Part shown: piece by piece, positions 1 to 64,000 of the stretch
Numbering within the stretch: position 1 is the first letter of the stretch
Layout: each line of letters begins with the position of its first letter
Origin: Geminicoccus roseus DSM 18922
GTDB lineage: Bacteria; Pseudomonadota; Alphaproteobacteria; Geminicoccales; Geminicoccaceae
Length of the DNA stretch: 64,000 nt
Assembly (NCBI RefSeq): GCF_000427665.1
Contig: NZ_KE386572.1
Location: forward strand, 2,566,196 to 2,630,195
Reading direction: 5' to 3'
Notes under the pieces: generated by a model
What the model saw: the letters and a program-made list of their open reading frames with translations, nothing else
What the model was told of the DNA's origin: nothing
Database searches by the model: none
Made by a program: the position numbers and the translations under genes

Positions 1-850
1 TGAGCGGGATCGGCTGGGTGGCGGCGGCGTAGGCGCGCAGCTTGGCGAAGGCCTGGACCAGGGCGGGATCGCCGGCGACGAAGCCCGAGCGCAGCCCCGC
101 GGCGTTCGAGCGCTTGCTCAGCGACTGGAACACCAGGACCTGGTCGAGGCTGCCGGTGTCGTGGTGGGCGACATCCAGGCCGCCGGGCGGCGGCTCCTTG
201 TCCCAGAGCTCAGAATAGCACTCGTCCAGGAACAGCGCGAAGCCGTGGCGGCGGGCCAGGCCGATCGCCTTCGCAAGATAAGCGCGGTCGGCCACGGCGC
301 CCTGGGGGTTGGCCGGGCTGCACAGGTAGAAGGCGGCGGTCCGCGCCAGGACCTCCGGCCCGATCGCGTCCAGGTCGGGCAGGAAGCCGCTCGCCGCGCT
401 GGCCGGCAGCAGCACCGGCTCGGCCCCGGCCATGGATGCGGCGCCATAGTAGACCGCGTAGAACGGGGTGGGCATCAGCACCGCGGGGCGGCTGCGGCCG
501 GCCCGGTCGACGGCCAGCTGGGCCGCCAGATAAAGGGCCTCCTTGGTGCCGGCCACCGGCAGGACATGGCGGTCCGGGTCGAGCACGGTCTCGGACAGCG
601 CGTTGCGCCGTGCCAGCCAGCGGGCCACCGTGCGGCGGAACGAGGGCGTCCCGGTCGGCGGCGGGTAGCGGTTCCAGCTGGCGGCGTGGCGGGCGACGTT
701 CTCGGCCAGGATCGGCGGCACGGCATGCTGCGGCTCGCCGATGCCCAGATCGAGGACCGGCCCGGCCGGCGACGGGACCTTGTCCGCGAGCAGCCCGGCC
801 AAGCGGCGGAACGGAAATTCGCCAAGACTGTCCAGGCGGGAACGACTCAT
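1..850 (-). CDS. PLP-dependent class I/II aminotransferase (3' end outside window)
   Basis: The first 283 residues of a fold-type I aminotransferase; the gene runs leftward off the window, so its C-terminus is missing. The start is the ATG at 850. An N-terminal LGIGEPQH segment near residue 35, the substrate-loop NRYPPPTGTPSFR region, an SPANPQG motif, a DECYSELW segment carrying the Asp/Tyr that contact PLP, and the SLSKRSNAAGLRSGF motif with the Schiff-base lysine near residue 246 are all visible. The arrangement fits the aspartate / N-succinyldiaminopimelate (DapC-like) transaminases. DapC acts in lysine and cell-wall precursor synthesis, but no lysine gene lies beside it here, so substrate is inferred. 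It follows the MFS transporter gene on the same strand after a 119-bp gap. Confidence 0.85.
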   Translation of the reverse strand, partial: MSRSRLDSLGEFPFRRLAGLLADKVPSPAGPVLDLGIGEPQHAVPPILAENVARHAASWNRYPPPTGTPSFRRTVARWLARRNALSETVLDPDRHVLPVAGTKEALYLAAQLAVDRAGRSRPAVLMPTPFYAVYYGAASMAGAEPVLLPASAASGFLPDLDAIGPEVLARTAAFYLCSPANPQGAVADRAYLAKAIGLARRHGFALFLDECYSELWDKEPPPGGLDVAHHDTGSLDQVLVFQSLSKRSNAAGLRSGFVAGDPALVQAFAKLRAYAAATQPIPL

Positions 851-969
851 CGGGATGGAGGCTTCTTGCTCGCTGCGTTCATGGATGCAAAGCAAGAGTT
901 AACATCCAGGCGCAAGCCATCGCAACGCCGCAAGAAAACGGGTTGTAGCCCTTGAGCGGGATTGTGGCG

Positions 970-2214
970 TCATTCCCGCAACAAGGGAGTGTGCGGGGGG
1001 TCTGGACACGCTGCGGTTTTGTGCGCCGACTTGGCGACCGTGCCCCGGCGCTCGTCCGGCAGCAGGATCGCCAGGATCAGCACCGCCAGCACCACCACCG
1101 CGATCGCCCCGTAGAGCGGCAGGAAGCTGCCGGTCGAGGCGCGCAGCAGCCCGCCTGCCAGGTTGCCGGTCATGTTGCCGACCGCGAGCGCCATGTTGAC
1201 GATGCCGAACATGCGGGTGGCGCCGGCACCGACCACCGTGCGGGCGAGATAGGCCGGCACCAGGCCGAACATCGCCATGAACGCGATCCCGAACCCGGCG
1301 ATCGCCGGGTAGACCAGCAGCTTCTCCGCCGGCCGGGTCAGGCCCAGCACCGCCAGCAGCAGGACCGTGGCCGCCAGCACCAGGGCCAGGCGGACCGACA
1401 GGCGGTCGGCCAGCCAGCCGAAGGCCACCCCGCCGATCATGCCGGCAACCCCCAGGACCGACCAGACCTGGGTAGCCGCCTGGGCGTCCCAGCCGCCGTC
1501 CTCGCGCAGGAGCCCGCCCAGATAGGTCTGCAGCGGCGCGCAGGCGAGGCCGGTGGCGAACATGATCGCCACCAGCACGACCACCGGGCCATGCCGCACG
1601 GCCGCCGGCTCCCACCGCTCCTCCGGCCTCGCCGGGGACGCCGGTTGGACGGAACGCAGCTGCAGGACGAAGGCGGCCAGGAGCAGGGCGGTGAGCAGCG
1701 CCATCATCAGCCATGCGCCGCGCCAGCCGGCGATGGCCAGGACCGGCGGAACCAGGGCGCCGTTCAGGAACACGCCGTAGCTGGTGCCGCTGGAGACCAG
1801 CCCCAGCACGAGGCCGCGGTGGCGGGCCGGGATGGTCGCCTGGACGATCTCCGCCACCGGCGTCCAGCCGAGCGCCGCAGCGCCGGCCAGGACGAACAGG
1901 AGGGCCATGACGGTGAAGATGTGGCTGGCGGCGGCCATCGCCGTCAGGGCCAGGACGCTCGCCAGCAGGGCCAGCGCCATGGTGGGCACCGCGCCGAACC
2001 TGGGGGCCGCGACGGCGCCGGCGAGCGACGCGGTGAAGAAGCCGGCCTGGGCGATGGCGGTGGCAAGCCCGGCCGTGTCGTAGCCGAAGCCGAGCCCGGC
2101 CCGCATGTCCGGCAGCAGGACCGGGAACAGATAGATGCCGAAGCCGAACACTGCCGCGATCAGGCCGGTCAGGAGGGCCGCGACGAAGAGGGGGCGGGGG
2201 GCAGTCTGGGTCAT
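970..2214 (-). CDS. MFS transporter
   Basis: A 414-residue major facilitator superfamily permease with about twelve hydrophobic segments and a central hydrophilic loop near residue 200. A conserved motif A-like segment (GWLADRLSVR) follows the middle loop. The open frame continues upstream through the regulator gene, but MTQTAPRPLF at 2214 is the first methionine directly before the first membrane helix and leaves a 93-bp divergent promoter region to the LysR gene. Family knowledge suggests export or uptake of a small organic molecule; nothing in the sequence fixes the substrate. The divergent LysR regulator probably controls it, in the usual LysR-target arrangement. Confidence 0.9.
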   Translation of the reverse strand: MTQTAPRPLFVAALLTGLIAAVFGFGIYLFPVLLPDMRAGLGFGYDTAGLATAIAQAGFFTASLAGAVAAPRFGAVPTMALALLASVLALTAMAAASHIFTVMALLFVLAGAAALGWTPVAEIVQATIPARHRGLVLGLVSSGTSYGVFLNGALVPPVLAIAGWRGAWLMMALLTALLLAAFVLQLRSVQPASPARPEERWEPAAVRHGPVVVLVAIMFATGLACAPLQTYLGGLLREDGGWDAQAATQVWSVLGVAGMIGGVAFGWLADRLSVRLALVLAATVLLLAVLGLTRPAEKLLVYPAIAGFGIAFMAMFGLVPAYLARTVVGAGATRMFGIVNMALAVGNMTGNLAGGLLRASTGSFLPLYGAIAVVVLAVLILAILLPDERRGTVAKSAHKTAACPDPPHTPLLRE

Positions 2215-2269
2215 GCCAGGACGATCGCCGGCCCGGCCGGGCCGCACCATCGACAAGCATGCGGGCAAT

Positions 2270-2286
2270 CTTGAATCCTGCTCAAG
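2270..2286. promoter_or_regulatory. Candidate LysR-type operator
   Basis: CTTGAATCCTGCTCAAG is a perfect 5-bp inverted repeat with the T-N11-A spacing expected for a LysR-type regulator box. It lies between the divergent transporter (start 2214) and regulator (start 2308) genes. Binding is inferred. Confidence 0.5.
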
Positions 2287-2307
2287 GATCCGGCATCGAT
2301 CGACCGC

Positions 2308-3153
2308 ATGAAGCTGCCGCCGCTGCCATCGGTCCGGATGTTCGTCGAACTGGTCGAGGCCGGCCGGCTCGGGCCGGCGGCCGAGCGGCTGGGGGTCACC
2401 GATTCCGCGATCACCCACCAGATCCGCAAGCTGGAGGCGGACCTGGGCCTGGCGCTGTTCGAGCGCGACGGCCGCTACCTGCGCCTCACCCCGGCCGGGC
2501 GCGAGTTCCACGGCGAGGTGGCGCCGGCGCTGGAGCGGATCGCCCTGGCCAGGGCCAGGCTGCGCGGCGAACAGCGGCCGCAGGTGGTGCTGACCCTGCC
2601 GCCGTCCCTGGCCAGGGCCTGGATCCTGGACAAGGTCGCCGCGTTCGAGGCGGCGCTGCCGGGGGTGGAACTGCGGCTGCTTCCGGTGACCCGGCTGGTC
2701 GAGCTGGAGCGCGAGCGGGTCGACATTGCTATCCGCTACCTGTCGGCGGGGGTCGCCGGCGAGGGCCATTTCCTCCATGCCGAGCGGGCCTTCCCGGTCT
2801 GCGCCCCGGCAATCGCCGCCCGGGCGGATTGGGCCAGGGTGCCGGTGCTGCGCAACGAGGACCATCCGCTCGAATGGCAGGACTGGCAGCGGCTCTCCGG
2901 CGCCCTGACGTCGCTCGGGCCCGAGCGGATGCGGGCCAGCTCGCTGGTGCTGATGGATGCGGCGGCGGCCGGCAACGGCCTGGCGATCGGGCGCACCCCG
3001 ATCGTCGACCCCTATCTCGCCGATGGCCGGCTGGTGGCGCCGTTCGGCACCGACTGGCCGACCGGCGGGCGCTACCTGCTGGTGGTGCGCCGGCGCGGCC
3101 GCCGGCCGGAGGTGGTGGCGGCCGAGCGCTGGCTCAGCGAGCTGCGGTTCTGA
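2308..3153 (+). CDS. LysR family transcriptional regulator
   Basis: 281 residues, the normal LysR length. The N-terminus has the winged helix-turn-helix (roughly residues 1-62: MFVELVEAGRLGPAAERLGV, then SAITHQIRKLEADLGLALF and the LTPAGREF wing), followed by a periplasmic-binding-fold effector domain. The ATG at 2308 is chosen because it begins just before the HTH. The overall pattern is GcvA-like. It is transcribed away from the MFS gene and a TTGA-N7-TCAA palindrome sits 22 bp upstream, which suits autoregulation and control of the transporter. The effector is not predictable. Confidence 0.93.
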   Translation: MKLPPLPSVRMFVELVEAGRLGPAAERLGVTDSAITHQIRKLEADLGLALFERDGRYLRLTPAGREFHGEVAPALERIALARARLRGEQRPQVVLTLPPSLARAWILDKVAAFEAALPGVELRLLPVTRLVELERERVDIAIRYLSAGVAGEGHFLHAERAFPVCAPAIAARADWARVPVLRNEDHPLEWQDWQRLSGALTSLGPERMRASSLVLMDAAAAGNGLAIGRTPIVDPYLADGRLVAPFGTDWPTGGRYLLVVRRRGRRPEVVAAERWLSELRF

Positions 3154-3225
3154 ACCTGTTTGGTGGTTGCGCCGGTCCGCCCCTGGCGTTCACAAGGAGG
3201 AAATTCCAGCACCGGCGGAGGAAAC

Positions 3226-4950
3226 TTGCACCACGAGGTTCCCCTGATCGCCACGGTCGCGGTCGCGTTCGTGCTGGCCTTCGTGTTCGGCTTCTTGGCC
3301 AACCGGCTGCGCCTGCCGCCGATGGTGGGCTATCTGGTCGCGGGGATCGTGGCGGGACCGCTGGTGCCGGAGCTCGAGGCGGACACCGAGCTTGCCCTGC
3401 AACTCGCCGAGATGGGCATCATCCTCCTGATGTTCGGGGTCGGCCTCCATTTCTCCGCCCGCGACCTGATGGCGGTGCGCGGCATCGCCATTCCGGGCGC
3501 GCTGGGCCGGATCCTGATCGTGACCCCGGTCGGCATCGCCCTGGCCTGGATGTGGGGATGGGGAGCCGGCGCCGGGGTGGTGTTCGGCCTGTGCCTGTCG
3601 GTGGCGAGCACGGTGGTGGTGCTGCGCGCCCTGGAGGAACGCAACGCCCTGGCGAGCCTGAACGGCCATCTGGCGGTCGGCTGGCTGATCATCGAGGACC
3701 TGGCGATGGTGTTCACCCTGGTCCTGCTGCCGGCGCTGGCCGAGGTCCTGCACGGCCAAGGCGAGGCTGGCGGCGACATCCTGCTGATCCTGGTGATCAC
3801 CTTCGGCAAGATCGCGGCGTTCGTGGCGCTGGCGGTGCTGCTGGGACCCCGGGTGGTGCCGTTCCTGCTCACCCAGGTGGCGCGGACCGGCTCGCGCGAG
3901 CTGTTCACCCTGTCCGTGCTGGCCCTGGCGCTGGGGATCGCCTACGGCTCGGCGATGCTGTTCGGGGTCTCGTTCGCGCTCGGGGCGTTCTTCGCCGGCG
4001 TGGTCTTGAGCGAATCCGAGTTCAGCCAGCGCGCCGCCGCCGATTCGCTGCCCATGCAGGACGCGTTCGCGATCCTGTTCTTCGTGTCGGTCGGCATGCT
4101 GTTCGACCCGGGGATCCTGCTGCGCGAACCGGTGGCGATCCTGGTCGTGCTGCTGGTGATCACGCTCGGCAAGGCGCTGGTCACCACCGCCATCCTCCTG
4201 CTGCTGCGCCTGCCGCCGGCCACGGCGCTCTCGGTCGCGGCCAGCCTCGCCCAGATCGGCGAGTTCTCCTTCATCCTGGCCGGGCTCGGCGTCGCCACCG
4301 GGCTGATGCCGCCGGAAGGCCGCGACCTTTTGCTGGCAGGCGCCCTCCTGTCGATCACCCTGAACGCCCTGGCCTTTGCCGGCAGCGACCTGCTGACCGC
4401 GTTCGGCCGCCAACGGCTGGCGCCCTGGTTCGACCGGTTCGGCGAGGAGCGGCAGCGCGTCATCCAGAACGAGCTGGACGCGCTGCGCCGGCGGAGCCTG
4501 GCGCGGGAGGAGGCGCACAGCCTGCGGCTCCAGGAACTGGCCGACCGCTTCCCGATCTTCGCCGACCTGGACCAGGCGGCGCGGGAAGAACTCCTGCTGC
4601 TCCTGCGGCCGCGCACGGCGGCGCCGGGCGAGCGGATCATCCGGGTCGGCGACCGCCCGGACGCCGCCTTCTTCATCACCTCCGGCACCGTGCTGGTCCA
4701 GGTGCACGGACAGGAGATCCGCCTGAACGCCGGGGAATATTTCGGCGAGATGGCGCTGCTCAGCGGCCGACGCCGCACCGCCGACGTCACCGCCCTGGAC
4801 TACTGCCAGTTCCTGGTCCTGGAGCAGCGCGACTTCCGCTCCTTCCTGGCCCGCCATCCCAAGCTGCGGGGGCAGCTCCTGGAACTGGTGCGCGAGCGCG
4901 CCGAGATGAACCGGCGCGCGGTGGACGGCGACCGGGCGCTGGCCGGCTGA
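3226..4950 (+). CDS. CPA2 family cation:proton antiporter with C-terminal cyclic-nucleotide-binding fold
   Basis: A 574-residue inner-membrane protein. Residues 1 to about 385 form a Kef/CPA2-type exchanger domain with around twelve helices, including GYLVAGIVAGP, LLMFGVGLHFS and SVASTVVVLRALEER. Residues 438-555 form a cNMP-binding-type beta-roll (LADRFPIFADLDQAAREEL, then GEYFGEMALLSGRRRTADVT with the phosphate-binding-cassette pattern GEMALLSGRRRTA). KefB/KefC proteins normally carry a TrkA-N (RCK) domain instead; here it is replaced. The TTG at 3226 is chosen because a GGAGGAAA ribosome site ends two bases before it, although the frame stays open to 3160. Likely role: K+ or Na+/H+ exchange gated by a ligand or by cell state; the ligand is unknown. 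Confidence 0.85.
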   Translation: MHHEVPLIATVAVAFVLAFVFGFLANRLRLPPMVGYLVAGIVAGPLVPELEADTELALQLAEMGIILLMFGVGLHFSARDLMAVRGIAIPGALGRILIVTPVGIALAWMWGWGAGAGVVFGLCLSVASTVVVLRALEERNALASLNGHLAVGWLIIEDLAMVFTLVLLPALAEVLHGQGEAGGDILLILVITFGKIAAFVALAVLLGPRVVPFLLTQVARTGSRELFTLSVLALALGIAYGSAMLFGVSFALGAFFAGVVLSESEFSQRAAADSLPMQDAFAILFFVSVGMLFDPGILLREPVAILVVLLVITLGKALVTTAILLLLRLPPATALSVAASLAQIGEFSFILAGLGVATGLMPPEGRDLLLAGALLSITLNALAFAGSDLLTAFGRQRLAPWFDRFGEERQRVIQNELDALRRRSLAREEAHSLRLQELADRFPIFADLDQAAREELLLLLRPRTAAPGERIIRVGDRPDAAFFITSGTVLVQVHGQEIRLNAGEYFGEMALLSGRRRTADVTALDYCQFLVLEQRDFRSFLARHPKLRGQLLELVRERAEMNRRAVDGDRALAG

Positions 4951-5035
4951 GGGGACGGGCGGCAGGCCTGCCGACGTGGCACGTCTCGCTGGTGCCGCCA
5001 CCAAGCATCCGGACGCCCAGCCCGCCGCCGCCCGC

Positions 5036-5836
5036 TCAGATGCGGGTGGCGGTCGCCAGATGGGCGGGCGCGGCGAAGGCGACCCGGCCGTCTGACCCGG
5101 CGAGCGGCCGCAGATCACGGAGGGCGGCCTGCAGCAGCGTGCGGTACTGGTCGTCGTCGATCAGGTCGGCGAGGGTCCAGCCCTTGATGTCGGTGTGCAC
5201 CCAGGCCTCGATCGAGGGAAAGCGGGCGGTGCCGGCGCAGGTCTCGATCCGGGGCTGCGGCAAGCCGGCCAGCTCGAACAGGCGACGAAGCTCCGCCTGG
5301 TCGCCCAGCATGAAGGGCGCGCGCAGCTCGGCGGCGACGCGCTGGCCGAACAGCCGCTCCAGCAGGTCCGCCATCGCGGCGTAGCCGGGCGAGCGGTCGA
5401 TGGCGTCCCAGACCGCGACGGCGACCAGGCCGCCCGGGCGGAGGACGCGCCTCATCTCCTTCAGGGCACCTGTCCGGTCCTGGAAGAACATCAGGCCGAA
5501 CTGGCACAGGACCCGGTCGAACGCATTGTCCTCGAATGGCAGCTGCTCCGCCATTCCTTCCCGCCAGTCGATCCCGGGCGCCGTTCGGCGGGCCAAGGCG
5601 AGCATGCCCGGGTTGCGGTCCAGACCGGTCACGGCGCCGTCCGGCTGCACCTGCCGGGCCGCCTCGCGCGCCAGCACGCCGGTGCCGCAGGCGACGTCGA
5701 GGACGCGCTGGCTGGGCGCCAGCCCGGCCGCCTTCGCGACCTGCGGCGGCCATTGCTGGAACAAAGCGGGGACGAAGAAGGATTCGTAGATCTCCGCGGC
5801 GCTGCCGGTGACCTGGCCGTCGAGGGTGGTGGACAT
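5036..5836 (-). CDS. Class I SAM-dependent methyltransferase
   Basis: A 266-residue soluble methyltransferase of the UbiE/Methyltransf_11 type. Motif I VLDVACGTG is at residues 45-53, an acidic GLDRNPGML motif follows, then FDRVLCQFGLMFF and the RRVLRPGGLVAVAVW motif. The start is MSTTLDGQ at 5836, preceded by AGGAAGGGA at good spacing; in-frame upstream codons would extend it into the operator region. The gene is divergent from a TetR regulator and shares a short AT-rich intergenic region with two similar operator-like boxes, so it is probably the regulator's target. Substrate unknown; the pair looks like a small-molecule-inducible modification module. Confidence 0.85.
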   Translation of the reverse strand: MSTTLDGQVTGSAAEIYESFFVPALFQQWPPQVAKAAGLAPSQRVLDVACGTGVLAREAARQVQPDGAVTGLDRNPGMLALARRTAPGIDWREGMAEQLPFEDNAFDRVLCQFGLMFFQDRTGALKEMRRVLRPGGLVAVAVWDAIDRSPGYAAMADLLERLFGQRVAAELRAPFMLGDQAELRRLFELAGLPQPRIETCAGTARFPSIEAWVHTDIKGWTLADLIDDDQYRTLLQAALRDLRPLAGSDGRVAFAAPAHLATATRI

Positions 5837-5863
5837 GACGATGTCCCTTCCTGACGAGGATGA

Positions 5864-5900
5864 ACCGATCATCATATTATATAGACCGGTCGTCATATTT
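5864..5900. promoter_or_regulatory. Tandem operator-like boxes between methyltransferase and TetR genes
   Basis: Two related boxes, ACCGATCATCATATTAT (from 5864) and ACCGGTCGTCATATTTT (from 5885), are repeated with exactly 21-bp spacing, two helical turns. The second is the core of a wider imperfect palindrome around GACCGGTC. They sit in the only AT-rich patch of the divergent promoter region. TetR binding and the promoter position are inferred. Confidence 0.55.
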
Positions 5901-5925
5901 TGGCCAGCCAGCTACACCGGACGCC

Positions 5926-6498
5926 ATGCCCAAGGACACCCGGACCCGGATACTGGAAACCACCGCGCGGCTGCTGCAGCATCGCGGCTATCATGGCACC
6001 AGCCTGAACGACATCCTGAGCGAGAGCGGGACCCCGCGCGGCTCGCTCTATTTCCATTTCCCCGGAGGCAAGGACCAGCTCGTGCTGGAGGCGACCCGGG
6101 CGACGGTGGAGGAGACCACCCGGGCGCTGGGCGACGCGCTGGCCCTGGGACCAACCTTGGGCGTGCGCCGCTACACCGAGATGGCGGCCCGGCTGATGCG
6201 CGAGACCGACTTCGCGTTCGGCTGCCCGGTGGCGCCGGTGATCCTGGACGGAACCGCGGCCCTGACGGATCTGGCCGCGATCTGCCGCGAGGCGTTCGAG
6301 ACCTGGGACGGCATGCTCCAAGATGCGTTCGTCGCGGCCGGCATGGCGCCGGAGCGGGCGACCGCGATCGCGCTGATGGTCAGCGCCGCGATCGAGGGGG
6401 CGCTGGTGATGGCGCGGGCGGCACGGGACGAGGGGCCCCTCATGGTGGTGGCCTGCGAACTGGAGCGGATGGTGGCGGCGGAGCTGCCGCCGGCCTGA
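5926..6498 (+). CDS. TetR/AcrR family transcriptional regulator
   Basis: 190 residues. An N-terminal TetR HTH covers about residues 5-50 (TRTRILETTARLLQHRGYHG, then LNDILSESGTPRGSLYFHF), followed by an all-helical ligand-binding region. The C-terminal part, with GCPVAPVILD and AFETWD, resembles the LmrA/YxaF-type TetR ligand domain. Start at MPKDTRTR (5926), since earlier in-frame codons lie inside the operator boxes. Known LmrA/YxaF regulators bind GACCRGTC-like operators, which agrees with the box immediately upstream. It probably represses itself and the divergent methyltransferase gene. Confidence 0.88.
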   Translation: MPKDTRTRILETTARLLQHRGYHGTSLNDILSESGTPRGSLYFHFPGGKDQLVLEATRATVEETTRALGDALALGPTLGVRRYTEMAARLMRETDFAFGCPVAPVILDGTAALTDLAAICREAFETWDGMLQDAFVAAGMAPERATAIALMVSAAIEGALVMARAARDEGPLMVVACELERMVAAELPPA

Positions 6499-6513
6499 AC
6501 CGGTCCAGTCGCG

Positions 6514-7134
6514 TCAGCGCCGGGCGCGCTTGGCCGGGGCGGGTGCCGGCACCGGCATGGCGAGCGCCCGCGCGAACGCGTCCTCGGCGGCGAAGCCTTC
6601 CAGGATGTCGGCGATGATCTGCTCGCGCGACGCGTTGATCGTCTTGGGGATCGCGGCCTGGTTGGCCTTGTAGTGCTCCCACATGATCTGCACCGCCTTG
6701 TCGCGGGTGAGCTTGGCCTTGGGCGCGAGGTCGGCCTCGGCCTTGCGCAGGAAGGCCGGGAACCCGGCGGCTACGGCCGACCAGTCGGTGGAGAACACGT
6801 TGCGCCTGGCCTCGAACGGGTCGGCCCCGTCGGTGTTGCCCTCGGCGTCGCCCTGGACCACCAGGCAGGTCAGGTCCGGCAGGCCCTGTTCCTGGGTGAA
6901 GCCGCGCACCACCTCCATCCGCCGGCCGGTCTCGAGCGGGTCGGCGTTCTGGACGATCTTGCGCCGGGGATGCGCCAGCCGGGCGCGCTCGACCAGCTCG
7001 GTCTGGGTGATGGTCCGCTTGTCCTTCGCCAGCTCCAGGAGGATCGGGAAGAAGACCGATGCCAGTTGCAGGTCGAGGACGGTGCGGCCGGGAGCCGCGT
7101 CTCCGGTGGTTCTGGTCACGAGCGCGCCTGACAT
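6514..7134 (-). CDS. Uncharacterised 206-residue protein
   Basis: I do not recognise this protein. It has good third-position G/C bias and starts at MSGALVTR (7134). No signal peptide or membrane segment is visible. Residues 20-80 have a small mixed alpha/beta look: a helix (ASVFFPILLELA), a TITQTELVERARL helix pair, RRMEVVRGF and a GLPDLTCLVV strand. That layout recalls small winged-helix modules of the form 'ITY.ELA...LPPLT.LVV' sometimes attached to DNA-active enzymes, but this is only a resemblance. The tail is Ala/Pro/Lys/Arg-rich (APAPAKRARR), suggesting nucleic-acid contact. It lies 113 bp downstream of the MocR gene on the same strand and 15 bp from the convergent TetR gene. Confidence 0.7.
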   Translation of the reverse strand: MSGALVTRTTGDAAPGRTVLDLQLASVFFPILLELAKDKRTITQTELVERARLAHPRRKIVQNADPLETGRRMEVVRGFTQEQGLPDLTCLVVQGDAEGNTDGADPFEARRNVFSTDWSAVAAGFPAFLRKAEADLAPKAKLTRDKAVQIMWEHYKANQAAIPKTINASREQIIADILEGFAAEDAFARALAMPVPAPAPAKRARR

Positions 7135-7247
7135 CGGACATGGGTGGGGTAGGGAAGCCACTGCCTGAGGGCAGCCCCCTGGGCTTGTAGGCGCAGCTGC
7201 CGCGCGAAACAGCCGAAAAAGTTCCGCAGCGGCGGGAAAACCGCCGG

Positions 7248-8732
7248 TCACTCCCGCATCAGCCGCCCGAGCAGCTGCACGCCCGGCTGGATCCGGTCGG
7301 TCGGGATCGAGCCGACGCCCAGGCGGAAATAGTTCCGGGGCGGGTCGGCGTCGGCGAAGAACGGGGTGCCGGGCTCTAGCAGCAGGTCGTGGGCCAACGC
7401 GCGCTCGGCCAGCTTCGTAGAATCCAGGTCCGGCGGGCCTTCCACCCAGGCGCCGCCGCTGCCGGGGCGCATCGTCCAGCGCAGCCGCGGCAGGTGCTGG
7501 CGCAGGCTGTCCTCCAGGGCGCGGGCGCGCTCGGTGAACGCCTTGCGCATCCGGCGCAGCACCGTCTCGTGGTGGCCATGGGCCAAAAACAGCGCCAGGG
7601 CGCGCTGGTTGTTGGCAGGCGGATGGCGCAGCATCAGGCGGCGCAGCGCCCGCGCCTCCTGGATCACCGGGGCGGGGGCCACGACGAAGCCCAGGCGCAG
7701 CCCGGGGGCCAGGGTCTTGGAGAGCGAGCCCACGTGGATCACCCGGCCGTCCTTGTCCATGGACTTGAGCGCCGGCACCGGCTCGTCGGCCAGGCCGTCC
7801 ACCGTGTCGTAATCGTCCTCGATCACGATCCGGTCGCCGGCATGGGCGTCGGCCAGCAGCGCCTCGCGCCGGTGCTGGGGCATGGTGACCGTGGTCGGGC
7901 ACTGGTGGCCGGGCGTGAGCAGGACCAGGTCGCAGCCGTCCAGGCGCCGGTCGACCACCAGGCCGTGGCTGTCCACCGGCAGCGGGCGCAGCCGCGTGGT
8001 GCGCAGGGACAGGATGTTGCGGGCGTCCGGATAGCCCGGGTTCTCGATGCCGACCGTGGTGTCCGGGCTGACCAGCAGCGAGGCCAGCAGGTAGAGGGCC
8101 TGCTGGGCACCCAGCGTGATCACGATCTCGTCGGCGGCGGCCCAGATGCCGCGCCGGGGCAGGACCCGGGTGCGCAGCTGCTCGATCAGCTCGGGATCGT
8201 CGCCGTCGATCAGGTCCTTGGCCCAGTCGCGCACCTCCAGCACCGACATGGCCTGGCGGACGCAGTCGCGCCATTCCGCGCGCGGGAACAGGATCGGGTC
8301 GTACTGGCCGTACAGGAACGGGTAGCGGCGCTGCTGCCAGTCGTCGGGCTTGCCGACGTTGCGTTGCGACGAGGGCGTCGCGATCAGGCGCCGCCGCCAG
8401 GCCACGGTCGAGCCGTTCGGCAGGATCGGCCGGGTGGGCGGGATCGCCACCCGCGGCGCCACCACGAAGCCCGACCGGGGCCGCGGCTCCAAAAAGCCTT
8501 CGGCGACCAGCTGCTGGTAGGCGAGCACCACGGTGTTGCGGGCGACGTCGAGGGCGCCGGCCAGGGCGCGCGACGACGGGACCGCGGCGCCGGCGGGCAG
8601 GTGTCCGCCCAGCACAGCACCGGTGATCATCTGCCGGATCCGGCTCTGCAGGGAGCGGCCCTGGCCGCCGATGCGGGCGAACAGCAGCGCCCAGGGGATG
8701 GCGCGCCGCTCCCGGGTCGAGGGATGGCTCAT
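7248..8732 (-). CDS. MocR-type regulator (GntR HTH fused to aminotransferase fold)
   Basis: 494 residues with the MocR/PdxR layout: a GntR-type winged helix in residues 1-90 (RIRQMITGAVLGGHLPAG, then SSRALAGALDVARNTVVLAY) and a fold-type I aminotransferase domain from about residue 110, with VIEDDYDTVD and the PLP-lysine motif SLSKTLAPGLRLGF (Lys339). The start ATG overlaps the alanine dehydrogenase stop by four bases (ATGA), so the two are translationally coupled. Family members such as TauR, PdxR and GabR sense PLP plus an amine or amino acid. TauR controls taurine use in related bacteria, but no taurine gene is visible here. Control of alanine dehydrogenase is the simplest inference. Confidence 0.88.
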   Translation of the reverse strand: MSHPSTRERRAIPWALLFARIGGQGRSLQSRIRQMITGAVLGGHLPAGAAVPSSRALAGALDVARNTVVLAYQQLVAEGFLEPRPRSGFVVAPRVAIPPTRPILPNGSTVAWRRRLIATPSSQRNVGKPDDWQQRRYPFLYGQYDPILFPRAEWRDCVRQAMSVLEVRDWAKDLIDGDDPELIEQLRTRVLPRRGIWAAADEIVITLGAQQALYLLASLLVSPDTTVGIENPGYPDARNILSLRTTRLRPLPVDSHGLVVDRRLDGCDLVLLTPGHQCPTTVTMPQHRREALLADAHAGDRIVIEDDYDTVDGLADEPVPALKSMDKDGRVIHVGSLSKTLAPGLRLGFVVAPAPVIQEARALRRLMLRHPPANNQRALALFLAHGHHETVLRRMRKAFTERARALEDSLRQHLPRLRWTMRPGSGGAWVEGPPDLDSTKLAERALAHDLLLEPGTPFFADADPPRNYFRLGVGSIPTDRIQPGVQLLGRLMRE

Positions 8733-9841
8733 TCCAGCCGGGTTCGGTCGGTGAACGGCAGGTCCAGCGAATTGGCGACCGCCTGGTAGGTGAGCTTGCC
8801 ATGCGCCACGTTCAGGCCTTCGGCCAGACCGGGATCGGCCTTGATCGCCGCCTTCCAGCCCTTGTTGGCCAGCGCCAGGGCATAGGGGAGGGTGGCGTTG
8901 TTCAGGGCATGGGTGGAGGTGCGGGCGACGGCGCCCGGCATGTTGGTCACGCAGTAATGGATCACGCCGTCGACCTCGTAGGTCGGGTCCGCATGGCTGG
9001 TGGGCTTGGAGGTCTCCGCGCAGCCGCCCTGGTCGATGGCGATGTCCACGAATACCGAGCCCGGCTTCATCCCGGCGATCATCTGCCGGGTGACCAGCTT
9101 GGGCGCCGCGGCACCCGGGATCAGCACGGCACCGATCACCAGGTCGGCGGCGGTGACGTGCTGCTCGATCGCGTCGATGGTGGAGAAGATCGTGTTCAGC
9201 GTCGGGCCGAACTGCAGGTCGAGCTCGTTGAGCCGCTCCAGCGAGCGGTCGATCACGGTGACCGCCGCTTCCATGCCCATCGCCATGCGCGCGGCATTGG
9301 TGCCGGACACGCCGCCGCCGATGATCACCACCCGCCCGGCCGGCACGCCCGGCACCCCGCCCAGAAGGGTGCCGGAGCCGCCCTGCGCCTTTTCCAGGCA
9401 GTGCGCGCCCACCTGGATCGACATCCGCCCGGCGACCTCGGACATGGGCGTCAGCAGGGGCAGCCGGCCGCGCTTGTCGGTGACGGTCTCGTACGCGATG
9501 CAGACCGCGCCGGATGCCATCAGCGCCTCGGTCTGCGGCTTGTCGGCGGCGAGGTGCAGGTAGGTGAACAGGATCTGGCCCGGGCGCAGCATGGCGCATT
9601 CGTGAAGCTGCGGCTCCTTGACCTTCACCACCATGTCGGTGCCGGCGAAGATCTCGTCCGGGGTCGCCACGATCTTTGCGCCGGCGCGGGCATAGGCGTC
9701 GTCGTCATAGCCGATGCCGGCGCCGGCCCCGGTCTCGACGCTGACCTCGTGGCCGTGATGCGCAAGCTCGCGCACGCTGGAGGGGACGAGACCGACCCGA
9801 TACTCGTGGGTCTTGATTTCCTTCGGGACACCGATGCGCAT
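8729..9841 (-). CDS. ald: Alanine dehydrogenase
   Basis: 370 residues, the usual family length. It catalyses the reversible oxidative deamination of L-alanine to pyruvate and ammonia with NAD. Residues known from Ald structures sit at the expected numbers: Arg15, Lys75 and His96 for substrate, and the GGGVSG dinucleotide loop at 175-180. The signature ends VTNMPGAVARTSTHALNN. Start at MRIGVPKEI (9841). The stop overlaps the MocR start by four bases, so regulator and enzyme share one transcript. Upstream, 221 bp separate it from the divergent TAXI-type binding protein gene. Possible roles are alanine catabolism or supply of amino groups. Confidence 0.95.
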   Translation of the reverse strand: MRIGVPKEIKTHEYRVGLVPSSVRELAHHGHEVSVETGAGAGIGYDDDAYARAGAKIVATPDEIFAGTDMVVKVKEPQLHECAMLRPGQILFTYLHLAADKPQTEALMASGAVCIAYETVTDKRGRLPLLTPMSEVAGRMSIQVGAHCLEKAQGGSGTLLGGVPGVPAGRVVIIGGGVSGTNAARMAMGMEAAVTVIDRSLERLNELDLQFGPTLNTIFSTIDAIEQHVTAADLVIGAVLIPGAAAPKLVTRQMIAGMKPGSVFVDIAIDQGGCAETSKPTSHADPTYEVDGVIHYCVTNMPGAVARTSTHALNNATLPYALALANKGWKAAIKADPGLAEGLNVAHGKLTYQAVANSLDLPFTDRTRLE

Positions 9842-10062
9842 CGTGGCTTCCTTGGTGCGGCTCGATGCAAGACGGTAGAAGCCGGAGCATGGGACCGCCA
9901 GTCTTTGGCACCAGTCGGCAAGACGATCTGGCACCAGTTTCCCGGCGACCCCAGGTGCGGCGGCCACAGCGGCCAGGCATTCCGGCGAATCCTGCCCATT
10001 CGCCTTGGCAACGCTAACATGGACATCTATCTCCGTTTTTGTCTCGGTCACTCGAGGGACTG

Positions 10063-11070
10063 ATGTCTCTGTCTCGCCGTTCGGTGCTGGGGTCGCTCGG
10101 GGTCGTTGCCGGGCTGGCCGGCCTGTCGACCTCCGGCCAAGCCGCGAGCTTCTTCCGGATCCTCACCGGCGCGCCATCCGGGACCTATTATCCGGTCGGC
10201 ACCGCGATCGCCGGCGTGATCGGCGCGCCCGAGGGCGGGCGGCCCTGCCGGCTGGGCGGTGGCTGCGGCGTGGAGGGCCTGGTGGCCCTGGTGCAGTCCT
10301 CGCGCGGCTCGGTGGAGAACGTCGAGGCGATCGAGAGCGCCGAGGTGGAAAGCGGATTCTGCCAGGCCGACATCGCCCATTTCGCCGCCAATGGCGAGGG
10401 CCCGTTCCAGGGAAGCCCCCCGTTCCAGAAGCTGCGCGGCATCTGCTCGCTGTTCGACGAGGCCCTGCATCTGGTGGTGATGCCCACCTCCAAGATCGCC
10501 GCGATCCGCGACCTGCGCGGAAGGAAGGTGGCGATCGGCTCGCCCGGCTCCGGCACCGCGATCACCGTCCACCGGGTGCTGGATGCGTTCGGGCTGACTG
10601 CCAGCGACGTCACCCTCGTCGAGATCGATGCCGTGGAAGCGCTGGGCCGGATGCGGCTCGGCACGCTGGACGGGATGTTCCTGATCGCCGGGGCGCCGGC
10701 CGAGGTGGTGTCCGAAGCCCTCTCGGCCCTGGACGCCCAGCTGGTCGGGATCGACGGCGGCGCCGTCGATCGCCTGCTCAAGGACAGTTCGTTCTTCACC
10801 CGCGCCACCATCGAGGCTGGCACCTATGCCCGCGCCTATGCCAGCCCGACCATCGCGATCCGCGCCCTCTGGCTGGTCTCGGCCGACGTGCCGGCCGAAC
10901 TGGTGCACGGCATCACCCAGGCCTTCTGGCATCCCCAGTCCCAGGCCTTCCTGCGCAACGTCCATCCGCGCCTGATCGACCTGGACCTCGCCCATGCGCT
11001 GGACGGCATGGAAGTCCCGCTCCACCCCGGCGCCGCGGAGTTCTACCGGGAACAGGGCTTCGTGCAGTGA
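10063..11070 (+). CDS. TAXI-type periplasmic solute-binding protein
   Basis: 335 residues. The N-terminus has a twin-arginine-like signal (SRRSVLGSLGVVAGLAGLS, cleavage near residue 27). The mature part begins with the TAXI-family pattern: RILTGAPSGTYYPVGTAIAG, then SRGSVENVEAIESAEVESGFCQADIAHFA, and a KVAIGSPGSGTA segment. TAXI receptors normally feed TRAP transporters with fused 4TM-12TM subunits; none is present here. Instead the stop codon overlaps the GTG start of an ABC ATPase gene (GTGA). Start at 10063 is supported by CGAGGGA upstream; an in-frame start at 10039 is less likely. It binds a small anionic or amino-acid-like solute by family precedent; substrate unknown. Confidence 0.88.
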   Translation: MSLSRRSVLGSLGVVAGLAGLSTSGQAASFFRILTGAPSGTYYPVGTAIAGVIGAPEGGRPCRLGGGCGVEGLVALVQSSRGSVENVEAIESAEVESGFCQADIAHFAANGEGPFQGSPPFQKLRGICSLFDEALHLVVMPTSKIAAIRDLRGRKVAIGSPGSGTAITVHRVLDAFGLTASDVTLVEIDAVEALGRMRLGTLDGMFLIAGAPAEVVSEALSALDAQLVGIDGGAVDRLLKDSSFFTRATIEAGTYARAYASPTIAIRALWLVSADVPAELVHGITQAFWHPQSQAFLRNVHPRLIDLDLAHALDGMEVPLHPGAAEFYREQGFVQ

Positions 11071-11819
11071 CCGCGCCGGTGGCGGTGCGGGTCGACGGGC
11101 TGGTCAAGCGCTACGGGCAGGTGGTGGCGGTGGACGGGCTGAGCTTCGCGATCCCGGCCGGGCGGACCACCGCCCTGCTCGGCGCGAACGGTGCGGGCAA
11201 GACCACCACCATCGCCATGCTGCTGGGGCTGCTCGCCCCCTCGGCCGGCTCGATCGAGATCTTCGGCCTGCCGATGCCGCGCCAGCGCAACCGCCTCCTG
11301 CCGCGCATGAACTTCTCCTCGCCCTATGTCGACCTGCCGCTGCGCCTGACCGTGCGGCAGAACCTGAAGGTCTATGCCGACCTGTACGGGATCCCGGACA
11401 CGGCCGGGCGGATCGCCGAACTGGTGGAGCGGCTGGACTTAAGCGCCTTCATCGACCGGCCGACCGGGCGGCTCTCGGCCGGGCAGAAGACCCGGGTGGT
11501 GCTGGCCAAGGCCCTGATCAACCAGCCGGACCTCCTGCTCCTGGACGAGCCGACCGCATCGCTCGATCCCGACACCGCCGACCGGCTGCGCCAGATGCTG
11601 GCCGACTACCAGGCCGAGCGCGGTGCCGCCGTGCTGCTGGCCTCGCACAACATGCTGGAGGTCGAGCGGCTGGCCCACCACGTGGTGATGCTGAAGGCCG
11701 GCCGGCTGGTGGCGGAGGGCTCGCCGGCCGAGCTGCTGGCGCGCTACGGCCGGACCGACATGGAGGAGGTGTTCCTCGACATCGCGCGCGGCCGCTCGCG
11801 GCGCATGGAGGAGGCATGA
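11067..11819 (+). CDS. ABC transporter ATP-binding protein (ABC-2 type)
   Basis: 250 residues. Walker A GANGAGKT is at 39-46, the signature loop reads LSAGQ rather than LSGGQ, Walker B is LLLLDEP and the H-loop is SHN. Sequence style (DGLVKRYGQVVAVDGLSF, then TDMEEVFLDIAR at the end) is that of exporter-type ABC-2 ATPases such as the CcmA/NatA/DrrA group. The GTG start overlaps the TAXI gene stop by four bases, and its own stop overlaps the permease ATG by four bases (ATGA). The three genes are therefore one translationally coupled unit. Confidence 0.9.
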   Translation: MTAPVAVRVDGLVKRYGQVVAVDGLSFAIPAGRTTALLGANGAGKTTTIAMLLGLLAPSAGSIEIFGLPMPRQRNRLLPRMNFSSPYVDLPLRLTVRQNLKVYADLYGIPDTAGRIAELVERLDLSAFIDRPTGRLSAGQKTRVVLAKALINQPDLLLLDEPTASLDPDTADRLRQMLADYQAERGAAVLLASHNMLEVERLAHHVVMLKAGRLVAEGSPAELLARYGRTDMEEVFLDIARGRSRRMEEA

Positions 11820-12625
11820 GCGCGCTCGGCCTGTCGCTGCGCCGGATCCGCGGCGTGTTCCGCCGGCACTGGTACCTCCTGACCGCGTCCTGGCCGCGCA
11901 TGCTGGACCTGGTCTACTGGCCGACCGTGCAGGTGATCCTGTGGGGGTTCATCACCCGGTTCCTGGCGACCGAAAGCTCGCTGGTGGCCAACGCGGCCGG
12001 GATCTTCCTCTCGGCCGTGCTGCTCTGGGACGTTTTGTTCCGAGGTCAGCTGGGCGTCAGCCTGAGCTTTCTGGAAGAGATGTACGCAAGGCATTTCGGC
12101 CATCTCTTCACCAGCCCGCTGCGGCCCTACGAGCATGTTTTCGCGGTGTTCCTGATCGCGATGATCCGGGTGAGCCTGGGCGTGGGCGGGGCGGCGCTGC
12201 TGGCGATCCCGATCCACGGCTTCTGGATCGGCGGCGCGCTCGGCTGGTCGACCGTCCTGTTCATGGCGGTGCTGATGGGCTTTGGCTGGTCGATCGGGCT
12301 GATGATCTCCGGCACGGTGATGCGCCTGGGGATGGGCGCGGAGAGCCTGGCCTGGGCGGCGATCTTCCTGATCCAGCCGCTGTCCGGCGTGTTCTACCCG
12401 ATCGAGACTCTGCCCGGCTGGGTGCAGGCGATCGCCTGGTGCCTGCCGACGGCCCCGGTGTTCGAGGGAATGCGGGCGGTGGTGATCGACAACCGCTTCG
12501 ACACCGGGCTGTTCGCCCAGGCGCTGGGTCTGCTGGCGGTCTGGCTGGCGATCGGGACGGGCGTGTACGCCCTCTTGTTCCGCTCGGTCCGCAAGCGGGG
12601 ACTCCTGCTGCAGACAGGCGAATAG
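11816..12625 (+). CDS. ABC-2 type transporter permease
   Basis: 269 residues with about six membrane helices and the ABC2_membrane layout: an N-terminal amphipathic region (LRRIRGVFRRHWYLLTASWP), DVLFRGQLGVSLSFLEEMYAR, and the conserved late segment IFLIQPLSGVFYPIETLPGW. The start ATG overlaps the ATPase stop. ABC-2 permeases usually export polysaccharides, drugs or lipids, which is unexpected downstream of a periplasmic binding protein. Its stop lies nine bases from the convergent pgeF stop. Confidence 0.9.
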   Translation: MSALGLSLRRIRGVFRRHWYLLTASWPRMLDLVYWPTVQVILWGFITRFLATESSLVANAAGIFLSAVLLWDVLFRGQLGVSLSFLEEMYARHFGHLFTSPLRPYEHVFAVFLIAMIRVSLGVGGAALLAIPIHGFWIGGALGWSTVLFMAVLMGFGWSIGLMISGTVMRLGMGAESLAWAAIFLIQPLSGVFYPIETLPGWVQAIAWCLPTAPVFEGMRAVVIDNRFDTGLFAQALGLLAVWLAIGTGVYALLFRSVRKRGLLLQTGE

Positions 12626-12634
12626 CGGCCGGCC

Positions 12635-13393
12635 TCAGGCCAGCACGATGGCGCTGGCCTGGGTCCCGAACGGGCCGCCGCCGGCAAGCGTGGTGCGCCG
12701 GTAGCTGAAGAAGCGCTCGGGCAGGGCGACGGTGTCCAGGCCGCTGGCCTGCACGGTGCGCACGCCGGCACGGCCCAGGCGCATGCAGACATAGGATTCC
12801 AGGTCGAAATAGGCGCGGTCGCCGCGGCCGGCGGTGAAGAAGGCCTCGGAGGCCGGATCCTCCTCCAAAAAGCGCGCTTCGAACTCCGGGCCGACCTGGT
12901 AGGAGCGCCGCTGGATGCAGGGACCGACCGCGGCGGCGATCCGGGCCGGATCGGCGCCGGCCTCCGCCATCGCCTGCACGACGCTCTCGACGATGCCGGA
13001 CAGCGCGCCTTTCCAGCCGGCATGGGCGGCGCCGATCACCCTTGCGTCCGCGTCGCCCAGGAGGATCGGCGCGCAGTCGGCGGTGGTGACCGCCAGGACC
13101 AGGCCCGGCTCGGTGGTGACCAGCGCGTCGGCGTCGGGCGCATCGTCGGGTGCCCAGGGCGTGGCGACCCGGACCGTGTCGGTGCCGTGGACTTGGCGGG
13201 CGACCACGAGCTCCCGGCCTTCCAGGGCCTCGGCCACGATCCGCCGGTTGGCCAGGACCCGGGCGCGCTCGTCGCCGGTGCGCAGCGCCATGTTCAGGCT
13301 GTCATAGGGCGGCTGGCTGGTGCCGCCCTGGCGGCCGAAGAAGCCGTGGCGGATGCCCGGGCGGCTGTCCAGGAGGGCGGTGGTGGTTCTCAC
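12635..13393 (-). CDS. pgeF: Purine nucleoside phosphorylase / polyphenol oxidase family protein (YfiH)
   Basis: 252 residues of the YfiH/LACC1-like family. The metal-site residues His69 (QVHGTD), Cys107 (TADCAPIL) and His124 (AAHAGWKG) are in place. Family members act on purine nucleosides (phosphorolysis or deamination) and have been linked to peptidoglycan editing. The GTG start at 13393 overlaps the upstream methyltransferase stop by four bases (GTGA), so it is the last gene of the lgt-midA-pgeF chain, an order seen in many alphaproteobacteria. Confidence 0.92.
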   Translation of the reverse strand: MRTTTALLDSRPGIRHGFFGRQGGTSQPPYDSLNMALRTGDERARVLANRRIVAEALEGRELVVARQVHGTDTVRVATPWAPDDAPDADALVTTEPGLVLAVTTADCAPILLGDADARVIGAAHAGWKGALSGIVESVVQAMAEAGADPARIAAAVGPCIQRRSYQVGPEFEARFLEEDPASEAFFTAGRGDRAYFDLESYVCMRLGRAGVRTVQASGLDTVALPERFFSYRRTTLAGGGPFGTQASAIVLA

Positions 13394-14502
13394 GGGGCGG
13401 CGCCTTCGGGGACGGACGTGTCGGGGGCAGGAAAGCCCGGCGGCAGCGGGCGGCCGGGTGCTGCCACGCCCAGCACCTTGAACAGGCGGCCCATCCGCGC
13501 CGGGTCGACCAGGCGCTGGCTGCGGCTCCACAGATCGGCGGCGGCGGCCTCGTCGAGGTTGCGGGCCAGGGCCTCGGTGCGCGGCTCGATGCCCAACGCG
13601 CGCAGATACTCGCCCTGCGGCACCGGGCCGGCGACCTCGCAGCCGGCGGCGCGGAACGCCGCCACGACCGGGCCGAAGTCGACCCGGCTGGTCAGGTCGA
13701 CCTCGCCCGGCAGGTCGAACGGGTCGTGGATCTTCTTGTGGCCGCGCACTGCCTGCACCGTGTCGCCGGTGGCTCCCTGGTAGACGTCGCCATAGTCGAT
13801 CAGGAGCGCGGCGCCGCCGGCGGCGACCAGGCGCTCGGCGATCGAGCGGGCCATGATCTCGCGGGCAGGGGAGATCTCGTGGATCGAGCCGTCCGGGCAG
13901 GCGGGCAGCGCGGGGCCCAGCGCCGAGGGACGCGGATCCAGCATCAGGCCGAGATGGCCGCTGCCGCTGATCCCGACCTTGCGCTCGAACCAGAGCCCGG
14001 ACAGGTGAACGAGCTGGCGGATCGGCAGGGCGTCGAGCAGCTCGTTGGCGACGAGGAACAGGGGGCCGGCCGCGGGCGCGTGCTCCAGCGTGTCGTACCA
14101 GCGCACCGGCAGGCCGCGCAGGCGGTTGGTCTGGAAGCTGCGCATCGAGGCGCTGACCTCGACCAGCGCCAGCGGCGCCAGGGCTTCCCGCGCACCCGGA
14201 GCCACGCCCAGCGCCCGCCACGCGTCCGCCATCAGCGTGCCCTTGCCGGGCCCGATCTCCGCCAGGGTGGCGGGCGCCGGCGATCCCTGGTCCAGCCAGG
14301 CCTGGACGAGCGACAGGCCGATCAGCTCGCCGAAGACCTGGGAGATTTCCGGCGAGGTGATGAAGTCGGCCCCCAGCGGCACCCGGGTCGCATAATAGCC
14401 ATGGCCCGGATGGTAGAGGCAGGTCTGCCACCACTCGTCCAGCCGGATCGGGCCTTCCGCCTCGATCTTGCGGCGCAGGAGCTGCAGCAGCGGCCCGCTC
14501 AT
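13390..14502 (-). CDS. MidA/NDUFAF7-like SAM-dependent methyltransferase
   Basis: 370 residues. The family features are visible: an N-terminal EWWQTCLYHPGHGYYATR segment with the conserved YY, then FITSPEISQVFGELIG, a SAM-binding EIGPGKGTLM, VANELLDALP, and GGAALLIDYGDV further on. The mitochondrial homologue NDUFAF7 dimethylates an arginine of a complex I subunit; bacterial targets are poorly defined. Both its start (ATGA with lgt) and stop (GTGA with pgeF) overlap neighbours by four bases, so expression is tightly coupled. Confidence 0.92.
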   Translation of the reverse strand: MSGPLLQLLRRKIEAEGPIRLDEWWQTCLYHPGHGYYATRVPLGADFITSPEISQVFGELIGLSLVQAWLDQGSPAPATLAEIGPGKGTLMADAWRALGVAPGAREALAPLALVEVSASMRSFQTNRLRGLPVRWYDTLEHAPAAGPLFLVANELLDALPIRQLVHLSGLWFERKVGISGSGHLGLMLDPRPSALGPALPACPDGSIHEISPAREIMARSIAERLVAAGGAALLIDYGDVYQGATGDTVQAVRGHKKIHDPFDLPGEVDLTSRVDFGPVVAAFRAAGCEVAGPVPQGEYLRALGIEPRTEALARNLDEAAAADLWSRSQRLVDPARMGRLFKVLGVAAPGRPLPPGFPAPDTSVPEGAAP

Positions 14503-15308
14503 GCCGGGCGGACCGCCCGGCGGGTGCGCAGGATCAGCCACAGCCCGACCAGCGCCACCGGCAGGGACAAAAGCTGGCCCATGGTCAGGCCGCCCATCAG
14601 GTAGCCCAGCTGCGCGTCGGGCTCCCGGGCGAACTCGACCAGGAAGCGGGCAAGCCCGTAGCCGAACAGGAAGGTGCCGCCGATCAGGCCGCGATCCTCC
14701 GGGGTGCGCGGCCTGAGCGCCAGCCATTGCACCGCGATCAGCAGGACCAGGCCCTCCAGGAAGGCCTCGTAGAGCTGGCTGGCATGGCGCGGTTCCGGGC
14801 CGCCGTTCGGGAAGACCACGCCGAACGGCAGGTCGGTGACCCGGCCGTACAATTCGCCGTTGATGAAGTTGGCGATCCGGCCGAACAGCAGGCCCAGGGG
14901 TGTCACCGCCGCCACCGCGTCGGCCACGTCCAGAAACGGCACGCGGCGCGAGCGGGCGAACCACCACATCGCCACCAGCACGCCGATCAGGCCGCCATGG
15001 AACGACATGCCGCCCTGCCAGACCATCAGGATCTGGGCAGGATTCTCCAGATAGGAGGGCAGGTTGTAGAACAGCACGTAGCCGAGCCTGCCGCCCAGGA
15101 TCACGCCCAGCGTGATGAAGAACAGGAGGTCGTCGACATCTTCCGGGGTGATCCGCCAGCCCGGCCGGGTGACCAGGCGCTTGGTCAGGTACCAGCCGAG
15201 CAGGAGGCCGCCGACATAGGCCAGGGCATACCAGCGCAGGGCGAACGGCCCGAACTGGACGATGACTGGGTCAATGTTAGGGAAGGCGATGGCGAGCAAC
15301 GGGGGCAA
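14499..15308 (-). CDS. lgt: Phosphatidylglycerol--prolipoprotein diacylglyceryl transferase
   Basis: 269 residues with about seven membrane helices. It transfers a diacylglyceryl group to the lipobox cysteine of prolipoproteins in the inner membrane. Signature GRIANFINGELYG is at 143-155, HGG (MSFHGGLIG) at 104-106 and GGRLGYVLFYN near 72. The start appears to be TTG at 15308 with a GGAA upstream; no ATG lies in frame near the first helix. It is the first gene of a three-gene overlapping chain. Confidence 0.93.
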   Translation of the reverse strand: MPPLLAIAFPNIDPVIVQFGPFALRWYALAYVGGLLLGWYLTKRLVTRPGWRITPEDVDDLLFFITLGVILGGRLGYVLFYNLPSYLENPAQILMVWQGGMSFHGGLIGVLVAMWWFARSRRVPFLDVADAVAAVTPLGLLFGRIANFINGELYGRVTDLPFGVVFPNGGPEPRHASQLYEAFLEGLVLLIAVQWLALRPRTPEDRGLIGGTFLFGYGLARFLVEFAREPDAQLGYLMGGLTMGQLLSLPVALVGLWLILRTRRAVRPA

Positions 15309-15405
15309 GGTCTGTTCCGGGTGCGGCTGGGTGCGAGCGCGGTCATGCCGGTTGGGAGCGACGGCTTCAAGCGAGGCCGGAGCGAACCGCGCGACAGCCT
15401 AGTCT

Positions 15406-15435
15406 TTGCGCCGGCCAGGGGAAGACCCATATAGG
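15406..15435 (+). promoter_or_regulatory. Possible sigma-70-like promoter for the UbiK gene
   Basis: TTGCGC (15406) and TATAGG (15430) are spaced 18 bp and lie 35 bp upstream of the UbiK start, inside the 161-bp lgt/ubiK divergent region. Match is modest. Confidence 0.3.
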
Positions 15436-15469
15436 CAAGCGGACGTAGCCGTCGCGCATGGAGGACAAG

Positions 15470-15745
15470 ATGCAGACCACGAGCCGGTTGTTCGACGATC
15501 TGGCCAAGGTGGCCGGCGGAGCGGTGAGCACGTTCGGCGCGGTGAAGGAGGAGATCGAAACCCGCGTCAAGGAACGAGTCGAGCGGCTGATGGCCGAGAT
15601 GGACCTGCCGACCGCCGACGAGGTCGCCGCGGTCCGGGCCATGGCTCAGAAGGCTCGCGAGGAACAGGACGTCCTGATGGAGCGGATCGCCGCCCTCGAG
15701 GCACGTGTGGCAATTCTGGAGAAAACAGCATCCGAAATCGACTGA
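15470..15745 (+). CDS. ubiK: UbiK/BMFP-type ubiquinone biosynthesis accessory factor
   Basis: 91 residues. The pattern is that of the membrane fusogenic BMFP/UbiK family: an N-terminal LFDDLAKVAGGAVSTFGAVKEE segment with the small-residue amphipathic helix, then a long charged coiled coil to the end (AREEQDVLMERIAALEARVA). UbiK helps ubiquinone assembly by binding the Ubi complex and lipids. The ATG at 15470 follows TGGAGG at five bases; the in-frame ATG at 15458 overlaps that ribosome site and is rejected. Divergent from lgt. Confidence 0.85.
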   Translation: MQTTSRLFDDLAKVAGGAVSTFGAVKEEIETRVKERVERLMAEMDLPTADEVAAVRAMAQKAREEQDVLMERIAALEARVAILEKTASEID

Positions 15746-15836
15746 TGGGCGAGTAGAACATGGCTCCCGCGTTGTCGACAAGCAACGCCTGAGGCATGCT
15801 CGGGGCAGAGCGCGCCCGACGCCGACCATTTTCCAA

Positions 15837-15856
15837 GGATCCCCGGCCAGGGATCC
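15837..15856. other. Stem-loop upstream of the YbjN-like gene
   Basis: GGATCCC-CGGCCA-GGGATCC forms a perfect 7-bp stem ending eight bases before the AGGAGAA ribosome site of the next gene. It could attenuate or stabilise the message; no U-run follows. Confidence 0.4.
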
Positions 15857-15874
15857 CTTCGTCAGGAGAAGCCA

Positions 15875-16387
15875 TTGACGATCATGCGCTCCGAAGTGGC
15901 CGAAGACGACGAACCTGCGTCGAACCCACTCGAAATGATCGAACACCTAGCCCAGCTCCGGGAATGGGACTGTGTCCGCAAGGACGACGACGAGCTGACC
16001 GTGGAGGTCGTCGGGTCCTGGTGCCGCTACCAGCTGATGATCACCTGGAACCCCGACCTCTGGGTGCTGCACTTCACGACCGCGCTCGACCTCAAGGTGC
16101 CGGCCAAGAAGCGCGAGCCGATCCGCCAGCTCCTGGCGCTCGCCAACGAGAAGCTCTGGCTCGGTCATTTCGACCTGTGGTCGGACGAGGACCTGCCGGT
16201 GTTCCGCCACGGCATGCTGGTGCGCGAGAGCGCCCTGCCGTCGCTGGAACTGATCGAGGACATCGTCGACATCTCGGTGGGCGAGTGCGAGCGGTTCTTC
16301 CCGGCCTTCCAGTTCGTGGTCTGGGGCGGCAAGAAGCCGGCCGAGGCGATGATGGCCGCCCTGCTGGAGACGGAGGGCGAGGCGTGA
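15875..16387 (+). CDS. YbjN domain-containing protein
   Basis: 170 residues, soluble, with the YbjN/T3SS-chaperone-like fold pattern: an N-terminal helix region (PLEMIEHLAQLREWDCVRKD), DDELTVEVVGSWCRYQL, a WNPDLWVLHFTTALDL strand pair, and LLALANEKLWLGHFDLW. The TTG start at 15875 is chosen because AGGAGAA lies four bases upstream; the ATG at 15884 is too far from it. Its stop overlaps the GTG start of proC by four bases. This ybjN-proC order is common in alphaproteobacteria; the function is not established. Confidence 0.88.
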   Translation: MTIMRSEVAEDDEPASNPLEMIEHLAQLREWDCVRKDDDELTVEVVGSWCRYQLMITWNPDLWVLHFTTALDLKVPAKKREPIRQLLALANEKLWLGHFDLWSDEDLPVFRHGMLVRESALPSLELIEDIVDISVGECERFFPAFQFVVWGGKKPAEAMMAALLETEGEA

Positions 16388-17211
16388 CCACCGAGCCGCA
16401 GAACGATCTGGCCACCGCGCGCGTGCTGCTGGTCGGCTGTGGCAAGATGGGCTCCGCCATGCTTCATGGCTGGCTGGCGGCGGGCCTGCCCGCCGCCAAC
16501 GCCCATGTGGTGGAGCCCGGGCCGACCGCCGGGGTGCCGCGGGGCGTGGACTGGGTGTTCAAGGCCGAGGAGCTTCCGGCCGACCTGGCGCCCGACGTGA
16601 TCGTGCTGGCCGTGAAGCCGCAGATGATGGACGCCGCCGCCGCCGGCTTCCGGCCGTTCGTGCAGCGCGGCGGGCTGGTGCTCTCGGTGGCGGCCGGCAA
16701 GACGATCGCCACCTATGAAGGCTATTTCGGCCATGGCACCCCGGTGGTGCGCGCCATGCCAAACACCCCGGCGGCGGTCGGGCGGGGCGCCAGCGTGCTG
16801 GTGGCGAACGGCCATGCCAGCCCGGACCAGCGCCGCCTGGCCGAGCAGCTGATGGCGGCGGTGGGCACCACCGACTGGATCGAGGACGAGCAGCTGATGC
16901 ACGTCGTCACCGCCATGTCGGGGGGCGGCCCCGCCTATGTGTTCCTGCTGATCGAGGCAATGGCCGCGGCTGCCGAGAAACTCGGCCTGCCGGCAGATCT
17001 GGCGATGCGGCTCGCACGTACCACGGTATCAGGAAGCGGCGAACTGGCGCGGCTCGTGCCCGAGCCGGCCGCCCAGCTGCGCAAGAACGTCACCAGCCCG
17101 AACGGCACCACCCAGGAAGCCCTGGCGGTGCTGATGGCGGATGACGGCATCCAGCAATTGTTCGACAAGGCGATCGCGGCGGCGGCCAGACGCTCCGAGG
17201 AGCTGGGCTGA
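16384..17211 (+). CDS. proC: Pyrroline-5-carboxylate reductase
   Basis: 275 residues. It reduces 1-pyrroline-5-carboxylate to L-proline with NAD(P)H, the last step of proline synthesis. GCGKMG at 18-23 is the dinucleotide loop, followed by VLAVKPQ, VRAMPNTPAAVG, the TAMSGGGPAYVFLLIEAM region and the C-terminal signature VTSPNGTTQEAL. The GTG start at 16384 overlaps the YbjN-like gene stop, so the two are coupled. Confidence 0.95.
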   Translation: MTTEPQNDLATARVLLVGCGKMGSAMLHGWLAAGLPAANAHVVEPGPTAGVPRGVDWVFKAEELPADLAPDVIVLAVKPQMMDAAAAGFRPFVQRGGLVLSVAAGKTIATYEGYFGHGTPVVRAMPNTPAAVGRGASVLVANGHASPDQRRLAEQLMAAVGTTDWIEDEQLMHVVTAMSGGGPAYVFLLIEAMAAAAEKLGLPADLAMRLARTTVSGSGELARLVPEPAAQLRKNVTSPNGTTQEALAVLMADDGIQQLFDKAIAAAARRSEELG

Positions 17212-17237
17212 CCGTCCCGATCGGGAAAGGGACGGAG

Positions 17238-17873
17238 ATGGCCAGGAAGCCCAAGGCCGCGGACACCGCGGCACCGATGTCGATGCGCGACCCGCTCGAT
17301 ACGGCACTCGCCATGATCGAGACCGGCGGCTGGCGCGGCTTCAGCCTCGTGGAGCTCGCCCGCGAGCTGGGCGTGCCGGTGGGCGAGGTCTACGCCCAGT
17401 TCCCGTGCCGCACCGCCGTGCTGCACGAGCTGGGCAAGCGGCTGGACTCCCGCATGCTCGAGCTCTCCGCCGCCGACCTCGACGACATGAGCACGCGCGA
17501 CCGGCTGTTCGAGCTGATCATGCGCCGCTTCGACGCGATGAAGCCCTACCGCGAGGCCCTGCGCCGCGTGGCCAAGGAAAGCCGCGGCGACCTGGAGGCG
17601 GCGGGCGTGGGTTTCTGCAACCTCACCCGCTCGGTCGTCGAGATCGTCGATGCCGCCGGGATCCGTGGGCCGGCGGCGCTGCTCGCCCGCAAGGGGGTGG
17701 GGCTGCTCTACCTGCGCGTCCTGCGGGTATGGATGCGCGACGAGGACCCGGAGCAGGCGAAGACCCTGGCGGAGCTGGACCAGGGGCTGGCGCGGCTGGA
17801 GCAGACTGCCCGCAATCTCTGCCGGTTCATGCCCAAGCGGCGGGCAAAGGAGGCCGAACCTGCGGCAGTTTGA
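17238..17873 (+). CDS. TetR-like protein with COQ9-like C-terminal region
   Basis: 211 residues. A TetR-type HTH spans about residues 18-65 (PLDTALAMIETGGWRGFSLV, then ELARELGVPVGEVYAQFP), although the recognition helix is weakly basic. The rest (LFELIMRRFDAMKPYREALR, VLRVWMRDEDPEQAKTLAEL) matches the COQ9/TetR hybrid proteins common in alphaproteobacteria, where COQ9 binds lipids for ubiquinone synthesis. A UbiK gene lies 1.5 kb upstream, which may or may not be related. Starts 26 bp after proC, probably on the same transcript. Confidence 0.75.
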   Translation: MARKPKAADTAAPMSMRDPLDTALAMIETGGWRGFSLVELARELGVPVGEVYAQFPCRTAVLHELGKRLDSRMLELSAADLDDMSTRDRLFELIMRRFDAMKPYREALRRVAKESRGDLEAAGVGFCNLTRSVVEIVDAAGIRGPAALLARKGVGLLYLRVLRVWMRDEDPEQAKTLAELDQGLARLEQTARNLCRFMPKRRAKEAEPAAV

Positions 17874-17880
17874 CTGGGCA

Positions 17881-17938
17881 TGCATCATTGCTGCGATGCA
17901 CAATAAAACTTGACGGACTCATACCGCAGCGCGAGATA
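17881..17938 (+). promoter_or_regulatory. Candidate phasin promoter with TGC-rich inverted repeat
   Basis: TTGACG (17910) and GAGATA (17933), spaced 17 bp, form a plausible promoter about 50 bp before the phasin start. Just upstream, TGCAT...ATGCA (17881-17900) encloses TTGCTGCGA. TGC-rich repeats of this kind are known targets of the PHA-responsive repressor PhaR in related bacteria; PhaR binding here is inferred. Confidence 0.4.
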
Positions 17939-17988
17939 GGCACATGGGTCGAGTTGCTCGGCACGATGCTTTTGCTGAAGGTGAAGTC

Positions 17989-18663
17989 ATGAGCGAGACC
18001 AGCATCCCGAAGACGACCAAGGCTGCGGCCGAGAAGGTGTCCACGGCTGCGGCGGACCAGGCGTCCAAGGTGGCCGACACCAGCGCGGAGACCGTGGACA
18101 AGACCAGCGCCACCGCCAAGAGCGCGATGAAGCCCATGGCCGATGCATTCGACCAGATCGCCCAGGCCCAGGCCGAGTTCGCGCAGCGTCTGGGTTTCGA
18201 TCCCAAGACCTTTGGCTTCGATCCCGCCAAGTTCGGCTTCGACCCGGCGAAGTTCGGGTTCGACCCGGCCAAGTTCGGCATGGACAAGTCGTTCGGCGCG
18301 GCCGCCCCACGCTTCGAGCTCCTTTTCACGCAGCACCAGAAGAACGTCGACGCCTTCTTCAAGGCTCAGGCGGCGATGGTGGACGGCGTGCAGGCGGTGT
18401 TCCAGCGCCAGCTCGCCCTGTTCCAGCAGACCCTGGCCGAGGCCACCTCGCTGATGCAGGCGCTGATGGCCGAGAAGGACAGCCGGATCGGCGTCGAGAA
18501 GCAGGTCGACGCCTCGAAGAAGGCCTTCGAGAAGATCCTCGCCGAGGCCAAGGAACTGGGCGACGTCGTCACCAAGTCGCAGAGCGAGGCCTTCCAGCTC
18601 CTCAACGACCGGGCGATGGAGCAGATGGAAGAGATCAAGGCTGCCTACGACAAGGCCGCTTGA
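17989..18663 (+). CDS. Phasin family protein with DPAKFGF repeats
   Basis: 224 residues. Phasins coat polyhydroxyalkanoate granules. The Ala/Thr/Lys-rich N-terminus, the helical FDQIAQAQAEFAQR region, and a long amphipathic helical core (QHQKNVDAFFKAQAAMVDGV, ALFQQTLAEATSLM, AFEKILAEAKELGDVVTKSQ) are typical. Unusual is a run of four near-perfect heptads of the form FDPAKFG between about residues 65 and 95, in the linker before the core. Start at MSETSIP (17989), with GAAGGTGAA upstream. A strong intrinsic terminator follows directly, so it is a single-gene unit. Confidence 0.88.
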   Translation: MSETSIPKTTKAAAEKVSTAAADQASKVADTSAETVDKTSATAKSAMKPMADAFDQIAQAQAEFAQRLGFDPKTFGFDPAKFGFDPAKFGFDPAKFGMDKSFGAAAPRFELLFTQHQKNVDAFFKAQAAMVDGVQAVFQRQLALFQQTLAEATSLMQALMAEKDSRIGVEKQVDASKKAFEKILAEAKELGDVVTKSQSEAFQLLNDRAMEQMEEIKAAYDKAA

Positions 18664-18692
18664 CCCCTTCTTCTTCCTGATCGAACCCCTGG

Positions 18693-18728
18693 ACGGCGGC
18701 CGGTGATCCGGCCGCCGTTCTTGTTTTT
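18693..18728 (+). terminator. Intrinsic terminator after the phasin gene
   Basis: An 11-bp perfect stem (ACGGCGGCCGG / CCGGCCGCCGT) with a TGAT loop is followed by TCTTGTTTTT. It begins 29 bases after the phasin stop. Confidence 0.9.
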
Positions 18729-18749
18729 CCAGCCCCGGGGGAGGCTGCC

Positions 18750-19085
18750 TTGACCATATCCTTCGATGATTTTCTCAAGGTCGACATCCGGGCCGGCACG
18801 ATCGTCGCCTGCACGCCCAACGTCGCGGCGCGCAAGCCGGCCTACAAGCTGTCGGTGGATTTCGGGCCGGAGATCGGGATCCGGACCAGCTCGGCGCAAC
18901 TGGTCGATCTGTACCAGACCGAGGACCTGATCGGGCGCCAGGTGGCGGCGGTGGTGAACTTCCCGCCGCGCCAGATTGCCCGGGTGGTCTCGGAAGTGCT
19001 GGTGCTGGGCTTTCCCGACCAGGACGGCCGGGTCGTCCTTGCCGCCGTGGAGCGCCCGGTCCCGAACGGCGCCCGGCTGTTCTAG
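18750..19085 (+). CDS. csaA: CsaA-type tRNA-binding protein
   Basis: 111 residues, a single OB-fold EMAP/tRNA-binding domain. The conserved pattern FLKVDIRAGTIV, ARKPAYKLSVDFG, TSSAQL and the closing GFPDQDGRVVLAAVERPVPNG are those of CsaA, a stand-alone homologue of the MetRS C-terminal domain with tRNA-binding and chaperone-like activity. The TTG start at 18750 is preceded by a GGGGGAGG ribosome site. Confidence 0.9.
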   Translation: MTISFDDFLKVDIRAGTIVACTPNVAARKPAYKLSVDFGPEIGIRTSSAQLVDLYQTEDLIGRQVAAVVNFPPRQIARVVSEVLVLGFPDQDGRVVLAAVERPVPNGARLF

Positions 19086-19181
19086 GCGGCGAAGGCGTCG
19101 TCCTGGCAAGGGAGCCGCCCGGAACCCTGGCACCCGCGAGGCTCTGTTCGTGACGGCGCGACGCCTTTTCAGGGAAATCCG

Positions 19182-20531
19182 ATGGCATCTCCGGGCGAAA
19201 CCGGCGCCGCTTCCGCCGAGCTGACCACGCCTGACCTCGGACGGAGCCTTCCGGAGGTGCATCGCAGCGTGGCCGTTCCCAATGCCGGCGGCTTCCTGCG
19301 CAAGTTCATGGTGTTCCTCGGGCCGGGCTACCTGGTGGCCGTGGGCTACATGGATCCCGGTAACTGGGCGACCGCCCTCGCCGGCGGCTCGGCGTTCGGC
19401 TACACGCTGCTTTCCGTGGCGCTGCTGTCCTCGCTGATGGCGATCCTGCTGCAGGCCCTGTGCACCCGGATCGGCATCGCCACCGGCCGCGACCTGGCGC
19501 AGCTCTGCCGGGAGCGCTTCCCGCGGCCGGTGGCGGTGCCGCTCTGGATCATGGCCGAGACCGCCATCTGCGCCACCGACCTGGCCGAGCTGATCGGCAC
19601 GGCGATCGCGCTGGAACTGCTGTTCGGCATCCCCCTGCTCTATGGCGTGGTGCTGACCGCGCTGGATGCCTTCCTGATCCTCTGGCTGCAGCACAAGGGC
19701 GTGCGCTGGGTGGAGGCGCTGATCTTCGGGTTGATCACGCTCATCCTGGCCTGCTTCGTCGGCCAGCTCGCCATTGCCCATCCGGTCTGGGGGGAGGTGC
19801 TGCAGGGCTACCTGCCGCAGGCCTCGGTGGTGACGGACAGCCAGCAGCTCTACATCGCCATGAGCATCATCGGCGCCACGGTGATGCCCCACAATCTCTA
19901 CCTGCACACCGCCCTGGTGCAGTCACGGGCGATCGGCCCGGACGTGGCCGCCAAGAGGGAGGCGATCCGCTACGCCGCGCTGGACAGCAGCCTGGCGCTG
20001 ACCCTCGCCCTGGTGATCAACTCCGCGATCCTGATCACCGCGGCGGCGACCTTCCACGCCAGCGGCCGGACCGAGGTCGCCGAGATCCAGGATGCCCATC
20101 GGCTGATGGCCCCGCTGCTCGGCAGCGCGCTTGCCGCCAGCCTGTTCGCGGTGGCCCTGCTCCTGTCCGGCATCAATTCGACCGTCACCGCCACCCTGGC
20201 CGGCCAGGTCGTGATGGAGGGCTTCCTGCGCCTGCGGCTTTCGCCGGTCCTGCGCCGGCTGGTGACCCGGCTGATCGCGATCGTGCCGGCGGTGGCGGTG
20301 ACCTGGATCTATGGCGAGGGCGGCACTGCGCAGCTCCTGATCCTCAGTCAGGTGATCCTCTCGCTGCAACTGCCCTTTGCGGTGGTGCCGCTGATGATGT
20401 TCGCCGCCGACCGCCGCCGGCTTGGCCCGCTGGTGGCGCCGGGCTGGCAGCTGGCGGTCGGCTGGGCCATCGCGCTGCTGATCATCGTCCTGAACCTGAA
20501 GCTGATCCTGGACTTCGTTCTGGGCAACTGA
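19182..20531 (+). CDS. mntH: Nramp family divalent metal transporter
   Basis: 449 residues, about eleven membrane helices. The two metal-coordinating motifs are intact: DPGN at 58-61 ([20 protein letters not shown]) and MPH at 235-237 ([19 protein letters not shown]). It imports Mn2+ (or Fe2+) with protons across the inner membrane. A 35-residue soluble extension precedes the first helix. The ATG at 19182 follows AGGGAAA. No clear Fur/Mur box or Mn riboswitch is visible in the 96 bp before it. Confidence 0.92.
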
Positions 20532-20693
20532 AGCGGTACTGGAAGATGGCTTGTGAGGATTGGCACTCCCAGTCCGGGGGAGGTCGTGTATGGTTGGCGG
20601 ATAGTGCAGCCATGGCCTGGCAGGAGTGCGTCGCATGTCCGTCGGCAGAACACGGGGCTCGGGCACCTGGCGGGGACGAAGGCCGTCCCGGAG

Positions 20694-20987
20694 GTGAAGG
20701 ACGAGATCCGGCACGTGCGCATGGCAGCACATGGGACCCACGAGGAATCGCTTGCCGGCTATCCGGTAGCGGGCTGCCGCTGGAGGCTGCGCGTGCCGGA
20801 GGGCCTCGACCTGATCCAGGTCGAGGGAAAAGAAGCGGATCCGGGCGTGCCGGCGGGGAGCGGGATGCGGCTGAGGATCACCGGCCGCGGACAACCGGGC
20901 TACGCGATCGTCCAGGCCGATTTCGGGCGGCCCTGGCAGGGCACCCCGGACTGCATGGTCATGCTCATGATCGAGCTGAGCGACTGA
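20694..20987 (+). CDS. Chagasin-like (inhibitor I42 type) small protein
   Basis: About 97 residues; the start is uncertain (GTG at 20694 shown; the frame is open from 20553, and ATG 20721 is possible). The latter two thirds have strong third-position G/C bias. The order of motifs matches the chagasin/I42 cysteine-peptidase inhibitors: a GYPVAGCRWRL loop where the family has NPTTGYxW, PEGLDLIQVEG, GSGMRLRITGRGQPGYAIV where the family has a 'G..G...FRF.A..PG' stretch, and FGRPWQG where it has RPWE. The first loop is degenerate (VAGC for TTGY), so inhibition may be lost or altered. No signal peptide is evident, whereas most bacterial members are secreted. Confidence 0.5.
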   Translation: MKDEIRHVRMAAHGTHEESLAGYPVAGCRWRLRVPEGLDLIQVEGKEADPGVPAGSGMRLRITGRGQPGYAIVQADFGRPWQGTPDCMVMLMIELSD

Positions 20988-21035
20988 GGCTGCTCCGGCC
21001 GCACCGCATCGAGACGGGCGCGGCCGGAGCGCCGG

Positions 21036-21881
21036 TCACTCGGGCAGGGCGTTGATCGCGTAGAGCGCCCGGACGATCTCCGAGGGCGAGGCGTCGCTGC
21101 CGAACGTGGCGCCGAACAGATCGATGATCCCGCCGCTGCGGTAGAGCTTGGCCAGCGCGCGGTCGACCGCCAGCCGGAACGCGCCGTCATCCTTGGGCAG
21201 CGCCAGGGCATAAGGCTCGTTCGAGAAGAACTGGTCCGAGATCATCAGCTTGTCGCGGTCCGGGCTCTGCCGCCACTGGTACAAGAGGATCGCGCCATCG
21301 CCGAAATAGGCGGCGATCTTGCCGGCGGCCAGGTCGGCCACGCCCTGCTCGTGGCTGTCCACCGCGACCAGATCGGCCTGGAACTGCTGGTCGGCCAGAG
21401 CCTGCTTCAGGCCCGATTCGGTGGTGGTGCCGGCATGCACGCCGATCTTCTGGCCGGCCAGCTGTTCGAAGTTCTGCGGGCCATCCTGACGATAAAGCAG
21501 GGTCGAGCCGGTGGCGAAGGTCGGCAGGGAGAAGTCCACCTGCTCGCGCCGGGACAGGGTCTGCGTGGTGGCGCCGCACAGAAGGTCGATCCGGCCCTCG
21601 CTCACCGCCTTGAAGCGATCCTCGCCGGTCACCTTGACGTAGCGCACCTCGAGCTTGTCGAGCTTCAGCTCGCTCTTCACCTCGGCGGCGACCACCTTGC
21701 ACAGGGCGACGCTGTAGCCCGCCGGCTCGCCGATGTCGTTCTCGAACGAGAAGGGCACCGCGTCGGCTCTGTATCCCAGGGTGAGGACGCCCGTCTCCTT
21801 GATGCGGTCGAGGGTGGCGGCCTCGGCCTGGACGGCGAGCAGGCCCGACGAGGCGATGGCGGCGGCGAACAGGATGCGCAT
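21036..21881 (-). CDS. Amino-acid ABC transporter substrate-binding protein (orphan)
   Basis: 281 residues. A signal peptide ends near AEAATL (residues 1-22). The SBP_bac_3 domain follows: IKETGVLTLGYRADAVPFSF, GYSVALCKVVA, EGRIDLLCGATTQTLSRREQ, VDFSLPTF and KIGVHAGTTTESGL. The pattern resembles the glutamate/aspartate GltI/PEB1-type receptors. No permease or ATPase gene is next to it; either it shares another transporter or it supplies a sensor. It is divergent from the serine hydrolase gene, with 227 bp between the two starts. Confidence 0.9.
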   Translation of the reverse strand: MRILFAAAIASSGLLAVQAEAATLDRIKETGVLTLGYRADAVPFSFENDIGEPAGYSVALCKVVAAEVKSELKLDKLEVRYVKVTGEDRFKAVSEGRIDLLCGATTQTLSRREQVDFSLPTFATGSTLLYRQDGPQNFEQLAGQKIGVHAGTTTESGLKQALADQQFQADLVAVDSHEQGVADLAAGKIAAYFGDGAILLYQWRQSPDRDKLMISDQFFSNEPYALALPKDDGAFRLAVDRALAKLYRSGGIIDLFGATFGSDASPSEIVRALYAINALPE

Positions 21882-22108
21882 GCGACGGCGTTCCGAGACA
21901 GTTGGCCCTGCCGGATTTGTAGAATTTATCCGACCCAACTGCCAGGGCTCAATCGCTGCGGCCGACGTTGGATCGGAGCATCGGCCGGGCCTGCCGCGGT
22001 CCGGCGCCTGCCTCCCGCATGGCCCGCGGGAACGGCCAGCCGCGGTTGACCATGGCAGGCCAGCCCCCGATCCTCCGCCGCCGCAACAGGAACCATCCGG
22101 AGAAGAAC

Positions 22109-23884
22109 ATGCCGTCGGCATCGAAAGCCCTGTTCATCGGGACCGCCTTGACCGCAATCCTCGCCGCAGCGCCTGCCGCCATGGCGGCAGAAGCGCGCGA
22201 GGAACTGACCGCGGCGGTGCTGCAGGGCGAGGGGGTGGAGCGCCTGGTCGCCAACCAGGCCTTCCTGCCGCCCAGCGATGCCGCGGCGGCGCTGGAGCCC
22301 TTCCAGGGGACGCTGCATCTGGACGAGGTCGAGATGACGACCACGCCGGACGCCTTCACGACGCGGCAAGTGCTGGGCAAGGACCCGAAGATCTTCCCGT
22401 CGCTGTCGGTGTCGTTCTTCACCGAAGAGGGCGAGCTGGTGCCCGTGTCGCAGGACGTGATCCGTGCCGGCTCCACCGGGGAGGGGCGAAGCTATTGGGA
22501 CATGATCGTCCAGCCGGGCCGGGTATGGTCGGAGCCGGGCGATGGCGGCTGGTCGCGCGCCTCGTTCCCGTTCGCGCTGATGCACTCGATCGAGGGCGAG
22601 ACCCATAACGGCGTCGCGACCTTCCTCTACAAGGGTGAGCAGGTCAGCGGCCTGCAGTTCCAGGTCGTCCAGCAGACCTCCCCCTATTACATCGAGGACT
22701 ACTTCACCGCCGCCGGTCTGGCGCCCGCGCGTTTCGAGGAGCTCGCGGCGGACGGCCTGGACGAGGCGCGGCAGGCCTATCGGGAAAGCTTGGCCAACCA
22801 GGTGGAGATCCGTCCCTGGTCGGAGCTGGAGACGCAGGTCGGGGCCGCCGAGCTGGAAGGCTTCGACAGCTCGATCACCGCCGGCGAGATCGTGGTCGAC
22901 GGGCTGCTCAAGGACGGCGTGTTCTACCTGAAGTCATGTCCCAGCGCTGCCGGCGACCTCGCCTACTGCGAGCGCCAGCGCTTCGGGGTCTGGTCGGTGA
23001 CCAAGGCGGCGGCGAACGCGGCGGCCCTTCTGCGCCTGGCCGAGAAATACGGCCCGGAGGTCTTCGACGCGAAGCTGGTCGACCATGTCACCGAGGCCGC
23101 CGACTATCCGGGCTGGCAGGAGGTCACCTTCGGCGATGCGCTGAACATGGCAACCGGGATCGGCAACGGCAGCACCGAGACCGCCCCGAACCTGATCGGC
23201 GACGGCGAGCTCGATGAGACCTATCCGCAGTGGTACGAGGCGCGCTCCGAGCAGGACAAGATCGATACGATCCTGCGGATCGCCAAGAACTACCCCTGGG
23301 GGCCGGGGGAGGTCGCCCGCTACCGCGACCAGGACATGTTCCTGCTGGGTGTCGCGATGAAGCGCTACCTGCAGGCGCAGGAAGGCGCGGACGCCGGTCT
23401 GTGGGCGATGATGGAGCAGGAGGTCTATGGCCCGATCGGCATCCAGGCGCTGCCGATCAACAAGACCCTGGAAGCCGACGGGCGCGCCGGGCAGGCGCTG
23501 ATGGCCTTCGGCCTCTACCCGACCATCGGCGACCTGGTGAAGATCGCGACCCTGTTTCAGGAGGAGGGGGCGCATGACGGCACCCAGATCCTGCACCGGG
23601 GCAAGCTCGCCGACATCCTGCCGGGCCCGCAAGCGCGGGGCCTGCCGACCGGCGGCTTTCATCCCGCCTACCACATGGCCTTCTGGCATGCGCAGCACCG
23701 CTCCGAGGAGGGCTGCACGCTCTGGTACCCGATGATGCTCGGCTGGGGCGGCAACATCGTCACCCTGCTGCCGGACGACCTGGCAACGATCCGGCTCGCC
23801 AGGAACTGGAGCGGCGAGGATGCCGCCTCCGACATGTCCAGCCTGGTCGAGGTGGCGGACCGGATCGGCACGTTCTGCCCCTGA
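22109..23884 (+). CDS. Secreted serine hydrolase of the beta-lactamase/PBP fold
   Basis: 591 residues with a signal peptide (residues 1-27, cleavage after AAMAA). Residues 30-240 form an unassigned N-terminal domain. The C-terminal half has the Beta-lactamase (class C-like) fold: SVTK at 296-299 gives the catalytic Ser296 and Lys299, and the second motif is YRD at 405-407 where class C enzymes have YxN, so the Asn is replaced by Asp. No KTG/HxG third motif is obvious near HPAYHMAFWH. This suggests an esterase or peptidase rather than an antibiotic-degrading enzyme. Start 22109 is preceded by GGAGAAGAAC; the frame is open further upstream. Confidence 0.8.
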   Translation: MPSASKALFIGTALTAILAAAPAAMAAEAREELTAAVLQGEGVERLVANQAFLPPSDAAAALEPFQGTLHLDEVEMTTTPDAFTTRQVLGKDPKIFPSLSVSFFTEEGELVPVSQDVIRAGSTGEGRSYWDMIVQPGRVWSEPGDGGWSRASFPFALMHSIEGETHNGVATFLYKGEQVSGLQFQVVQQTSPYYIEDYFTAAGLAPARFEELAADGLDEARQAYRESLANQVEIRPWSELETQVGAAELEGFDSSITAGEIVVDGLLKDGVFYLKSCPSAAGDLAYCERQRFGVWSVTKAAANAAALLRLAEKYGPEVFDAKLVDHVTEAADYPGWQEVTFGDALNMATGIGNGSTETAPNLIGDGELDETYPQWYEARSEQDKIDTILRIAKNYPWGPGEVARYRDQDMFLLGVAMKRYLQAQEGADAGLWAMMEQEVYGPIGIQALPINKTLEADGRAGQALMAFGLYPTIGDLVKIATLFQEEGAHDGTQILHRGKLADILPGPQARGLPTGGFHPAYHMAFWHAQHRSEEGCTLWYPMMLGWGGNIVTLLPDDLATIRLARNWSGEDAASDMSSLVEVADRIGTFCP

Positions 23885-23925
23885 CGACTGGCCCGGCCGG
23901 CCGCCAGGAGTACTTCAACAGCCTG

Positions 23926-24006
23926 AACGGGCCTGCCGCGGCAGCCCGTTCCAGGACATCCCGGAACTGGCGACCCTTCTCCGCCCCAGCCGGAGCGGAG
24001 AAGGGT
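23926..24006. repeat. Two strong GC-rich hairpins between convergent genes
   Basis: Hairpin 1 (23926-23950) pairs AACGGGC plus TGCC with GGCAGCCCGTT. Hairpin 2 (23973-24006) pairs ACCCTTCTCCGC with GCGGAGAAGGGT, a perfect 12-bp stem. They fill the 131-bp gap between two convergent genes and may terminate both transcripts, though neither has a clear U-run. Confidence 0.6.
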
Positions 24007-24015
24007 GTCGCCGGA

Positions 24016-25542
24016 TCACATGACGGCGCCGACCATCCACGGCACGAACTCGTGGTCGCCCACGCCCAGCTCCTCGGACTTGGAGGGGGTGCCGCTCGCG
24101 ACCTCGATCACCTTGTCGAAGATCCGCTGGCCGACCTGCTCGATGGTCTCGGAGCCCTCGACGATCGTGCCGGCATTGATGTCCATGTCCTCCTCGATGC
24201 GGCGGTACATGGCGCTGTTGGTCGCGATCTTGATCGACGGCGCCGGCTTGAAGCCGAAGCAGGAGCCGCGCCCGGTGGTGAAGGTCACCATGTTGGCGCC
24301 CGACGCGACCTGGCCGGTGACGGCCGCCGGGTCGTAGCCGGGGCTGTCCATGAACACGAAGCCGCGCGCGGTCACCGGCTCGGCGTACTTGTAGACGCCG
24401 TTCAGGTTGAGCGTGCCGCCCTTGGCCGCCGCACCCAGCGACTTCTCCAGGATGGTGGTGAGCCCGCCCGCCTTGTTGCCCGGCGACGGGTTGTTGTTCA
24501 TCTCGCCGCCGTTGATGGAGGTGTAGTTCTCCCACCACTTGATGCGGTCGATCAGCTTGTCGGCGATCTTCTGGTCGACGGCGCGGCGGGTCAAAAGGTG
24601 CTCCGCCCCGTAGATCTCGGGCGTCTCGGACAGGATCGCGGTGCCGCCGTTGCGGACCAGCAGGTCGGCCGCATGGCCCAGCGCCGGGTTGGCGGTGATG
24701 CCGGAATAGCCGTCGGAGCCGCCGCACTGCAGCGCCAGGCTGATCTCGGAGACCGAGACCGGCTGGCGGGCGTACTCGTTCACGCCGGGCAGCATCTCCT
24801 GGATGATCTCGTGGGCCCGCTCGATGGTCTTGCGGGTGCCGCCGGTGGCCTGCATGGTCATCGTGCGGAAGTTCGGGCCGGGCTTGATCTGGTAGGCGTC
24901 CAGCAGGAAGTCGATCTGGTTGACCTCGCAGCCCAGGCCGATCATCAGCACCGCAGCGAAGTTCGGGTGGCGCGCGAAGCCCCACAGCGTGCGCTGCAGG
25001 TTGCCATAGCCCTCGCCGGCATCGGCCATGCCGCAGCCGGTGGAGTGGGTGATCGCGACCACGCCGTCGACGTTCGGGTACTGCGCCAGGACTTCCCGGG
25101 GGAAGCGCTCGGCGATGAACTTGCAGACCGTGGCCGAGCAGTTCACCGTCGACAGGATGCCGATATAGTTGCGGGTGGCGGCCCGCCCGTCGGCGCGCAG
25201 GTAGCCCTGGAAGCTCGGGCGCTGGTTCTCCGGCACGTAGTCGATCGGCTTGACGTCGGCGCCGACCGCATAGTCGCGGTCGAAGTCCTGCATGACGCAG
25301 TTCTGCACATGGACATGCTCGCCGGGTGCTATGTCCTGGCTGGCGAAGCCGATGATCTGGTTGAACTTGCGGATCGGCTCACCCTTGGCGATCGGGCAGA
25401 TCGCGACCTTGTGGCCTGCAGGAATGCGCTGGGTGGTGCGCACGGCGTCGATGCCGAGTTCGGTGTTCGGCAGGATGTCGAGCCTGGCCACGACCGTGTT
25501 GTCGTTGGCGTTCAGGCGAATGGTCAAGGCAAGGTCGGTCAA
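24016..25542 (-). CDS. UxaA family hydro-lyase (altronate/galactarate dehydratase-like)
   Basis: 508 residues: an N-terminal SAF domain (residues 1-95, LNANDNTVVARLDILPNTEL through GEHVHVQNC) and a C-terminal UxaA domain. GYLRADGRAATRNYIGILST, ITHSTGCGM, MIGLGCEVNQ, ALQCGGSDGYSGITANPALG and FTTGRGSCFG are family hallmarks with conserved cysteines. Fused forms dehydrate altronate or galactarate; split forms (SuyAB) act on sulfolactate, so the substrate remains open. The start appears to be TTG at 25542; another TTG lies four codons later. It is divergent from an amino-acid ABC operon, an uncommon pairing. Confidence 0.88.
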   Translation of the reverse strand: MTDLALTIRLNANDNTVVARLDILPNTELGIDAVRTTQRIPAGHKVAICPIAKGEPIRKFNQIIGFASQDIAPGEHVHVQNCVMQDFDRDYAVGADVKPIDYVPENQRPSFQGYLRADGRAATRNYIGILSTVNCSATVCKFIAERFPREVLAQYPNVDGVVAITHSTGCGMADAGEGYGNLQRTLWGFARHPNFAAVLMIGLGCEVNQIDFLLDAYQIKPGPNFRTMTMQATGGTRKTIERAHEIIQEMLPGVNEYARQPVSVSEISLALQCGGSDGYSGITANPALGHAADLLVRNGGTAILSETPEIYGAEHLLTRRAVDQKIADKLIDRIKWWENYTSINGGEMNNNPSPGNKAGGLTTILEKSLGAAAKGGTLNLNGVYKYAEPVTARGFVFMDSPGYDPAAVTGQVASGANMVTFTTGRGSCFGFKPAPSIKIATNSAMYRRIEEDMDINAGTIVEGSETIEQVGQRIFDKVIEVASGTPSKSEELGVGDHEFVPWMVGAVM

Positions 25543-25917
25543 GGTATTGGGCCCCGGGTTCTATCCGCGCACATCATAGCCGTTCCAATGGCCGAAACCA
25601 GGGTGACGTAGGGGCTTGTGCGGCTCGATCAACGCGCTGGAGCCGTGTGGCCGTGGCGATTCAGCCACGGCCGGGCAGGCGAATAAACGTTTCACAGCAT
25701 CGTCTGTGCGGGTATCGCCGGTCAGGGCCGCCCGGAGCCCATGTCGCGATTGGCAACGCGCATGGCGCGAGGCCCGAGGTCAGGCGGGCCCGCTTCGATG
25801 TATCCGGAACGGGAGCTCGCCTGGAGGATGGCGTCGGGGCCGGGGAACGGCTAGGTCCGGGCAGGGTACCCCATGTCCGTCACGCGCGGCGGGGCCAGCC
25901 ATAAGAAGGGGATAGGC
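25543..25917. other. 375-bp divergent intergenic region
   Basis: No gene recognised. It separates the UxaA-family gene from the ABC operon and must hold both promoters. A perfect 8-bp inverted repeat, GGCCGTGG (25649) and CCACGGCC (25665) with an 8-nt loop, sits just before a slightly AT-rich patch (GAATAAACGTTTCAC at 25680). It is a candidate regulator site or transcript hairpin. Confidence 0.5.
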
Positions 25918-26667
25918 ATGCGTTTCACATCGGTAGGCGCGGGCGTTCTGGCGCTCTCGATCGGCTGGGCGGCTGTTCCGGCGCAGGCGGAGACGCTGCG
26001 GATCGGCACGGAGGCGCAAGGCATCCCGTTCGCCTTCATGAACGAGCAGAACGAGATCGACGGCTTCATGGTCGACCTGATCAAGTCGATCGGCGAGAAG
26101 GCCGGCTTCGAGGTCCAGATGGAGCCGATGGAGTTCTCGGCGCTGATCGCCTCCCTGACCTCGGGCAAGATCGATCTGATCTCGGCCGCCATGTACAACA
26201 CGCCCAAGCGCGCCGAGGTGATCGACTTCTCCGACCCGGTCTACAGCTTCGGCGAGGGCATGATCGTGCCCAAGGACGACACCAAGGACTACACGTCGTT
26301 CCAGGAGATGGAGGGCCAGACGGTCGGTGCGCAGCTCGGCACGGTCTACATCGCGGCGCTGGAAGAGGCCGGCATCTTCGAGGAGGTGAAGGTCTACGAC
26401 ACGATCCCCGCGATCATGAACGACGTGAACGCCGGCCGGATCGCCGCGGGCTTCGCCGACTATCCGGTGATGTCCTACTATCTGGGCCAGGGCCAGTTCC
26501 CGGACGTGCGCCTAGTCAAGAGCTACGAGGCGGTGCTGCCGGGAAAGATCGGCGTCGCCACCCAGAAGGGCGACACCGAGCGCATGGCGGCGATCAACAA
26601 GGCGATCGGCGAGATGAAGGAGAGCGGCGAGCTCGACCAGCTGATCGAGAAATGGAGCCTCAACTGA
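25918..26667 (+). CDS. Polar amino-acid ABC transporter substrate-binding protein
   Basis: 249 residues. A signal peptide ends at AQAETL (about residue 23). The SBP_bac_3 domain has [60 protein letters not shown] and [15 protein letters not shown]. Start at MRFTSVG (25918) with AGAAGGGGA upstream. It heads a three-gene operon with permease and ATPase. A strong hairpin follows the stop, which would favour excess binding protein over membrane components. Substrate not predictable beyond 'polar amino acid or similar'. Confidence 0.93.
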
Positions 26668-26700
26668 GGCCGGCTGCCCGATCCAGGCAGGCATGACGAA

Positions 26701-26725
26701 GCGGCGGCCGGCTTCCGGCCGCCGC
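26701..26725 (+). other. Intercistronic stem-loop between binding protein and permease genes
   Basis: An 11-bp perfect stem (GCGGCGGCCGG / CCGGCCGCCGC) with a CTT loop lies 34 bases after the binding-protein stop. Only GCTCTTG follows, so it is likelier to stabilise the upstream mRNA or partly terminate than to stop transcription fully. Confidence 0.7.
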
Positions 26726-26747
26726 GCTCTTGAGGTGGAAGGTGACG

Positions 26748-27404
26748 ATGGGCGGCTTTTTCCAGGACATGATCAGCTTCCTGCCGGTGCTGATGAAGGG
26801 CATCCAGCTCACCATCATCGTCACGGTCGGCTCGATCATCTTCTCGACGGTGCTGGGGCTGGTCTGGGCGATCATGCGCCTGTCCTCCAGCCGGGCGCTG
26901 AGCTGGACCAGCGCCACCATCGTCAACCTGCTGCGCGCCATCCCGATCCTGGTCCAGCTGTTCTACATCTATTTCGTGATGCCGGAGCTGGGCCTCGCGC
27001 TCACCGCGCTGCAGGCGGCGATCATCGGCCTTGGCATCGCCTACTCCTCCTACCAGGCCGAGGACTTCCGCGCCGGCATCGAGGCAGTGGACCATGGCCA
27101 GACCGAGGCGGCTCAGTCGATCGGCATGTCGCGCAGCCTGATGATGCGCCGGGTGATCCTGCCCCAGGCGGTGCGGATCATCCTGCCCTCCTACGGCAAC
27201 ACCATGATCATGATGCTGAAGGACAGCTCGCTCGCCTCCACCATCACCGTCGCCGAGTTGTCCCTGCAGGGCAAGCTGCTGGCCTCCTCGACCTTCAAGA
27301 ACACGGCGGTCTTCACCACGGTGGCGCTGCTCTACCTGGTGATGTGCCTGCCCCTGATGGGCCTGAGCCGGTGGCTGGAGAAGCGGATGGGGCGGAGGCG
27401 CTGA
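26748..27404 (+). CDS. Amino-acid ABC transporter permease
   Basis: 218 residues with five membrane helices and the HisM/GlnP family layout: [60 protein letters not shown] and the EAA loop [20 protein letters not shown] that contacts the ATPase. MGGFFQDM (26748) is taken as the start because GGAAGGTG precedes it. A single permease gene implies a homodimeric channel. Its stop is two bases before the ATPase start. Confidence 0.93.
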
Positions 27405-27406
27405 CC

Positions 27407-28147
27407 ATGGCGATGATCGAGTTCCAAGACGTCCACAAGAGCTTCGGCGCGCTGGAGGTCCTCAAGGGCGTGGACGCCACGGTCGGCAAGGGCGAGGTGG
27501 TGTGCATCATCGGCCCCTCGGGCTCCGGCAAGTCCACCATGCTGCGTTGCGTGAACGGGCTGGAGGACTACCAGAAGGGCAGGGTGCTGGTGGAGGGCCA
27601 GCTGGTCGACCGCAACGCCCCTTCGATCCGGGAGGTCCGGATGGAGGTCGCGATGGTGTTCCAGCGCTTCAACCTGTTTCCGCACCGGACCGTGCTGGAG
27701 AACGTGATCGAGGGGCCGGTCTACGTGAAGGGCGAGCGCAAGGCCGAGGCGTCGCGCCGGGGGCAGGCGCTGCTGGAACGGGTCGGGCTCGCGCAGAAGG
27801 CGGATGCCCATCCCCAGCAGCTCTCCGGCGGCCAGCAGCAGCGGGTCGCGATCGCCCGGGCGCTGGCGATGCAGCCGCGCGCGATCCTGTTCGACGAACC
27901 GACCTCGGCGCTCGACCCGGAACTGGTCGGCGAGGTTTTGACCGTGATGCGCGACCTGGCCAAGGAGGGCATGACGATGCTGATCGTCACCCACGAGATC
28001 GCGTTCGCCCGCGAGGTCGCCGACCGGGTCCTGTTCATCGATGGCGGCGTGATCGTCGAGCAGGGGCCGCCGGCCGACGTGCTGGCCCGGCCATCCCACC
28101 CGCGCACCCAGGACTTCCTGCACCGGGTGCTGCACCCGATCGACTGA
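27407..28147 (+). CDS. Amino-acid ABC transporter ATP-binding protein
   Basis: 246 residues. Walker A GPSGSGKS is at 36-43, followed by the Q-loop [16 protein letters not shown], signature LSGGQQQR, Walker B ILFDEP, the D-loop SALDPE and H-loop THE. The FQ(R/H)FNLFPH pattern is typical of GlnQ/HisP-type polar amino-acid importers. It begins two bases after the permease stop, so it belongs to the same operon. Confidence 0.95.
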
Positions 28148-28242
28148 CGGTCCGCGAACCGAGGCGGGGATTTCGCAGTCGGGCGGTGCGCTGCTAGAGT
28201 TCGAGCATTCCCCTTGGGGCAGAACCGGACACGGCTTCCACC

Positions 28243-29154
28243 ATGGACGACAGCATCGACCATCGCGCCATGATCTCGCGCCTGGCGCCGGAGCAGCGCC
28301 GGGCGCTGACCACGCTGTCCGACCGGCCGGGCCTCGTCCAGCTGGCCGGCCATCTCGGCCTGATCCTGGTTCTGGGCTGGGCGATCCTGGCCGGCGTGCC
28401 CGGCTGGCCGCTGCTCCTGGTGCCGCAGGGCATCCTGATCGTGTTCCTGTTCACCGCCCTGCACGAGACGGTGCACGGCACCGCGTTCCGCACGCCATGG
28501 CTGAACCGCGCGGTGGCGCATCTGGCCGGGTTCCTGGTGCTGATCCCGCCCTGCTGGTTCAAGTATTTCCACTTCGCCCACCACCGCCACACCCATGACC
28601 CGGACCACGACCCGGAACTGATGGCGCCCAAGCCGGAGACCGTGCTCCAGTACCTGCGCTACCTCTCGGGCGTGCCGCTCTGGATCTCGGCGGTGCGGAC
28701 GCTTCTGACAAATGCTCGCGGCGCCATCACCGACGACTATCTACCCAGGCGGGCGCGGCCGCAGATGGTGGTGGAGGCGCGGGTGATGCTGGGGCTGTAC
28801 GCCCTGCTGGCGGCGGGCTCGGTGGCCTTTGGCTCGACGGCGCTGTGGTGGGCCTGGCTGGCGCCGATCCTGCTGGGCCAGCCGTTCCTGCGCGCCTATC
28901 TGCTGGCGGAGCACACCCGCTGCCCGCATGTCGCCAACATGCTGGAGAACACCCGGACGACCTTCACCACCCGGGTGGTGCGCTTCGTGGCCTGGAACAT
29001 GCCCTACCATGCCGAGCACCATGCCTACCCGACCGTGCCGTTCCACCAGCTGCCGGCGCTGCATGAACATGCCAGGGCCTATCTGCGCCAGACCGAGCGG
29101 GGCTATGCCCGGTTCCACCAGAAGCTGGCCCGCGCCCTGGCGGGCGGTGGCTGA
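28243..29154 (+). CDS. Membrane fatty-acid desaturase family protein
   Basis: 303 residues with about four to six membrane segments and the three histidine boxes of membrane di-iron desaturases/hydroxylases: HETVH at 74-78, HFAHHRHTH at about 110-118 and HAEHH near residue 263. It introduces a double bond or hydroxyl into an acyl or carotenoid-like substrate. The spacing also fits beta-carotene hydroxylase-like members; the substrate cannot be fixed. Start ATG 28243 lies 95 bp after the ABC operon. It converges on cobT. Confidence 0.9.
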   Translation: MDDSIDHRAMISRLAPEQRRALTTLSDRPGLVQLAGHLGLILVLGWAILAGVPGWPLLLVPQGILIVFLFTALHETVHGTAFRTPWLNRAVAHLAGFLVLIPPCWFKYFHFAHHRHTHDPDHDPELMAPKPETVLQYLRYLSGVPLWISAVRTLLTNARGAITDDYLPRRARPQMVVEARVMLGLYALLAAGSVAFGSTALWWAWLAPILLGQPFLRAYLLAEHTRCPHVANMLENTRTTFTTRVVRFVAWNMPYHAEHHAYPTVPFHQLPALHEHARAYLRQTERGYARFHQKLARALAGGG

Positions 29155-29217
29155 CCACGCCGGAAGCGGCGGCCTGCCAGGGCGCAGCCGCCAAGCATCT
29201 TTCCGATGCGGTCCCGG

Positions 29218-31134
29218 TCAGGCGGCGCGCCTGCGCCGCCCGGCTGGCTTGTCCTCGTCCAGGTCGAACAGCTCCGCCAGCTGCTTGAGCATGGTGCCGC
29301 CCAGCTGCTCCGGGTCGGAGATCGTCACGGCGCGCCGGTAGTAGCGGGTCACGTCGTGGCCGATGCCGATGGCGAGCAACTGCACCGGCGAGGTGGTCTC
29401 GATCTGCTCGATCACCTGGCGCAGGTGCTTTTCCAGATAGTTGCCCGGGTTGGACGAGAGCGTGCTGTCGTCGACCGGGGCGCCGTCGGAGATCACCATC
29501 AGGATCCGGCGCTGCTCCGGCCGGGCGAGCAGGCGCTCGTGCGCCCACAGGATCGCCTCGCCGTCGATGTTCTCCTTGAGCAGCCCCTCGCGCAGCATCA
29601 ATCCCAGCGCCCGGCGGCCGCGCCGCCAGGGCGTGTCGGCGGCCTTGTAGATGATGTGGCGCAGGTCGTTCAGCCGGCCGGGCGAGGCCGGCTTGCCCTC
29701 GCGCAGCCACTGCTCGCGCGACTGCCCGCCCTTCCAGGCGCGGGTGGTGAAGCCCAGGATCTCGACCTTGACCCCGCAGCGCTCCAGTGTGCGCGCCAGG
29801 ATGTCCGCGCTCATGGCCGCCACCGCGATCGGCCGGCCGCGCATCGAGCCGGAATTGTCGATCAGCAGGGTCATGACCGTGTCGCGGAAGTCGGTCTCCT
29901 TCTCGACCTTGAAGGTCAGGGCGTGGCTGGGGTTGATCACCACGCGCGCGAGCCGCGCGGCGTCCAGGATGCCCTCGTCCAGGTCGAACAGCCAGGAGCG
30001 CTGCTGCTGGGCCATCAGCTTGCGCTGCAGCCGATTGGCCATCTTGCCGATCATGGCGTGGAAGCGCTGCAGCGACATGTCGAGCTGGCCGCGCAGCCGT
30101 GTCAGCTCGGACGGGCCGCACAGCTCGTCGACGGTGACCACCTCGTCGAACTTCTTCGCGTAGACCTTGTAGGAGGCGAGGTCGCTCTGGCCCTGGCCGG
30201 ATTTCGGCCGGTTGGAGGCGGGCGCCTCGCCCTCGTCCTCGGCGCCCATCTCGGCCATGGCGTCCTGGCTCTCGTCGCCCTCGCCGGCCTGGGCCTCCGC
30301 GGCATCCTGCGAGGCGCTGGTTTCCTTGGTCTGGCTGTCCTGCTGCTGGTCCTCGCCGCTGCCTTCCTCGCCCTGGTCGCCGCCTTCCTGGCCTTCCTGC
30401 TGCTCCTCGTCCTGGTCCTCGGACTGGTCCTGGCCCTCGGCGTCCTCGGGCAGTTCCTCGGTGGTGAACCCCAGGTCGTTCAGCAGGTCGCGCATCTCGA
30501 TGGCGAACCGCTCCTGGTCGTCCAGCAGCGCTTCCAGCTTGGGCAGGTGGCCGGCCATGTGCTGGGCGAGATGATCGCGCCAGGGTTCCAGCGCCTTGGC
30601 ATAGGGCGGCGGCAGCTCGGTGCCGAGCAGCTGCTCGCGGGCGAACAGCTCGATGATCTCGGCCATATGGCCCGCCTGCTCCTGGGCGCCCGCCTCGATC
30701 GGCCGGACCCGGGCCTTCCAGGCGCTGAGCAGGTTGTCGCGCACGCCTTCCATCCGCGACGCGCCGAACGCCTCGATCCGGACCTGCTCCATCTTGTCGT
30801 AGACGAGCTGGGCGATCTCGCCGGTCGGGGCATGGCGGGCATGCAGCTTGGCGTCGTGGTGGCGCAGGCGCAGGGCCGACTGGTCGCCCTCGCCACGGAT
30901 CCGGGCGAGGTCGGCGCGGGCAAAGTCCTGGCGGGGGCTGGGCAGCCGCACGCCCTCGGCCGCGCGGGGATCGGCGGCGCGCTTGCCGTCGCCGGCCCGG
31001 AACTGCACGTCCAGGGTCGGTTTCCCGGCCATCGCGCGCACGGTGGCGCCCACGACCCGCTGGAAGTTGTCGACCCGCTCACGCACCGTCTGGTTGGGCT
31101 CGGGCGCTCCCGGGCGCGTTGCGACCACTACCAC
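29218..31134 (-). CDS. cobT: Cobaltochelatase subunit CobT
   Basis: 638 residues. CobT pairs with CobS as the AAA+/VWA motor of aerobic cobaltochelatase, inserting cobalt into hydrogenobyrinic acid a,c-diamide with CobN. The order is an N-terminal VWA_N domain (to about 225), a Glu/Gln/Asp-rich linker (about 230-310), and a C-terminal von Willebrand A domain with MIDAS motif DNSGSMRG and [10 protein letters not shown]. Start is GTG at 31134. It lies 64 bp after cobS on the same strand. No cobN or other cobalamin gene is in the window. Confidence 0.93.
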
Positions 31135-31198
31135 TGCCAGGCTCCCCTGCTTGTCGTTCCTGGGCGCGCCGCGACCGGACCGGGCGCGCCCGCTCCGG

Positions 31199-32215
31199 TC
31201 AGGCCATCGCCAGCCGGGTAGCCGATTCCGGCAGTTCCTGGCCGAAGCAGCGCTGATAATACTCGGCGATCGTGGCGCGCTCCGCCTCGTCGCACTTGTT
31301 CAGGAAGGTCAGGCGGAAGGCGAGCGGCAGGCTCTTGAAGATCCGCGCGTTCTCCGCCCAGGTGATCACCGTGCGGGGCGACATCACCGTCGAGACATCG
31401 CCGGCGACAAAGCCGTTGCGGGTCAGGTCGGCCAGGCTCACCATCTGCGACACCGACTTGCGCCCTTCCGGCGTGTCGTAGTCCGGGCACTTGGCCAGCA
31501 CGATCCGCACCTCGGCGTCGTGCTCCAGATAGTTCAGCTGGGTCACGATCGACCAGCGGTCCATCTGGCCCTGGTTGATCTGCTGGGTGCCATGATAGAG
31601 GCCCGACGTGTCGCCCAGGCCCACCGTGTTGGCGGTGGCGAACAGGCGGAAGGCCGGGTGCGAGCGCAGGACCTTGTTCTGGTCGAGCAGGGTCATGCGG
31701 CCCTGGCTCTCCAGGACCCGCTGGATCACGAACATCACGTCCGGCCGGCCGGCATCGTACTCGTCGAACACCAGCGCCACCGGGTTCTGCAGCGACCAGG
31801 GCAGGATGCCTTCCCGGTACTCGGTGACCTGCTTGCCGTCCTTCAGGACGATCGCGTCCTTGCCGATCAGGTCGATCCGGCTGATGTGGCTGTCCAGGTT
31901 GACCCGGACGCAGGGCCAGTTCAAGCGGGCGGCGACCTGCTCGATATGGGTCGACTTGCCGGTGCCGTGATAGCCCTGGATCATCACCCGGCGGTTGTAG
32001 GCGAAGCCGGCCAGGATCGCGAGGGTGGTGTCGTGGTCGAAGCGGTAGGCATCGTCCAGGTCGGGGACATAGTCGGTGCGCCGGCTGTAGGCGTCCACCT
32101 CGAGGTCGCTGTCGATCCCGAAGGTCTGCCGAACCGACAGCCGGATGTCCGGCCTGGCGGGCAGATCGATCCGGTTCGACGGATCGAGAAGCGAACTCTG
32201 ATCAGCGAGAGTCAT
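31199..32215 (-). CDS. cobS: Cobaltochelatase subunit CobS
   Basis: 338 residues, AAA+ ATPase. Walker [10 protein letters not shown] is at 81-89, and a Walker B-like LVFDEYD and the sensor-1 region [11 protein letters not shown] follow. The N-terminal [20 protein letters not shown] motif is characteristic of CobS. Start MTLADQSS (32215) is chosen over further upstream codons because the family begins here. CobS hexamers, with CobT, drive cobalt insertion in cobalamin synthesis. A J-domain protein gene 1.2 kb upstream on the same strand matches the gene neighbourhood seen in other alphaproteobacteria, interrupted here by a NUDIX gene. Confidence 0.95.
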
Positions 32216-32427
32216 GACGGATCCGAAGACGCGAAGGTAGCGAGGCTCTGTTGGCGCGTGGTGCTGGGCAATGGCCAGCCCGAACGAGGGCACCGCACCC
32301 GCAGCGCCCACCTCGACAACGCCGACGCTAGCAGATCGTTCCAATTGTCGCCAACCCTGCCGGATGTCCTGCTTGGCGGATGAGCCGGACGGGTCGGCGC
32401 CACTCCTGGCCGGCCTTCGCCGCGACC

Positions 32428-32452
32428 GCGGACCCTTTGCCCCAGGGTCCGC
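32428..32452. other. Hairpin downstream of the NUDIX gene
   Basis: GCGGACCCT and AGGGTCCGC form a perfect 9-bp stem with a 7-nt loop, 54 bp past the NUDIX stop and before cobS. Possible terminator without a U-run. Confidence 0.45.
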
Positions 32453-32505
32453 CCGCCGGGTCGATGGGGCCGGGAAAAGGTCTGCCCCGGACCTGTCGCG
32501 CGGCC

Positions 32506-33219
32506 TCAGCCAGCCCCGAGCGCCTGCCGGAGATAGGCCTGGACGAACGTGGGGATGCCGTCGCCCTCCGCTTCGGCAACGCTGCGCACCAGCCGGACGT
32601 CCGAGAACTCCGGCCTGGTCTCCGAACGAAGGAAGGAAACGATCCGTGCGCGCAGCCGCTCGGCCGGCAGATCGATCCGGATCTCGCGCATCAGGGCGGT
32701 GCGCCCGCCTTCGATCACCACGGTCCAGCCTTGGCCGACCTCGACCTCGTCCGGCCGGATGCCGGTTTCCTCGGCAAGTTCACGCAGCACGTTGCCCTGC
32801 AGGTCGACCCGGCCGTCCGGCAGGACGTCGGCCGGATCCGGGGTGCCCGCCGGAAAGTAGATCCGCCCGGCATTGGCGGTATGCCCGGCCATCACGCCCA
32901 GAACATAGGCGCCGTCGGCGCTGCGCAGCGCCGCCATCCCGAAGCAGTTGCCGGCGCTCGGATCGGGAAAGCCCAGGTCGCGGAAGGTGAGAAAGCTGGC
33001 ATAGTCGATGGCGACGTAGCGGACCTGCAGGCAGCCGGCGCGGATCTGCCGGTTGCGGCCGATCAGGACCTGCCCGTTGAACAGGGCCGGGTTGGCCCTG
33101 CTCAGCCGGTCCCAGTGCGCCCGGACCCGCTCCCGGTTCGCCACCGCCCAGGGCCAGGGACCGTCCTCCAGATGCGCCTCGATCCGGTCGACGGCATGCA
33201 TGGTCACGTTGCTGCTCAT
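32506..33219 (-). CDS. NUDIX hydrolase
   Basis: 237 residues. The Nudix helix core [10 protein letters not shown] is present (REUxEExGU intact), although the first half of the box is atypical (no Glu seven residues before the Arg). A 100-residue N-terminal extension ([20 protein letters not shown], then [11 protein letters not shown]) is shared with a subgroup of alphaproteobacterial NUDIX proteins of unknown substrate. Start ATG 33219. Located between the J-protein gene and cobS, same strand. Confidence 0.88.
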
Positions 33220-33380
33220 CGCTTTCCGTCATTCATGGCGGCCCGTCCCGCCGGCCGGCCGCATTGGCCGCCGCGACCTTGCCGCGCCCCGACCGGATCT
33301 GCCACCGGCTTGTGGGGCGCGGGCCCGTCCCTGCCTTCCTCCCGAAATGGCTGCAGCACCGATGCCGCGACCGGGGCAGC

Positions 33381-33998
33381 TCAGCGGGCGTCGGGATGGG
33401 CCAGCAGCCAGGTGTAGGCGGCGTTGATCTGCTTCAGGCGCTCTTCCTGGTGGCGGTCGCCGCCGTGCAGGTCCGGGTGGTGCTGCTTGGCCAGCGTCTT
33501 GTAGCGCCGCTTCAGTTCCTCGACCGAGAAGCCCAGGCTCAGCCCCAGGGTCTGCGCATGGGTCTGGGCGGTCGTCGGCGGGCGGCTGGCAGGGGCTTCC
33601 CGGCGGGACCGGCTGGTGAAGCCATGGGCATGCAGAAGCTCGAACGGGTCCTTCAGCCGCATGTCGGCCGTGTTCAGGCCGGGCGGCCAGGTCGGGCGGC
33701 TCCAGGTGACGTCGTCCCGGCGCTGCGCCTCGATCTCGTCGGCATCCATTCCCTGGAAATAGTCCCAGCGACGGTTGAACTCCCGGACATGCTCCAGGCA
33801 CAGCCACTGATAGTCCCGCAGCGAGGCTCGCGAGAGCGGCGCCCGGTACTCGCCGCAGGCGTCACAGCCCGGCCAGGCGCAGGTCCGCACCGGCCCGCCA
33901 CGATGGGCGCCGCCGCGCGCATGGTTCTGGCCGCCGGTGCTCTGGCGCAGCGGTTCCTCGGCGATCATCTGAGCGCGGCTTCGTACGGTCGTGGTCAT
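33381..33998 (-). CDS. J-domain (DnaJ-like) co-chaperone with N-terminal Cys cluster
   Basis: 205 residues. The J domain is at the C-terminus (about 145-205), with HPD at 174-176 (KTLAKQHHPDLHGG), so it can stimulate DnaK. The N-terminal half has a Cys cluster (C40, C45, C48, C67, then H70) that could bind zinc, and a WDYFQGMDADEIEAQRRDD segment conserved in this alphaproteobacterial family. Such genes commonly neighbour cobS/cobT, suggesting help in assembling the chelatase, but this is unproven. Confidence 0.88.
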   Translation of the reverse strand: MTTTVRSRAQMIAEEPLRQSTGGQNHARGGAHRGGPVRTCAWPGCDACGEYRAPLSRASLRDYQWLCLEHVREFNRRWDYFQGMDADEIEAQRRDDVTWSRPTWPPGLNTADMRLKDPFELLHAHGFTSRSRREAPASRPPTTAQTHAQTLGLSLGFSVEELKRRYKTLAKQHHPDLHGGDRHQEERLKQINAAYTWLLAHPDAR

Positions 33999-34192
33999 TG
34001 TTCGTGAATGCTGGGAGGTTGCCGGATGATGGGCATCCGCGGGGCCTCAGGCAAGGCCGCAGCGGTGCGCGGGCGTACCGATATCCGCGCATGATGTCGC
34101 TGGCCGGTCCTCCGTGCAGGTTGCTGCGCCCTTGCGCATCGATGCCGGCCATGCCTCGATCCGGCGCCTCATCGGCCGAAGGAGACACGCCC

Positions 34193-35194
34193 ATGACCGC
34201 TGCGCTGCCCGCCACCATGCGCTACGTGAAGATCGTCCGCCCGGGCGGACCGGAGGTGCTGGCGCTGGACGAGATGGCGCGGCCGGACCCGGCACCCGGC
34301 GAGGTCCTGATCCGGGTCGCCGCCGCCGGGATCAACCGGCCCGACGTCTTCCAGCGCGGCGGCTCCTACCCGCCCCCGCCCGGCGCCTCCGACGTGCCCG
34401 GCCTGGAGGTCGCCGGGGAGGTGGTCGCCCTGGGCAGGGGCGTCGACGCCTATGCGGTGGGCGATCATGTCTGCGCGCTGGTGGCCTCGGGCGGCTATGC
34501 CGACTACTGCGTGGCCCCGGTCGAGCAGACCCTGCCGGTGCCCTCCGGCTGGAGCGACATCGAGGCCGGCGGCGTGCCGGAGACCTTCTTCACCGTCTGG
34601 ACCAACGTGTTCCAGCGGGGCGGCCTGCAGCCGGGCGAGCGCTTCCTCGTCCATGGCGGCACCTCGGGCATCGGCGTCACCGCCATCCAGCTGGCCCATG
34701 CGCTGGGCGCCGAGGTGTACGCGACCGCGGGATCCCCGGAAAAGGCCAAGGCCTGCGAGGAACTTGGCGCTGTCCGCGGCATCGACTACCGCCGGGAGGA
34801 CTTCGTCGAGGTCGTCAAGCAGGCCACCGGCGGCAAGGGCGTCGACGTGATCCTGGACATGGTCGGCGGCGACTATGTCGCGCGCAACCTGGAGGCGGCG
34901 GCCATGAACGGCCGGATCGTCCAGATCGCCTGGCTGCAGGGCAGCCGGGTCGAGGCCGATTTCACCAAGCTGATGGTGAAGCGGCTCACCTGGACCGGCT
35001 CGACCCTGCGTGCCCGCTCGGTCGCGGAGAAGGGCGCCATCGCCCAGGAACTGCGCACCCGGGTCTGGCCGCTCCTGGAGGCCGGCACCATCCGCCCGGT
35101 GGTCCATGCGACCTTCCCGCTGACCGAGGTGGTCGAAGCGCACCGGCTCATGGAAAGCTCGGCGCACACCGGCAAGATCCTGCTCGTTCCCTGA
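34193..35194 (+). CDS. NAD(P)H-quinone oxidoreductase (zinc-free MDR, PIG3 type)
   Basis: 333 residues. The MDR fold has an N-terminal GroES-like domain (PAPGEVLIRVAAAGINRPDV, then PPPPGASDVPGLEVAGEV) and a Rossmann domain with VHGGTSGIGVTAIQLAHALG. Catalytic zinc ligands are absent, as in the quinone reductase branch. The YPPPPGASD segment and GVPETFFTVWTNVFQRG pattern are those of PIG3/TIGR02824. Start MTAALPATM (34193) follows AAGGAGA; MRYVKIVRP, eight codons on, is also possible. Its 3' end overlaps the convergent flavoprotein gene by 47 bp. Confidence 0.92.
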   Translation: MTAALPATMRYVKIVRPGGPEVLALDEMARPDPAPGEVLIRVAAAGINRPDVFQRGGSYPPPPGASDVPGLEVAGEVVALGRGVDAYAVGDHVCALVASGGYADYCVAPVEQTLPVPSGWSDIEAGGVPETFFTVWTNVFQRGGLQPGERFLVHGGTSGIGVTAIQLAHALGAEVYATAGSPEKAKACEELGAVRGIDYRREDFVEVVKQATGGKGVDVILDMVGGDYVARNLEAAAMNGRIVQIAWLQGSRVEADFTKLMVKRLTWTGSTLRARSVAEKGAIAQELRTRVWPLLEAGTIRPVVHATFPLTEVVEAHRLMESSAHTGKILLVP

Positions 35195-36428
35195 GCCAGT
35201 CGAGCACGCCCTCGCCGGCGGCGGCGCCGGTGGCGAAGCAGGCCTGCAGGAGGTAGCCGCCGGTCGGCGCCTCCCAGTCCAGCATCTCCCCGGCGACGAA
35301 CAGGCCCGGACAGCGGCGCAGCATCAGCCGCTGGTCGAGTTCCTCCAGGGCGATCCCGCCGCTGCTGCTGATCGCCTCGGCGATCGGCCGGCTGCCGGTC
35401 ACCTCGATCGGCAGGGCCTTCAGGGCGGCGGCGAGCTCGGCCGGTCTGCTTGCAGGCCCAATCCCTGCCTCGCGCAGGAGCACCGGGGTCATCGGCGGCA
35501 GGCGCAGCGACCGGCTGAGCCAGGTCGGCCAGGACTGGCTGCCGCGCGGGCGGGAAAGGCGGCGCAGGAGCTCCTCCGGGGCCAGGTCGGGCTTGAGGTC
35601 GATCTGGAGGCGGCCCTTGCCGCAGGCGTCGATCTGCCGGCGCAGGGCAGCGCCCAGCGCATAGACCAGCTGCCCCTCCACCCCATAGGGCGTCAGCACC
35701 AGTTCGCCCCGGGCGGTCTCGCCGTCCACGGTGGCCGCCAGGTTCTTCATGGGGATGCCGGCAAAGCGCTGCCGGGCCACCTCGGACCACGGCACCAGCA
35801 CCCCGGCATTGGCGGCCCGCAGCGGCCGCACCGCCACCCCGAGCGCGCTCAGCATCGGGACCCAGGCGCCGTCCGCCCCCAGCCTGGGCCAGCTGGCGCC
35901 GCCCAGGGCCAGCACGGCGGCATCCGGCCGGCAAAGGCGCTCGCCATCCGGCCCGTCCAGCCGGAGCGCGCCGTCGCCGCTGATCCCGACTAGTCGGGTG
36001 CGCAGCTTCAAGGTCACACCCAGCTGGTCCAGACGTGCCAGCCAGGCGCGCAGGAGCCCGGTTGCCTTCAGCGCCTTGGGGAAGATCCGCCCGCTGGTCC
36101 CGACAAAAGTCTCGGCTCCCAGCTCATCCGCCCAACTGCGCAGCGCCGTCACGTCGAAAGCGGACAAGTGCGGCTCCAGCCAGTTCCGGGCATCCCCATA
36201 ATGCCGGAGAAGTTGTTCCACCTCCCCGACATGGCTGAGATTTAGGCCGCCTCTGCCGGCGATCAGGAATTTCCTCGCAGGACGCGCCGATCCCTCGACC
36301 ACAACTGGTCGCAATCCTTGCTTGGCCATGCGTTCGGCGGCGATCAGCCCGGCGGGGCCAGCGCCGATGACCAGAACAGACGGGGGTTCCTCGCTGTTCG
36401 GCCAATCTCTATCGGTATTTGCAACCAT
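35148..36428 (-). CDS. HI0933/BaiN-like NAD(P)/FAD-dependent oxidoreductase
   Basis: 426 residues, a flavoprotein of the HI0933 (TIGR03862) family. GAGPAGLIAAERMAKQG near residue 23 is the FAD-binding loop, then KFLIAGRGGLNLSH and GRIFPKALKATGLLRAW, and near the C-terminus GLFVAGEMLDWEAPTGGYLL with QACFATGAAAG. Substrate unknown. Start MVANTDRD (36428); a GTG at 36455 in frame is possible. The end overlaps the convergent quinone reductase gene by 47 bp, which is unusual but both frames show clear family matches. Confidence 0.88.
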   Translation of the reverse strand: MVANTDRDWPNSEEPPSVLVIGAGPAGLIAAERMAKQGLRPVVVEGSARPARKFLIAGRGGLNLSHVGEVEQLLRHYGDARNWLEPHLSAFDVTALRSWADELGAETFVGTSGRIFPKALKATGLLRAWLARLDQLGVTLKLRTRLVGISGDGALRLDGPDGERLCRPDAAVLALGGASWPRLGADGAWVPMLSALGVAVRPLRAANAGVLVPWSEVARQRFAGIPMKNLAATVDGETARGELVLTPYGVEGQLVYALGAALRRQIDACGKGRLQIDLKPDLAPEELLRRLSRPRGSQSWPTWLSRSLRLPPMTPVLLREAGIGPASRPAELAAALKALPIEVTGSRPIAEAISSSGGIALEELDQRLMLRRCPGLFVAGEMLDWEAPTGGYLLQACFATGAAAGEGVLDWLRERAGSCRCAPSFP

Positions 36429-36446
36429 CGATTGCCATGATAATGC
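36419..36446 (+). promoter_or_regulatory. Possible promoter for the HU gene
   Basis: TTGCAA (36419) and TAATGC (36441), spaced 16 bp, lie in the 52-bp divergent gap and the first codons of the neighbouring gene. Weak match; shown because the HU promoter must lie here. Confidence 0.3.
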
Positions 36447-36480
36447 GCGTTTCACCTTTAGTCATGCAGAGGAGTACTCC

Positions 36481-36753
36481 ATGACCTTGGACGAACTGAA
36501 TTCGGCAGTCGCAGACAAGGCCGGCATCACCAAGGCCGATTCCGCGAAGGCGGTCCGCGCCGTTCTGGACAGCATCCAGGCCGCGCTCAAGGACGGTGAC
36601 AAGGTCACCATCACGGGCTTCGGCTCCTTCGAGGTCGTGCAGCGCGCCGCCCGCGAGGGTCGCAACCCGCAGACCGGCAAGACGATCACCATCGCGGAAT
36701 CGAAGGCGGTCCGCTTCAAGCCCGGCAAGGGCCTGAAGGACGCGGTCGGTTGA
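36481..36753 (+). CDS. hup: HU family DNA-binding protein
   Basis: 90 residues, standard HU length. Helices MTLDELNSAVADKAGITKAD and AVRAVLDSIQAALKDGDKVT, then the signature GFGSFEVVQRAAREGRNPQTG leading into the beta-arm with the intercalating Asn-Pro. HU dimers bend and compact DNA. A GAGGAG ribosome site precedes the ATG, and an intrinsic terminator follows the stop by three bases, so this is a monocistronic, probably highly expressed gene. Confidence 0.96.
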   Translation: MTLDELNSAVADKAGITKADSAKAVRAVLDSIQAALKDGDKVTITGFGSFEVVQRAAREGRNPQTGKTITIAESKAVRFKPGKGLKDAVG

Positions 36754-36756
36754 CTA

Positions 36757-36786
36757 AGCGCAGCCGTTGCGGCTGCGTTACTTTTG
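36757..36786 (+). terminator. Intrinsic terminator after HU
   Basis: An 8-bp perfect stem, CGCAGCCG (36759) and CGGCTGCG (36770), with a TTG loop is followed by TTACTTTTG. Confidence 0.85.
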
Positions 36787-37077
36787 TCTCCGGATGATCG
36801 AACAAGAAGCAACAGGCATCCGGACAAAGCGCAGGACAGGCTCTCCGTTTCTGGCCTAGTCAATTCCTAGTCACGCCCCAGATGTTCCTTGGGAAGTTCT
36901 GGCAGGCAGGACAGGATCATTCGCCTCAGGGTTGCTGAGGCTGTTCCGCCTCTGTTTCGGCAATCTCCGCCGGCGGTCCTGTGCTCCGGCCGGATCGCCT
37001 TCCGGGGACGGGTGCCGTTGCTCTGGCTGGGGCGACCGTGCCTCGACGCGGCTGGTACCCAAGGTGGCTCCGGCTTC
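36787..37077. other. Gene-free stretch between HU and the ferritin-like gene
   Basis: About 290 bp with no supported gene. It contains a 7-bp hairpin, GCCTCAG (36923) and CTGAGGC (36935). Two converging terminators bound it. Confidence 0.5.
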
Positions 37078-37119
37078 CAAAAACGGCACGAGGGACGGAC
37101 GCTGTCCGCATCCGTCCCT
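37078..37119 (-). terminator. Intrinsic terminator of the ferritin-like gene (reverse strand)
   Basis: Read on the reverse strand: AGGGACGGA (37119-37111) pairs with TCCGTCCCT (37099-37091), followed by CGTGCCGTTTTTGG. It begins 28 bp past the stop. Confidence 0.75.
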
Positions 37120-37147
37120 TGGCTGCCTGGCGGGGGGGCGGATCAGG

Positions 37148-38029
37148 CTAGCGGATGGTGCCGTTCATGCCGTGCGGGAAGAAGCCGCCGCGCGGGGCGC
37201 CGGTACCGAGATAGACGACATCCAGCACCTGGCGCGGCGTGCGCGAGAAGGCGACGCTGTTCAGGTCGGTCGGGACGATGTTGACCTTGCCCTGGTTGCT
37301 CAGACCCTGATCGGTGACCGAGGGGCCATCGATCATGTCGCGCGCGCGGGCAATCCGGCTGGCCAGGAAGCCCTTGCCGGCGCGCAGCAGCATCGAGCGG
37401 ATCTCGCCCGCGTGGTAGGCCTCGACGGCCAGGATGCCGGCGGCCGCCTCCAGATAGGGCGATTCCCGCAAGGCAGGGGTGGCGCCCTTGTAGGCGGTGA
37501 CGCCGACATCCTCGAAGGTGAACGCGCCCAGCCAGAAATTTTCCTCGCTGCTGAACGGATCGAACATCATCGATCCGCTGGGCACGCCGGTGGCCTGGCC
37601 AAGAGCCGAGAAGGACTTCGAGAAGTCGATGGCCGGCCGCGCCACCGCAGCCTTGCCCAGAACGGAACGCAGCAGCTTCACATGGTTGAGCTCGTCCTGG
37701 GCGATCTCCTGGGCGATCTCGCGCTGGTAGCGCGCGCCGAACTGGACCTGGCGCCCGCCGGTGACCGCGCCGACGGCCTGATTGCCCGAACCGGCGTCGC
37801 TGGCGTCCAGACCACGGCCATAGGCGGCGCGCAGGTAGTATTCGGCCTCCAGATATTCGAGGTTCAGCGCGAAGTTCAGGACGTCCGCCTCGGTGATGGC
37901 CGGGGCGGCCTGGGCTGCCTTGGACCTGAGGATCGCCGGACCGGCCAGCCCGACGGCACCGGCAAGGCCGAGGGTGCGGGTCATCAGGCTGCGCCTGCCG
38001 GTAGCCGCGGTCGAACCTGTCTCTGTCAT
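37148..38029 (-). CDS. Tat-exported ferritin-like domain protein
   Basis: 293 residues. The N-terminus has a twin-arginine signal (TGRRSLMTRTLGLAGAVGLA, cleavage near AQAAPA). The mature protein is a Ferritin_2 (desiccation-related) four-helix domain: ITEADVLNFALNLEYLEAEY, QEIAQDELNHVKLLRSVLG and AAAGILAVEAYHAGEIRSML, with Glu/His metal-ligand spacing. Start MTETGSTAA (38029), since the longer frame would bury the Tat motif. Role possibly metal or stress related in the periplasm; this is a family-level inference. Single gene with its own terminator. Confidence 0.9.
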   Translation of the reverse strand: MTETGSTAATGRRSLMTRTLGLAGAVGLAGPAILRSKAAQAAPAITEADVLNFALNLEYLEAEYYLRAAYGRGLDASDAGSGNQAVGAVTGGRQVQFGARYQREIAQEIAQDELNHVKLLRSVLGKAAVARPAIDFSKSFSALGQATGVPSGSMMFDPFSSEENFWLGAFTFEDVGVTAYKGATPALRESPYLEAAAGILAVEAYHAGEIRSMLLRAGKGFLASRIARARDMIDGPSVTDQGLSNQGKVNIVPTDLNSVAFSRTPRQVLDVVYLGTGAPRGGFFPHGMNGTIR

Positions 38030-39170
38030 GTGGATCTGCCTTCCGATCTGTCCGCCTCGCACGATGTCCCGGATGGGGATCCAGCGTGGCGGCTCTTCGA
38101 AGGGGCTAACGCGGCGCCGGCGATCCGAGATGCAGCGCCTGCGAAAATTCTCGCCTCGTTCCAGCCGGCCGAAGTAAAGGGCGGGATCCGCTTTGCGCTA
38201 TCCCCGGAAACATCCATCGATGTGATGGGTCCGGCGTCTCGGCAAGCCGTCGCGGCGCTACGGCCTGATGCGGCTCATGAAAGCGGGGATCTGGTCGCCG
38301 ACGGGCCGGCAGGCGCTCCTGATCCCTGTCCAGGCGGCGCGGCCGGCCGAGCTCGGCCAGTGCCGGTTCCCGTCCCACTGCTCAGCTGACCTGGGCGCAG
38401 GCCGGACGAGCGGCAGCTACAGCTGAAAGACAACGGCCGCGGCGATGGCCTCGTTTCCGCCATGTCAGGGGCGGCCAAGTCGGCCGACATCACCACCGCG
38501 CCTGGAGCAAGGGGTGGCCCTGGCACTGCTTCCCCAGGCTTGGTGGGATCAATCGTTCATTGGTCCAACTGGCAGCAGCGGGACGGCGATGCGCCAGGGC
38601 GTCGGCCAGCAAGAAGAGGGATGGCGTGCCAACGGTCGGGAATGCTGCAACCGAGCGCCGGCGGTTCGGCCGCAGCCCGAGCGGCTGCCCGTGCTGGACC
38701 AGGCCGCCCCGGGCGCCTGGACAGGGCGCTCGAACAACTTCCTGCAGCGCCATGCTTTCTGATCGGCTCAGCCTGGTCATCGACATTGGGAGAGCCTGCC
38801 GGATGGGCTGCAGGACATGAGGGGGCGCGCGGATTGTACCGCAGCTGCCCCATCCTTGGCCGGGCCGGCCCAAGGACCGACAGCCCGCACGCGATCAGCG
38901 AAGCCCGGCGCGCGATCGAGGGCGACTACCCCACCCGCCAAGGGCTCCGGACCCGATCCCGGTGGAGACGGATGATCCGCTCCCTGCGGATCGAGGCGGG
39001 ATGTGCCTCCAGGCTGTGGCCCGGACGTGACCATGTGCAACCGCTGCCATGGCCTCTGCGGCCTCCTGGCCGCGGCTCCTCTGGGGAGCGTGGATGATGG
39101 ACAGGCCCGGAGGAATGGCAGCTGCTGTTTCGGCAGGCTGCCGGCAGCGGTCCGGTGCCGGGCAACGCTC
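38030..39170. other. Gene-poor region upstream of the IS5-like remnant
   Basis: Roughly 1.1 kb with no frame showing family motifs or steady G/C third-position bias on either strand. The open frames seen are short, Arg/Pro/Ala-rich and change frame often. The first 60 bases presumably hold the ferritin-like gene promoter; the rest may be eroded mobile DNA or a dead gene. Confidence 0.6.
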
Positions 39171-39645
39171 GATCGAGCGCCGCCACGTCAAGCCCCATCA
39201 CTCCGCTTCTGGTGCTAAGGGGATGTCCGATGATCGGCCCTTGCGGGGCGGCCGGACATCAACGTTCCATGGACTGGCCGATGATCGTGGCCAACCGTTC
39301 GCCTGCACCATGGCATCGGGCAACATCGCCGGCATCAGGATGGTAGTGCGCTGCTCCCTACCGCCCCGCCCCTGCGGCGGGCCATCGCCGACAAAGCCCA
39401 TGATGCCGACCGTCTGCGTCCCTGGCTCAGGGCCCGGCACATCCAGGCCATGGCCCCCCTCCACGGCCAGTCGCACCATTTCTTGCCCGCTCGACCGCAA
39501 GGCTTGCGTGCGACGCGGCCTGATCGAGCGGCTGTTCTGCCGGCTCAAGAACGGTTGACGTCTCGCCACCCGTTGAGACCAGCACGCCCCAGAATGTCTG
39601 GCCGCCCTCGCACTCGTCGCCTTTGCTTCAGCCTGGACTGAACGA
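39171..39645 (+). pseudogene. Decayed IS5 family transposase fragment
   Basis: C-terminal half of an IS5-type DDE transposase spread over two frames. Frame one has VKPHHSASGAKG, then GGRTSTFHGLADDRGQPFAC; a shifted frame has RAIADKAHDADRLRPWLRAR; the first frame resumes with DRKACVRRGLIERLFCRLKN, and after a TGA come RLATR and CLAALALVAFASAWTE. These are the canonical 'GRTTKIHALAD', 'ADKAYD(A/S)D' and 'RNLIERLFCRLK...RRIATRYDK' blocks. The N-terminal half and clear inverted repeats are missing, so it is dead. Confidence 0.85.
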
Positions 39646-39777
39646 GTTCCTTCTGGAGTTTGCCGGCATCTCTTGGCTTCCAGGGGGCGACGGAAAGGGA
39701 ACTGCGCCCATGCTTGGCCGAGCATCCGACTCCTGTGCCGAGATCTGCCGTTTCCACAACCCTCTCGACGGCCGATC

Positions 39778-40950
39778 CTAGCGCGCCTGGCTGCGCGGAA
39801 GGCTGGCCAGCAGCTTGCGGGCCAGCTGCGGGGCGGTGGTGAACTTGATGGCCGCTGCCGAGTACAGCCCGGATGGCCCGCCCTCGGCACCATGATCGAC
39901 CAGGAGCGGGCGGTTGGTCAGCTCGGTCGAGCCGGCCGCCCCCACCGGCAGCAGGCCGGCATGGACCGCCTGCACCGCGTCGAGGTCCAGGTCGAGCCAG
40001 GGCAGGGCATCGGCGAGATCGTCGATGAAGGCCAGCAGGTCCCTTTCCGGCGGTTGGGGCGCATCCGGCGCGCCGATCCAGGGGGCGTGCCAGGTACCGG
40101 CAAAGGTCCGGCCCTGCAGCGGATAGACGAACAGCACCGGCGCGTTCGGCCGGCGCGCCTGGACCGCCAGGGCGCCCTCGAAGGGAGCCGGCCGGTCCAG
40201 GACTAGGTTGAAGGCCAGGGAAGGGCGGAACAGGTCGCGCCGACGGACCGACGGCAGGTGGGCAAGCGTGAGATCGGTCCAGGGCCCAGTCGTGGTCACG
40301 ACCGTCTCCGCCCGCACTGTCTCCCCGTTGGCGAGGCGCACGCCATGGACCTTGCCATGCTCCACCAGGATCTCCTGGACCGGGTGGGAGGGACGCAGCT
40401 CGGCGCCCGCCGCGCGTGCCCGCGCCGCCAGGGCCGCGGTCAGCCGTGCGGCATCCTTGGCGACCGCATCCGTCCACCGGGCAGCGCCCTGGAGGCCTGG
40501 CGCCTGCAGGCAGGGCAGCAGGTCGCGGGTCTCGCCGACGCTCAGGATCCGGCCCCTGGGCAGATGCCGGTCGGGCCGGATGCCGCGGTTGCGCCAGGAA
40601 GCCAGCGCCGCATCCATGGCAAACGCGGCGCGGAACAGTGCCGGCCGCTTCAGCCCGCGGCCGGTCAGCAGCATCAGGCAAGGCAGGGGCTCCACGAGAT
40701 CCGGAAAGTCCCGCAGCCATTCCCGGCGGGCCTCCACCGATTCCCGATGGCGGACCAGATCCAGGGATTGCAGGTAGCGCAGGCCGCCATGCAGGATGCG
40801 GAACCAGTTGGCCGAGGTCGCCTGGGCGAAATCCGCCCGCCTCTCCAGCAGCGCCACCGTTTGGCCGGTCCGCGCCGCCTCGTAGGCCAGGCACAGGCCG
40901 ACCACCCCGCCCCCGACAATGGCGAGGTCGACCGACGCCCGCTCCGTCAA
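39778..40950 (-). CDS. GlpD-like FAD-dependent oxidoreductase (DAO family)
   Basis: 390 residues. FAD-binding GGGVVGLCLAYEAARTG near residue 13, then ANWFRILHGGLRYLQ, which corresponds to the 'S..LIHGGLRYL' motif of glycerol-3-phosphate dehydrogenases. TTTGPWTD and TFAGTWHAPWIGAPD follow. It lacks the C-terminal DAO_C helical domain of true GlpD and is shorter, so the substrate may be a different 2-hydroxy acid or a glycan intermediate. The TTG start overlaps the amidotransferase stop by four bases (TTGA), making it the last gene of the 44.8-39.8 kb chain. Confidence 0.85.
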   Translation of the reverse strand: MTERASVDLAIVGGGVVGLCLAYEAARTGQTVALLERRADFAQATSANWFRILHGGLRYLQSLDLVRHRESVEARREWLRDFPDLVEPLPCLMLLTGRGLKRPALFRAAFAMDAALASWRNRGIRPDRHLPRGRILSVGETRDLLPCLQAPGLQGAARWTDAVAKDAARLTAALAARARAAGAELRPSHPVQEILVEHGKVHGVRLANGETVRAETVVTTTGPWTDLTLAHLPSVRRRDLFRPSLAFNLVLDRPAPFEGALAVQARRPNAPVLFVYPLQGRTFAGTWHAPWIGAPDAPQPPERDLLAFIDDLADALPWLDLDLDAVQAVHAGLLPVGAAGSTELTNRPLLVDHGAEGGPSGLYSAAAIKFTTAPQLARKLLASLPRSQAR

Positions 40951-42830
40951 TGGCCGACGCCCCAGCGGGTCTTCCAGTCCTGGAAGACCAGCATCGCCCA
41001 GATGACGTGGCTATGGTTGGCACGGTTGCTGCGATGCTCGGCCAAGAGCCGCTGGACGGTGTCCGGCTGGAACAGGCCATCGGCCTTCAGGCGCTCGGGG
41101 GCCAGCAGTTCGTCGGTGAGCGGCCTGAACGCGTCGTTCAGCCAGTGCTTGATGGGGATCGAGAAGCCCTGCTTGGTCCGGTACACGCTTTCGCGCGGCA
41201 CATGGCGCGCGGTCACTTCCTTCAGGAGTGGCTTGGTCTGCCCGTCCTTCAGCTTCATCGAGGAGGGCATCCGGAAGGCCAGCTCGACAAGCTCGATGTC
41301 CAGCAGCGGGACGCGCAGCTCCAGGGAACAGGCCATCGACATCCGGTCGGTCTTCACCAGGCAGTTGTCGACCAGGTAGGACTTCATGTCGACATGCAGC
41401 GCCCGGTCGACCGGGTCGCGTGCCTCGGCTTCCTGCATGTAGCGCCGGACATGGGCCTCGGCGCCGGTGTCGCGCTGCTCGCCCATGCCGGCCGTGAACA
41501 GATTGCCGCGCAACGCTGCGTCCATGAACAGCCGCCAGCGGGCATGGCCCAGGGCCGGATCGAGCCTGGCTCCCTCGACAAAGCGCTTGGCCTTGTTGAT
41601 CAGCCCCTTCTTCTGCGGCCGGGGCGGGATTCGGTCCAGCAGAGGGGCGATCACGCCCTGGCGGAGAAAGGCCGGCAGGCGCTGCCAGCGCCCAGCCATC
41701 GCCTGGGCCACATAAGTGTCGTAGCCGCCGAACAGCTCGTCGCCGCCATCCCCGCTCAGCGCCACCGTCACGTGGCGGCGCGCGAGGCGGGAGACGAGGT
41801 AGGTCGGGAAGATCGAGAAGTCGGCGATCGGATCGTCCATGAAATGCATCAGGTGGTCGAACATGCCCCGCACGTCGGCGCGGATCGTCTCGACCTCATG
41901 GCGCACGCCGAGATGGCGCGCCACCCGGCGCGCATGGGGCAGCTCGTCATAGGATGCGTCGTCAAAGCCGATCGAGAAGGTCAGCGCACCCTTGCCCATC
42001 TGGGACACGACCATCGAGCTGTCGACGCCCCCCGACAGGAGAGCTCCCAGCGGGACATCGGCCACCATCTGCCGGCGGACCGCCTGGCCGATCGCGGCGT
42101 CGAGCCGGTCCGCCCAGGCGCGCTCCTCGCCCGGTTCCACCGCATCGGCAGCGGGCAGGTCCCAGTAGCGGCGTTCCTGCACGGCACCCCTGTCCAGGTC
42201 CACCGCCAGGGTGCAGCCCGGCTCCAGCTTGCGGATGGCGCGAATCAGCGTGCGCGGGGCCGGGACATATTCCCAGCTCATGAACTCTGCCAGGGCATCA
42301 TGGTCGAGTTCGCGGGGCACCAGCCCGCTTGCCAGAAGCGCCTTGATCTCGGAGCCGAACACCAGCTGGCCCGGCAGCTTCGCCACGAACAGCGGCTTGA
42401 TGCCGACCTGGTCGCGGGCCAGGAGCACGCGCCGGCGCGTGCGGTCGTGCAGCGCGAAGGCGAACATCCCGTTCAAAAGGCGGGGGAACGCGTCACCATG
42501 CTCCTCGTAGAGGTGGACCAGCACCTCGGTGTCCGAGCGGGTGCGGAACCGGTGGCCGCGCCGCTCCAGGTCCTGGCGCAGCTCGCGGTAGTTGTAGATC
42601 TCGCCGTTGAAGACGACCTGGACCGTGCCGTCCTCGTTGCCGATCGGCTGATGACCGCCCGCGACGTCGATGATCGACAGCCGGCGCATGCCCATCAGCA
42701 CCGGCGGATCGACATGATGACCAACGCCGTCGGGCCCCCGGTGGAGGATCGTGTCGGTCATCCGCGCCAGCAGGGATGGATCGAGGCGGTCGCCGCCCGG
42801 GAAGGTCAGGACGCCTGCGATTCCACACAT
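40947..42830 (-). CDS. asnB: Asparagine synthase (glutamine-hydrolysing) family amidotransferase
   Basis: 627 residues. The N-terminal Ntn glutaminase domain starts MCGIAG with nucleophile Cys2, followed by HRGPDG and FNGEIYNYREL. The C-terminal synthetase domain has the pyrophosphate loop SGGVDSS and ALSGDGGDELFGGYDTY. It amidates a carboxylate with glutamine-derived ammonia, with ATP. In surface-glycan and secondary-metabolite clusters such enzymes often act on something other than free aspartate. Here it follows a glycosyltransferase (25-bp overlap) and precedes the GlpD-like gene, suggesting a pathway-specific substrate. Confidence 0.93.
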   Translation of the reverse strand: MCGIAGVLTFPGGDRLDPSLLARMTDTILHRGPDGVGHHVDPPVLMGMRRLSIIDVAGGHQPIGNEDGTVQVVFNGEIYNYRELRQDLERRGHRFRTRSDTEVLVHLYEEHGDAFPRLLNGMFAFALHDRTRRRVLLARDQVGIKPLFVAKLPGQLVFGSEIKALLASGLVPRELDHDALAEFMSWEYVPAPRTLIRAIRKLEPGCTLAVDLDRGAVQERRYWDLPAADAVEPGEERAWADRLDAAIGQAVRRQMVADVPLGALLSGGVDSSMVVSQMGKGALTFSIGFDDASYDELPHARRVARHLGVRHEVETIRADVRGMFDHLMHFMDDPIADFSIFPTYLVSRLARRHVTVALSGDGGDELFGGYDTYVAQAMAGRWQRLPAFLRQGVIAPLLDRIPPRPQKKGLINKAKRFVEGARLDPALGHARWRLFMDAALRGNLFTAGMGEQRDTGAEAHVRRYMQEAEARDPVDRALHVDMKSYLVDNCLVKTDRMSMACSLELRVPLLDIELVELAFRMPSSMKLKDGQTKPLLKEVTARHVPRESVYRTKQGFSIPIKHWLNDAFRPLTDELLAPERLKADGLFQPDTVQRLLAEHRSNRANHSHVIWAMLVFQDWKTRWGVGH

Positions 42831-44026
42831 ACGGCTCTGCTTCTTTCGGGACAGACCATGTCGAGCACGCGGCGCATCTTCGCGACGTAGATCGGCCGGC
42901 TGTAGACGTCGGCGTAGCGGCGGCGCGCCCCTTCGGCGACCGCCGCCCGGGCCTCGTCGTCGCCGATCGCGGCGACCAGGGCCTGGCCGAACGCAGCAGG
43001 CTCAGGATCGCTCAGGAAGCAGACCGTGTCGTCCAGGACCTGGGTGTGCGACAGGATGTTGGTCGCCACCAGCGGCACGCCGCTGGCCAGCTGCTCGTAG
43101 ATCTTGAGCGGCGTGTTGATCCCGGTGCTGCGCGGCGAGACCAGCACGTGGGCCATGCCGATATAGTGCTTGGCCAGGGTCTGGGCGACCCGGCCGGTGA
43201 ACACCACCTGGTCGCCGATCCCGAGGTCGCTGGCCAGGCCGCGGTAGTGCTCGACCTGCTCCGGGGTGCCGCCGACGATCAGGAGCAGCGCGTCCGGCGT
43301 CTGCGGGAACGCCTGGGCGAACCCGCCCAACAGGATCTCGATGCCCTGGTAGGCTTCCAGCGTGCCGGCATAGACGACCAGCTTGCGGTCGGCCGGCAAG
43401 GGGATCGGTGGCGGCGGGGGCGCCCCCTGGACCGTCCGGACCAGCCGCACCGGGTCGAAGATCGAGTTCTCGATCAGCACATGCCGGCTGCGATCCGGCA
43501 CCAGCGGCTCCGCGTAGCGGGCAAGTTCCGGGCAGATCGTGATCACCGCGTCGGCGTTCTTGAGGCAGGTCCGCTCCAGCCACTCGAAGATGCCGATGAT
43601 GATCCTGGATTCGGTGAATTTGTAGTTGCGGAGCTGTTCGGGCAGGCTCGAATGCATGTCGTAGATCAGCCGGAAGCCGAAGAGCGGCTTCAGGAAGCGC
43701 AGGAAGAACACGCTCTCCTCATGCGCATGGACGAACTGGTAGCGCCGGGTGCACAGCAGGAACAGCGTCCAGAACAGCATGAAGACGTCGAGGAACAGCT
43801 TGAGCGGCGACGGCCCGATCTTGACCGGCCCCAGGAACTCCATCCGCGGGATGCGGTAGATCCGGACGTTGGGCAGGTCGATGTCTTCGCCGCGCCCATA
43901 GCACAAGAGGTCGACGTCGAATCCTTCCTCGGCAGTCACCAGGGTTCGGTAATAGACGGAAAACGGAGTGCCACGCGGCGTGAAAAATGGCTGAGGTGCT
44001 ACCACCAGCGCCCGAGGACGAATCAT
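42806..44026 (-). CDS. Family 4 glycosyltransferase
   Basis: 406 residues, GT-B fold. The N-terminal Rossmann half has APQPFFTPRGTPFSVYYRT, HAHEESVFFLRFL and LIYDMHSSLPEQLRNYKF. The C-terminal half has VVYAGTLEAYQGIEILLGG, LLLIVGGTPEQVEHY and SPRSTGINTPLKIYEQLASG, the nucleotide-sugar binding block. The ATG at 44026 overlaps the stop of the PHP-like gene (ATGA), and its 3' end overlaps the amidotransferase start by 25 bp. It probably adds a sugar to a membrane or lipid acceptor; donor and acceptor unknown. Confidence 0.92.
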   Translation of the reverse strand: MIRPRALVVAPQPFFTPRGTPFSVYYRTLVTAEEGFDVDLLCYGRGEDIDLPNVRIYRIPRMEFLGPVKIGPSPLKLFLDVFMLFWTLFLLCTRRYQFVHAHEESVFFLRFLKPLFGFRLIYDMHSSLPEQLRNYKFTESRIIIGIFEWLERTCLKNADAVITICPELARYAEPLVPDRSRHVLIENSIFDPVRLVRTVQGAPPPPPIPLPADRKLVVYAGTLEAYQGIEILLGGFAQAFPQTPDALLLIVGGTPEQVEHYRGLASDLGIGDQVVFTGRVAQTLAKHYIGMAHVLVSPRSTGINTPLKIYEQLASGVPLVATNILSHTQVLDDTVCFLSDPEPAAFGQALVAAIGDDEARAAVAEGARRRYADVYSRPIYVAKMRRVLDMVCPERSRAVCVESQAS

Positions 44027-44838
44027 CGGCGGGTCCTCTTGACTATCTGCATCGCAATCTGATCGCGCAGGAACGGAAGGCTCCTAGTGAGCCTGCCGGT
44101 TGGAGATGCCGGAGCATCCTGGTTCGCGAGGACCTGGCGGAGCTGCGCGAACGGACGATCCCCATCGACCGGTCCATCCAGGCGCAGCCCATAGCTGCCG
44201 GGACGGACCTGATGGGAAGGGAAGGGAAGGGGATCGCTGCCCGGGAGCACCCGACGGCCGGCTGCCTCGATCTGCCCGAACGGCCGGGGCGCCGGCCAGA
44301 ACCAGGGGCGCCCGCCATTGTCGCCCAGGAAGAGCTGGGACGCTTCGGGGCTCGCCAGCACATCCGCGAGCAGCCGGCCACGGCGACCCGACCATTTCCC
44401 GAAGCCCCAGGGGACTACCGGCAGGGCGCCTGCCTCGACTGCCCTGGCCAAAGCCGAGCGGAACTGGGTGCCATCGGCAATCGGATCGTCCAGCCCGAGG
44501 GTCAGCAGTTCCAGCCCTTCGGCGGTCTGGACCTGACGTCCGGCCGTGACCACGACCTCCTGCCCGGTGCGGTCGGCGAGCGTCAGAGTGACCCCGTCGC
44601 CGTGCCGGTGGACCCTCCAGCCATCCGGGGGAGTGGATGCCAGCTCGCGGAATGCGAAATCCCGGGCGGTCTCGGTGAACAGAAGCCAGGGGAGCTCCGC
44701 GCCGGCCGCTCGAGCGTGCCGCAGCGCCGCCGTCAGGAAGGTCGGCCGGTCGAAGGACGGATAGAGATGGACATGCGCGTCGACCAGGATCCGCCGCATC
44801 GACCCGACCGCCTCCTGCCGAGCCGGCCGCTCCCCCAT
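44023..44838 (-). CDS. PHP-like putative metal-dependent hydrolase
   Basis: 271 residues. A metal-binding DAHVHLYPSFD motif opens the fold near residue 18, and further residues placed like a TIM-barrel hydrolase site follow: VVPWGFGKWSGRRGRL, LGDNGGRPWFWP and VLPGSDPLPFP (a GSD near the expected late Asp). The start at 44838 is chosen because GGAGG lies six bases upstream; MRRILVDAHV (44799) is an alternative. It is the first gene of a four-gene leftward chain with overlapping junctions. Function not established; homologues appear in glycan-type clusters. It could be a phosphoesterase or deacylase. Confidence 0.65.
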   Translation of the reverse strand: MGERPARQEAVGSMRRILVDAHVHLYPSFDRPTFLTAALRHARAAGAELPWLLFTETARDFAFRELASTPPDGWRVHRHGDGVTLTLADRTGQEVVVTAGRQVQTAEGLELLTLGLDDPIADGTQFRSALARAVEAGALPVVPWGFGKWSGRRGRLLADVLASPEASQLFLGDNGGRPWFWPAPRPFGQIEAAGRRVLPGSDPLPFPSHQVRPGSYGLRLDGPVDGDRPFAQLRQVLANQDAPASPTGRLTRSLPFLRDQIAMQIVKRTRR

Positions 44839-45213
44839 TCTGTCCTCCAAGCCCATAGCTTTGTTCGACAATCTCGATGTGTCGCCGATTGCGCGCGAGA
44901 GGTGTGGCCTATGACCCGAACCATTGCAAGCCGAGGCTCGCATCATGATGCAGCGGCCGGACACCATCATCGCCGTCTCGACCATGGTAGAAGCAGAAAC
45001 CGGGCAGATGAAGGCCTGTCTCCTTCGTTCAGGGTGGCCAGTGATATCTATCTCGCCCCTCATTAAGATTTGCCTAACATCTTGTCGGTATGATGCGCAT
45101 CACAACGCTGTTGACGATGTTTCCGATGAGACCCGGCTCGTGTACGAAACCGCCGCGCACGGCCGGCTCGCCCTCCTCGTCCCGTCCGTGCTGCCCCAGC
45201 GGAGCGATCTCAG
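44839..45213. other. 375-bp divergent promoter region of the glycan-type cluster
   Basis: No gene supported. It separates the PHP-like gene from the divergent epimerase gene. The middle is comparatively AT-rich (about 45040-45110, with GATATCTATCTC and CATTAAGATTTGCC), so both promoters probably lie here. Two short frames cross it without family motifs. Confidence 0.5.
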
Positions 45214-46206
45214 ATGACGGATACCCCCCCTCGGCGCGCGCTGGTCACCGGCGCCACCGGATTCACCGGCTGGTACGTGGCCAAGGAACTGCTGGCCCAG
45301 GGCTTCCAGGTGCGGGCGCTGGTGCGCGACCCGGCCAAGGGCGGAGAGCTGGTCCAGGCCGGCATGGAGGTCGTGTCGGGTGATCTGCGCGACGCCGCCA
45401 GCCTGAAGCAGGCGGTGGAGGGCTGCACCCATGTCTTCCATATCGGCGCGCTCTACCGTGAGGCCCGCTTCGCCGATTCCGTCTATTTCGACGTCAACGT
45501 CACCGGGACCGGCCACCTGTTCGAGGCAGCGCTCCAGCAGGGTGCCAGGGTGGTCCACTGCAGCACGGTGGGGGTGCATGGCGACATTGAAGGCATCGCC
45601 GACGAGAACGCTCCGATCGCGCCCGGGGATGTCTACCAGGAGAGCAAGGTCCAGGGGGAGGAGCTGTTCCAGGACTATCTGCGGCGCGGCATGATCGGCG
45701 CCTGCTTCCGCCCGGCCGGCATCTACGGACCGCGCGACACCCGGTTCCTGAAGCTGTTCCGGACCATCCGGGACCGGAAGTTCCGGATGTTCGGCAGTGG
45801 CGAGATTCTCTACCACCTGACTTATGTCGAGGATCTCGCTCGCGGGATCGTGTTGCTGGGCACCCATCCCGCCGCGATCGGCGAGACCTTCATCCTGACG
45901 GGCGCCCGCTACACCACGCTGAACGAGCTGGTCGCGCTGACGGCGGAGGCGGTGAAGGTGCCGCCCCCCAAGGGCCGCCTGCCGATCGCGCCGCTGCTGG
46001 TGGCCGCCGCCGCCTGCGAGGCCTTGTGCAAGCCGTTCGGCATCGAGCCGCCGCTGCATCGTCGCCGGACCGACTTTTTCACGAAGTCGCGCGCCTTCAC
46101 CAGCGCCAAGGCGGAGCGGCTGGTCGGCTATGCGCCCGTGGTCGACCTGCGCGAGGGGCTGGGGCGGACCGCACAGTGGTATTTCGAGCAGGGGCTGCTG
46201 AAATAG
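45214..46206 (+). CDS. NAD-dependent epimerase/dehydratase (HpnA/DFR-like)
   Basis: 330 residues, extended short-chain dehydrogenase. GATGFTG is at 13-19, then VVSGDLRD, FHIGALYREARFADSVYFDV, NVTGTGHLFEAAL, VHCSTVGVHGD and the catalytic YQESK. The style is close to dihydroflavonol-reductase-like proteins and the hopanoid-associated epimerase HpnA, but no hopanoid gene is near. A GGAGCG ribosome site precedes the ATG. It is divergent from the PHP/glycosyltransferase/amidotransferase chain and probably supplies a sugar precursor or performs a reduction in the same pathway. Confidence 0.9.
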   Translation: MTDTPPRRALVTGATGFTGWYVAKELLAQGFQVRALVRDPAKGGELVQAGMEVVSGDLRDAASLKQAVEGCTHVFHIGALYREARFADSVYFDVNVTGTGHLFEAALQQGARVVHCSTVGVHGDIEGIADENAPIAPGDVYQESKVQGEELFQDYLRRGMIGACFRPAGIYGPRDTRFLKLFRTIRDRKFRMFGSGEILYHLTYVEDLARGIVLLGTHPAAIGETFILTGARYTTLNELVALTAEAVKVPPPKGRLPIAPLLVAAAACEALCKPFGIEPPLHRRRTDFFTKSRAFTSAKAERLVGYAPVVDLREGLGRTAQWYFEQGLLK

Positions 46207-46359
46207 GCTGCGCGGCAACCTTGGAAAGGCAACGGGCCGGACCGTAAGCGGCCGCTGGCCCGGCGGCCGCGAGGCTGGCTCTCAATCAACCGATGCGGCG
46301 GCGGATCCGCCAGCCGATGGCCTGGGCTGCCCATGGCGGCAGCGACTCGTCAGGGGCCG
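46207..46359. other. Spacer after the epimerase gene
   Basis: GC-rich, no gene; contains several interrupted GGCC/GCCGCC palindromes. It leads into the tandem repeat. Confidence 0.4.
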
Positions 46360-46640
46360 TCCCTCGACACGCGGTGCCAGACCCGCCCAGCCGCCTCTCC
46401 AGGCGCTTCGGTCCAATCCGCGCTGGCTGCCGCAGCCGCAGGCACGCCTTCGCGCGATGCTTCCGGGCGATGCCAGGCTGGGGTGCCTTGGCTGGACCAG
46501 CCCAAGCCACGCGACGTCCCCCGACACGCGGTGCCAGACCCGCCCAGCCGCCTCTCTGGGCGCTTCGGTCCGATCCGTGCTGGCTGCTGCAACGGCAGGC
46601 ACAATTTCGCGCGGTGCTTCTGGGGGCGAGGGCAGGCTAG
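46360..46640. repeat. 157-bp tandem direct repeat (two copies)
   Basis: Copy 1 starts at 46360 (TCCCTCGACACGCGGTGCCA) and copy 2 at 46517 (TCCCCCGACACGCGGTGCCA), an exact 157-bp period. The first 80 bases differ at only a few positions, later parts more. Copy 2 stops resembling copy 1 at about 46640, exactly where the IS630-type element begins. Related sequence (GGACCAGCCCGAGCCAAGC at 47848, compare GGACCAGCCCAAGCCACGC at 46494) reappears beyond the element. Confidence 0.85.
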
Positions 46641-46812
46641 AGCATCTTCCGATCAGGCTGCATCATTGTCGCAGCCGGCGGCGGTAGAATAGTTGCCGCA
46701 TTCCTGCGGGCCGAAGGCGCTGGCGGCGGTGCCGATGGCGGTCCACAGGCCAGTGATGCTGCGCTCGGCGGCCTTGCGCAGGAGGGCCTTGAGCTTGGCA
46801 AAGGCGTTCTCG

Positions 46813-46875
46813 CCTCCCGGTCCTGCTGGACCGGGCCCTTTCAGGGTACGGACGATCCGGCTCCTGCCGGATCAC
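46813..46875. repeat. Multi-hairpin insertion A in the IS630 transposase
   Basis: About 60 bp. The order on + is: stem CCCGGTCC-tgct-GGACCGGG (46816-46835), mini-stem CCCT-ttc-AGGG (46836-46846), 7-nt spacer TACGGAC, and stem GATCCGGC-tcct-GCCGGATC (46854-46873). It interrupts transposase codons between 'DFDP' and 'NAFAKLK'. Confidence 0.8.
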
Positions 46876-46980
46876 GGATCAAAGTCAGGACCATAGGGCG
46901 GCAGGTAAAGCAGTCTGGCGCCGGCATCTTCGATCGCCTTGCGCATGCCGGGTACTTTGTGGCTGCCAAGGTTGTCCAGG

Positions 46981-47041
46981 AAAGGCCAGCAGGCCTTTCA
47001 TCCGACTCCTGCAGGGAGCGCGGTCAGGAGACCGCGAAGGG
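46981..47041. repeat. Multi-hairpin insertion B in the IS630 transposase
   Basis: 61 bp. The order on + is: stem AAAGGCC-agca-GGCCTTT (46981-46998), 7-nt spacer CATCCGA, mini-stem CTCC/GGAG (47006-47018), and stem CGCGGTC-agga-GACCGCG (47019-47036). Removing 61 bp restores the transposase reading from 'GDTVI' to 'LDNLGSHK'. Confidence 0.8.
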
Positions 47042-47788
47042 ATGACCGTATCGCCAGGCCGCAGCTCAGGCACCAGCACCTGGTCGATATAGGCCTGGAA
47101 GGTAATGCCGTTCATCGGCCCACCGAGAACCATTGGAGCTACCATGCCGGTCCAACGCAGGCCGGCTAGGAAAGTCGTGGTCTTCCAGTGTCCGTGTGGG
47201 AGGGCACCGCGAAGACGTTCGCCCATGCGGCTACGGCCGCGCGGTCGAGCCATCTTGGTGGAGGTCCCGTCAATCGCCGCTGGCGCTCGACCATCACTGA
47301 AGACCAGTGGTTCCGGCTCGAGAGCTGGCCCTCGAACCATGCCCGGCGCCGCTTCAGGGCATCGGGCCGGTCCTGCCCGGCCGCCTGCGCCGACTTTTTT
47401 CTGAGCGTGAGTTCGTGCCGGTCCAAGAACCGTCACAGCGTCGCAATGCCAGCGGAAATGCCGGAAGTCGCCATGGCGGTTCTGAGCTCGCCGAGCGTGA
47501 TGTCGGGCGTGCGGTCCACCAGTTGCAGGATCAGCGCTGCATGCGCCTCGATCCGCGACGAGCGTCGGTCGCCGCCCGATGCCCCGGGCAGGATCGGACC
47601 CGTCGCGCGCAGCCTTGCGTACCAGCGGATGGCGCTCGACAAGCTGACCTCGGAGCGTGCCGCGGCCGACCGGCACGACGCGCCTGCCGACACGGCCCGC
47701 ACCACCCGCTCGCGAAGATCGACCGACAGCGCCTTGGACATCCCTCTGCCAGCCTCCCTACCGGCCAGCAGCTTGAATCACATCCTTA

Positions 47789-48542
47789 GCCCTTCGAGGA
47801 TCCCAGGCGATGCAGTCAGCTCGGAAACCGCTCTGGGCGTTCTGAGCGGACCAGCCCGAGCCAAGCAACGTCTCTACCTTTGTCGCCCATCGTAACCCGC
47901 ATCATGGCGTTCGCTGCGCCCGTCCATTCTCCCGGGACATCGGTAGCGTCCGGGAAGGCAAGGTGCAGAGACCGGGATGGTGCTGCCCAGCTGGTGGGCC
48001 TGCTCCAGGTTGTCCCGGAACGGTCTGGACATCCGGCAATCGGCGGCTGGGCGCAACGACACGCTGGTGCGCGAACTCCTTCAGCAAATGCGGTCTGGAC
48101 ATTGTTTCGGCCGGGGCGGGATCGCGGGCCGGGCACCTAGTCCCGGCTGGTGGGCATGACGGCAGGAGGCGGATGCCGGGCGCTCCGTGGCGTGGTGCGA
48201 TACCTGGGCCGGCAGGTCATCGGTGCGGCCATGGGTGATTGATGCGGCCGCACGGCGGCGCGGTAACCGGATCGTCCGCATGCGCCGGGGCACGCCAAGC
48301 TGCCGGATCCCTGCGATTGGCCGCTCCTCCGTGCTTGCAGATTGTTCAGGTCGAAAAGTCATCGCCAGCAAGCGTAGAGAGATATCCGCAGATCGAGAGA
48401 ATAATTCTCCAGAACAACGAACATTACATGCATGAACTAGCAGCAAAGTGATGCTGATCACAGCAATGTGCAACAAACCCGTGGCAGAGCAGCCGGGAAG
48501 TGTTCAAGGATACGCCTTTCGACGTCGTGATCGGGCAAGGAA
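47789..48542. other. Gene-free region between the IS630 remnant and the membrane protein gene
   Basis: About 750 bp with no supported gene. 47848-47875 resembles part of the 157-bp repeat. 48340-48530 is clearly more AT-rich than the rest of the window (for example GAGAATAATTCTC, a small palindrome) and probably includes the promoter and leader of the next gene. Confidence 0.55.
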
Positions 48543-49145
48543 ATGCTTGAGTATTTTTCAGCATCCATGGGCGTGGCGGCGGGCTGCATCGCGATCGTCG
48601 GCGAGATCTGGTACAATGGCTCGATCCTGTCCGGGCGGACGCGGCCGGACCGCCTGGCCTGGTGGATCCTGGCGCTCACCGGCTGGCTGGGGGTGGGCAG
48701 CCATCTCGCCCTTGGAGGCGGGTGGAGCGTGCTGGTGCCCCTGGTGATCGCCATCGGGATGACCGTCACCGCGATCCTGTCCTTTCTCCACGGCGCGCCC
48801 CTCATGCGCGGAGGACTTGACCGGGCTGCGCTGGTGACGGTGGCGCTCGGCCTGCTCGCCTGGGGCATGTTCGGTGCCCCGCTGCTGGCGATGCTGGCGT
48901 TGATCGTGGTCGACACCGCGGCCATGGCGCTCAACATTCACAAGGCATGGCAGCTGCCGGGCTCCGAAGCGCGCACCCCCTGGGCCATTGCGGTGCTGGC
49001 CGACCTGGTCAACCTCCTGGCGGTCGACCCGAGCGGACATGGCTGGATCCTGCCCTGCTATCTCCTGGTGACCAACCTGCTGATGCTCGCCAGCATCATC
49101 GCCGCCACCAGCCGGCCGTTGCCGCCGCAGCCGGTCGAGCCTTGA
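48543..49145 (+). CDS. Uncharacterised multi-pass membrane protein
   Basis: 200 residues with about six or seven hydrophobic segments and short loops. Recognisable stretches include GVAAGCIAIVGEIWYNGSIL, RLAWWILALTGWLGVGSHLA, LVIAIGMTVTAILSF and VDTAAMALNIHKAWQLPGSE. The alternation of small helices and two Trp-rich turns recalls PQ-loop-like or other small membrane families, but I cannot assign one. Start ATG 48543 follows CAAGGAA. It is flanked by mobile-element debris and an empty region, so there is no operon context. Confidence 0.75.
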   Translation: MLEYFSASMGVAAGCIAIVGEIWYNGSILSGRTRPDRLAWWILALTGWLGVGSHLALGGGWSVLVPLVIAIGMTVTAILSFLHGAPLMRGGLDRAALVTVALGLLAWGMFGAPLLAMLALIVVDTAAMALNIHKAWQLPGSEARTPWAIAVLADLVNLLAVDPSGHGWILPCYLLVTNLLMLASIIAATSRPLPPQPVEP

Positions 49146-49156
49146 GCAGCTCGACC
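49133..49156. other. Hairpin across the membrane-protein stop codon
   Basis: GGTCGAGC and GCTCGACC form an 8-bp stem with loop CTTGAGCA that contains the TGA stop. Possible 3' mRNA structure. Confidence 0.35.
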
Positions 49157-49671
49157 ATCCGCCGCATCTGCCCACTTCCGTGCAAGGCAGTGCCGGTCGG
49201 GCCGACGAACGGGAAGGCTTGGGTGTCGCCTGATCGGAGCCACCGGCAACGGTCTGACCGCCTCCCGCAACCCCCGGCTGCGGGTCCGGCCATCACCTGT
49301 GGGTCAGCGGTTGTCGGGACCGGTGCGTCAGGCCGACCCTCCGGCCACATCCCCACCGGCGGGCGAGGTGCACGGCATGCGGGCGCTGGACGGCTGGATC
49401 CTGCCTGGTTCGGCTGAGGCCGCCCGGCCGCCCGACATGATGCCGCCATGGACCCAGCCAGCCTGGACCCGGACAGCCGCGGCGCCCGGCTTCGGCCGGG
49501 CCGAAGCCCGCGGCCCGCCTCGGTGCGGCCGGACCCCGCCCGAGCATCGGGACAGCCGGCGTCGGACCAGCCTGGATCGGCTCTCCGGCACCTGGCCTCG
49601 GCGAGCCGGGCGATCTTCCAGGACCAGCCAGCCCCCCTGGCCAGTCGGACTCCGCCAGCGGGTGCGGCTAT
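49157..49671. other. 515-bp gene-free region
   Basis: No gene supported. A striking nested hairpin lies at 49476-49514: outer GCCGCGG/CCGCGGC around inner GGCTTCGGC-CGG-GCCGAAGCC. As it is about 160 bp past the stop of the leftward TPP enzyme gene, it may end that transcript. The remainder is Pro/Arg/Ala-coding noise in all frames. Confidence 0.5.
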
Positions 49672-51270
49672 TCAGGCGGCTTCCAGCCAATTGTCGTCCT
49701 CGCGGACCTCGATGATGGTCGGACCGTCGGCCCGGGCCGCCTCGATCAGCGCTGCGGTCAGCTCGGCCGCGGAACCGGGCCGGACATGGCGGCAGCCATA
49801 GGCCTGGGCGATCGCGCCGAATTCCGGGGTGAACGGATGGACCGCCAGTTCCTCGATCGAGCGGTTGCGCATGCCGAGCGCGATCTGGCCGAGCGAGCGG
49901 TTGTTCCAGAGCAGGATCGGCAGGGGCAGGTTCTCTTCCCGCGCGGTGCCGAGCTCGGCCAGGGTGAACTGGATGCCGCCATCGCCGATCAGCGCCACCA
50001 CCGGGGTCTGGGGCTTCGCCAGCTTCGCGCCGATGGCGGCCGGCAGGGCGTAGCCCAGCGTGCCGAAGCCTGCCGGGTGGAACCAGGTGCGCGGCTGGTC
50101 GGTCGGGTAGCGGCTGTTGCCGCTATAGGCGATCATGGTCATGTCGCTGAACACCATGCCCTCTTCGGGCAGGGCGGCGCGCAGGGCGCCCAGGACCTTC
50201 TCGTGCTTGTGCTCGAGCGGGATCGTGGCGGCGCGGTGCGCGCGCCGGAGTTCCTGGACCCGCTCGGCCGGCGCCGGCCGCCCCTCCGGCAGCGCTTCTG
50301 CCAGTGCGGCCATGGTGGCGCCGGCATCGGCCAGGATCGCGATCTCCGCCGGGAAATCGCGGTCGAGCTGGTCGGGGTCGAGGTCGACCCGGATGATCTT
50401 GCCGGGGATCTCCAGCCGCTCGGCCCAGATGTCGTTCTCCGCCAGCTCGGTGCCGATCGCGATCACCAGGTCGGCCTCGCCCAAGAGGGCATGGGCGCCG
50501 GAAAAGGTCAGGATCGAGCCGGCATGGTTGGGATGGTCCTGCGGCAGGACGCCCTTGCCGGCGATGGTGGTGAAGGCGACCGCACCGGTCCTGGCGACGA
50601 AGTCCCGGGCGGCCGGTGCGGCATCCACGCAGCCGCCGCCCAGCACCACCACCGGCAGGCGGGCCGCCTGGATCAGCGCCGCGGCCTCGGCGACCTGCCG
50701 GGGAGCCGGATGGGCACGTTCGGCTGGTCGGCGCGGCCAAGCACCCCGGCCACCCCGGCGTTCCGCCACGTCCAGCGGCACCTGCAAGACGATCGGGCGC
50801 GGCCGTTCCAGGGTGAGGTGGCGGAAGCAGGCGGCCAGCACCTCGTCGACCTCCTCGGGCGACTGCACCGTCCGGGTCAGCCGGGTGATCGGCGCCACCG
50901 TGGCGCGCTGGTCGCCGATCTCGTGCAGGCGGCCGCGGCTGAGACCGCCGCCATCCATCGGGTTCAGCGTGGTCAGCACCAGGACCGGCACGCTGTCGGA
51001 ATAGGCCTGGCCGATCGCGGTGGCGGCGTTGAGCAGGCCAGGCCCGGTGATCAGGCAGGCCACCCCCGGCTGGCCGGTGGCGCGGGCATAGCCGTCCGCC
51101 ATGAACACGCCGGCCTGCTCGTGGCGGATGCCGACATGGCGGATGCTGGCGCGGGCCATCGCGTCATAGAGCTGCAGCGTATGCACCCCCGGGATGCCGA
51201 ACACCGTGTCGACCCCGTAGGCGATCAGGCCCTCGATCAGGGCTTCGGCAGTGGAGGGGGCGTTCTTCAA
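49672..51270 (-). CDS. TPP-dependent decarboxylase/synthase (AruI / acetolactate synthase-like)
   Basis: 532 residues, three-domain TPP enzyme. The N-terminal PYR domain has YGVDTVFGIPGVHTLQLYDA and catalytic Glu in RHEQAG (near residue 50). The central domain has VVVLGGGCVDAA. The C-terminal PP domain has the TPP/Mg motif IGDGGIQFTLAELGTAREEN with NNRSLGQIA. The 'GIPGVHT' form is typical of 5-guanidino-2-oxopentanoate decarboxylase (AruI)-like proteins rather than IlvB, but arginine-transaminase genes are absent, so the substrate is open. The TTG start at 51270 follows GGAAGGATC. Divergent from the acyl-CoA synthetase gene, 99 bp apart. Confidence 0.88.
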   Translation of the reverse strand: MKNAPSTAEALIEGLIAYGVDTVFGIPGVHTLQLYDAMARASIRHVGIRHEQAGVFMADGYARATGQPGVACLITGPGLLNAATAIGQAYSDSVPVLVLTTLNPMDGGGLSRGRLHEIGDQRATVAPITRLTRTVQSPEEVDEVLAACFRHLTLERPRPIVLQVPLDVAERRGGRGAWPRRPAERAHPAPRQVAEAAALIQAARLPVVVLGGGCVDAAPAARDFVARTGAVAFTTIAGKGVLPQDHPNHAGSILTFSGAHALLGEADLVIAIGTELAENDIWAERLEIPGKIIRVDLDPDQLDRDFPAEIAILADAGATMAALAEALPEGRPAPAERVQELRRAHRAATIPLEHKHEKVLGALRAALPEEGMVFSDMTMIAYSGNSRYPTDQPRTWFHPAGFGTLGYALPAAIGAKLAKPQTPVVALIGDGGIQFTLAELGTAREENLPLPILLWNNRSLGQIALGMRNRSIEELAVHPFTPEFGAIAQAYGCRHVRPGSAAELTAALIEAARADGPTIIEVREDDNWLEAA

Positions 51271-51369
51271 GGCGTGATCCTTCCCGTTGGCCGGCCTATC
51301 GTGCCCCCAGGCAAGGCGATGCGGCAACCGCATCCCCGGAAATAATCGGCCAGGCATCGGGGAAGGCAC

Positions 51370-53268
51370 ATGGCGAACTACCGGACGATCTATCAGCGCT
51401 CGATCGAGAAGCCGGATGCCTTCTGGGCGGAAGCGGCCCGGGCCCTGCACTGGGACCGGCCCTGGGACCGCGTGCTGAACTTCGACCGGCCCCCGTTCTA
51501 CCGCTGGTTCGAGGGCGGGGAACTGAACACCTGCTTCAACGCCGTCGACCGGCACGTCGCCAGCGGGCGGGGCGGACAGGTGGCGATCATCCACGACAGC
51601 GCGGTGACCGGCTCGGTGCGCCGGATCACCTATGCCGAGCTGCAGGACCTGGTGGCGCGCTTTGCGGGCGTGCTGGTGGGCCAGGGGGTCGGCAAGGGCG
51701 ACCGGGTCGTGATCTACATGCCGATGGTGCCCGAGGCGGCGATCGCGATGCTGGCCTGCGCGCGGATCGGCGCGATCCACTCGGTGGTGTTCGGGGGCTT
51801 TGCCGCCAAGGAGCTGGCGACCCGGATCGACGACGCCAAGCCCGTGCTGATCGTGGCGGCGTCCTGCGGGATCGAGCCTGGCCGGGTGGTGCCGTACAAG
51901 CCGCTCCTGGCCGAGGCGCTGGCGCGTTCCCGGCACCGGCCGCGCCGCTGCATCGTGCTGCAGCGGCCGGAGGGGATGGCGGAACCGGAGCCGAGCATGG
52001 ACCTGGACTGGCAGGCCTGCATGGACGAGGCGCAGCCGGTCGGCTGCACCCCGGTGGAGGCGACCGATCCGCTCTACATCCTCTACACCTCCGGCACGAC
52101 CGGTCTGCCCAAGGGCATCGTGCGCGACCATGGCGGCCACGCCACCGCCCTGCTCTGGTCGATGAAGAACATCTACGGCGTCCAGCCGGGGGAGGTGTTC
52201 TGGACCGCGTCCGACGTCGGCTGGGTGGTCGGCCACAGCTATATCGTCTACGCGCCGCTGCTGAACGGCAGCACCACGGTGATCTACGAGGGCAAGCCGG
52301 TCGGCACGCCGGACGCGGGTGCCTTCTGGCGGGTGATCGCCCAGCACGGGGTCAAGGTGATGTTCACCGCGCCCACCGCCTTCCGGGCGATCCGCCGGGA
52401 GGACCCGGACGCGGAACTGATGCACCGCCACGACTTGGGCGGGTTCCGCGCCCTGTTCCTGGCCGGCGAGCGCTGCGACCCGGAGACCCTGCGCTGGGCC
52501 GAGGAAAAGCTGATGGTGCCGGTGATCGACCACTGGTGGCAGACGGAGACCGGCTGGGCGATCGCCGCCAACTACCTGGGCATCGAGCATCTGCCGGTGA
52601 AGCCGGGCTCGCCGACCTTGCCGGCCCCTGGATATGACGTGCGGATCCTGGGCGAGGACGGCCAGGAGCTTCCGGCCGGCGAGCAGGGCGCCATCTGCAT
52701 CCGGCTGCCGCTGCCGCCCTCCTGCCTCAACAGCCTGTGGGGCAGCGAGGAGCGCTTCGTCGAGAGCTACATGAGCCGCTTTCCCGGCTACTACCTGACC
52801 GGCGATGCCGGCTACCGGGACGGGGACGGCTACCTGTTCGTGATGGGCCGCATCGACGACGTGATCAACGTGGCCGGGCACCGCCTGTCGACCGGCCAGA
52901 TCGAGGAAGTGCTGGCCGCGCATTCGGCGGTGGCGGAATGCGCGGTGATGGGGGTGGCGGACCAGCTCAAGGGCGAGCTGCCGGTGGGCTTCCTGGTGCT
53001 GAAGGCCGGGGTGACCACGGCGCCGGCGGAGGTCGAGAAGGAGGCGATCGCCATGGTCCGGGCCGAGATCGGTCCGGTGGCGGCGTTCAAGCTCGCCAAG
53101 GTGGTCAAGCGCCTGCCCAAGACCCGCTCGGGCAAGATCCTGCGCGGGACTATGAAGAAGATCGCCGACGGCACGCCCTGGACGATGCCGGCCACCATCG
53201 ACGATCCGGCCAGCCTGGAGGAGATCGGGGACGCGCTGGCGCAGCTGGGCTATCCGCGGCCACAGTGA
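51370..53268 (+). CDS. prpE: Propionyl-CoA synthetase / acetyl-CoA synthetase-like
   Basis: 632 residues, ANL superfamily. ATP loop YTSGTTGLPKG (about residues 240-250), then TASDVGWVVGHSYIVYAPLL, which is the PrpE-type form of the acetyl-CoA synthetase motif, WWQTETGWA, TGDAGYRDGDGY and the acetylatable C-terminal lysine motif KTRSGKILRG. It activates propionate (or another short acid) to the CoA thioester. No methylcitrate genes are adjacent. Start ATG 51370 follows GGGGAAGG. Divergent from the TPP enzyme, hinting at a linked 2-oxoacid/aldehyde to acyl-CoA route. Confidence 0.9.
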   Translation: MANYRTIYQRSIEKPDAFWAEAARALHWDRPWDRVLNFDRPPFYRWFEGGELNTCFNAVDRHVASGRGGQVAIIHDSAVTGSVRRITYAELQDLVARFAGVLVGQGVGKGDRVVIYMPMVPEAAIAMLACARIGAIHSVVFGGFAAKELATRIDDAKPVLIVAASCGIEPGRVVPYKPLLAEALARSRHRPRRCIVLQRPEGMAEPEPSMDLDWQACMDEAQPVGCTPVEATDPLYILYTSGTTGLPKGIVRDHGGHATALLWSMKNIYGVQPGEVFWTASDVGWVVGHSYIVYAPLLNGSTTVIYEGKPVGTPDAGAFWRVIAQHGVKVMFTAPTAFRAIRREDPDAELMHRHDLGGFRALFLAGERCDPETLRWAEEKLMVPVIDHWWQTETGWAIAANYLGIEHLPVKPGSPTLPAPGYDVRILGEDGQELPAGEQGAICIRLPLPPSCLNSLWGSEERFVESYMSRFPGYYLTGDAGYRDGDGYLFVMGRIDDVINVAGHRLSTGQIEEVLAAHSAVAECAVMGVADQLKGELPVGFLVLKAGVTTAPAEVEKEAIAMVRAEIGPVAAFKLAKVVKRLPKTRSGKILRGTMKKIADGTPWTMPATIDDPASLEEIGDALAQLGYPRPQ

Positions 53269-53363
53269 CCCCTGCCAATCGCGGCACCGCTCACGCGGAT
53301 GGTGACGCGTGGCCGGGAACGGGACGAACCTGCTCCTGCCCGAGCACGGGCAGGAGCTACACC

Positions 53364-53939
53364 ATGAGCACTGTTCCTCGTTTCCTTCGCCTCGTCCCGT
53401 TCCTCGGGCTGGCCCTGCTGACCGCGTGCGAGACACCGAGCGGTCCTGGCCGGCCGGTCGACGCCGGCTCCTCGTCGATCGTGTTCGACCACCCGCTCTA
53501 CCAGGGAGCCGAAGGGGAGTATCAGCAGAGGAGCAGCGTGGGCGGGACCAACGGCCGGATCGACAGCGCCACGTTCGAGGGGGTGCTCGGCTTTGTCTCG
53601 ATCCAGAGCCACCGCTCGGCCGGCGACACCTATTTCTCGAAGCGCCCGATGGACGATCTGGTCGCGCAGCTCGGGCCGGAGCCGGAAGCGAACCGGATGA
53701 ACGAGGAAGGCGTCCTGCCGAACAGCTTCCCGCCGGTGGCCTGGGCGTCGTTCGACATGGCGACCGGGGACGGGGAAACCCTGGCCTGCGTCGTGATCCA
53801 GCGCAGCGGCGCCAACGCCACGACCGCCAGGGGTGGCCTGACCTCGGCACTGGTCGTGGCGACCGAGTGCCGGCTGCCGCTGCAGGAACTGGGGGAGGCG
53901 GAAGCCTCGGCGCTGTCGAACGCCGTGACCATCAAGTGA
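53364..53939 (+). CDS. Putative lipoprotein of unknown function
   Basis: 191 residues. A lipoprotein signal peptide ends in LLTAC (Cys near residue 25): MSTVPRFLRLVPFLGLALL. The mature region has no family I can name; it contains SSIVFDHPLYQG, a Gly/Ser/Asn stretch, WASFDMATGDGETLACVVIQ and two further cysteines that might form a disulfide. A CAGGAG ribosome site precedes the ATG. 95 bp after prpE, same strand; it may or may not share its transcript. Confidence 0.8.
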   Translation: MSTVPRFLRLVPFLGLALLTACETPSGPGRPVDAGSSSIVFDHPLYQGAEGEYQQRSSVGGTNGRIDSATFEGVLGFVSIQSHRSAGDTYFSKRPMDDLVAQLGPEPEANRMNEEGVLPNSFPPVAWASFDMATGDGETLACVVIQRSGANATTARGGLTSALVVATECRLPLQELGEAEASALSNAVTIK

Positions 53940-53973
53940 TCCGCCGGCGCGGGCGGAATCGCAGGCGCCGGCT

Positions 53974-54003
53974 CAACAACAAAACGGGCGCTTGAGGCGC
54001 CCG
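53974..54003 (-). terminator. Intrinsic terminator of rpmG (reverse strand)
   Basis: On the reverse strand CGGGCGC-CTCAA-GCGCCCG (54003-53985) is followed by TTTTGTTGTTG. It begins four bases past the rpmG stop. Confidence 0.9.
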
Positions 54004-54007
54004 CTTG

Positions 54008-54175
54008 TCACTTGATCTTGGATTCTTTGAACTCGACGTGCTTGCGCACCTTCGGGTCGTACTTCTTGAACGACAGCTTGTCGGTCGTGCTGCGGGTGTT
54101 CTTCTTCGTGGTGTAGAAGAAGCCGGTGCCAGCGGTGCTGACGAGCTTGATCAGTACGGTCGCGGCCTTGGCCAC
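54008..54175 (-). CDS. rpmG: 50S ribosomal protein L33
   Basis: 55 residues, the normal L33 length. The reading is [40 protein letters not shown], then [14 protein letters not shown]. This is the cysteine-free (zinc-independent) form. The GTG start at 54175 follows GGAGAAGG. It is short enough to be missed by length cut-offs. Its own terminator follows. It lies 63 bp after the MFS gene on the same strand, a neighbourhood (rnr...rpmG) shared with other alphaproteobacteria. Confidence 0.95.
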
Positions 54176-54238
54176 AGGCCTTCTCCGAGGTAAATGTTCC
54201 GGAACGGGTGCGGACCTAGCGGCAACCGCCGGGTTTTG

Positions 54239-55420
54239 TCAACCTTGCCGCTCGGCGCCGCCAGGCGCCAGGGCGTCCAGCCGCGCCAGCGCCAGCACGA
54301 GCACGGCGCCTCCCAGGACCCAGGGCATCACCCAGGCACCGGCCAGCTGCATGGCGGTGCCGCCCAGGAGCGGGCCGACCGCGACGCCGATCTGGATGGT
54401 CATGATGTAGGTGGTGTTGGCCGCGGCGATATGGTCGCGGCCATAGGTGCGGCCGAGCAGCGACAGGCCGCAGGAGTAGAGGCTGCCGATCGCTCCGCCG
54501 GTGAACAGCAGGATCGGCCAGATCAGCCAGCCCGAGGCCAGGCCCAGGTTCATCAGGGCGTGGCCGAGCGCGGCGGCCAGCGCGGTGGCGACGATGGTCC
54601 GCACCCGGCCGATCCGGTCGCCGATCCACCCCACCGGATACTGGAACAGGATGTTGCCGGCGATCAGCACCATCACCATCAGGCCGGCCTGCTGCTCGGC
54701 CGCCCCGCCGGCCAGCCCCCAGAGCACCAGCAGCGCGAAGTGGCCGGTCTCCAGCACGGCGAACACGAAGGCGGTGGCGAACACGAACGGGGTGGCCCGC
54801 AGCTTGCCCAGGATGTCGGGCCGATGCCCGGCACCACCGCGCAGCAGGGGATCGATCGGCGTGAGGAACAGGGTCAGGACAGCGCCCATCGCCAGGAGCG
54901 CGGCGCAGGCCAGGAAAGGCGCCAGGCCCTCGCTGCCGAGCAGGACGATCAGCCCTGGCCCGGCGGTGTAGCCCACGCTGAACAGCGTGCCGTACAGGCC
55001 CAGCACCCGGCCGCGCCGTTCCTCGGTGACCAGGGCGTTGACCGCCGATTCGCTCATGATGAACAGCAGCGCCAGGCCGATGCTCTGCAGGAGGCGCAGG
55101 CCGAACCAGAACCACAGATCGATCCTGAGCGGCAGGAGCAGGAAGGTCAGCGCGGTGATCGCCAGGCCCAGCAGCATGGCGCGGCTGGCGCCCATGGCGA
55201 GCAGGCGGGGAATGAACGGGATGACCAGGAACACGCCCAGCCCGCCAGCGGCGGCGTTCAGGCCGATCAGGCCCTCGGGCACCCCGTGGTGATGGAGCAC
55301 CAGGGAGAGCAGCGGCTGACTGGTGGAAAGGACGATCCCGACCAGGGTCGCGGTCGCCATGACGAGCGCGAGGACATGGAGCGGCGGCTCAGAAGCGGCG
55401 GCGTCCCTTGTTCCCACCAT
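54239..55420 (-). CDS. MFS transporter (YcaD-like)
   Basis: 393 residues, about twelve helices. Motifs include ALLFIMSESAVNALVTEERR, GRVLGLYGTLFSVGYTAGPG at the end of the first half and YPVGWIGDRIGRVRTIV at the loop between helices 8 and 9. The pattern resembles the YcaD/MFS_1 branch of small drug or metabolite exporters. MVGTRDAA at 55420 is used; a GTG at 55441 is possible. In either case the 5' end overlaps the 3' end of rnr (stop at 55389), so it is translationally tied to rnr. Confidence 0.88.
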   Translation of the reverse strand: MVGTRDAAASEPPLHVLALVMATATLVGIVLSTSQPLLSLVLHHHGVPEGLIGLNAAAGGLGVFLVIPFIPRLLAMGASRAMLLGLAITALTFLLLPLRIDLWFWFGLRLLQSIGLALLFIMSESAVNALVTEERRGRVLGLYGTLFSVGYTAGPGLIVLLGSEGLAPFLACAALLAMGAVLTLFLTPIDPLLRGGAGHRPDILGKLRATPFVFATAFVFAVLETGHFALLVLWGLAGGAAEQQAGLMVMVLIAGNILFQYPVGWIGDRIGRVRTIVATALAAALGHALMNLGLASGWLIWPILLFTGGAIGSLYSCGLSLLGRTYGRDHIAAANTTYIMTIQIGVAVGPLLGGTAMQLAGAWVMPWVLGGAVLVLALARLDALAPGGAERQG

Positions 55421-57662
55421 TGCCACGACCTGCTCTCCCACTCGTCAGCCTGGAACGGCGCTTCTTGCCGCTTGCCCATTCCCTCGCCGCCGCGATGCTG
55501 GCGGGCCCTGGCTGATGTTCGAGGAGGCGGAAGGAGATCCTGCCGCCCAGCTGGTCGATCTCCTCCAGCTCGACGGTCACCCGGTCGCCCAGCGCGTAGA
55601 CCTCTCCGGAGAACCGGCCGACCAGGGCATGGCGCGCCTCGTCGTGCACCCAGTCGTCCCGGCCGAGGCCGCCGACATGAACCAGACCCTCGGCCCCGCT
55701 GTCCAGCAGGGAGACGAACAGGCCAAAGCGCTGCACCGAGGCGACCATCGCTTCGAAGCGTGTGCCGACCTGGTCCTGCATGAACAGGGCGACGAAGCGC
55801 TCGTAGGCGGTGCGCTCGGCGACCATGGCGCGCCGCTCGGTCGAGGAGAGATGCGAGCCCAGCTCGTAGAGCGCCTCGCCTTCCTCATACTTGGACAGCC
55901 CGCCGTCGCCTAAGGACAGGGCGCTGATCAGGGCGCGATGCACGACCAGGTCGGAATAGCGGCGGATCGGCGAGGTGAAATGGGCGTAGCGGCGCAGGTT
56001 CAGGCCGAAATGGCCGATATTGTCCGGGTGGTAGACCGCCTGGGCCTGGGAGCGCAGGACCAGCTGCGAGACGATCTGGCGCGACGCCTCGTCTTCGATG
56101 CGGCTGATCAGCCGGGTGAAGTCGCCGGGCCGGGCGACGTTCTTGCCCCAGGGCAGGCCCAGCTCGCGCATGTAGTCGGCCAGCGCCGCCAGCTTGAGCG
56201 CATCGGGCTTGTCGTGGACGCGGAACAGGCAGGGTGCCTTGCGCCCTTCCAGCTCGGAGGCCGCGGCGACGTTGGCCGCGATCATGAACTCCTCGATGAG
56301 CTGGTGGGACTGCAGGCGCTCGCGCGCCTTGAAGCCCGCGGGCCGGCCGTTCTCGTTGAACAGGACCTTGCGCTCGGGCACGTCCAGGTCCATGGCGCCG
56401 CGCCGGTCGCGGGCGGCGCGCAGCAGGGCATAGGCCTGGAACAAGCGCTCGACCGGCTGGCGCACGTCCAAAGAAACCGCTTCCGGGTCGCCCAGATGGG
56501 CGGCCTCCACGACGGTGTAGGTCAGCCGGGCGCGGCTGTTCATCACGCCGCGCAGGAACTTCCAGCGGCGGATTTCTCCCTGGCCGTCGATCGACAGGAC
56601 GCAGGCGACGCAGGCGCGGTCCTCGTGCGGGCGCAGCGAGCACAGGTCGTTGCTGAGCTTCTCCGGCAGCATCGGGATGACCCGGTCGGGAAAATAGACC
56701 GAGTTGCCGCGCTTCTTGGCCTCCTGGTCGAGCGCGTCGTCCGGGCGGACATAGTGAGCGACGTCGGCGATCGCGACGGTGATCAGGAAGCCGCCCGGGT
56801 TCTTCGGGTCCGGGTCGGGGACGGCGTGGACCGCGTCGTCGAAGTCGCGAGCATCCTCGCCGTCGATGGTGACCAGCTCCAGGTGGCGCAGGTCGGTGCG
56901 GCCCTCCAGGGTCACCGGCTCGGCCTGCTCGGCCAGCTCCAGGGCCTTGTCCGGGAACACCATCGGCAGGTCGGCCTCGACCGCCGTCATCAGGCTGATC
57001 GAGCGCGGGTCGTCCGGGCGGCCCAAGTTTTCCACCGCCTCGGCGTGCGGGATGTCCTGGCGCCAGCCGGGCAGCACATGGGCCCGCACCAGGTCGCCGA
57101 TCGCGACCTCGATCTTGTCGGCGCGCAGCCGGTACTCGTGCTTCGCCTTGCGGTCGGCGGGGCGCAGCCGGAAGCCGTCGCCGGCCCGCTCGACCACGCC
57201 GATCACTTCGCGCGAGGTCTTGGGCAGGACGCGGATGACCCGCCCCTCGAACGTGCCGTCCTGCTGGCGGAAGTTCTTGACCAGCAGCCGGTCGCCCGGG
57301 CCGGGGACCGGCCGTTCCAGCGCATGGTGCGGCAGGCGGATGCGCAGCTCGCCGAAGATCTCATCGAGCGGCCGGGCGATCAGGTCGCCGTCCTCGTCGA
57401 CCTCTTCCACCGTCACCGGCATGATCGCCGGCGGCTTGCCGGCGATCGCGTGGCGGCGCGGCGGCCGGCCCTCCAGCTCGCCCTCGGAGCGCAGGTCGCG
57501 CAGGAGCTTGCGCAGGGCATGGCGCTGGTCGCCGCCCACGTTGAACGCCTGGGCGATCTCACGGGTCTGCAGTTCGCCGCCGGCGGCCCGGATGAACTCC
57601 ATGAGCTGTCGGCGGGACGGCAGTCCCGTGCGGCCGTGGGGCGGTGGCCTGCGAGGGGGCAA
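55389..57662 (-). CDS. rnr: Ribonuclease R
   Basis: 757 residues. An N-terminal HTH_12 winged helix (LPSRRQLMEFIRAAGGELQT), cold-shock domains, the RNB catalytic domain with DGEDARDFDDAVHAV (metal-binding Asp cluster) and HFTSPIRRYSDLVVH, an S1 domain (VGTRFEAMVASVQRFGLFVS) and a basic Gly/Arg/Lys tail. It is a 3'-5' exoribonuclease that degrades structured RNA. The TTG at 57662 is taken as the start, two bases after the topA stop, with AGGCGAG within the topA end as ribosome site; translation is therefore coupled. Confidence 0.92.
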   Translation of the reverse strand: MPPRRPPPHGRTGLPSRRQLMEFIRAAGGELQTREIAQAFNVGGDQRHALRKLLRDLRSEGELEGRPPRRHAIAGKPPAIMPVTVEEVDEDGDLIARPLDEIFGELRIRLPHHALERPVPGPGDRLLVKNFRQQDGTFEGRVIRVLPKTSREVIGVVERAGDGFRLRPADRKAKHEYRLRADKIEVAIGDLVRAHVLPGWRQDIPHAEAVENLGRPDDPRSISLMTAVEADLPMVFPDKALELAEQAEPVTLEGRTDLRHLELVTIDGEDARDFDDAVHAVPDPDPKNPGGFLITVAIADVAHYVRPDDALDQEAKKRGNSVYFPDRVIPMLPEKLSNDLCSLRPHEDRACVACVLSIDGQGEIRRWKFLRGVMNSRARLTYTVVEAAHLGDPEAVSLDVRQPVERLFQAYALLRAARDRRGAMDLDVPERKVLFNENGRPAGFKARERLQSHQLIEEFMIAANVAAASELEGRKAPCLFRVHDKPDALKLAALADYMRELGLPWGKNVARPGDFTRLISRIEDEASRQIVSQLVLRSQAQAVYHPDNIGHFGLNLRRYAHFTSPIRRYSDLVVHRALISALSLGDGGLSKYEEGEALYELGSHLSSTERRAMVAERTAYERFVALFMQDQVGTRFEAMVASVQRFGLFVSLLDSGAEGLVHVGGLGRDDWVHDEARHALVGRFSGEVYALGDRVTVELEEIDQLGGRISFRLLEHQPGPASIAAAREWASGKKRRSRLTSGRAGRGNGGNKGRRRF

Positions 57663-57664
57663 GC

Positions 57665-60412
57665 TCAGGCTCGCCTGGTGCTGGAACGGGTGAGCTTCGT
57701 GGTGCTGTCGCTGTTGCCGGGGGTGGCGAGGGCTTCCGCGTCCGCCGGTGCCTTCCTGGCAGCAGCCTTCTTGGCCGGCGCTTTCTTCGCGGCCGGCTTG
57801 CCGTCGCCCGGCTGGGCCTCCTTGGCCGGTTTCTTCTCCGCCGTCTTTGCCGCTGCCTTCTTGGCCGGAGCCGCCTTCTTGGCTGCACCGCGCTTCGGCT
57901 TCTTGCCCGGACCCTTGGCGGCGCGCTCGTCGATCAGGCGAATGGCGGTGGCCAGGTCGAGTTGTTCCGCAGCGAGCGACTTCGGCAGGCTGGCGTTGAC
58001 GTCGCCGCACTTGACGTAGGGGCCGAAGCGGCCGGCGAACAGCTGGATCGGCTGGTCGTTGTCGGGATGGACGCCGACCTCCTTGAGCGGCGCCGCGGCG
58101 GCCCGGCGGGCATTGGCCGGCGGCTCGGCGAGCAGGGCCATCGCCCGGTTCATGCCGACCGTCAGGACGTCCTCGTCCGGCCCCAGCCGGACGAAGCGCT
58201 TGTCCAGATGCACGAACGGGCCGAACCGGTTGATGCCGGCGGTGATCGGCTTGCCGGTCTCGGGATCGGTGCCGATCTCGCGCGGCAGCGCCAGGAGCTG
58301 GATGGCCCTGTCCAGGTCGAGATCGTCGGGCTTGAGGTTGGGCGGCAGGGAGGAGCGCTTGAGCGTGTCGCCGGAGCCGCGCTGCACATAGGGGCCGAAC
58401 CGGCCGACCTTCAGCCAGACTTCCTCGGCGCTGTCCGGATCGACGCCCAGCAGGCGGTCCTGGCTCTCCGCCGCGGCTTCGTCGGCGGGCACGTCGAGCT
58501 GGCGGGTGAAGCGGCATTCCGGATAGTTGGAGCAGCCCACGAACGCGCCGAACTTGCCGATCTTGAGGGACAGCTGGCCGGTCCCGCAGGTCGGGCAGAT
58601 CCTCGGGTTGCTGCCGTCCTCGCGCGGCGGGAACAGCCGGGTGGCCAGCGCATCGTTGAGCGCGTCGATCACCTCGGCGACCCGGCGCTCCTTGACGTCC
58701 TCGATCCTGGCCTTGAACGGATCCCAGAACGCCCGCAGCACCGCCTTCCAGTCGATCTCGCCGGACGCCACGTCGTCGAGCTGGTCCTCCAGCTTCGCGG
58801 TGAAGTCCGGCTGGACATACTGGTCGAAGAACGAGGTCAGGAAGGCTATCACGATGCGGCCGCGCGATTCCGGCACGAACCGCTTCTGCTCCAGGCGCAC
58901 GTACTGGCGGGCCTGCAGGACCGAGAGAATCGAGGCATAGGTGGAGGGGCGGCCGATACCCAGCTCTTCCATGCGCTTGACCAGGCTGGCCTCGGTGAAG
59001 CGGGGCGGCGGCTCGGTGAAGTGCTGGGCAGGCTCGACCTTCTCGCGTCCGACCGGCTCGCCCTGCACCATGGGCGGCAGCAGGCGGCTGTCGTCGTCGT
59101 CGTCGGCCGACGGGTCGTCGCGGCCTTCCTGGTAGAGCTCCAGGAAGCCCGGGAAGGTCACGGTCTGGCCGGTGGCGCGCAGCCCCACCGAGCCGTCGAC
59201 CGCCTCGATCTCCGCGGTGACCCGGTCCAGGACCGCCGCGGCCATCTGGCAGGCGACGGTGCGCTTCCAGATCAGCTCGTAGAGGCGGCGCTGGTCGTCA
59301 TCCAGGAACTTGCCGATCTCCTGCGGCGTGCGGAACACGTCGGTCGGGCGGATCGCCTCGTGGGCTTCCTGGGCGTTCTTGGTCTTGGTCTTGAAGGTGC
59401 GCGGCTTCTCGGGGAGGTAGCGCTCGGAGAAACGCTTCTCGATCCAGCGGCGGCACTGGCCGATCGCGTCGCCCGACAGGGCCACGCTGTCGGTCCGCAT
59501 GTAGGTGATCAGGCCGACCTGCTCGCCGTTCAGGTTGGCGCCCTCGAACAGGCGCTGCGCCGTGCGCATGGTCCGGTCGGCGGAGAAGCCCAGCTTGCGC
59601 GAGGCCTCCTGCTGCAGGGTCGAGGTCGAGAACGGCGGCGAAGGGTTGCGGCCGACCTGCTTCTTCTCGACCGAACCCACCTGGAAGGTCGCGGCCTCGA
59701 TGGCGCGCACCGCCGCCTGGGCCGCCACCTCGTCGGGAAGGTCGAACCGGTCGAGCTTCCTGCCGTCGAGCTTGGCGAGGCGCGCGGTGAAGGCATCGCC
59801 GCCCTGGGTGCGGCAGCCGACCGCGATCGTCCAGTATTCCCGCGCGACGAACGCCTCGATCTCGGCCTCGCGCTCGCACACCAGGCGCAGCGCCACCGAC
59901 TGGACCCGGCCAGCCGAGCGCGAGCCCTGCAGCTTGCGCCACAGCACCGGCGAGAGGGTGAAGCCCACCAGATAGTCCAGGGCGCGGCGAGCCTGGTAGG
60001 CGTCGATCAGATGGTGGTCGAGCTGGCGGGGGGCCTTCATCGCCTCCAGCACCGCCGGCTTGGTCACCTCGTAGAACAGGACCCGCTCGACCCGCAGGTC
60101 CTTCTTGATCGCCTTCTTGTCGGTCAGCGCCGAGAGGACATGCCAGGAGATCGCCTCGCCCTCGCGGTCCGGGTCGGTGGCGAGCACCAGCCGGTCGGCG
60201 GTGCGAACCGCCCGGGCGATCTCGTCGATCCGCTTCTTCTTCTCTTCCTGGACCTCGTAGATCATGCGGAAATCGTCGTCGGGAAGGACGGAGCCGTCCT
60301 TCTCGGGAAGATCGCGCACGTGGCCGTAGCTCGGCAGGACCGTGAAGCCCTCGCCCAGATACTTGTTGATCGTCTTTGCCTTGGTGGGGGATTCGACGAC
60401 GACGACGTTCAT
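57665..60412 (-). CDS. topA: DNA topoisomerase I
   Basis: 915 residues. The N-terminal TOPRIM domain begins MNVVVVESPTKAKTI; the catalytic tyrosine lies in GLITYMRTDSVALSG. One four-cysteine-type zinc ribbon (CPTCGTGQLSLKIG, then CSNYPEC) is followed by several degenerate C-terminal repeats (VGRFGPYVQRG, INRFGPFVHLDKRF, AGRFGPYVKCGD) and a Lys/Ala-rich tail of about 60 residues. It relaxes negative supercoils. Start at 60412, as the family begins here. Lies 108 bp after dprA and runs directly into rnr. Confidence 0.96.
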   Translation of the reverse strand: MNVVVVESPTKAKTINKYLGEGFTVLPSYGHVRDLPEKDGSVLPDDDFRMIYEVQEEKKKRIDEIARAVRTADRLVLATDPDREGEAISWHVLSALTDKKAIKKDLRVERVLFYEVTKPAVLEAMKAPRQLDHHLIDAYQARRALDYLVGFTLSPVLWRKLQGSRSAGRVQSVALRLVCEREAEIEAFVAREYWTIAVGCRTQGGDAFTARLAKLDGRKLDRFDLPDEVAAQAAVRAIEAATFQVGSVEKKQVGRNPSPPFSTSTLQQEASRKLGFSADRTMRTAQRLFEGANLNGEQVGLITYMRTDSVALSGDAIGQCRRWIEKRFSERYLPEKPRTFKTKTKNAQEAHEAIRPTDVFRTPQEIGKFLDDDQRRLYELIWKRTVACQMAAAVLDRVTAEIEAVDGSVGLRATGQTVTFPGFLELYQEGRDDPSADDDDDSRLLPPMVQGEPVGREKVEPAQHFTEPPPRFTEASLVKRMEELGIGRPSTYASILSVLQARQYVRLEQKRFVPESRGRIVIAFLTSFFDQYVQPDFTAKLEDQLDDVASGEIDWKAVLRAFWDPFKARIEDVKERRVAEVIDALNDALATRLFPPREDGSNPRICPTCGTGQLSLKIGKFGAFVGCSNYPECRFTRQLDVPADEAAAESQDRLLGVDPDSAEEVWLKVGRFGPYVQRGSGDTLKRSSLPPNLKPDDLDLDRAIQLLALPREIGTDPETGKPITAGINRFGPFVHLDKRFVRLGPDEDVLTVGMNRAMALLAEPPANARRAAAAPLKEVGVHPDNDQPIQLFAGRFGPYVKCGDVNASLPKSLAAEQLDLATAIRLIDERAAKGPGKKPKRGAAKKAAPAKKAAAKTAEKKPAKEAQPGDGKPAAKKAPAKKAAARKAPADAEALATPGNSDSTTKLTRSSTRRA

Positions 60413-60520
60413 CAGCGGCTTTTCTCGAGATGCCCACCGCGGCAGGTCGTGAGCGAGTGGGATCGGGTCGGGAAGGTGGGCCCTATCTCTTAAGTTGCAA
60501 GAGCATGCAAGACGCAAGGC

Positions 60521-61687
60521 TCAGGCGAACAGGAGAGACACGCGGTTGCCACCATGCCGCTCCAGGCGGCCTTCGAGCTCCAGCTCGAGCAGGGCCTCAT
60601 GGATATGGGCCGTGGTTGCTTGGCATTGGCGTACGAGATCGTCAACCGCGAGGGGGTCGGGACCGAGCAGGCCGACGATCCGCGCGACCAGCCCGTCGGG
60701 CTCCGCGATGGCCGTGCCGTCCGGACCGGCCGACGGAACGGGCGGGGCACCCGGGCGGGCCGCCTCCACGGCCGGAGACCGCCGGGGCGGGCGGTGTGCC
60801 TGCCGGAGCAGCAGCGGCTCCAGGACCCGCCGCACGTCCTCGGCGTCCTCGACCAGCACCGCGCCGTCCTTGATCAGCTGGTTGGTGCCCCGGTGGCGCT
60901 CGTCGAGCGGCGAGCCCGGCACCGCCATCACCTCGCGGCCCTGTTCCAGGGCCAGCCGGGCGGTGACCAGCGAGCCGGAGCGCAGGGCCGCCTCCACCAC
61001 CAGGACACCGAGCGACAGGCCGGCGATGATCCGGTTGCGAGCCGGAAAGGCTTGCGCCCGCGGCTCGGCGCCGAACGGCCGCTCGGTCAGCAGCAGGCCG
61101 GTCTCGCCGATCCGGGCGGAAAGACCGGCATTCTGCTCGGGATAGACCTGGTCGATGCCGGTGGCGATCACCGCGATGGTGCGGTGCTCCTGGTCCAGGG
61201 CTCCTTCATGGCCGGCCGTGTCGATGCCCCGGGCCAGGCCGGAGACGACTGTGAACAGGCTGGAGGCGAGGCCGTGCGCGATGGAGCGGGCCAGGGTCCG
61301 GCCGTTGCCGCTGGCATGGCGGGAGCCCACGATCGCGACCGCCGGGTGTTCCAGCAGGCCCGGATCGCCCAGCATGGTCAGGACCGGCGGCGGGTCATGG
61401 ATGCTGGCCAGGGCTTCGGGATAGCCCGGGCCGCCCAGGAAGAGCAGGCGGGCGCCTGTGCGCTCGGTCTCCTGCAACTCCCGCTCGATTGCGTCCGGCT
61501 TGGCCAGGCGCACCTGGCTGGTGACGACCGGCGGCAGTTCGTGCCATCGCTCCAGCACGGCGGCGGCGCTGCCCATGCGCAGCACGAGCCGGCCGAACGC
61601 GCGGGGGCCGATCCCGTCGCTGCGGCACAGGCGCAACCTGGCGAAGGCTTCGGCGGGGGCAATGGACAGGTTGGACATGGTCGCCAT
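60521..61687 (-). CDS. dprA: DNA-processing protein DprA/Smf
   Basis: 388 residues. An N-terminal helical SAM-like region (EAFARLRLCRSDGIGPRAFG), then the Rossmann core with VAIVGSRHASGNGRTLA, SGLARGIDTAGHEGAL, VIATGIDQVYPEQN and FPARNRIIAGLSLGVLVVEA, and a C-terminal winged helix (DPLAVDDLVRQCQATTAHIH). DprA loads RecA on incoming single-stranded DNA in transformation. Start MATMSNLS (61687); MSNLS three codons on is possible. Its partner plsY is separated from it by a gene in the opposite direction. Confidence 0.94.
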   Translation of the reverse strand: MATMSNLSIAPAEAFARLRLCRSDGIGPRAFGRLVLRMGSAAAVLERWHELPPVVTSQVRLAKPDAIERELQETERTGARLLFLGGPGYPEALASIHDPPPVLTMLGDPGLLEHPAVAIVGSRHASGNGRTLARSIAHGLASSLFTVVSGLARGIDTAGHEGALDQEHRTIAVIATGIDQVYPEQNAGLSARIGETGLLLTERPFGAEPRAQAFPARNRIIAGLSLGVLVVEAALRSGSLVTARLALEQGREVMAVPGSPLDERHRGTNQLIKDGAVLVEDAEDVRRVLEPLLLRQAHRPPRRSPAVEAARPGAPPVPSAGPDGTAIAEPDGLVARIVGLLGPDPLAVDDLVRQCQATTAHIHEALLELELEGRLERHGGNRVSLLFA

Positions 61688-61710
61688 CGGGAGCGGGAGG
61701 CTCTCCACTA

Positions 61711-62337
61711 ATGCGTCATGATCCTGAGGAAATGCAACCCTGGCGAGAAAAGCTGGCCGGCTACTGGGATCGGGCCGGCCATGGCCCGATGCGGGAAACA
61801 ATTGTCCAGGCGCTGGACTGCTTCGAGCGGGAAGGGCGGGTGCCGCCGCTGCGGGTCGTGGATCTGGGCTGCGGGGTCGGGCGGGACACCCTGAAGCTGC
61901 TGGCGCTGGGGCATCATGTCCAGGCGATCGACCGGGAAGCGGTCGCGGTCGAGCGCCTGGTCGCCGCCTGCCCGGCCGAGGCGCGGCCGCGGCTCGTGCC
62001 GATCGTGGGCCGGTTCGAGGAGGCGGGCTGGGCGCCGGTCGACCTGACGGTCTCGTCGTTCGCACTGCCGTTCTGCCCGCCCGACCGGTTCCCGGCGCTC
62101 TGGACGACGATCGGACAGCGGCTCCTGCCGGGCGGCCGGCTCGCCTGCCAGCTGCTCGGGCCGAACGACGGGTTTGCCGGCCAGCCGGGCATCACCCTGC
62201 ATGGGCGGCCGGAGGTCGAGGCCCTGCTGGCGGCTTACCGGATCGAGCGGCTGGAGGAGGAGGAAACCGACAGCGTTACCCCGCGCGGCAGGGCCAAGCA
62301 CTGGCACCTCTACCACCTGGTCGCCAGGAAGCGGTGA
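61711..62337 (+). CDS. Class I SAM-dependent methyltransferase (TehB-like)
   Basis: 208 residues. Motif I VVDLGCGVGRDTLKLLALGH is at about residues 48-67, the acidic motif IDREAVAVERL follows, then LTVSSFALPFCPPDRFPALW and LLPGGRLACQLLGPNDGFAG. It resembles the TehB/thiopurine-type group, which methylate small or metalloid substrates; the substrate is unknown. It is the only gene on this strand from 53.9 kb to the window end and sits inside the otherwise colinear pyrC-plsY-dprA block, with 23 bp to the divergent dprA start and 24 bp to the convergent plsY stop. Confidence 0.88.
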   Translation: MRHDPEEMQPWREKLAGYWDRAGHGPMRETIVQALDCFEREGRVPPLRVVDLGCGVGRDTLKLLALGHHVQAIDREAVAVERLVAACPAEARPRLVPIVGRFEEAGWAPVDLTVSSFALPFCPPDRFPALWTTIGQRLLPGGRLACQLLGPNDGFAGQPGITLHGRPEVEALLAAYRIERLEEEETDSVTPRGRAKHWHLYHLVARKR

Positions 62338-62361
62338 TGCACCAGGGTCCGGGAAGGGCTG

Positions 62362-62982
62362 TCAGGCCTTCTTGGAGAAGCTCACCTTGTTCTCCTCGCC
62401 GCGCACCAGCCGGCCGATGTTCTGGTGGTGCTTGAGGATGACGATGATGCCGATCAGCGCGAACAGGAAGGCAGCCTGCGGATCGCCGATCATGTACGCC
62501 ACCAGGGCGGCGGTGACCGAGGCTAGCACCGAGCCCAGCGAGACGAAGCGGGTGGCGATGACGGCAGCCAGGAACACCAGCAGCGCCGCCAGCAGGGTCA
62601 GCGGGCTCAAGGCCAGCACCACGCCGGCCGCGGTGGCAACGCCCTTGCCGCCCTTGAACTTCAGCCAGGCGGGGAAGCAGTGGCCGAGCACGGCGCCCAG
62701 GCCCACCACCAGGGCCACGTCCCGGTTGAACCAGGCCATGGCCAGCAGCACGGGCAGGGCGCCCTTGGCTGCGTCGGCCAGCAGCGTGGCCAGGGCCAGG
62801 CCCTTGCGGCCGGTGCGCAGCACGTTGGTGGCGCCGATATTGCCGGAGCCGATCGCGCGGATGTCGCCCGCACCGGCCATCCGGGTGACGATCAGCCCGA
62901 ACGGGATCGAGCCGGCGAGATAGCCTGCCAGCAGGGCAAGCAGGAGCGGCCAGCCCCAGGAGGAGGCGGCGATCGGTTCCAT
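62362..62982 (-). CDS. plsY: Glycerol-3-phosphate acyltransferase PlsY
   Basis: 206 residues, about five to seven membrane helices. PlsY family motifs: YLAGSIPFGLIV, GSGNIGATNVLRTGRKGLAL, HCFPAWLKFKGGKGVATAAG and the late HHQNIGRLVRGEE. It transfers an acyl group from acyl-phosphate to glycerol-3-phosphate at the inner membrane. It starts four bases after the pyrC stop, so pyrC and plsY are probably co-translated. Confidence 0.96.
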   Translation of the reverse strand: MEPIAASSWGWPLLLALLAGYLAGSIPFGLIVTRMAGAGDIRAIGSGNIGATNVLRTGRKGLALATLLADAAKGALPVLLAMAWFNRDVALVVGLGAVLGHCFPAWLKFKGGKGVATAAGVVLALSPLTLLAALLVFLAAVIATRFVSLGSVLASVTAALVAYMIGDPQAAFLFALIGIIVILKHHQNIGRLVRGEENKVSFSKKA

Positions 62983-62986
62983 GGGT

Positions 62987-64000
62987 TCAGTCCTCGCTGC
63001 CCGATGACGTCTGGTCGCGGCGGAACACGACCCGCCCGTCGACCAGGGTGGTCTCCACCCGGCCCATCATGAGCCGGCCCTCGAAGGCGGTGTTCTTGGA
63101 CGCGCTGTGGAGGTCGCGCTCGGTGACCTTCCAGGGCCGGTTCGGGTCGAACAGGATCAGGTCGGCCGGGGCGCCCACCGCCAGCGTGCCGGCGTCGATG
63201 CCGAGCAGGCGGGCGGGCGTGGTGGCCAGGCGCGACATCAGGGCCGGCAGGCCGATCCGCCCGTCATGGAACAGGCGCAGCGCCACCGGCAGCAGGGTCT
63301 CCAGCCCGACCACGCCGAACTCGGCGCTGGCGAACGGCAGGCGCTTGCTGTCCTGGTCCTGGGGGCGGTGGTCGGAGGCAATCGCATCGATGGTGCCGTC
63401 GATGACCGCGGCCTCGACCGCCAGCCGGTCGGCCTCCGCGCGCAAGGGCGGCGAGACTTTGGCGAAGGTGCGGTAGCCCTCGACCTCCAGCTCGTTCAGC
63501 GCCAGGTGATGCGGCGTGCAGTCGCAGGTCACCCGGACGCCCTCGGCCTTGGCCCGCCGGATCGCGTCCAGGGTCTCGGCGGTGGTGACCCGGGAAAAAT
63601 GGATCCTGCCCCCGGTGGCCCGCGCCAGGCGCAGGTCGCGCTCGATCATGATGACCTCGGCCTCGCGGGGCACCGAGGTCAGGCCGAGCCTGGCGGCGAT
63701 CGGGCCGGGATTGGCCACGCCGTTGCGAGCGAGGTCCGGCTCCTCGGGATGCTGCACCAGGAAGGCGTCGATCAGCCGGCCATAGGATAGGGCGCGGCGC
63801 ATGATCCGGGCGCTGGCGACCGCCTGGTGGCCGTCGGTGAAGCCGATGGCGCCGGCCTCGCGCAGCAGGCCGAACTCGGCAAGCTGCTCGCCCTTCAGCC
63901 CCTTGGTGATCGCGGCATAGGGATAGACCTTGGCGAGCCGCGCCCGCCTGGCCCGCCTGGCCACGAACTCGACCATGGAAGGGTCGTCGATGGGCGGGAG
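62987..64000 (-). CDS. pyrC: Dihydroorotase (5' end outside window)
   Basis: The C-terminal 338 residues of a multifunctional-type (class I) dihydroorotase; the N-terminus with the HxH metal motif is beyond the window. Visible: YPYAAITKGLKGEQLAEFGL, IHFSRVTTAETLDAIR, CDCTPHHLALNELEV, AIASDHRPQDQDSKRLPFAS with the late metal-ligand Asp, and a C-terminal strand block (LVDGRVVF). Catalyses the third step of pyrimidine synthesis. In alphaproteobacteria pyrC often follows pyrB and precedes plsY, as here. The late DHRPQ form, in place of DHAPH, could indicate a PyrX-like non-catalytic partner; the missing N-terminus would decide. Confidence 0.9.
   Translation of the reverse strand, partial: LPPIDDPSMVEFVARRARRARLAKVYPYAAITKGLKGEQLAEFGLLREAGAIGFTDGHQAVASARIMRRALSYGRLIDAFLVQHPEEPDLARNGVANPGPIAARLGLTSVPREAEVIMIERDLRLARATGGRIHFSRVTTAETLDAIRRAKAEGVRVTCDCTPHHLALNELEVEGYRTFAKVSPPLRAEADRLAVEAAVIDGTIDAIASDHRPQDQDSKRLPFASAEFGVVGLETLLPVALRLFHDGRIGLPALMSRLATTPARLLGIDAGTLAVGAPADLILFDPNRPWKVTERDLHSASKNTAFEGRLMMGRVETTLVDGRVVFRRDQTSSGSED

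Follow-up and report, generated by a model that had tools for sequence, protein, structure and literature searches.

The window, which is the whole stretch of 64,000 nucleotides of Geminicoccus roseus DSM 18922 that was analysed, contains a decayed transposase gene interrupted by two short multi-hairpin inserts. The inserts share loops and layout but differ in their stems, which raises the question of what they are and how two of them came to lie in one dead gene.

Two inserts of one plan in a decayed gene

The initial annotation described two multi-hairpin insertions of about 60 bp. Both are real and 62 nt each, with the four perfect 7–8 bp tetraloop hairpins that it had located, and a mini-stem and a 7-nt spacer (GTCCGTA and ATCCGAC) are present in both. 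The features of the locus, and two weaker matches elsewhere in the window, are as follows.

46664–47741, minus strand: decayed IS630-family transposase gene carrying both inserts (Pfam DDE_3, E 2.8e-7)
46813–46874, minus strand: element copy 1, 62-nt core (covariance model R1 81.1 bits, R2 73.8 bits); minus-strand letters TGATCCGGC-AGGA-GCCGGATC GTCCGTA CCCT-GAA-AGGG CCCGGTCC-AGCA-GGACCGGG AGG
46816–46835, minus strand: stem B hairpin of copy 1, 8 bp; plus-strand letters CCCGGTCC-TGCT-GGACCGGG, the loop TGCT on plus being AGCA on minus
46836–46846, minus strand: mini-hairpin of copy 1, from sequence and fold; CCCT-TTC-AGGG on plus, CCCT-GAA-AGGG on minus
46847–46853, minus strand: conserved 7-nt spacer of copy 1, GTCCGTA on minus; family consensus ATCCGNN
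46854–46873, minus strand: stem A hairpin of copy 1, 8 bp; plus-strand letters GATCCGGC-TCCT-GCCGGATC, the loop TCCT on plus being AGGA on minus
46876–46877, minus strand: retained left target CC of copy 1 (GG on plus), set by the empty sites L005, L006, L011 and L054; 46875 is the base between this CC and the core, and 46812 the G/C at the far side
46979–47040, plus strand: element copy 2, 62-nt core (R2 67.5 bits, R1 77.8 bits); plus-strand letters G GAAAGGCC-AGCA-GGCCTTTC ATCCGAC TCCTGCAGGGA G CGCGGTC-AGGA-GACCGCG AAGG
46976–46978, plus strand: left target CCA of copy 2; the right flanking G is 47041
46980–46999, plus strand: stem A hairpin of copy 2, 8 bp, GAAAGGCC-AGCA-GGCCTTTC
47000–47006, plus strand: spacer of copy 2, ATCCGAC
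47007–47017, plus strand: mini-hairpin of copy 2, TCCTGCAGGGA, from sequence and fold
47019–47036, plus strand: stem B hairpin of copy 2, 7 bp, CGCGGTC-AGGA-GACCGCG
39053–39103, minus strand: degenerate, partly deleted family member (R1 25.5 bits; R2 29.8 bits, E 0.009 genome-wide)
38935–38992, minus strand: probable very degenerate member (23.5 bits with R1 only; under threshold with R2)

Folded as single-stranded DNA, each insert has a predicted energy of −21 to −23 kcal/mol (z −5.9 for copy 1 and −5.2 for copy 2). Four such hairpins with these loops in 250 nt were reached in none of 200 first-order Markov shuffles of the window, where the maximum was one. The differing order of mini-stem and spacer that had been attributed to the two copies does not hold: read on one strand, both follow the plan stem A–AGSA–stem A′–7-nt spacer–mini-stem–stem B–AGSA–stem B′–AGG. 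Insert 1 is a minus-strand copy and insert 2 a plus-strand one, hence the apparent swap of order and loops; AGCA and AGGA are variants of a single AGSA loop.

Both inserts lie in the same dead transposase, as had been proposed. The decayed IS630 gene, which has an N-terminal ORF at 47433–47741, was aligned by tblastn to insert-free IS630 of the same genome; copy 1 is located at the codons around N-P-I-E and copy 2 just ahead of the D in M/L-D-N-L. The gene carries other damage in addition to the inserts. The target of copy 2 has matching empty IS630 sites (TTGTCCA-T) in L008 and L011.

Just downstream of the IS630 relic, at 46357–46640, there is a GC-rich repeat of about 120 nt in two direct copies (...CGACACGCGGTGCCAGACCCGCCCAGCCGCCTCT...). 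The segment 38935–39103, with the two degenerate elements, matched none of the transposase queries used.

The family and the pairing of its stems

The general plan of the family is CCA, stem A (8–9 bp)–AGSA–stem A′, ATCCGNN, a mini-hairpin of the type CCCT-GMA-AGGG, stem B (7–8 bp)–AGSA–stem B′ and NAGG, followed by G/C. The loops A-G-S-A, the spacer T-C-C-G and the terminal AGG are nearly invariant. Other copies were already visible in a DNA search with the region. The covariance-model search proposed in the initial annotation was run with model R1, built from seven copies, and model R2, built from 124 matches; it found 25 copies in the own genome at E ≤ 0.01 (150 of about 14,000 first-look candidates being scored) and more than 80 others in relatives, all of them Geminicoccaceae. 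The congeneric genome G001, which is 100% complete, has 32 copies, genome G013 has 27, and seven other Geminicoccaceae have fewer. In a class-wide sample of 289 genomes, matches were present in the own genome only, and every confirmed member from a pattern scan of the genomes of 84,980 species lay in Geminicoccaceae or in MAG contigs that are likely Geminicoccaceae. Pattern matches in Rhizobium, Ralstonia, Kandeliimicrobium and a halophilic archaeon had weak or no model score and were rejected as non-members; two matches in viral contigs, at best 25.6 bits with the model, were read as chance. Plasmid records contained no match to a 3-kb carrier segment or to a single element, Rfam had nothing near gathering score for the element, and no matching element was found in the open-access literature that was searched. 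The family is previously undescribed and is limited to one bacterial family, the Geminicoccaceae. The many further copies, together with empty IS630 relatives that give exact insertion ends, bear out the suggestion of a small non-autonomous hairpin family.

Across these copies the stems are free in sequence yet paired, in agreement with the covariation under a kept layout that had been proposed from two copies. Standard pairs occupy 96.2% of pair cells in 108 distinct copies; each of the 20 base pairs varies while staying paired, changes on both sides are found in 19 of the 20, and double-change cells number 582. Any of the five covariation measures was reached by none of 500 shuffles, and sliding the partners abolishes the signal (score 0.716, as against 0.202 shuffled and at most 0.083 slid).

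An RNA-level element (a retroelement copy, a ribozyme, or a translational-bypass or read-through element), with stems that covary for RNA folding, would be consistent with this strong covariation, as well as with one IS630 site (site 1) at which the net gain of 60 nt keeps the frame. RNA folding, however, would favour G-U pairs. The unpaired departures include 28 G-T and 25 A-C; since G-T is no commoner, the pairing appears to matter in DNA, and, as copies are also found in either orientation relative to the gene, the structure acts as DNA. An in-frame TGA stop is present at site 1, the usual net gain is 61 nt, RVT_1 was not found in genomes G000, G001 and G013, and there is no Rfam match at gathering score. 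An RNA-level origin is therefore largely refuted and very unlikely. The earlier proposal of copying as single-stranded DNA or RNA loses its RNA half through the equality of G-T and A-C mispairs and the lack of RVT_1 in the main carriers; single-stranded DNA is the probable substrate.

Once inserted, copies appear to lose their pairing neutrally. Of 55 double changes between copies at the same site, 47 are of transversion type, which is not predicted by slow drift through G-U and would fit replacement by other master copies or hairpin-templated rewriting. Template switching in hairpins (quasipalindrome correction) would explain both these pair flips and the perfect arms, and may be a source of stem change within the family. 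As the origin of the inserts, with no common mobile ancestry, it is refuted and retains next to no probability, as it cannot yield, at 56 sites, one 62-nt length together with conservation of the loops, the spacer, the mini-hairpin and the ends.

Insertion sites and host genes

The element ends were set with the help of unfilled homologous sites, either from the genome carrying the copy or from related ones. The comparison with intact IS630 copies that had also been proposed initially was carried out; empty relatives fix the exact ends, and target duplication is absent in every filled/empty pair compared. The rule fitting the sites is CC-x-S to CC-[63 nt]-S, where x is 1–3 nt and the net gain is 60, 61 or 62 nt, most sites having +61 or +62. 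Across 56 distinct sites, nothing is conserved beyond CCA and the G/C that follows.

In genome G021, two IS630 copies that are 87% alike, L158 and L162, are each filled where the other is empty: L158 has AACCC[A..AGG]CGAG against AACCC-GAT-CGAG in L162, and L162 has GGTCC[A..AGG]GCC against GGTCC-AG-GCC in L158 (these sites were also sampled as loci L061 and L054). L012 and L011 form a further filled and empty pair at one site. An IS481 copy of the own genome (L019) reads GTCC[A..AGG]GGGTG, as against GTCC-AC-GGGTG in G001; the G001 counterpart (L082) has another, decayed element nearby, so the inserts are independent and at different places in the two species. In the IS630 protein tree, the copies filled at site 1 (L004; L001 with L002/L003; L158) are scattered among the empty copies L156, L160, L163 and L162, and the same codons have therefore been hit at least three times. 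The codons are intact in the empty copies.

As regards the two findings that the initial annotation had named as contrary, many other copies exist and no intact IS630 carries the element. The nearest to an intact carrier is L158, which is open through the insert, but the ends of its gene are out of frame relative to its sister L162. In this IS630 copy (L158:1333–2457) the element is read through in frame as 20 extra residues, and both gene ends are out of frame with respect to L162.

The stems of same-site copies in Geminicoccus are 91% alike and the flanks 64%, stems at different sites averaging 58%. Stems shared far better than flanks would fit immobile inserts, already present in the ancestral IS copies and retained through selection or gene conversion as the dead transposases change. 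Against this, the IS630 tree intermingles empty and filled copies, codons being intact at the empty sites; the L158/L162 and L019/L082 contrasts also speak against it, the element is found in many unrelated IS families, and the bases adjoining it are not co-converted; immobility is highly improbable. The site-specific stems are not predicted by a freely retargeting element. In the genus of G013, stem site-fidelity is weaker, and a single stem A (TCAAAGGCC) recurs across many sites. Stems acting as guides to the target were rejected as an explanation of site fidelity: arms resembled flanks no more than in permuted data, and when 46 sites were scanned in fixed register for identical or complementary bases, no consistent signal rose above the permuted range.

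At least 20 of the 25 own-genome copies are located inside transposase DNA of unrelated IS families, and nearly all tested flanks in relatives also match transposases. The host Pfam families include DDE_3 (IS630), rve (IS3, IS481), DEDD_Tnp_IS110/Transposase_20, DDE_Tnp_1, Transposase_mut (IS256), TnpB_IS66, DDE_Tnp_IS66, DUF772 and IstB_IS21. Twenty spread 20-kb stretches of the genome (400 kb), used as a control, contained one IS-like cluster, a count that may be low for IS DNA given the 20 transposase queries used, and no element copy standing up genome-wide (one match reached 22 bits). The excess in transposase genes is overwhelming even if IS DNA makes up 3% of the genome. Survival bias in neutral DNA must add to it and leaves the paucity of intergenic insertions unaccounted for. 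Relative to the transposase gene, the element is on the opposite strand in 42 copies and on the same strand in 13 (81 copies, loci L001–L103); this bias arises in part because TGG is commoner than CCA in coding strands.

One clearly non-transposase site, L065 (G021:C3:9589–9650), is upstream of a DinB-family gene; its element has an atypical GCA context and a GC closing pair in stem A. In IS630, IS3, IS481 and IS5 copies (e.g. L001, L081:938, L069:2803 and L018), many inserts are at, or a few codons from, catalytic D/E codons of the DDE transposases.

The concentration in transposase DNA, set against a single IS-like cluster in 400 kb, the repeated inserts at or near catalytic codons (M/L-DN and NPIE of IS630, SDNG of IS3) and the presence of two or more inserts in single genes could be explained by a host system that disables mobile elements by deliberately placing hairpins in their transposase genes. 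No machinery or guide for such a system was found, however; the sites share only CCA|S, some inserts are away from catalytic residues, and dead IS genes tolerate inserts anyway. Deliberate disabling of transposases is possible, but a dedicated host system is an unlikely source of the inserts. The near-restriction to unrelated transposase families and the recurrent sites point to a parasite of parasites or to IS silencing.

Probable movement and known elements

The inserts are probably copies of a non-autonomous mobile DNA element of about 63 nt, moved by an enzyme that is encoded elsewhere and recognises it in the form of folded single-stranded DNA. One strand folds into three hairpins, A, mini and B, and this folded strand would be the substrate; the enzyme would read the loops and the spacer, sense that the stems are double-stranded, and join the element ends to a CC/S target, where the 1–3 nt between CC and G/C are replaced. 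Because only pairing would matter to the enzyme, the stems of active copies would be free to drift, through compensatory or hairpin-templated change, and inserted copies would decay as neutral DNA. Conservation of structure rather than sequence is known for few bacterial mobile elements, and here the DNA-level covariation is directly readable from many natural copies and before/after sites.

Four kinds of candidate mover were looked for. HUH-Y1 transposases had no match in G001 and G013, and G000 has one Y1 gene, a RAYT-like match; RVT_1 was missing as described; IS91-type Y2 (PF04986) was found only in G011 among 14 genomes; no integron integrase match exceeded the TIGR02249 cut-off in the same 14. 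All four were rejected as movers, being absent or below cut-off in the main carriers (for Y1, G001 and G013). The left-end pattern recovered the known copies and a few chance-like matches whose arms do not pair, but no larger, autonomous element sharing that left end. As no tested class of hairpin recombinase explains all main carriers, the enzyme is probably outside the classes tested.

The ends of IS200/IS605 elements have a hairpin near each end on the same strand, and insertion takes place beside a fixed short motif with no duplication. The present element likewise inserts at a fixed CC(A) with no duplication; it loses 1–3 target nucleotides, however, and leaves no space beyond its left hairpin for guide bases. 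REP/REPIN sequences are also short, palindromic, non-autonomous dispersed repeats with many copies, for which recognition of single-strand hairpins is a REP/RAYT feature. A REP/REPIN or IS200/IS605 derivative, moved by an HUH tyrosine (Y1) transposase that recognises single-stranded hairpins, would share the architecture, the hairpins on one strand and insertion 3′ of a short fixed motif. Some RAYTs read the hairpin loop and need a perfect stem, most of the stem sequence being free and of little weight (PMC8266576); this shows that such recognition is possible and may serve as a model of how the element works, rather than as evidence of membership. The Y1 gene, including RAYT, is missing in the high-copy carriers G001 and G013, and the tags are missing too: there is no GTAG (or GGAG) at the hairpin foot and no CGTC, the ends being CCA on the left and AGG on the right at the 56 distinct sites. 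Unlike REP/REPIN, the element consists of two hairpins plus a mini-hairpin in a fixed 62-nt unit that replaces target bases inside transposase genes. It may work like REP or double-hairpin elements, yet fails the defining REP tests run, and a derivative moved by a Y1 transposase is improbable.

Other known systems differ as well. CGTC-tagged repeats and Rickettsia RPE-type repeats are palindromic, some lie inside genes, and they have no dedicated transposase known (PMC3733652), whereas the element has no CGTC tag, its stem sequence is free and its hosts are transposase genes. Fungal mitochondrial double-hairpin elements and sponge repetitive hairpin elements are likewise very small and multi-hairpin, with signs of mobility and no known enzyme, and filled and empty versions of one site (L158/L162, L019/L082, L012/L011) are a further likeness to mobile double-hairpin elements. 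These elements are organellar, however, and this family is bacterial; the sponge elements keep their stems and vary in their loops (PMC2800124), opposite to the conserved loops and free stems seen here. Classical MITEs of DDE transposases are distinguished by target-site duplication and terminal inverted repeats, in place of which the element has the ends CCA and AGG. Derivatives of retroelements or group II introns are at odds with the RVT_1 result, attC-like integron sites with the integrase result and IS91/ISCR rolling-circle elements with the Y2 result. For a translational bypass element, both orientations, a net +61 or +62 at most sites and decayed host genes do not fit.

A more far-reaching, and rather doubtful, proposal is a homing cloverleaf of about 63 nt: a new kind of mobile DNA whose folded single strand would be moved by an enzyme beyond the known single-strand recombinase classes, read by its shape and not by its stem sequence, and aimed at transposase genes. 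If this were true, the element would, in effect or by design, inactivate other mobile elements.

Remnants at L017 (about 2300–2545), L007 and L025 consist of the stem A 5′ arm, the loop CAGCAG and the stem B 3′ arm, as if deleted between the two identical loops. At L156 (G000:C3), intact-looking IS481 and IS630 are neighbours on a 61-kb contig that has no elements, and are probably recent arrivals.
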